Source: Planctomycetota bacterium (lineage in GTDB: Bacteria > Planctomycetota > Phycisphaerae > WQYP01). From it: a stretch of 6,739 bases of DNA. This document shows positions 1-6,739 of the stretch, piece by piece. The stretch lies in assembly GCA_021798635.1 (NCBI GenBank), contig JAJZGH010000255.1, forward strand, positions 1-6,739, given 5' to 3'. The first letter of the stretch is position 1. The number at the start of each line of letters is the position of its first letter. The notes beneath the pieces are model-generated. The model saw only the letters and a list, made by a program, of their open reading frames with translations. It was not told the DNA's origin and searched no databases. The position numbers and the translations under genes are program-made.

Positions 1-1915
1 ACACAACCTTGTTGACCCGCCCGAACATCTTGCTCAACGACTGATAGAACGCCCACGACATTGCCGCCGGGGCAGCCTTGGCAAACGCTTTTGATTGAAC
101 CGTCAGCGCCTTGGCCCGCCCCTGTTCAATATTGACCACCTTGGCGGCGTAACCGTCCGCCGCCAATAATTTACCCTTGGCATAACCTTGCGCCTGCGCC
201 ACATCCGCGTAGGCTTCGGTTTGCGCCTCGTCCACCAATTGCTCTTGAATTTCCCGAGACCGGACAACATTTTCAAACGCCGCGGCCGGACCCAACAATC
301 TTCCTTGCGCGGTATTTTGCGTCTGACCTTTGGGCGGATGAATATCTTTGATTTCCACGCTCAAAATCACAACGCCGGACTTCATCTGATCCAATACCTT
401 CTGCATGGCCTGTTTGATGCTTTCGGATACCGGCCCGACGTTGGATTCCATGATCTGCTTGAGTGTATTTTGTGCAAATACCCGCGTAACCGCATACAAA
501 AGCACCTGATGCACCAAAGCGGAATCCATCCGCCGCAGATGCAACGCGGAGCCGGCCCCCGTCAAGCCGCCCACTTCGATGATGTTGCTCGTTGAGACAT
601 GATCAAAAAATTCGCCGGGATTTTTCACGCGCCACCACGCCGCCACAAAGCCATCAAGCAACTGCGATGCCGGGCTGCCATCCGGATTGACATCCCCAGT
701 TAAAAATTCCTGATCCGGAATGGAAATATGCTGGCTCCAAAAAGAAAACGCATTGTTGCCCAGCAGATTTTTATCACGCTCTTCCGAGCCAACCACCACC
801 AGATTGACTTTATCCGTGGGTTCATCTTGCAGTTTATCAATCGGCCACGGCCACAAAATATGCAGGCCGGCCTGTAATGGATGCGCCAAATTCTCCGGAG
901 TTGTCACACCCAGATGTTCAAGAATACCCACCTCACCGGTCGGCACAACGTGCATGGTGCTTAATAGCACGACAAACAGAAAACCCGCAATCAAGATACG
1001 TGGAATTAACCGCGAAAAAATGGCGACGACCGTCGTGCCGCTGCTGGCCATGCCGATGCTTTCGGAAACCAGTACCTTAATACCGACAATCCACCCGCTG
1101 GAAAGCATGGGCACCAGCGGCAGTTGCTGCAAATCCACACCCGCCTGGTCCAATTCCACAATTCCGCCATGGCTGCGGATGGAATTAATGCCCAATTCAA
1201 AGGCTTGTAATACCAGCACCGCACCGATGAATATCGCAGCCGTCTGACTGGCGTAATCCACCTTGGCCCACACCGCAATGACCGCCGCCAATAGCACGAT
1301 CGCCCCGGGAATGCCCAGAATGACAATACTGTTAGAGGCGTCCACCAGACCTTCCGTATCCGGCCGCGGACGGGAAAAGGGAATCAACAGGATATAAATT
1401 AATAAGGCCGTGCCCGCGGCCACCACCGCACCGGGATCCAGCGGAACCGGTGAAATAACAATGGCATGGCCCGGCGAAACAGCCGCAAAATCCCGATACA
1501 CCAAAAACGCGATAATGCCGGCGAGCACCAGAAATCCCAAGGAGCATAAGCCCACAATCACCCGCTGAAACCCTGTATCCAGCGTGGTGATATCTTCCGG
1601 GGCCACCGGAGCCGGAGCCGCCACAGCCGAGCTGGCCGTTTCATCAGAGTAACTCATGTGAAACGCGCCCATCGGGGCCAGGGGCGTAAATTTCACACTG
1701 GCTTCCGCCTCAGCCTCATCCACCAGAGCCGCCTGCTGCCGCGCCAAGCGTAAGCCCCACCACGCCAGAAACGCCAGAACTGTCTGCCCCAGAGCCGCGA
1801 ACATCGCCGCCCAGAAGCAGACCGCGCCGTACTTAAATGTGGCAATGGCCAGAGCCGCTGTGACCAGCAGCAATCCCATCAAAACCCAAAATGCTACCGT
1901 GATTGATCGCTTCAC
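1..1915 (-). CDS. hflK: HflK-like SPFH/band 7 membrane protein with polytopic N-terminal extension (partial at left edge)
   Basis: An open frame of 638 codons starts at GTG (1915-1913) and runs off the left edge without a stop. The start is set by an in-frame TAA just upstream (1930-1928) and an AAGGA site 9 nt before the GTG. Residues 1-300 hold about six hydrophobic segments (roughly 4-27, 29-57, 118-140, 162-180, 195-217, 224-241). A seventh (about 305-322) precedes the SPFH core, which opens with VVPTGEVGILEHLG. HflK-like landmarks follow: FLTGDVNPDG (404-413), WWRVKNPGEFF (427-437), EIKDIHPPKG (521-530), then an Ala/Glu/Gln-rich coiled coil (about 545-612). The visible end, MFGRVNKVV, lines up with the E. 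coli HflK C-terminus, so few residues should be missing. E. coli HflK is about 420 residues with one membrane helix; it binds HflC and modulates the FtsH protease at the inner membrane. Family assignment is firm. Orthology to HflK is less certain because of the extension. It follows the ATPase gene closely, and hflC may lie beyond the edge. Confidence 0.9.
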   Translation of the reverse strand, partial: MKRSITVAFWVLMGLLLVTAALAIATFKYGAVCFWAAMFAALGQTVLAFLAWWGLRLARQQAALVDEAEAEASVKFTPLAPMGAFHMSYSDETASSAVAAPAPVAPEDITTLDTGFQRVIVGLCSLGFLVLAGIIAFLVYRDFAAVSPGHAIVISPVPLDPGAVVAAGTALLIYILLIPFSRPRPDTEGLVDASNSIVILGIPGAIVLLAAVIAVWAKVDYASQTAAIFIGAVLVLQAFELGINSIRSHGGIVELDQAGVDLQQLPLVPMLSSGWIVGIKVLVSESIGMASSGTTVVAIFSRLIPRILIAGFLFVVLLSTMHVVPTGEVGILEHLGVTTPENLAHPLQAGLHILWPWPIDKLQDEPTDKVNLVVVGSEERDKNLLGNNAFSFWSQHISIPDQEFLTGDVNPDGSPASQLLDGFVAAWWRVKNPGEFFDHVSTSNIIEVGGLTGAGSALHLRRMDSALVHQVLLYAVTRVFAQNTLKQIMESNVGPVSESIKQAMQKVLDQMKSGVVILSVEIKDIHPPKGQTQNTAQGRLLGPAAAFENVVRSREIQEQLVDEAQTEAYADVAQAQGYAKGKLLAADGYAAKVVNIEQGRAKALTVQSKAFAKAAPAAMSWAFYQSLSKMFGRVNKVV

Positions 1916-1924
1916 GCCTGAATT

Positions 1925-1929
1925 TCCTT
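1925..1929 (-). promoter_or_regulatory. Ribosome binding site of the HflK-like gene
   Basis: AAGGA on the minus strand lies 9 nt upstream of the GTG at 1915 and overlaps the TAA at 1930-1928 (TAAGGA). It is the main reason for choosing this non-ATG start, because no other start fits between the in-frame stop and the SPFH protein. The overlap of stop and ribosome binding site would allow translational coupling with whatever is translated upstream. Confidence 0.7.
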
Positions 1930-2020
1930 ACAAGCCGCTGATACCCTTGCAGATTGCGGCGCTTTCCCGCAACCCGGCAACTTCCCGCAAAAGTTTCACT
2001 TTGGTTAAAAAGACACTCAC
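1928..2020 (-). CDS. Possible 30-residue mini-ORF between the ATPase and HflK-like genes
   Basis: A GTG at 2020-2018 overlaps the ATPase TGA stop (2019-2017) as GTGA. The frame then stays open for 30 codons to TAA at 1930-1928, inside the ribosome binding site of the next gene. The peptide would start VSVFLTKVKLLREVAG and end CKGISGL: basic, with a short amphipathic-looking LRE..LRE stretch and no recognisable domain. Its frame is the same as that of the HflK-like gene. The tight packing (GTGA overlap, then TAAGGA) is what a coupling peptide or tiny protein would look like. However, there is no clear Shine-Dalgarno sequence before the GTG, and a 93-nt open frame can arise by chance. It could equally be a 101-bp spacer. 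I do not recognise it. Confidence 0.25.
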   Translation of the reverse strand: MSVFLTKVKLLREVAGLRESAAICKGISGL

Positions 2021-4122
2021 GCCTGTGACAACACCGGCGCGACGACTCCCTCGGGCGCTGCTTTTCTTCGGACTCCAATGGGCAATGGCTTGCGATTTAC
2101 ACCGACATCACCTGCCAACCGCACCGAATTCACCGCTATAACAACCACTGCCAGCATGTGAATCAGCGCCGCAACCACCGGGCCGAACAGGCCGAAGGCC
2201 GCCGCCACCAAAGCGAAGATTGCGAAAAATAAAGCATATCCGATATTCTGATAAATCGCGACACGCGTCTGACGAGCCAGATAAATTAACAACGGGATAC
2301 GCGTAAGATCATCCTTCAGCAGAATCGCATCCGCCGCCTCAATGGCCGCATCCGTGCCCCGCAATCCCAGTGCAATCCCCACCGTAGCCGCCGCCAGAGA
2401 TGGCGCGTCATTAATCCCTTCCCCAACCATCGCCACGCCATGATCACCGCGTTGCAACTGCCGAATTAATTCCTCTTTCTGTGCCGGTAACAACTCAGCA
2501 TATATGTCATCACATCCGACCGCACGGCCAACCATTTGAGCCGTCTTCCGGCGGTCACCGGTCATCATGACAATGCGCTTCACACCCAGATTCCGCAAAT
2601 GCTTTATAGCCCGACGCGCCTCAGGACGAATTTCATCCGTCAGGCAAATCGACCCCATCAAGCGCCCTTCGTGCATCACATACACGGGTACCAGCGGTAA
2701 TTCCGACTCTGCGGCTTCCACATTGCCCGCTCCGGCGGCTAATTCCGGCGGCAGAATCTTAAGCGACCCCGCGCGCGTCACCCGCCCATCCACATCAGCC
2801 TCAACGCCCAAGCCTTCCAGAATTTTTACGTCCGACGCTTCATGAAACGCCACGCCGCGATCCCGCACATAAGAACAGATGGTCTTGGCCAATGGATGGC
2901 TGCTGCGGTTTTCCACCGCCGCCGCCAATGCCAGCAATCGGCTTTCTTCCACGCCTTCCGCCGGACGCACACTATGAACAATAAATTTGCCCGTGGTCAG
3001 CGTACCGGTTTTATCAAATACCACCGTATCCAGATTCACCGACGCTTCCACAAATGGCCCGGCCTTAATTTGAATACCGCTGCGGCTGGCACGCGCCAGC
3101 GCCACTACAATCGCCAGCGGCGACGCCAGCAGCATCGCGCATGGGCACCCCACCACCCACATGGTGATCATCCGGCCCGGCTGCCCGGAAACCCAGAAGG
3201 CCACCACTGACAGCACCAGCACCAACGGTGTATAGAAGGAGAAAAACCGGTCGGCCGCACGAATCACCTGTGGCTGATACTGCTGTGCCCGCCGCACCAG
3301 GGCAATCGTCTGCCCCAATGCCGAATGCTCGCCGACGCGTGTAACCTGGGCCTGCACCGAGCCGGTAAGATTAATAGTACCCGCCAAAACCGTGCCACCC
3401 GCGGTCTTATCAACCGGAATGGATTCGCCCGTAACCATGGATTCATCCACGCTGGTGGAACCGGTTACCACTGTGCCATCACCCGCGATGCGTTCGCCGG
3501 GTTCAATAACCAGCATATCGCCCTCACGCAGCGATTCAGCGGGGATAATTTCATCTTTTTCGCCCCGCCGCACACGGGCGTGTACGGGGGCCAGATTCTG
3601 CAACGCCAGCACCGCGTTACGCGCGCTTTCCGTGGCCACCTGTTCAATTAAGGCACCCACCTGCAGCAACAACGCCACCAGACCGGCCTCAATAAGCCAG
3701 CCCAAGGCAATGGCTCCGATTACGCTTAATGCCACCAGTTCATTAACATTGGTTCTACCGCGGGATAATCCCTTGGCTGCCTGCCAGAAAATCGGCCCGC
3801 CCGAAATCAGCGCCGCCAACAGACCCAACGCACGAGCAATCGGTATTTCCGTGGGGAACTGGTAGAAAATGCCCGCCAAAATTAACAACGCCACCGTTGT
3901 CGGTACCAGAACCGAAAGCTGCAACTGCAAACTTACACCGGAATGGCTATGCCCCGCCGCTTGGCCCCCAGGGCCAGGCCCATGGTCATGCCCGCAGGCA
4001 CAGGCGATGCCATCCATGGCATCAGAATTTGCCGAATGCGAATGATTATGCTCCGGTAAGGGCACCGCTACTTCACCAATCCGGACTGAAGTGCCGCTTG
4101 GAGTTGGGTTTATCTGGCTCAC
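2017..4122 (-). CDS. P1B-type heavy-metal-translocating ATPase
   Basis: This 701-residue inner-membrane pump would export a soft or transition metal ion using ATP. Diagnostic motifs are in order: TGES (231-234, actuator), GCPCAM (325-330, the CPC metal site in a membrane helix), DKTGTLT (370-376, D370 phosphorylated), SHPLA (408-412, the HP motif of P1B pumps), MTGD (520-523) and GEGINDAP (567-574, normally GDGxNDxP). About eight membrane segments fit the family (near 68-88, 95-115, 127-142, 143-160, 294-312, 318-345, 625-645, 648-668). There is no N-terminal HMA domain. Residues 25-60 instead form a His/Cys-rich tail (HNHSHS, CACGHDHG, GHSHSG) that could bind metal. The last helix reads AALIHMLAVVVIAVNSVRL, so it has neither the Asp-Thr-Gly of typical Zn/Cd pumps nor the Met-x-x-Ser-Ser of Cu pumps; the metal cannot be named. 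The start is GTG with a weak GGTGA 4 nt upstream. The stop overlaps a GTG of a mini-ORF, and the HflK-like gene follows 101 bp later. Confidence 0.95.
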   Translation of the reverse strand: MSQINPTPSGTSVRIGEVAVPLPEHNHSHSANSDAMDGIACACGHDHGPGPGGQAAGHSHSGVSLQLQLSVLVPTTVALLILAGIFYQFPTEIPIARALGLLAALISGGPIFWQAAKGLSRGRTNVNELVALSVIGAIALGWLIEAGLVALLLQVGALIEQVATESARNAVLALQNLAPVHARVRRGEKDEIIPAESLREGDMLVIEPGERIAGDGTVVTGSTSVDESMVTGESIPVDKTAGGTVLAGTINLTGSVQAQVTRVGEHSALGQTIALVRRAQQYQPQVIRAADRFFSFYTPLVLVLSVVAFWVSGQPGRMITMWVVGCPCAMLLASPLAIVVALARASRSGIQIKAGPFVEASVNLDTVVFDKTGTLTTGKFIVHSVRPAEGVEESRLLALAAAVENRSSHPLAKTICSYVRDRGVAFHEASDVKILEGLGVEADVDGRVTRAGSLKILPPELAAGAGNVEAAESELPLVPVYVMHEGRLMGSICLTDEIRPEARRAIKHLRNLGVKRIVMMTGDRRKTAQMVGRAVGCDDIYAELLPAQKEELIRQLQRGDHGVAMVGEGINDAPSLAAATVGIALGLRGTDAAIEAADAILLKDDLTRIPLLIYLARQTRVAIYQNIGYALFFAIFALVAAAFGLFGPVVAALIHMLAVVVIAVNSVRLAGDVGVNRKPLPIGVRRKAAPEGVVAPVLSQA

Positions 4123-4317
4123 ACATTCACCACAAAATACGTTAACAACAAAATCTTTTTCACACGCCGCCTCCGTTCCGCCCTGGCGAAAACAGCGGCA
4201 CCTTACCGCCTCAGCCTCTTACTCTTTATTTCTCTCGCACACCGGATTCGGGCGGCGGTCTGCTTTCTTCCGCATATTATCGGCTTTTGGCCATGATCTG
4301 CTGAAGCACAGCGCCAA
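4123..4317 (-). other. Long untranslated leader of the ATPase gene (no gene seen)
   Basis: If transcription starts downstream of the TATAAT at 4330-4325, the ATPase mRNA has a leader of about 195 nt. It holds no start codon with a good ribosome binding site in the ATPase frame. A 7-bp perfect long-range pairing is possible between CGCCGCC (4257-4251) and GGCGGCG (4171-4165), enclosing purine-rich sequence with a smaller GGCGG/CCGCT helix. I could not match it to a known riboswitch such as the NiCo or yybP-ykoY classes. It may be a structured leader, or plain GC-rich spacer. Confidence 0.3.
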
Positions 4318-4324
4318 CGCCACC

Positions 4325-4355
4325 ATTATACGGAACAGTTTACCATAAGGTTCAG
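4325..4355 (-). promoter_or_regulatory. Candidate promoter of the ATPase operon with long spacer and imperfect dyad
   Basis: A perfect TATAAT (4330-4325) stands in the spacer right after the kinase stop. The best -35 is weak: CTGAAC (4355-4350), 19 nt upstream. A GAAC (4353-4350)/GTTC (4336-4333) dyad falls between the two boxes. MerR-family metal regulators act on promoters with 19-20 bp spacers and a dyad in the spacer, so the layout would suit metal control, but the dyad arms are only four exact bases plus scattered matches. The -10 match is what I see; its use and regulation are inferred. Confidence 0.4.
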
Positions 4356-4360
4356 ATAAT

Positions 4361-5311
4361 TTACACCCGCGCTACAACCACCCGCTTCAGAAACGTGGAA
4401 TATTTCACTGAATCGAAAATTTCCAAATCTGCCGAAACCGCACGCGCTGTCGCCAGCGCCAGGCCGATCCCCAGTGCCTGCATCGGCGATTTCCCCTGCG
4501 CTAAGCCATGCACAAAACCCGCCAGTAAATGATCACCACACGCCACCGTGCGTACCACCGGTTCCGACACCGATATACTACCCGTAACGCATTCGCCCTG
4601 CCGAATCAGCAACGCACCAAGTTGGCCCCGGCTAACCAGCAGATTTTCCACCTGGCTCGCCTGTTTCCCAGCCGCCGCCGTGATATCCGCAACGGTTTCC
4701 AGCTTGCCGGTTCCCCAAGCCTCGGCCAATTCCTCGGCATTGGGTTTGGCAATCCATAAGGGTCTGCGCATCGCCAGCGTTAATGCCTCCCCTGCCGTAT
4801 CCACACCCACTTTCGCACCCACAGATAGCGCTATATCCAGCAAGTCACCAAACTGCTGTGCGCTTAGCCCCTGCGGCAGGCTTCCGCAAAACAGCACCGC
4901 ATCTCCCGGCTGCACCGTTTCCTTCAAATCCTTTTCCAGGGCCGTAATATCTGTTTTCTTTACCTCAAAGCCCGCAAGCCGTATATGCGTTTCCGTCTCG
5001 CCGTGGAGAATCGTGATATTCTGCCGCGTGGCCTGTGGGAAAAGGCTGAAGTGACCCACCACCGCCCCGGGCCGCAGCTTGTGCAACTGGTCCTTAAAGA
5101 AAGGCCAATCCCCCTCCCCTAAAAACCCGTACGCCAGCACATCCTGCCCCAGCAACGCCAACGCCCGTGTCACATTCGCCGCCTTACCCGCCGCCATCCG
5201 CGCTACCAACCGCCCCGAATTCACCCGCCCCGGCAAAAACTCCGCACACCGCACCACATAATCAATCGCCGGATTCAACCCAACCGTTATAACATTCTTC
5301 ACCATCATCAC
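4361..5311 (-). CDS. PfkB-family phosphosugar kinase (1-phosphofructokinase/tagatose-6-phosphate kinase type)
   Basis: This soluble ribokinase-fold enzyme of 316 residues is close in length to E. coli FruK (312). It would transfer phosphate from ATP to a phosphorylated sugar such as fructose 1-phosphate. It starts VITVGLNPAIDYVV (7-20), the signature of the FruK/LacC branch, with substrate residues N13 and D17. It continues with MAAGKAANVTRAL (39-51, the GGKGxNVA loop), TRQN (95-98), the GSLP turn (143-146), KPNAEEL (189-195) and SRG (227-229). The catalytic loop reads VACGD (256-260), with the base aspartate D260 kept but the usual GAGD changed to ACGD. Possible starts are GTG 5311, ATG 5308, ATG 5305 and GTG 5302. 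All lie within 10 nt and do not change the domain. No strong Shine-Dalgarno sequence precedes them. Exact substrate cannot be settled from sequence. The ATPase gene follows after 238 bp that hold their own promoter candidate, so a shared operon is unlikely but possible. Confidence 0.93.
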   Translation of the reverse strand: MMMVKNVITVGLNPAIDYVVRCAEFLPGRVNSGRLVARMAAGKAANVTRALALLGQDVLAYGFLGEGDWPFFKDQLHKLRPGAVVGHFSLFPQATRQNITILHGETETHIRLAGFEVKKTDITALEKDLKETVQPGDAVLFCGSLPQGLSAQQFGDLLDIALSVGAKVGVDTAGEALTLAMRRPLWIAKPNAEELAEAWGTGKLETVADITAAAGKQASQVENLLVSRGQLGALLIRQGECVTGSISVSEPVVRTVACGDHLLAGFVHGLAQGKSPMQALGIGLALATARAVSADLEIFDSVKYSTFLKRVVVARV

Positions 5312-5316
5312 CCAAG

Positions 5317-5322
5317 ATTATA
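5317..5322 (-). promoter_or_regulatory. Candidate -10 box of the kinase gene
   Basis: A perfect TATAAT on the minus strand ends only 5 nt before the first possible start codon (GTG 5311). A transcript starting about 7 nt downstream would begin at or next to the GTG/ATG/ATG run, giving a leaderless or nearly leaderless mRNA. No good -35 is visible, because the upstream 30 bases are GC-rich (GGCGGCGGGGCGGC). Treat it as a possible promoter only. Confidence 0.3.
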
Positions 5323-5343
5323 TCCCGGTGCCGCCCCGCCGCC

Positions 5344-5420
5344 AGAATCCGGAACCTGGAATCTGAAATCTGAAATTTCAGATCCGGAACCTGGAATTTA
5401 GAACCTTGAATCTCGTATCC
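5344..5420. repeat. Degenerate heptanucleotide array, consensus RGAAYCT, 11 units
   Basis: Cut from 5344 in steps of seven, the sequence gives 11 consecutive related units (for example agaatcc, ggaacct, ggaatct, gaaatct, tgaatct) with no slippage to 5420. Within it the 16-bp string atccggaacctggaat occurs twice exactly (5347-5362 and 5382-5397, offset 35 = 5 x 7). One stretch, ATCTGAAATTTCAGAT (5368-5383), is a perfect 16-bp palindrome. The period-7 phase is seen directly; the origin is unknown. Confidence 0.85.
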
Positions 5421-5423
5421 AGA

Positions 5424-5446
5424 AAAATTGCAGCGCAGCGCTTCAA
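5424..5446. repeat. 23-bp direct repeat, copy 1
   Basis: Exact 23-bp copy of 5828-5850, starting aaaattgcagcg and ending cagcgcttcaa, with an internal GCAGC-GCAGC-GC duplication. Bases on both sides differ between copies. It directly follows the RGAAYCT array and overlaps the start of the CAACYYT array. Confidence 0.9.
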
Positions 5447-5485
5447 CGTTGCGCGCTCAACTTTCAACCCTCTACTTTCTCCCCT
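5444..5485. repeat. Degenerate heptanucleotide array, consensus CAACYYT, six units
   Basis: Units in 7-bp steps from 5444 include caacgtt, caacttt, caaccct, ctacttt and ctcccct, with one unrelated unit (gcgcgct) in second place. The plus strand is pyrimidine-rich. The 23-bp repeat runs into its first unit. Confidence 0.6.
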
Positions 5486-5504
5486 CTGGCCGCGCCCCGG
5501 CCAT

Positions 5505-5532
5505 GGATCACAGATCAACGATCACGTATCAA
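5505..5532. repeat. Heptanucleotide array, consensus NGATCAM, four units
   Basis: Four 7-bp steps read ggatcac, agatcaa, cgatcac and gtatcaa. The GATCA core is kept in three units and the fourth has TATCA. It is unrelated in sequence to the neighbouring arrays but has the same period. Confidence 0.7.
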
Positions 5533-5550
5533 AATTTGGAACCTCCAAAA

Positions 5551-5585
5551 ATTTACCCATTACTCATTATTCATTACCCATTAAA
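5551..5585. repeat. Heptanucleotide array, consensus CATTAYY, five units
   Basis: Five consecutive 7-bp units: atttacc, cattact, cattatt, cattacc and cattaaa. The CATTA core is identical in four. This is the clearest heptamer array in the spacer. Confidence 0.8.
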
Positions 5586-5603
5586 CCGCCCCATCCGAAT
5601 GTG

Positions 5604-5638
5604 CTCTACTTTCAACTCTCCAAATTCACCTCTCTATC
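5604..5638. repeat. Weak pyrimidine-rich heptanucleotide array
   Basis: Units ctctact, ttcaact, ctccaaa, ttcacct and ctctatc in 7-bp steps share a loose YTCWMCT pattern similar to the array at 5444-5485. The similarity is low enough that it may only reflect composition. Confidence 0.4.
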
Positions 5639-5653
5639 GGGCCGCAGCCCGAT
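5636..5653. repeat. Perfect 7-bp hairpin
   Basis: ATCGGGC (5636-5642) and GCCCGAT (5647-5653) pair perfectly around a CGCA loop. There is no T-run on either side, so it does not look like an intrinsic terminator, and it lies far from any gene end. Confidence 0.6.
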
Positions 5654-5714
5654 GCCCGCGCAATCCGCAGTCCAACCCCGTCCTATTCCCAGCGCACATA
5701 TGCCGCCCAACGCT

Positions 5715-5742
5715 GTAACCCGTAACCTGTCCCCCGTAACCC
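5715..5742. repeat. Heptanucleotide array, consensus GTAACCY, four units
   Basis: Units gtaaccc, gtaacct, gtccccc and gtaaccc follow one another in 7-bp steps; three keep the GTAACC core exactly. Confidence 0.75.
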
Positions 5743-5748
5743 CGTCCG

Positions 5749-5805
5749 CCTCTGTGTCCTCTGTGGCTGGTGCCCCCTTTTTTTCGTGCCTTTGCGCCTT
5801 TGTGG
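5749..5805. repeat. Two nonanucleotide repeats (CCTCTGTGK and GCCTTTGYG)
   Basis: CCTCTGTGT and CCTCTGTGG stand in tandem at 5749-5766. After a T-rich stretch, a second 9-bp-period doublet built on GCCTTTG lies at 5788-5805. Read on the minus strand this gives the ACCACAAAGG...GGCAC and CACAGAGGACACAGAGG phrases. From general knowledge, such phrases recur in intergenic DNA of several phyla and are often mistranslated as TTKAQRH/ATEDTE peptides. They are not coding here. Confidence 0.7.
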
Positions 5806-5827
5806 TAAACCCGTCCGCCACCCCCGC

Positions 5828-5850
5828 AAAATTGCAGCGCAGCGCTTCAA
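5828..5850. repeat. 23-bp direct repeat, copy 2
   Basis: Exact copy of 5424-5446, 404 bp further right, in the same orientation. As with copy 1, a heptamer array follows on its right side, here AACTCCY at 5859-5872. Confidence 0.9.
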
Positions 5851-5858
5851 ACACTTCT

Positions 5859-5872
5859 AACTCCCAACTCCT
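5859..5872. repeat. Heptanucleotide pair AACTCCY
   Basis: aactccc and aactcct stand in tandem, with a weak related unit (cacttct) before them. Two clear units only, so it is supported mainly by the company of the other 7-bp arrays. Confidence 0.5.
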
Positions 5873-5890
5873 GAATACTAAGGCCTGAAA

Positions 5891-5917
5891 CATCTTGGAC
5901 ATCTTGGCCACCTTCAA
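5891..5917. repeat. Nonanucleotide array left of the foldback element (CATCTTGGM)
   Basis: catcttgga, catcttggc and caccttcaa stand in tandem with a 9-bp period. The 16-bp string cttggacatcttggcc (5894-5909) recurs exactly at 6258-6273 on the other side of the foldback element. Confidence 0.7.
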
Positions 5918-5950
5918 CCAAACCCGCCAAAATCAACCACTTCCTCCACC

Positions 5951-5965
5951 TGTCCAACTTGGACA
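5951..5965. repeat. Near-perfect 15-bp palindrome beside the foldback element
   Basis: TGTCCAA (5951-5957) and TTGGACA (5959-5965) are perfect inverted copies around one base. The right arm is also part of the 9-bp TTGGACA phrase found in the flanking arrays. It ends four bases before the left terminal repeat of the 278-bp element. Confidence 0.55.
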
Positions 5966-5969
5966 CCTG

Positions 5970-6247
5970 GGAGCCTGTCCGAGTAATGGCCGGGATTGCG
6001 ATGGGTCTGAAATGTCCCGTATGCGCGGCGGAGGATCGAGCCGACTCTGGATAATGAGTCTGCGAGATCCGACAACAAAGCAGACGGGGCATTTCAGGCC
6101 CACCCGCAGGGCGGCGTGCTTTTTGGCCCCCCTCTGCGGGCGCGGCTCCTCGGAGTACCATCCCTGTCAGGTACGCCATCGTCGCGGCTTCTTGATGGGT
6201 GCCAAAAATCACGCCGTCGCAACCCAGCGATTACTCGGACAGGCTCC
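5970..6247. mobile_element. 278-bp foldback element, MITE-like, with 18-bp perfect terminal inverted repeats
   Basis: The ends are perfect inverted copies: ggagcctgtccgagtaat (5970-5987) and its reverse complement (6230-6247). Similarity continues inward for about 20 more bases with one gap (GGGattgcgatGG against GGG-ttgcgacGG). Inside lie nested hairpins. One pairs 6007-6020 with 6084-6097 (13/14), enclosing 6033-6047 with 6056-6070 (12/15). Another pairs 6113-6129 with 6199-6215 (15/17), enclosing 6152-6159 with 6170-6177 (7/8). CCCGCAG/CTGCGGG (6103-6109, 6134-6140) offers an alternative pairing. There is no transposase; the open frames across it are too short and have no recognisable domain. 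This is the build of a non-autonomous MITE mobilised in trans, or of an interspersed structured repeat. No clear target duplication is seen (CACCTG left, TACCCC right). I cannot assign an IS family. Confidence 0.7.
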
Positions 6248-6254
6248 TACCCCG

Positions 6255-6290
6255 TGACTTGGACATCTTGGCCGCCTTGGTGTTTTCTGG
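6255..6290. repeat. Nonanucleotide array right of the foldback element
   Basis: Steps of nine give tgacttgga, catcttggc, cgccttggt and gttttctgg, all with a TTGG- or CTGG-type end. The second unit is identical to one in the left array (5900-5908). Confidence 0.5.
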
Positions 6291-6430
6291 TTTGTAAAGC
6301 CCGAGTTTTGCTTTTTTTGCAACTTTCGCTCGAGTCGCGGGTTTGGCTGCGACCCGGTTCGGGTTTGGCGTGGATTCTATATGGCGGGGCCGTTGAGTGG
6401 TTCAAGTGTGTTTTGCCATTGTTATTCGAT
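6291..6430. other. Upstream region of the secreted-protein gene, no gene seen
   Basis: This stretch should hold the promoter and leader of the plus-strand gene. A T-rich run (6311-6318) and a small GTCGC/GCGAC hairpin (6334-6338, 6349-6353) are present. TTCTATAT at 6375-6382 is -10-like, but no -35 stands at a fitting distance, so I do not call a promoter. Confidence 0.3.
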
Positions 6431-6436
6431 GAGGAG
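6431..6436 (+). promoter_or_regulatory. Ribosome binding site of the secreted-protein gene
   Basis: GAGGAG lies 8 nt upstream of the ATG at 6445, with a T-rich spacer between. This is a strong Shine-Dalgarno match and fixes the start. Confidence 0.8.
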
Positions 6437-6444
6437 TCTTTTTT

Positions 6445-6739
6445 ATGCGTAAGCACCTTTTAGCCCTGGCGGCGGTGGTTCTAGTGGGAGCTGCGGCCCC
6501 GCTTGTTCCGGAATTGGCCCATGGCCAGGATGCCGTCGCGGCAGCCAAAACCGGGACGATTACCGGTAAAGTTGTTGATTCCAGCGGTAACCCCGCCAGC
6601 GGTGCCATTGTCCGGGTGGCTCGGATAAGCAAGTCCGGCGGCCACGGTGGATGGTTTCCCCAACCAAAAGTTGGCCAGACCATCTGGCAGATCACCGGCT
6701 TTGCCAAGACGGCTACGGATGGAACTTTCAGTCTCCAAA
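6445..6739 (+). CDS. Exported protein with carboxypeptidase-regulatory-like domain (N-terminal part)
   Basis: Ninety-eight codons are visible before the right edge. The protein begins MRKH, followed by a long hydrophobic core (LLALAAVVLVGAAAPLV, 5-21) and an AHG site (25-27), which predicts a Sec signal peptide cut near residue 27. After a short linker, GTITGKVVDSSGNPASGAIV (37-56) followed by TATDGTFSL (89-97) matches the carboxypeptidase-regulatory-like (transthyretin-like) beta-sandwich. In that fold the G-x-V-x-D...G-x-P-x-x-G-A-x-V strand pair and the T-D-x-x-G-x-F-x-L return strand are typical. A Gly/Trp-rich loop (SGGHGGWFPQPK, 64-75) is inserted between them. Such domains occur in secreted or cell-surface proteins; function cannot be told from the part seen. 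The gene is divergent from the kinase gene across 1.1 kb of repeats. Confidence 0.85.
   Translation, partial: MRKHLLALAAVVLVGAAAPLVPELAHGQDAVAAAKTGTITGKVVDSSGNPASGAIVRVARISKSGGHGGWFPQPKVGQTIWQITGFAKTATDGTFSLQ

Follow-up and report, generated by a model that had tools for sequence, protein, structure and literature searches.

Heptamer arrays beside a pfkB gene of a Phycisphaerae bacterium are best read as a patchwork of moving repeat modules

The STRR sequences of heterocystous cyanobacteria are short tandem heptamers lying between genes, with few units each and with characteristic units resembling CCCCAGT. According to the account of Mrazek et al. (2007) given in PMC4679880 and PMC4692102, seven is the commonest long repeat unit in many bacterial genomes, and polymerase slippage with an interaction length of 7 nt has been proposed; the heptamer preference has thus been in print since 2007, with slippage suggested and with little follow-up. 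Individual families include GGGGAYT repeats described in Nostoc (Rehm et al., PMC4692102) and TAACTGA direct repeats of Beggiatoaceae, Cyanobacteria and Bacteroidetes (MacGregor, 2015, PMC4679880), some arrays of which overlap gene ends and supply stop codons. Bacterial satellites derived from heptamers are noted in PMC6749651. Dispersed repeats in frame in unrelated protein genes and coding for a recurrent peptide are described as Rickettsia palindromic elements (RPE; PMC10969869). No report of in-frame heptamer mosaics in planctomycetes was found in the open-access literature, and a text search of PMC4060949 did not return the word 'heptamer'.

The DNA analysed here, called the window, is a planctomycete contig of 6,739 nucleotides encoding the following genes:

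2-1915, reverse strand: Band_7/SPFH protein, an open ORF.
2017-4122, reverse strand: P-type ATPase.
4361-5311, reverse strand: pfkB-family sugar kinase adjoining the arrays (Pfam PF00294, E 2e-28).
6445, forward strand: start of a small gene.

The arrays are located in the 1.1 kb separating pfkB from the divergently oriented gene at 6445, and no known RNA family or tRNA was found within the window. Relatives of pfkB with 84-86% identity are present in three MAGs titled Planctomycetota or Phycisphaerales (loci L001, L002, and L003). The genome of L003 (G003) and its family, examined in 28 genomes, were used for comparison; accordingly, all genome-scale counts given below were taken from relatives outside the window's own genome, their DNA coming from metagenome bins or other genome assemblies. 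An initial annotation had described the patchwork as unrelated arrays sharing only their 7-bp period and had proposed a mechanism that counts seven. Instead, it is best read as a patchwork of moving modules with heptamer arrays stepping by whole units. With a probability of roughly 70%, these are dispersed, non-autonomous repeat modules in one Phycisphaerae family whose arrays step by slippage, without a dedicated counter of seven. The modules consist of short tandem arrays, for the most part of heptamers and in some cases of 9-mers, together with GC-rich hairpin linkers and occasionally a MITE. Next to pfkB, the following elements were distinguished:

5342-5419, forward strand: heptamer array of the GAAYCTG type with 11 units (78 bp), lying immediately upstream of pfkB (array caller, lag-7 test).
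5419-5446, forward strand: linker word CCAGAAAAATTGCAGCGCAGCGCTTCAA, copy 1, a direct repeat with 93% identity to 5823-5850.
5455-5487, forward strand: CAACYYT-type array, called by TRF as a 14-mer at 5456-5487.
5506-5531, forward strand: GATCAC/GATCAAC run of about 3.7 units, seen by eye in the sequence.
5553-5583, forward strand: TTACCCA/CATTAYY array, 4.4 copies (TRF).
5715-5742, forward strand: GTAACCY array, 4.0 copies, 71% matches (TRF).
5786-5806, forward strand: GTGCCTTTGCGCCTTTGTGGT word, reading FTTKAQRHE on the reverse strand.
5823-5850, forward strand: linker word, copy 2 (direct repeat).

Four of the five arrays named in the initial annotation are detected by TRF in some form, including three copies at 5356-5376 inside the 5342-5419 array, while the GATCA run at 5506-5531 is absent from the TRF list. 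The longest array, annotated as running for 77 bp without slippage, is returned by the array caller at practically this length and likewise unslipped (78 bp, 5342-5419), and the patchwork extends beyond position 5872, to about 6279.

Lag-7 identity in 5344-5872 amounts to 0.423 versus a mean of 0.269 after dinucleotide shuffling (z 7.8), a value reached by 0 of 500 shuffles, with echoes at lag 14 (z 6.7, 0 of 500 shuffles) and lag 21 (z 3.9, 1 of 500), confirming the period-7 observation. Lag 7 is not raised in the ATPase gene (z -1.8) or the pfkB gene (z -0.6). The idea that the signal would also pervade other intergenic DNA fails for the window's second gap at 4123-4360 (z 0.1) but is borne out by non-ORF DNA of G003, where lag-7 identity in a 415-kb sample is 0.2803 versus 0.2576 at lag 6 and 0.2593 at lag 8, and where the lag spectrum has its maxima at 7 and 14, followed by lesser increases at 21 and 28; the lag-7 value of genic DNA in this sample is 0.2465. 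The annotated stringing together of many heptamer types is supported, and so is the dominance of seven. In 416 kb of G003 (four large contigs, picked because they carry matches), 39 period-7 arrays were counted, compared to 1 and 0 after block shuffling in two sets. Next in number come periods 9 (10 arrays), 15 (7), and 12 (5), for which codon structure can account; among periods not multiples of three, seven is the sole standout. It may be argued that a few accidental short repeats had simply accumulated in one intergenic region of low complexity, as single arrays of the window are short and imperfect and one of them is missed by TRF. However, the outcome of the 500 shuffles, the excess in relatives and the dispersed copies elsewhere speak against chance, and this reading, with a probability close to nil, is refuted by the window shuffles together with the G003 array count.

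Among the relatives, array content is uneven. Period-7 arrays number just 5 in G016 (318 kb), 4 in G319 (200 kb) and 1 in G349 (200 kb), for which the shuffled set also gave 1; some contigs were chosen as array-rich or glycosyltransferase-bearing, so that their array densities are biased. Matches to GAAYCT-type sequence occur in 15 of the 28 family genomes (231 in G003, 130 in G024, 92 in G023, 67 in G002, 34 in G001, 32 in G025 and at most 9 in the others), to AACTYCT in 17 (351 in G003, 94 in G023, 80 in G008) and to GTAACCY in 8 (65 in G023, 0 in G024). Controls with backward patterns gave 0-3 matches per genome and strand, except for GTAACCY in G004 with 4 and 4. Across the phylum, three consecutive AACTYCT units were matched in 12 of 392 genomes (322 in G003, 46 in G319 and 1-5 in each of the other ten), hence this word is patchy.

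Cataloguing 235 unique runs (L064 and identical runs left out), 1308 units were assigned to 239 of the 1172 possible heptamer necklaces, with the top 20 accounting for 62% and with AACTCCT, AACCTGG, AACTTCT, and AATCTGG as the commonest units. For a register test, common words were placed in one alignment, and the 7-bp phase was scored at junctions of different words not more than 14 bp apart. In a class of 15 words around AACTCCT, GAACCTG, and GTAACC, phase is kept at 290 of 296 junctions between words one difference apart, a count that is partly circular for such one-step pairs as the alignment was written after some loci had been seen, and at 41 of 43 between words two differences apart; phase keeping at both kinds of junction is expected of near-identical words. 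Decisive is the count for word pairs differing in at least three of seven positions, with 24 of 31 junctions in phase versus 4.4 expected (p 4.9e-15; L064 and 17 overlapping G024 loci left out) and 25 of 33 when all loci are used. The words GATCACG and TGATCAA have a common register of their own in relatives, and the phases at 7 junctions of GATC- or ATTACC-type words with the AACTCCT class are scattered. Consequently, the annotated heptamers are not unrelated within the AACTCCT/GAACCTG/GTAACCY class with its one register, while the term may hold for the GATC- and ATTACC-type words. Along the arrays, unit mismatches increase with distance from 1.44 between neighbours via 1.71 and 2.22 to 2.59 at four units and 3.03 at eight, an effect partly built in because runs were called by neighbour similarity.

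For comparing array lengths, flank-matched copies in general were used rather than the G016/G024 pair, as G016 is poor in arrays and shows no GAAYCT match. From 344 arrays, 70 pairs with matching sequence on either side (28 nt or more at 78%) were obtained among paralogous and cross-species copies, leaving out pairs on one locus within 100 bp. The loci L064-L068 and L079-L108 were left out here as well as in the window-segment matches and the MITE-end search described below. Lengths are equal in 27 pairs and unequal in 43, with differences by a multiple of 7 in 23 of the latter (about 6 expected; binomial p 1.9e-9) and other differences in 20. Since these pairs are not independent, with arrays common to several of them, disjoint pairings were drawn, 2000 of which gave on average 19.5 pairs with 10.8 multiples, a median p of 2.4e-5 and a largest p of 0.009. 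Alignment of 8 pairs revealed clean array gaps of 7, 14, 21 or 35 bp in 6 of them, a 15-bp gap beside a 21-bp gap in L059/L150 and no gap in one pair. Hence, length changes between copies are whole heptamers more often than by chance.

Such whole-heptamer steps would also be produced by a dedicated machine, i.e., a telomerase-like enzyme that uses a 7-nt template or advances by 7 bp and whose different templates would give different words. This would agree with seven standing alone in G003 among periods not multiples of three and with the differences in words between species, G008 having 80 AACTYCT matches and none to GAAYCT or GTAACC and G024 lacking GTAACC. However, the decay of similarity along the arrays, albeit partly built in, and the in-register blending of words fit local duplication plus mutation and not template copying, and 9-mer words occur within the same modules. 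We regard such an enzyme as highly improbable. Nothing found requires a dedicated counter, and slippage on heptamer arrays, as proposed in print for bacteria, would explain the whole-unit steps.

Further copies of the modules are found beyond the window, at different places and also in different species. Three larger units are relevant here:

5588-5968, forward strand: dispersed module with a second CAACYYT block (5603-5635) and the GTAACCY array (sequence matches).
5853-6279, forward strand: dispersed composite of AACTCC units, TTGGACATC 9-mers, MITE and a further TTGGACATC 9-mer.
5970-6247, no strand assigned: MITE-like element, 278 bp long, whose 25-nt terminal inverted repeats are 92% complementary.

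The module at 5588-5968 matches L045 at 70% (429-column alignment). Its first 65-95 bases match L048, L022, L157, L063, and L012, its start is matched from position 5591 by L009, L051, and L054, and 5751-5968 recurs in L157 at 83%. Shorter segments have counterparts as well, with 5558-5592 matching L040 (G001) at 89%, the GTAACCY array at 5715-5742 matching L009 and L015 at 93-95%, 5824-5872 matching L157 at 88% and 5826-5881 matching L019 at 84%. The composite at 5853-6279 is 93% identical to positions 18880-19305 of L048 in G003 (427 columns). Particularly rich is L023 (G003:C87), with 17 array clusters within 18 kb, recurring linkers comprising a GGCAGGCTTTGCCTGCC hairpin and repeated AGCGCAGCGCTTCC sequences related to CCAGAAAAATTGCAGCGCAGCGCTTCAA, and also 9- and 10-mers. 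The initial view that no single mobile repeat is behind the patchwork is thus correct insofar as there is no single repeat, but the arrays do recur within dispersed modules.

Copies of the MITE with 277-278 bp are present in L048, L055, L021, and L023, and matches with up to 97% identity were found in 14 of the 28 family genomes. A search for its ends not more than 3.5 kb apart, with up to 5 mismatches in the second end, gave pairings of 44-54 and 277-278 bp and one of 2890 bp in the window; apart from the latter, no longer element with these ends was found among the examined loci. The MITE was also considered as carrier of the arrays. In G024, however, arrays are present while a MITE match is absent, and G012, G015, and G018 have 54, 57, and 28 MITE matches, respectively, without any match to the three array words. 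Due to these separate distributions, the MITE was rejected as carrier. Neither a target-site duplication nor an integrase, transposase or reverse transcriptase could be linked to the modules at the loci examined.

The patchwork is present or absent at the gap beside pfkB. In L001 and L002, the gap from pfkB to the same small gene measures only about 0.4 kb, and the array caller did not find any array in either locus. In L003, where gene order beyond pfkB differs from the window, a GAAYCT-type array near pfkB (9839-9960) shows 71% identity to the window array over 103 columns; this 122-bp array of TTCAGAT/TTCCAGA/TTCCAGG units stops about 40 bp short of pfkB, compared to about 30 bp in the window, and is followed by an AACTCCT array about 125 bp further on. 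Hence, arrays come and go at one place. As the GAAYCT-type arrays of both the window and L003 lie just upstream of a promoter-like TATAAT of pfkB, the arrays might be putative binding sites of a transcriptional or translational regulator, as proposed for TAACTGA, and be selected upstream of genes. Yet the TATAAT-like box beside pfkB is retained in the array-free L001 and L002. Moreover, array density in the G003 sample is highest between convergent genes (35 arrays, 1.27 per kb) and lowest between divergent ones (14 arrays, 0.58 per kb), and 29 of 175 arrays are located inside ORFs of at least 200 aa. The array-free orthologous promoters and the low density between divergent genes weaken a regulatory role, which is considered very unlikely.

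Glycosyltransferase genes contain related modules in frame, and what is inserted at a given site varies between species; to a specialist, these in-gene inserts would be the surprising part. In L023, two glycosyltransferases contain array sequence, one of these and an acyltransferase end in array sequence, and the acyltransferase also begins with it. The FTTKAQRHE encoded opposite the GTGCCTTTGCGCCTTTGTGGT word of the window is close to FTTKTQRHE, a peptide of in-gene inserts (P0008, P0012, and P0016). Where P0002 has 67 and 82 residues, insert-free homologues have 10-15 and 10-14, respectively, at the 4 of 10 loci that were usable, the other 6 being dropped as reading short or out of the gene's frame. 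The match to the second Pfam domain of P0002, Glycos_transf_1, begins only at profile position 49, illustrating how such MAGs can mislead domain searches. At the first site of the G003 gene, inserts are also present in the orthologues of G016, G024, and G027; those of G016 and G024 resemble each other, and those of G003 and G027 differ. The second site carries an insert in G003, G024, and G016, the G016 contig ending at this point, but is empty in G027. At the DNA level, P0001-type genes of G016 and G003:C100 have flanks in common (88 and 90%) and most of the insert not in common, the G003:C100 insert being 89% identical over 295 columns to an insert in another G024 gene, and the two G016 genes have the right half of their own insert in common. 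G003 and G024 also have near-identical contigs in common (4.7 kb at 99.9%), which could be due to horizontal transfer or misbinning.

Protein searches with the two P0002 insert regions returned 35 and 9 proteins, all bearing glycosyltransferase domains, an outcome made more likely by the length limit and by the enzyme core lying within the first query region, and biased by seeding with a glycosyltransferase. From alignments inspected by eye, the same insert peptides seem to occur in about six glycosyltransferase subfamilies. In a 726-kb G003 sample, the 29 of 175 arrays inside ORFs of at least 200 aa are distributed over 12 ORFs, and 12 arrays overlap an ORF end. Among the 29, 22 belong to four glycosyltransferases and one acyltransferase, five ORFs located in two clusters, and 2 to two ORFs in L010 with word-derived stretches and no Pfam match, which we take to be RHS-like from their motif. 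The remaining 5 are in single ORFs (HSP70, another glycosyltransferase, a sigma-54 activator, a DNA glycosylase, and one without match) and may be ordinary coding repeats. Spread beyond glycosyltransferases is accordingly indicated by the acyltransferase ends and the RHS-like ORFs only.

If an AACTCCT array is perfect, every frame contains a stop, and its stop-free form bears TAY for TAA. In one genome's sample, same-strand ORFs contain 6 copies of the stop-free form, with one more outside, and no copy of the stop-bearing form, of which 9 are in opposite-strand ORFs and 56 outside. The share in same-strand ORFs is thus 6 of 7 versus 0 of 65 (Fisher p 4.5e-8), with a bias built in because an in-frame stop would end the ORF. 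A single stop-free form is common to the in-gene copies, as would be expected if one module compatible with coding had spread between genes by copying; descent from one stop-free module may apply, which would weaken the stop test. The AlphaFold2 model of P0002 (28 sequences) has a mean pLDDT of 70.9, with 325 of 530 residues at 70 or above and with the glycosyltransferases MshA and BshA as best PDB matches. Its inserts at 196-259 and 296-373 have values below 50 and are predicted to be disordered loops.

Possibly, the in-gene modules are adaptive, forming a diversity reservoir that varies loops of surface-polysaccharide glycosyltransferases, with the intergenic copies as donors or remnants. 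The concentration of 22 of 29 in-ORF arrays of the G003 sample in four glycosyltransferases and one acyltransferase would be in line with this, as would the replacement of content at fixed sites between species and the several subfamilies affected. However, the low-confidence, disordered prediction fits mere tolerance, the glycosyltransferase-seeded searches carry a family bias, and the RHS-like ORFs of L010 carry such stretches as well; thus, an adaptive role appears unlikely. It is also conceivable, though improbable, that the frame-tolerant heptamer mosaics represent an undescribed class of modular inserts, actively spreading through genes and gaps in one bacterial family and constantly exchanged at fixed loop sites of surface-polysaccharide glycosyltransferases. 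If true, a slippage-prone, frame-neutral 7-bp repeat would be raw material for protein loop diversity.

For the dispersed modules preferred here, the following course can be envisaged. Replication slippage or unequal recombination within arrays would produce whole-unit steps, and neighbouring units would diverge through point mutation. Modules might spread and replace one another via recombination between common words, aided by horizontal transfer of gene clusters, and insertions would persist where they are harmless, such as in intergenic gaps, at gene ends and in surface loops. Seven may be favoured as heptamer arrays are slippage-prone in many bacteria, according to the published proposal. 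Besides, a stop-free 7-bp unit would be open in every frame, so that gains and losses within genes could be tolerated if their sum keeps the frame. The lineage offers comparable steps for following such a process, with whole-unit gains and losses in matched copies and in-register word blends, and selection on the in-enzyme inserts is readable from stop codons and frame.

Compared to known systems, the STRR sequences of heterocystous cyanobacteria, brought up in the initial annotation, prove a fair look-alike in having short heptamer arrays of few units scattered between genes. They differ in phylum and units, as the present host is Planctomycetota/Phycisphaerales-like and its units are led by AACTCCT instead of CCCCAGT-like sequences, and here many words occur per locus, with copies also inside genes. 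With heptanucleotide LSSR, as far as described in the sources citing them, the patchwork has in common a 7-bp tandem unit over-represented versus shuffled sequence (in the window and in G003), copy number changing by whole units (23 of 43 unequal pairs) and slippage as proposed cause; in contrast, related words here blend in register, in dispersed modules with hairpin linkers, and in frame inside enzymes. The TAACTGA repeats likewise form heptamer arrays of two to many units with patchy distribution (PMC4679880). As portrayed in that source, however, they are based on a single word, with similar heptamers being rare, whereas here a word family with large internal in-frame inserts is found, and TAACTGA is not among the 70 commonest of the 239 unit necklaces. 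The element at 5970-6247 resembles MITEs in being short (278 bp), multicopy and bounded by terminal inverted repeats, but the arrays differ from it in distribution, occurring in genomes without this MITE, while the MITE occurs in genomes without the three array words. RPE, according to PMC10969869, are in-frame dispersed repeats coding for a recurrent peptide, and here, too, a repeat is inserted in an open gene with the frame unbroken. Instead of compact palindromic elements of about 150 bp, however, the present inserts form mosaics of arrays and linkers that vary and are replaced between species at one site, with hairpin linkers as only one part. Repeats commonly dismissed as noise between genes thus seem able to invade functional enzymes and make them larger, as RPE do in Rickettsia with sequence of another kind.

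Within genes as well as in gaps, the heptamers are joined by the 9-mer words ACTGAATGT and CAGATTNCN, as seen in loci L023 (from genome G003 and rich in array clusters), L053 and L066 and in alignment A1, which comprises glycosyltransferases from protein searches with the insert regions of P0002. As nine is a multiple of three, these words hold a single reading frame. In the same alignment, P0015 looks nearly identical to the glycosyltransferases P0022 and P0023 but bears a duplication of about 54 residues, and P0022 ends in a word unlike that of its near-identical counterparts.

Likewise, 46 matches to the AACTYCT array were obtained in the distant planctomycete genome G319 (contig C1, 7.74 Mb), and period-7 arrays number 4 in the 200 kb sampled, with some of the stretches having been chosen at word matches.

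Besides the arrays, a multicopy MITE-like element is present, which is matched in 14 of the 28 family genomes, some of these having no match to the three array words (GAAYCT-type, AACTYCT and GTAACCY). A parent transposon was not found when seeking the element's ends in the loci compared. Shortened versions and two further ORFs are listed with it.

MITE-like element, miniature versions (44-54 bp, little beyond the two MITE ends) and RHS-repeat-like ORFs
Window 5970-6247: MITE-like element, 278 bp, 25-nt inverted ends
L047 9203: miniature
L063 3428: miniature
L006 11226: miniature
L023 12053: miniature
L010 2352-3077: first ORF, word-like stretches, e.g., CSLIFERS
L010 4250-5029: second ORF, word-like stretches, e.g., CSLIFERS; also NHQRSMITDQ

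By motif, we take both L010 ORFs to be RHS-repeat-like; a Pfam search with the two gave no match.

Loci L050 (G003:C123) and L162 (G024:C186) share 99.9% identity across 4.7 kb, whereas the remaining G003/G024 pieces matched in the same comparison are only about 78-96% alike, except for one 208-bp piece (99%). This near-identity may reflect recent transfer or a misbinned contig.

Adjoining the patchwork, inspection by eye revealed a TATAAT box ending 8 bp upstream of a pfkB ATG in all four cases, i.e., the window (at 5306-5322) and the loci L001, L002 and L003 with pfkB relatives; in the window, the distance from the box to the GTG start chosen by the ORF listing is 5 bp. Such proximity of the promoter-like box to the start codon suggests a leaderless pfkB transcript, as judged from sequence.
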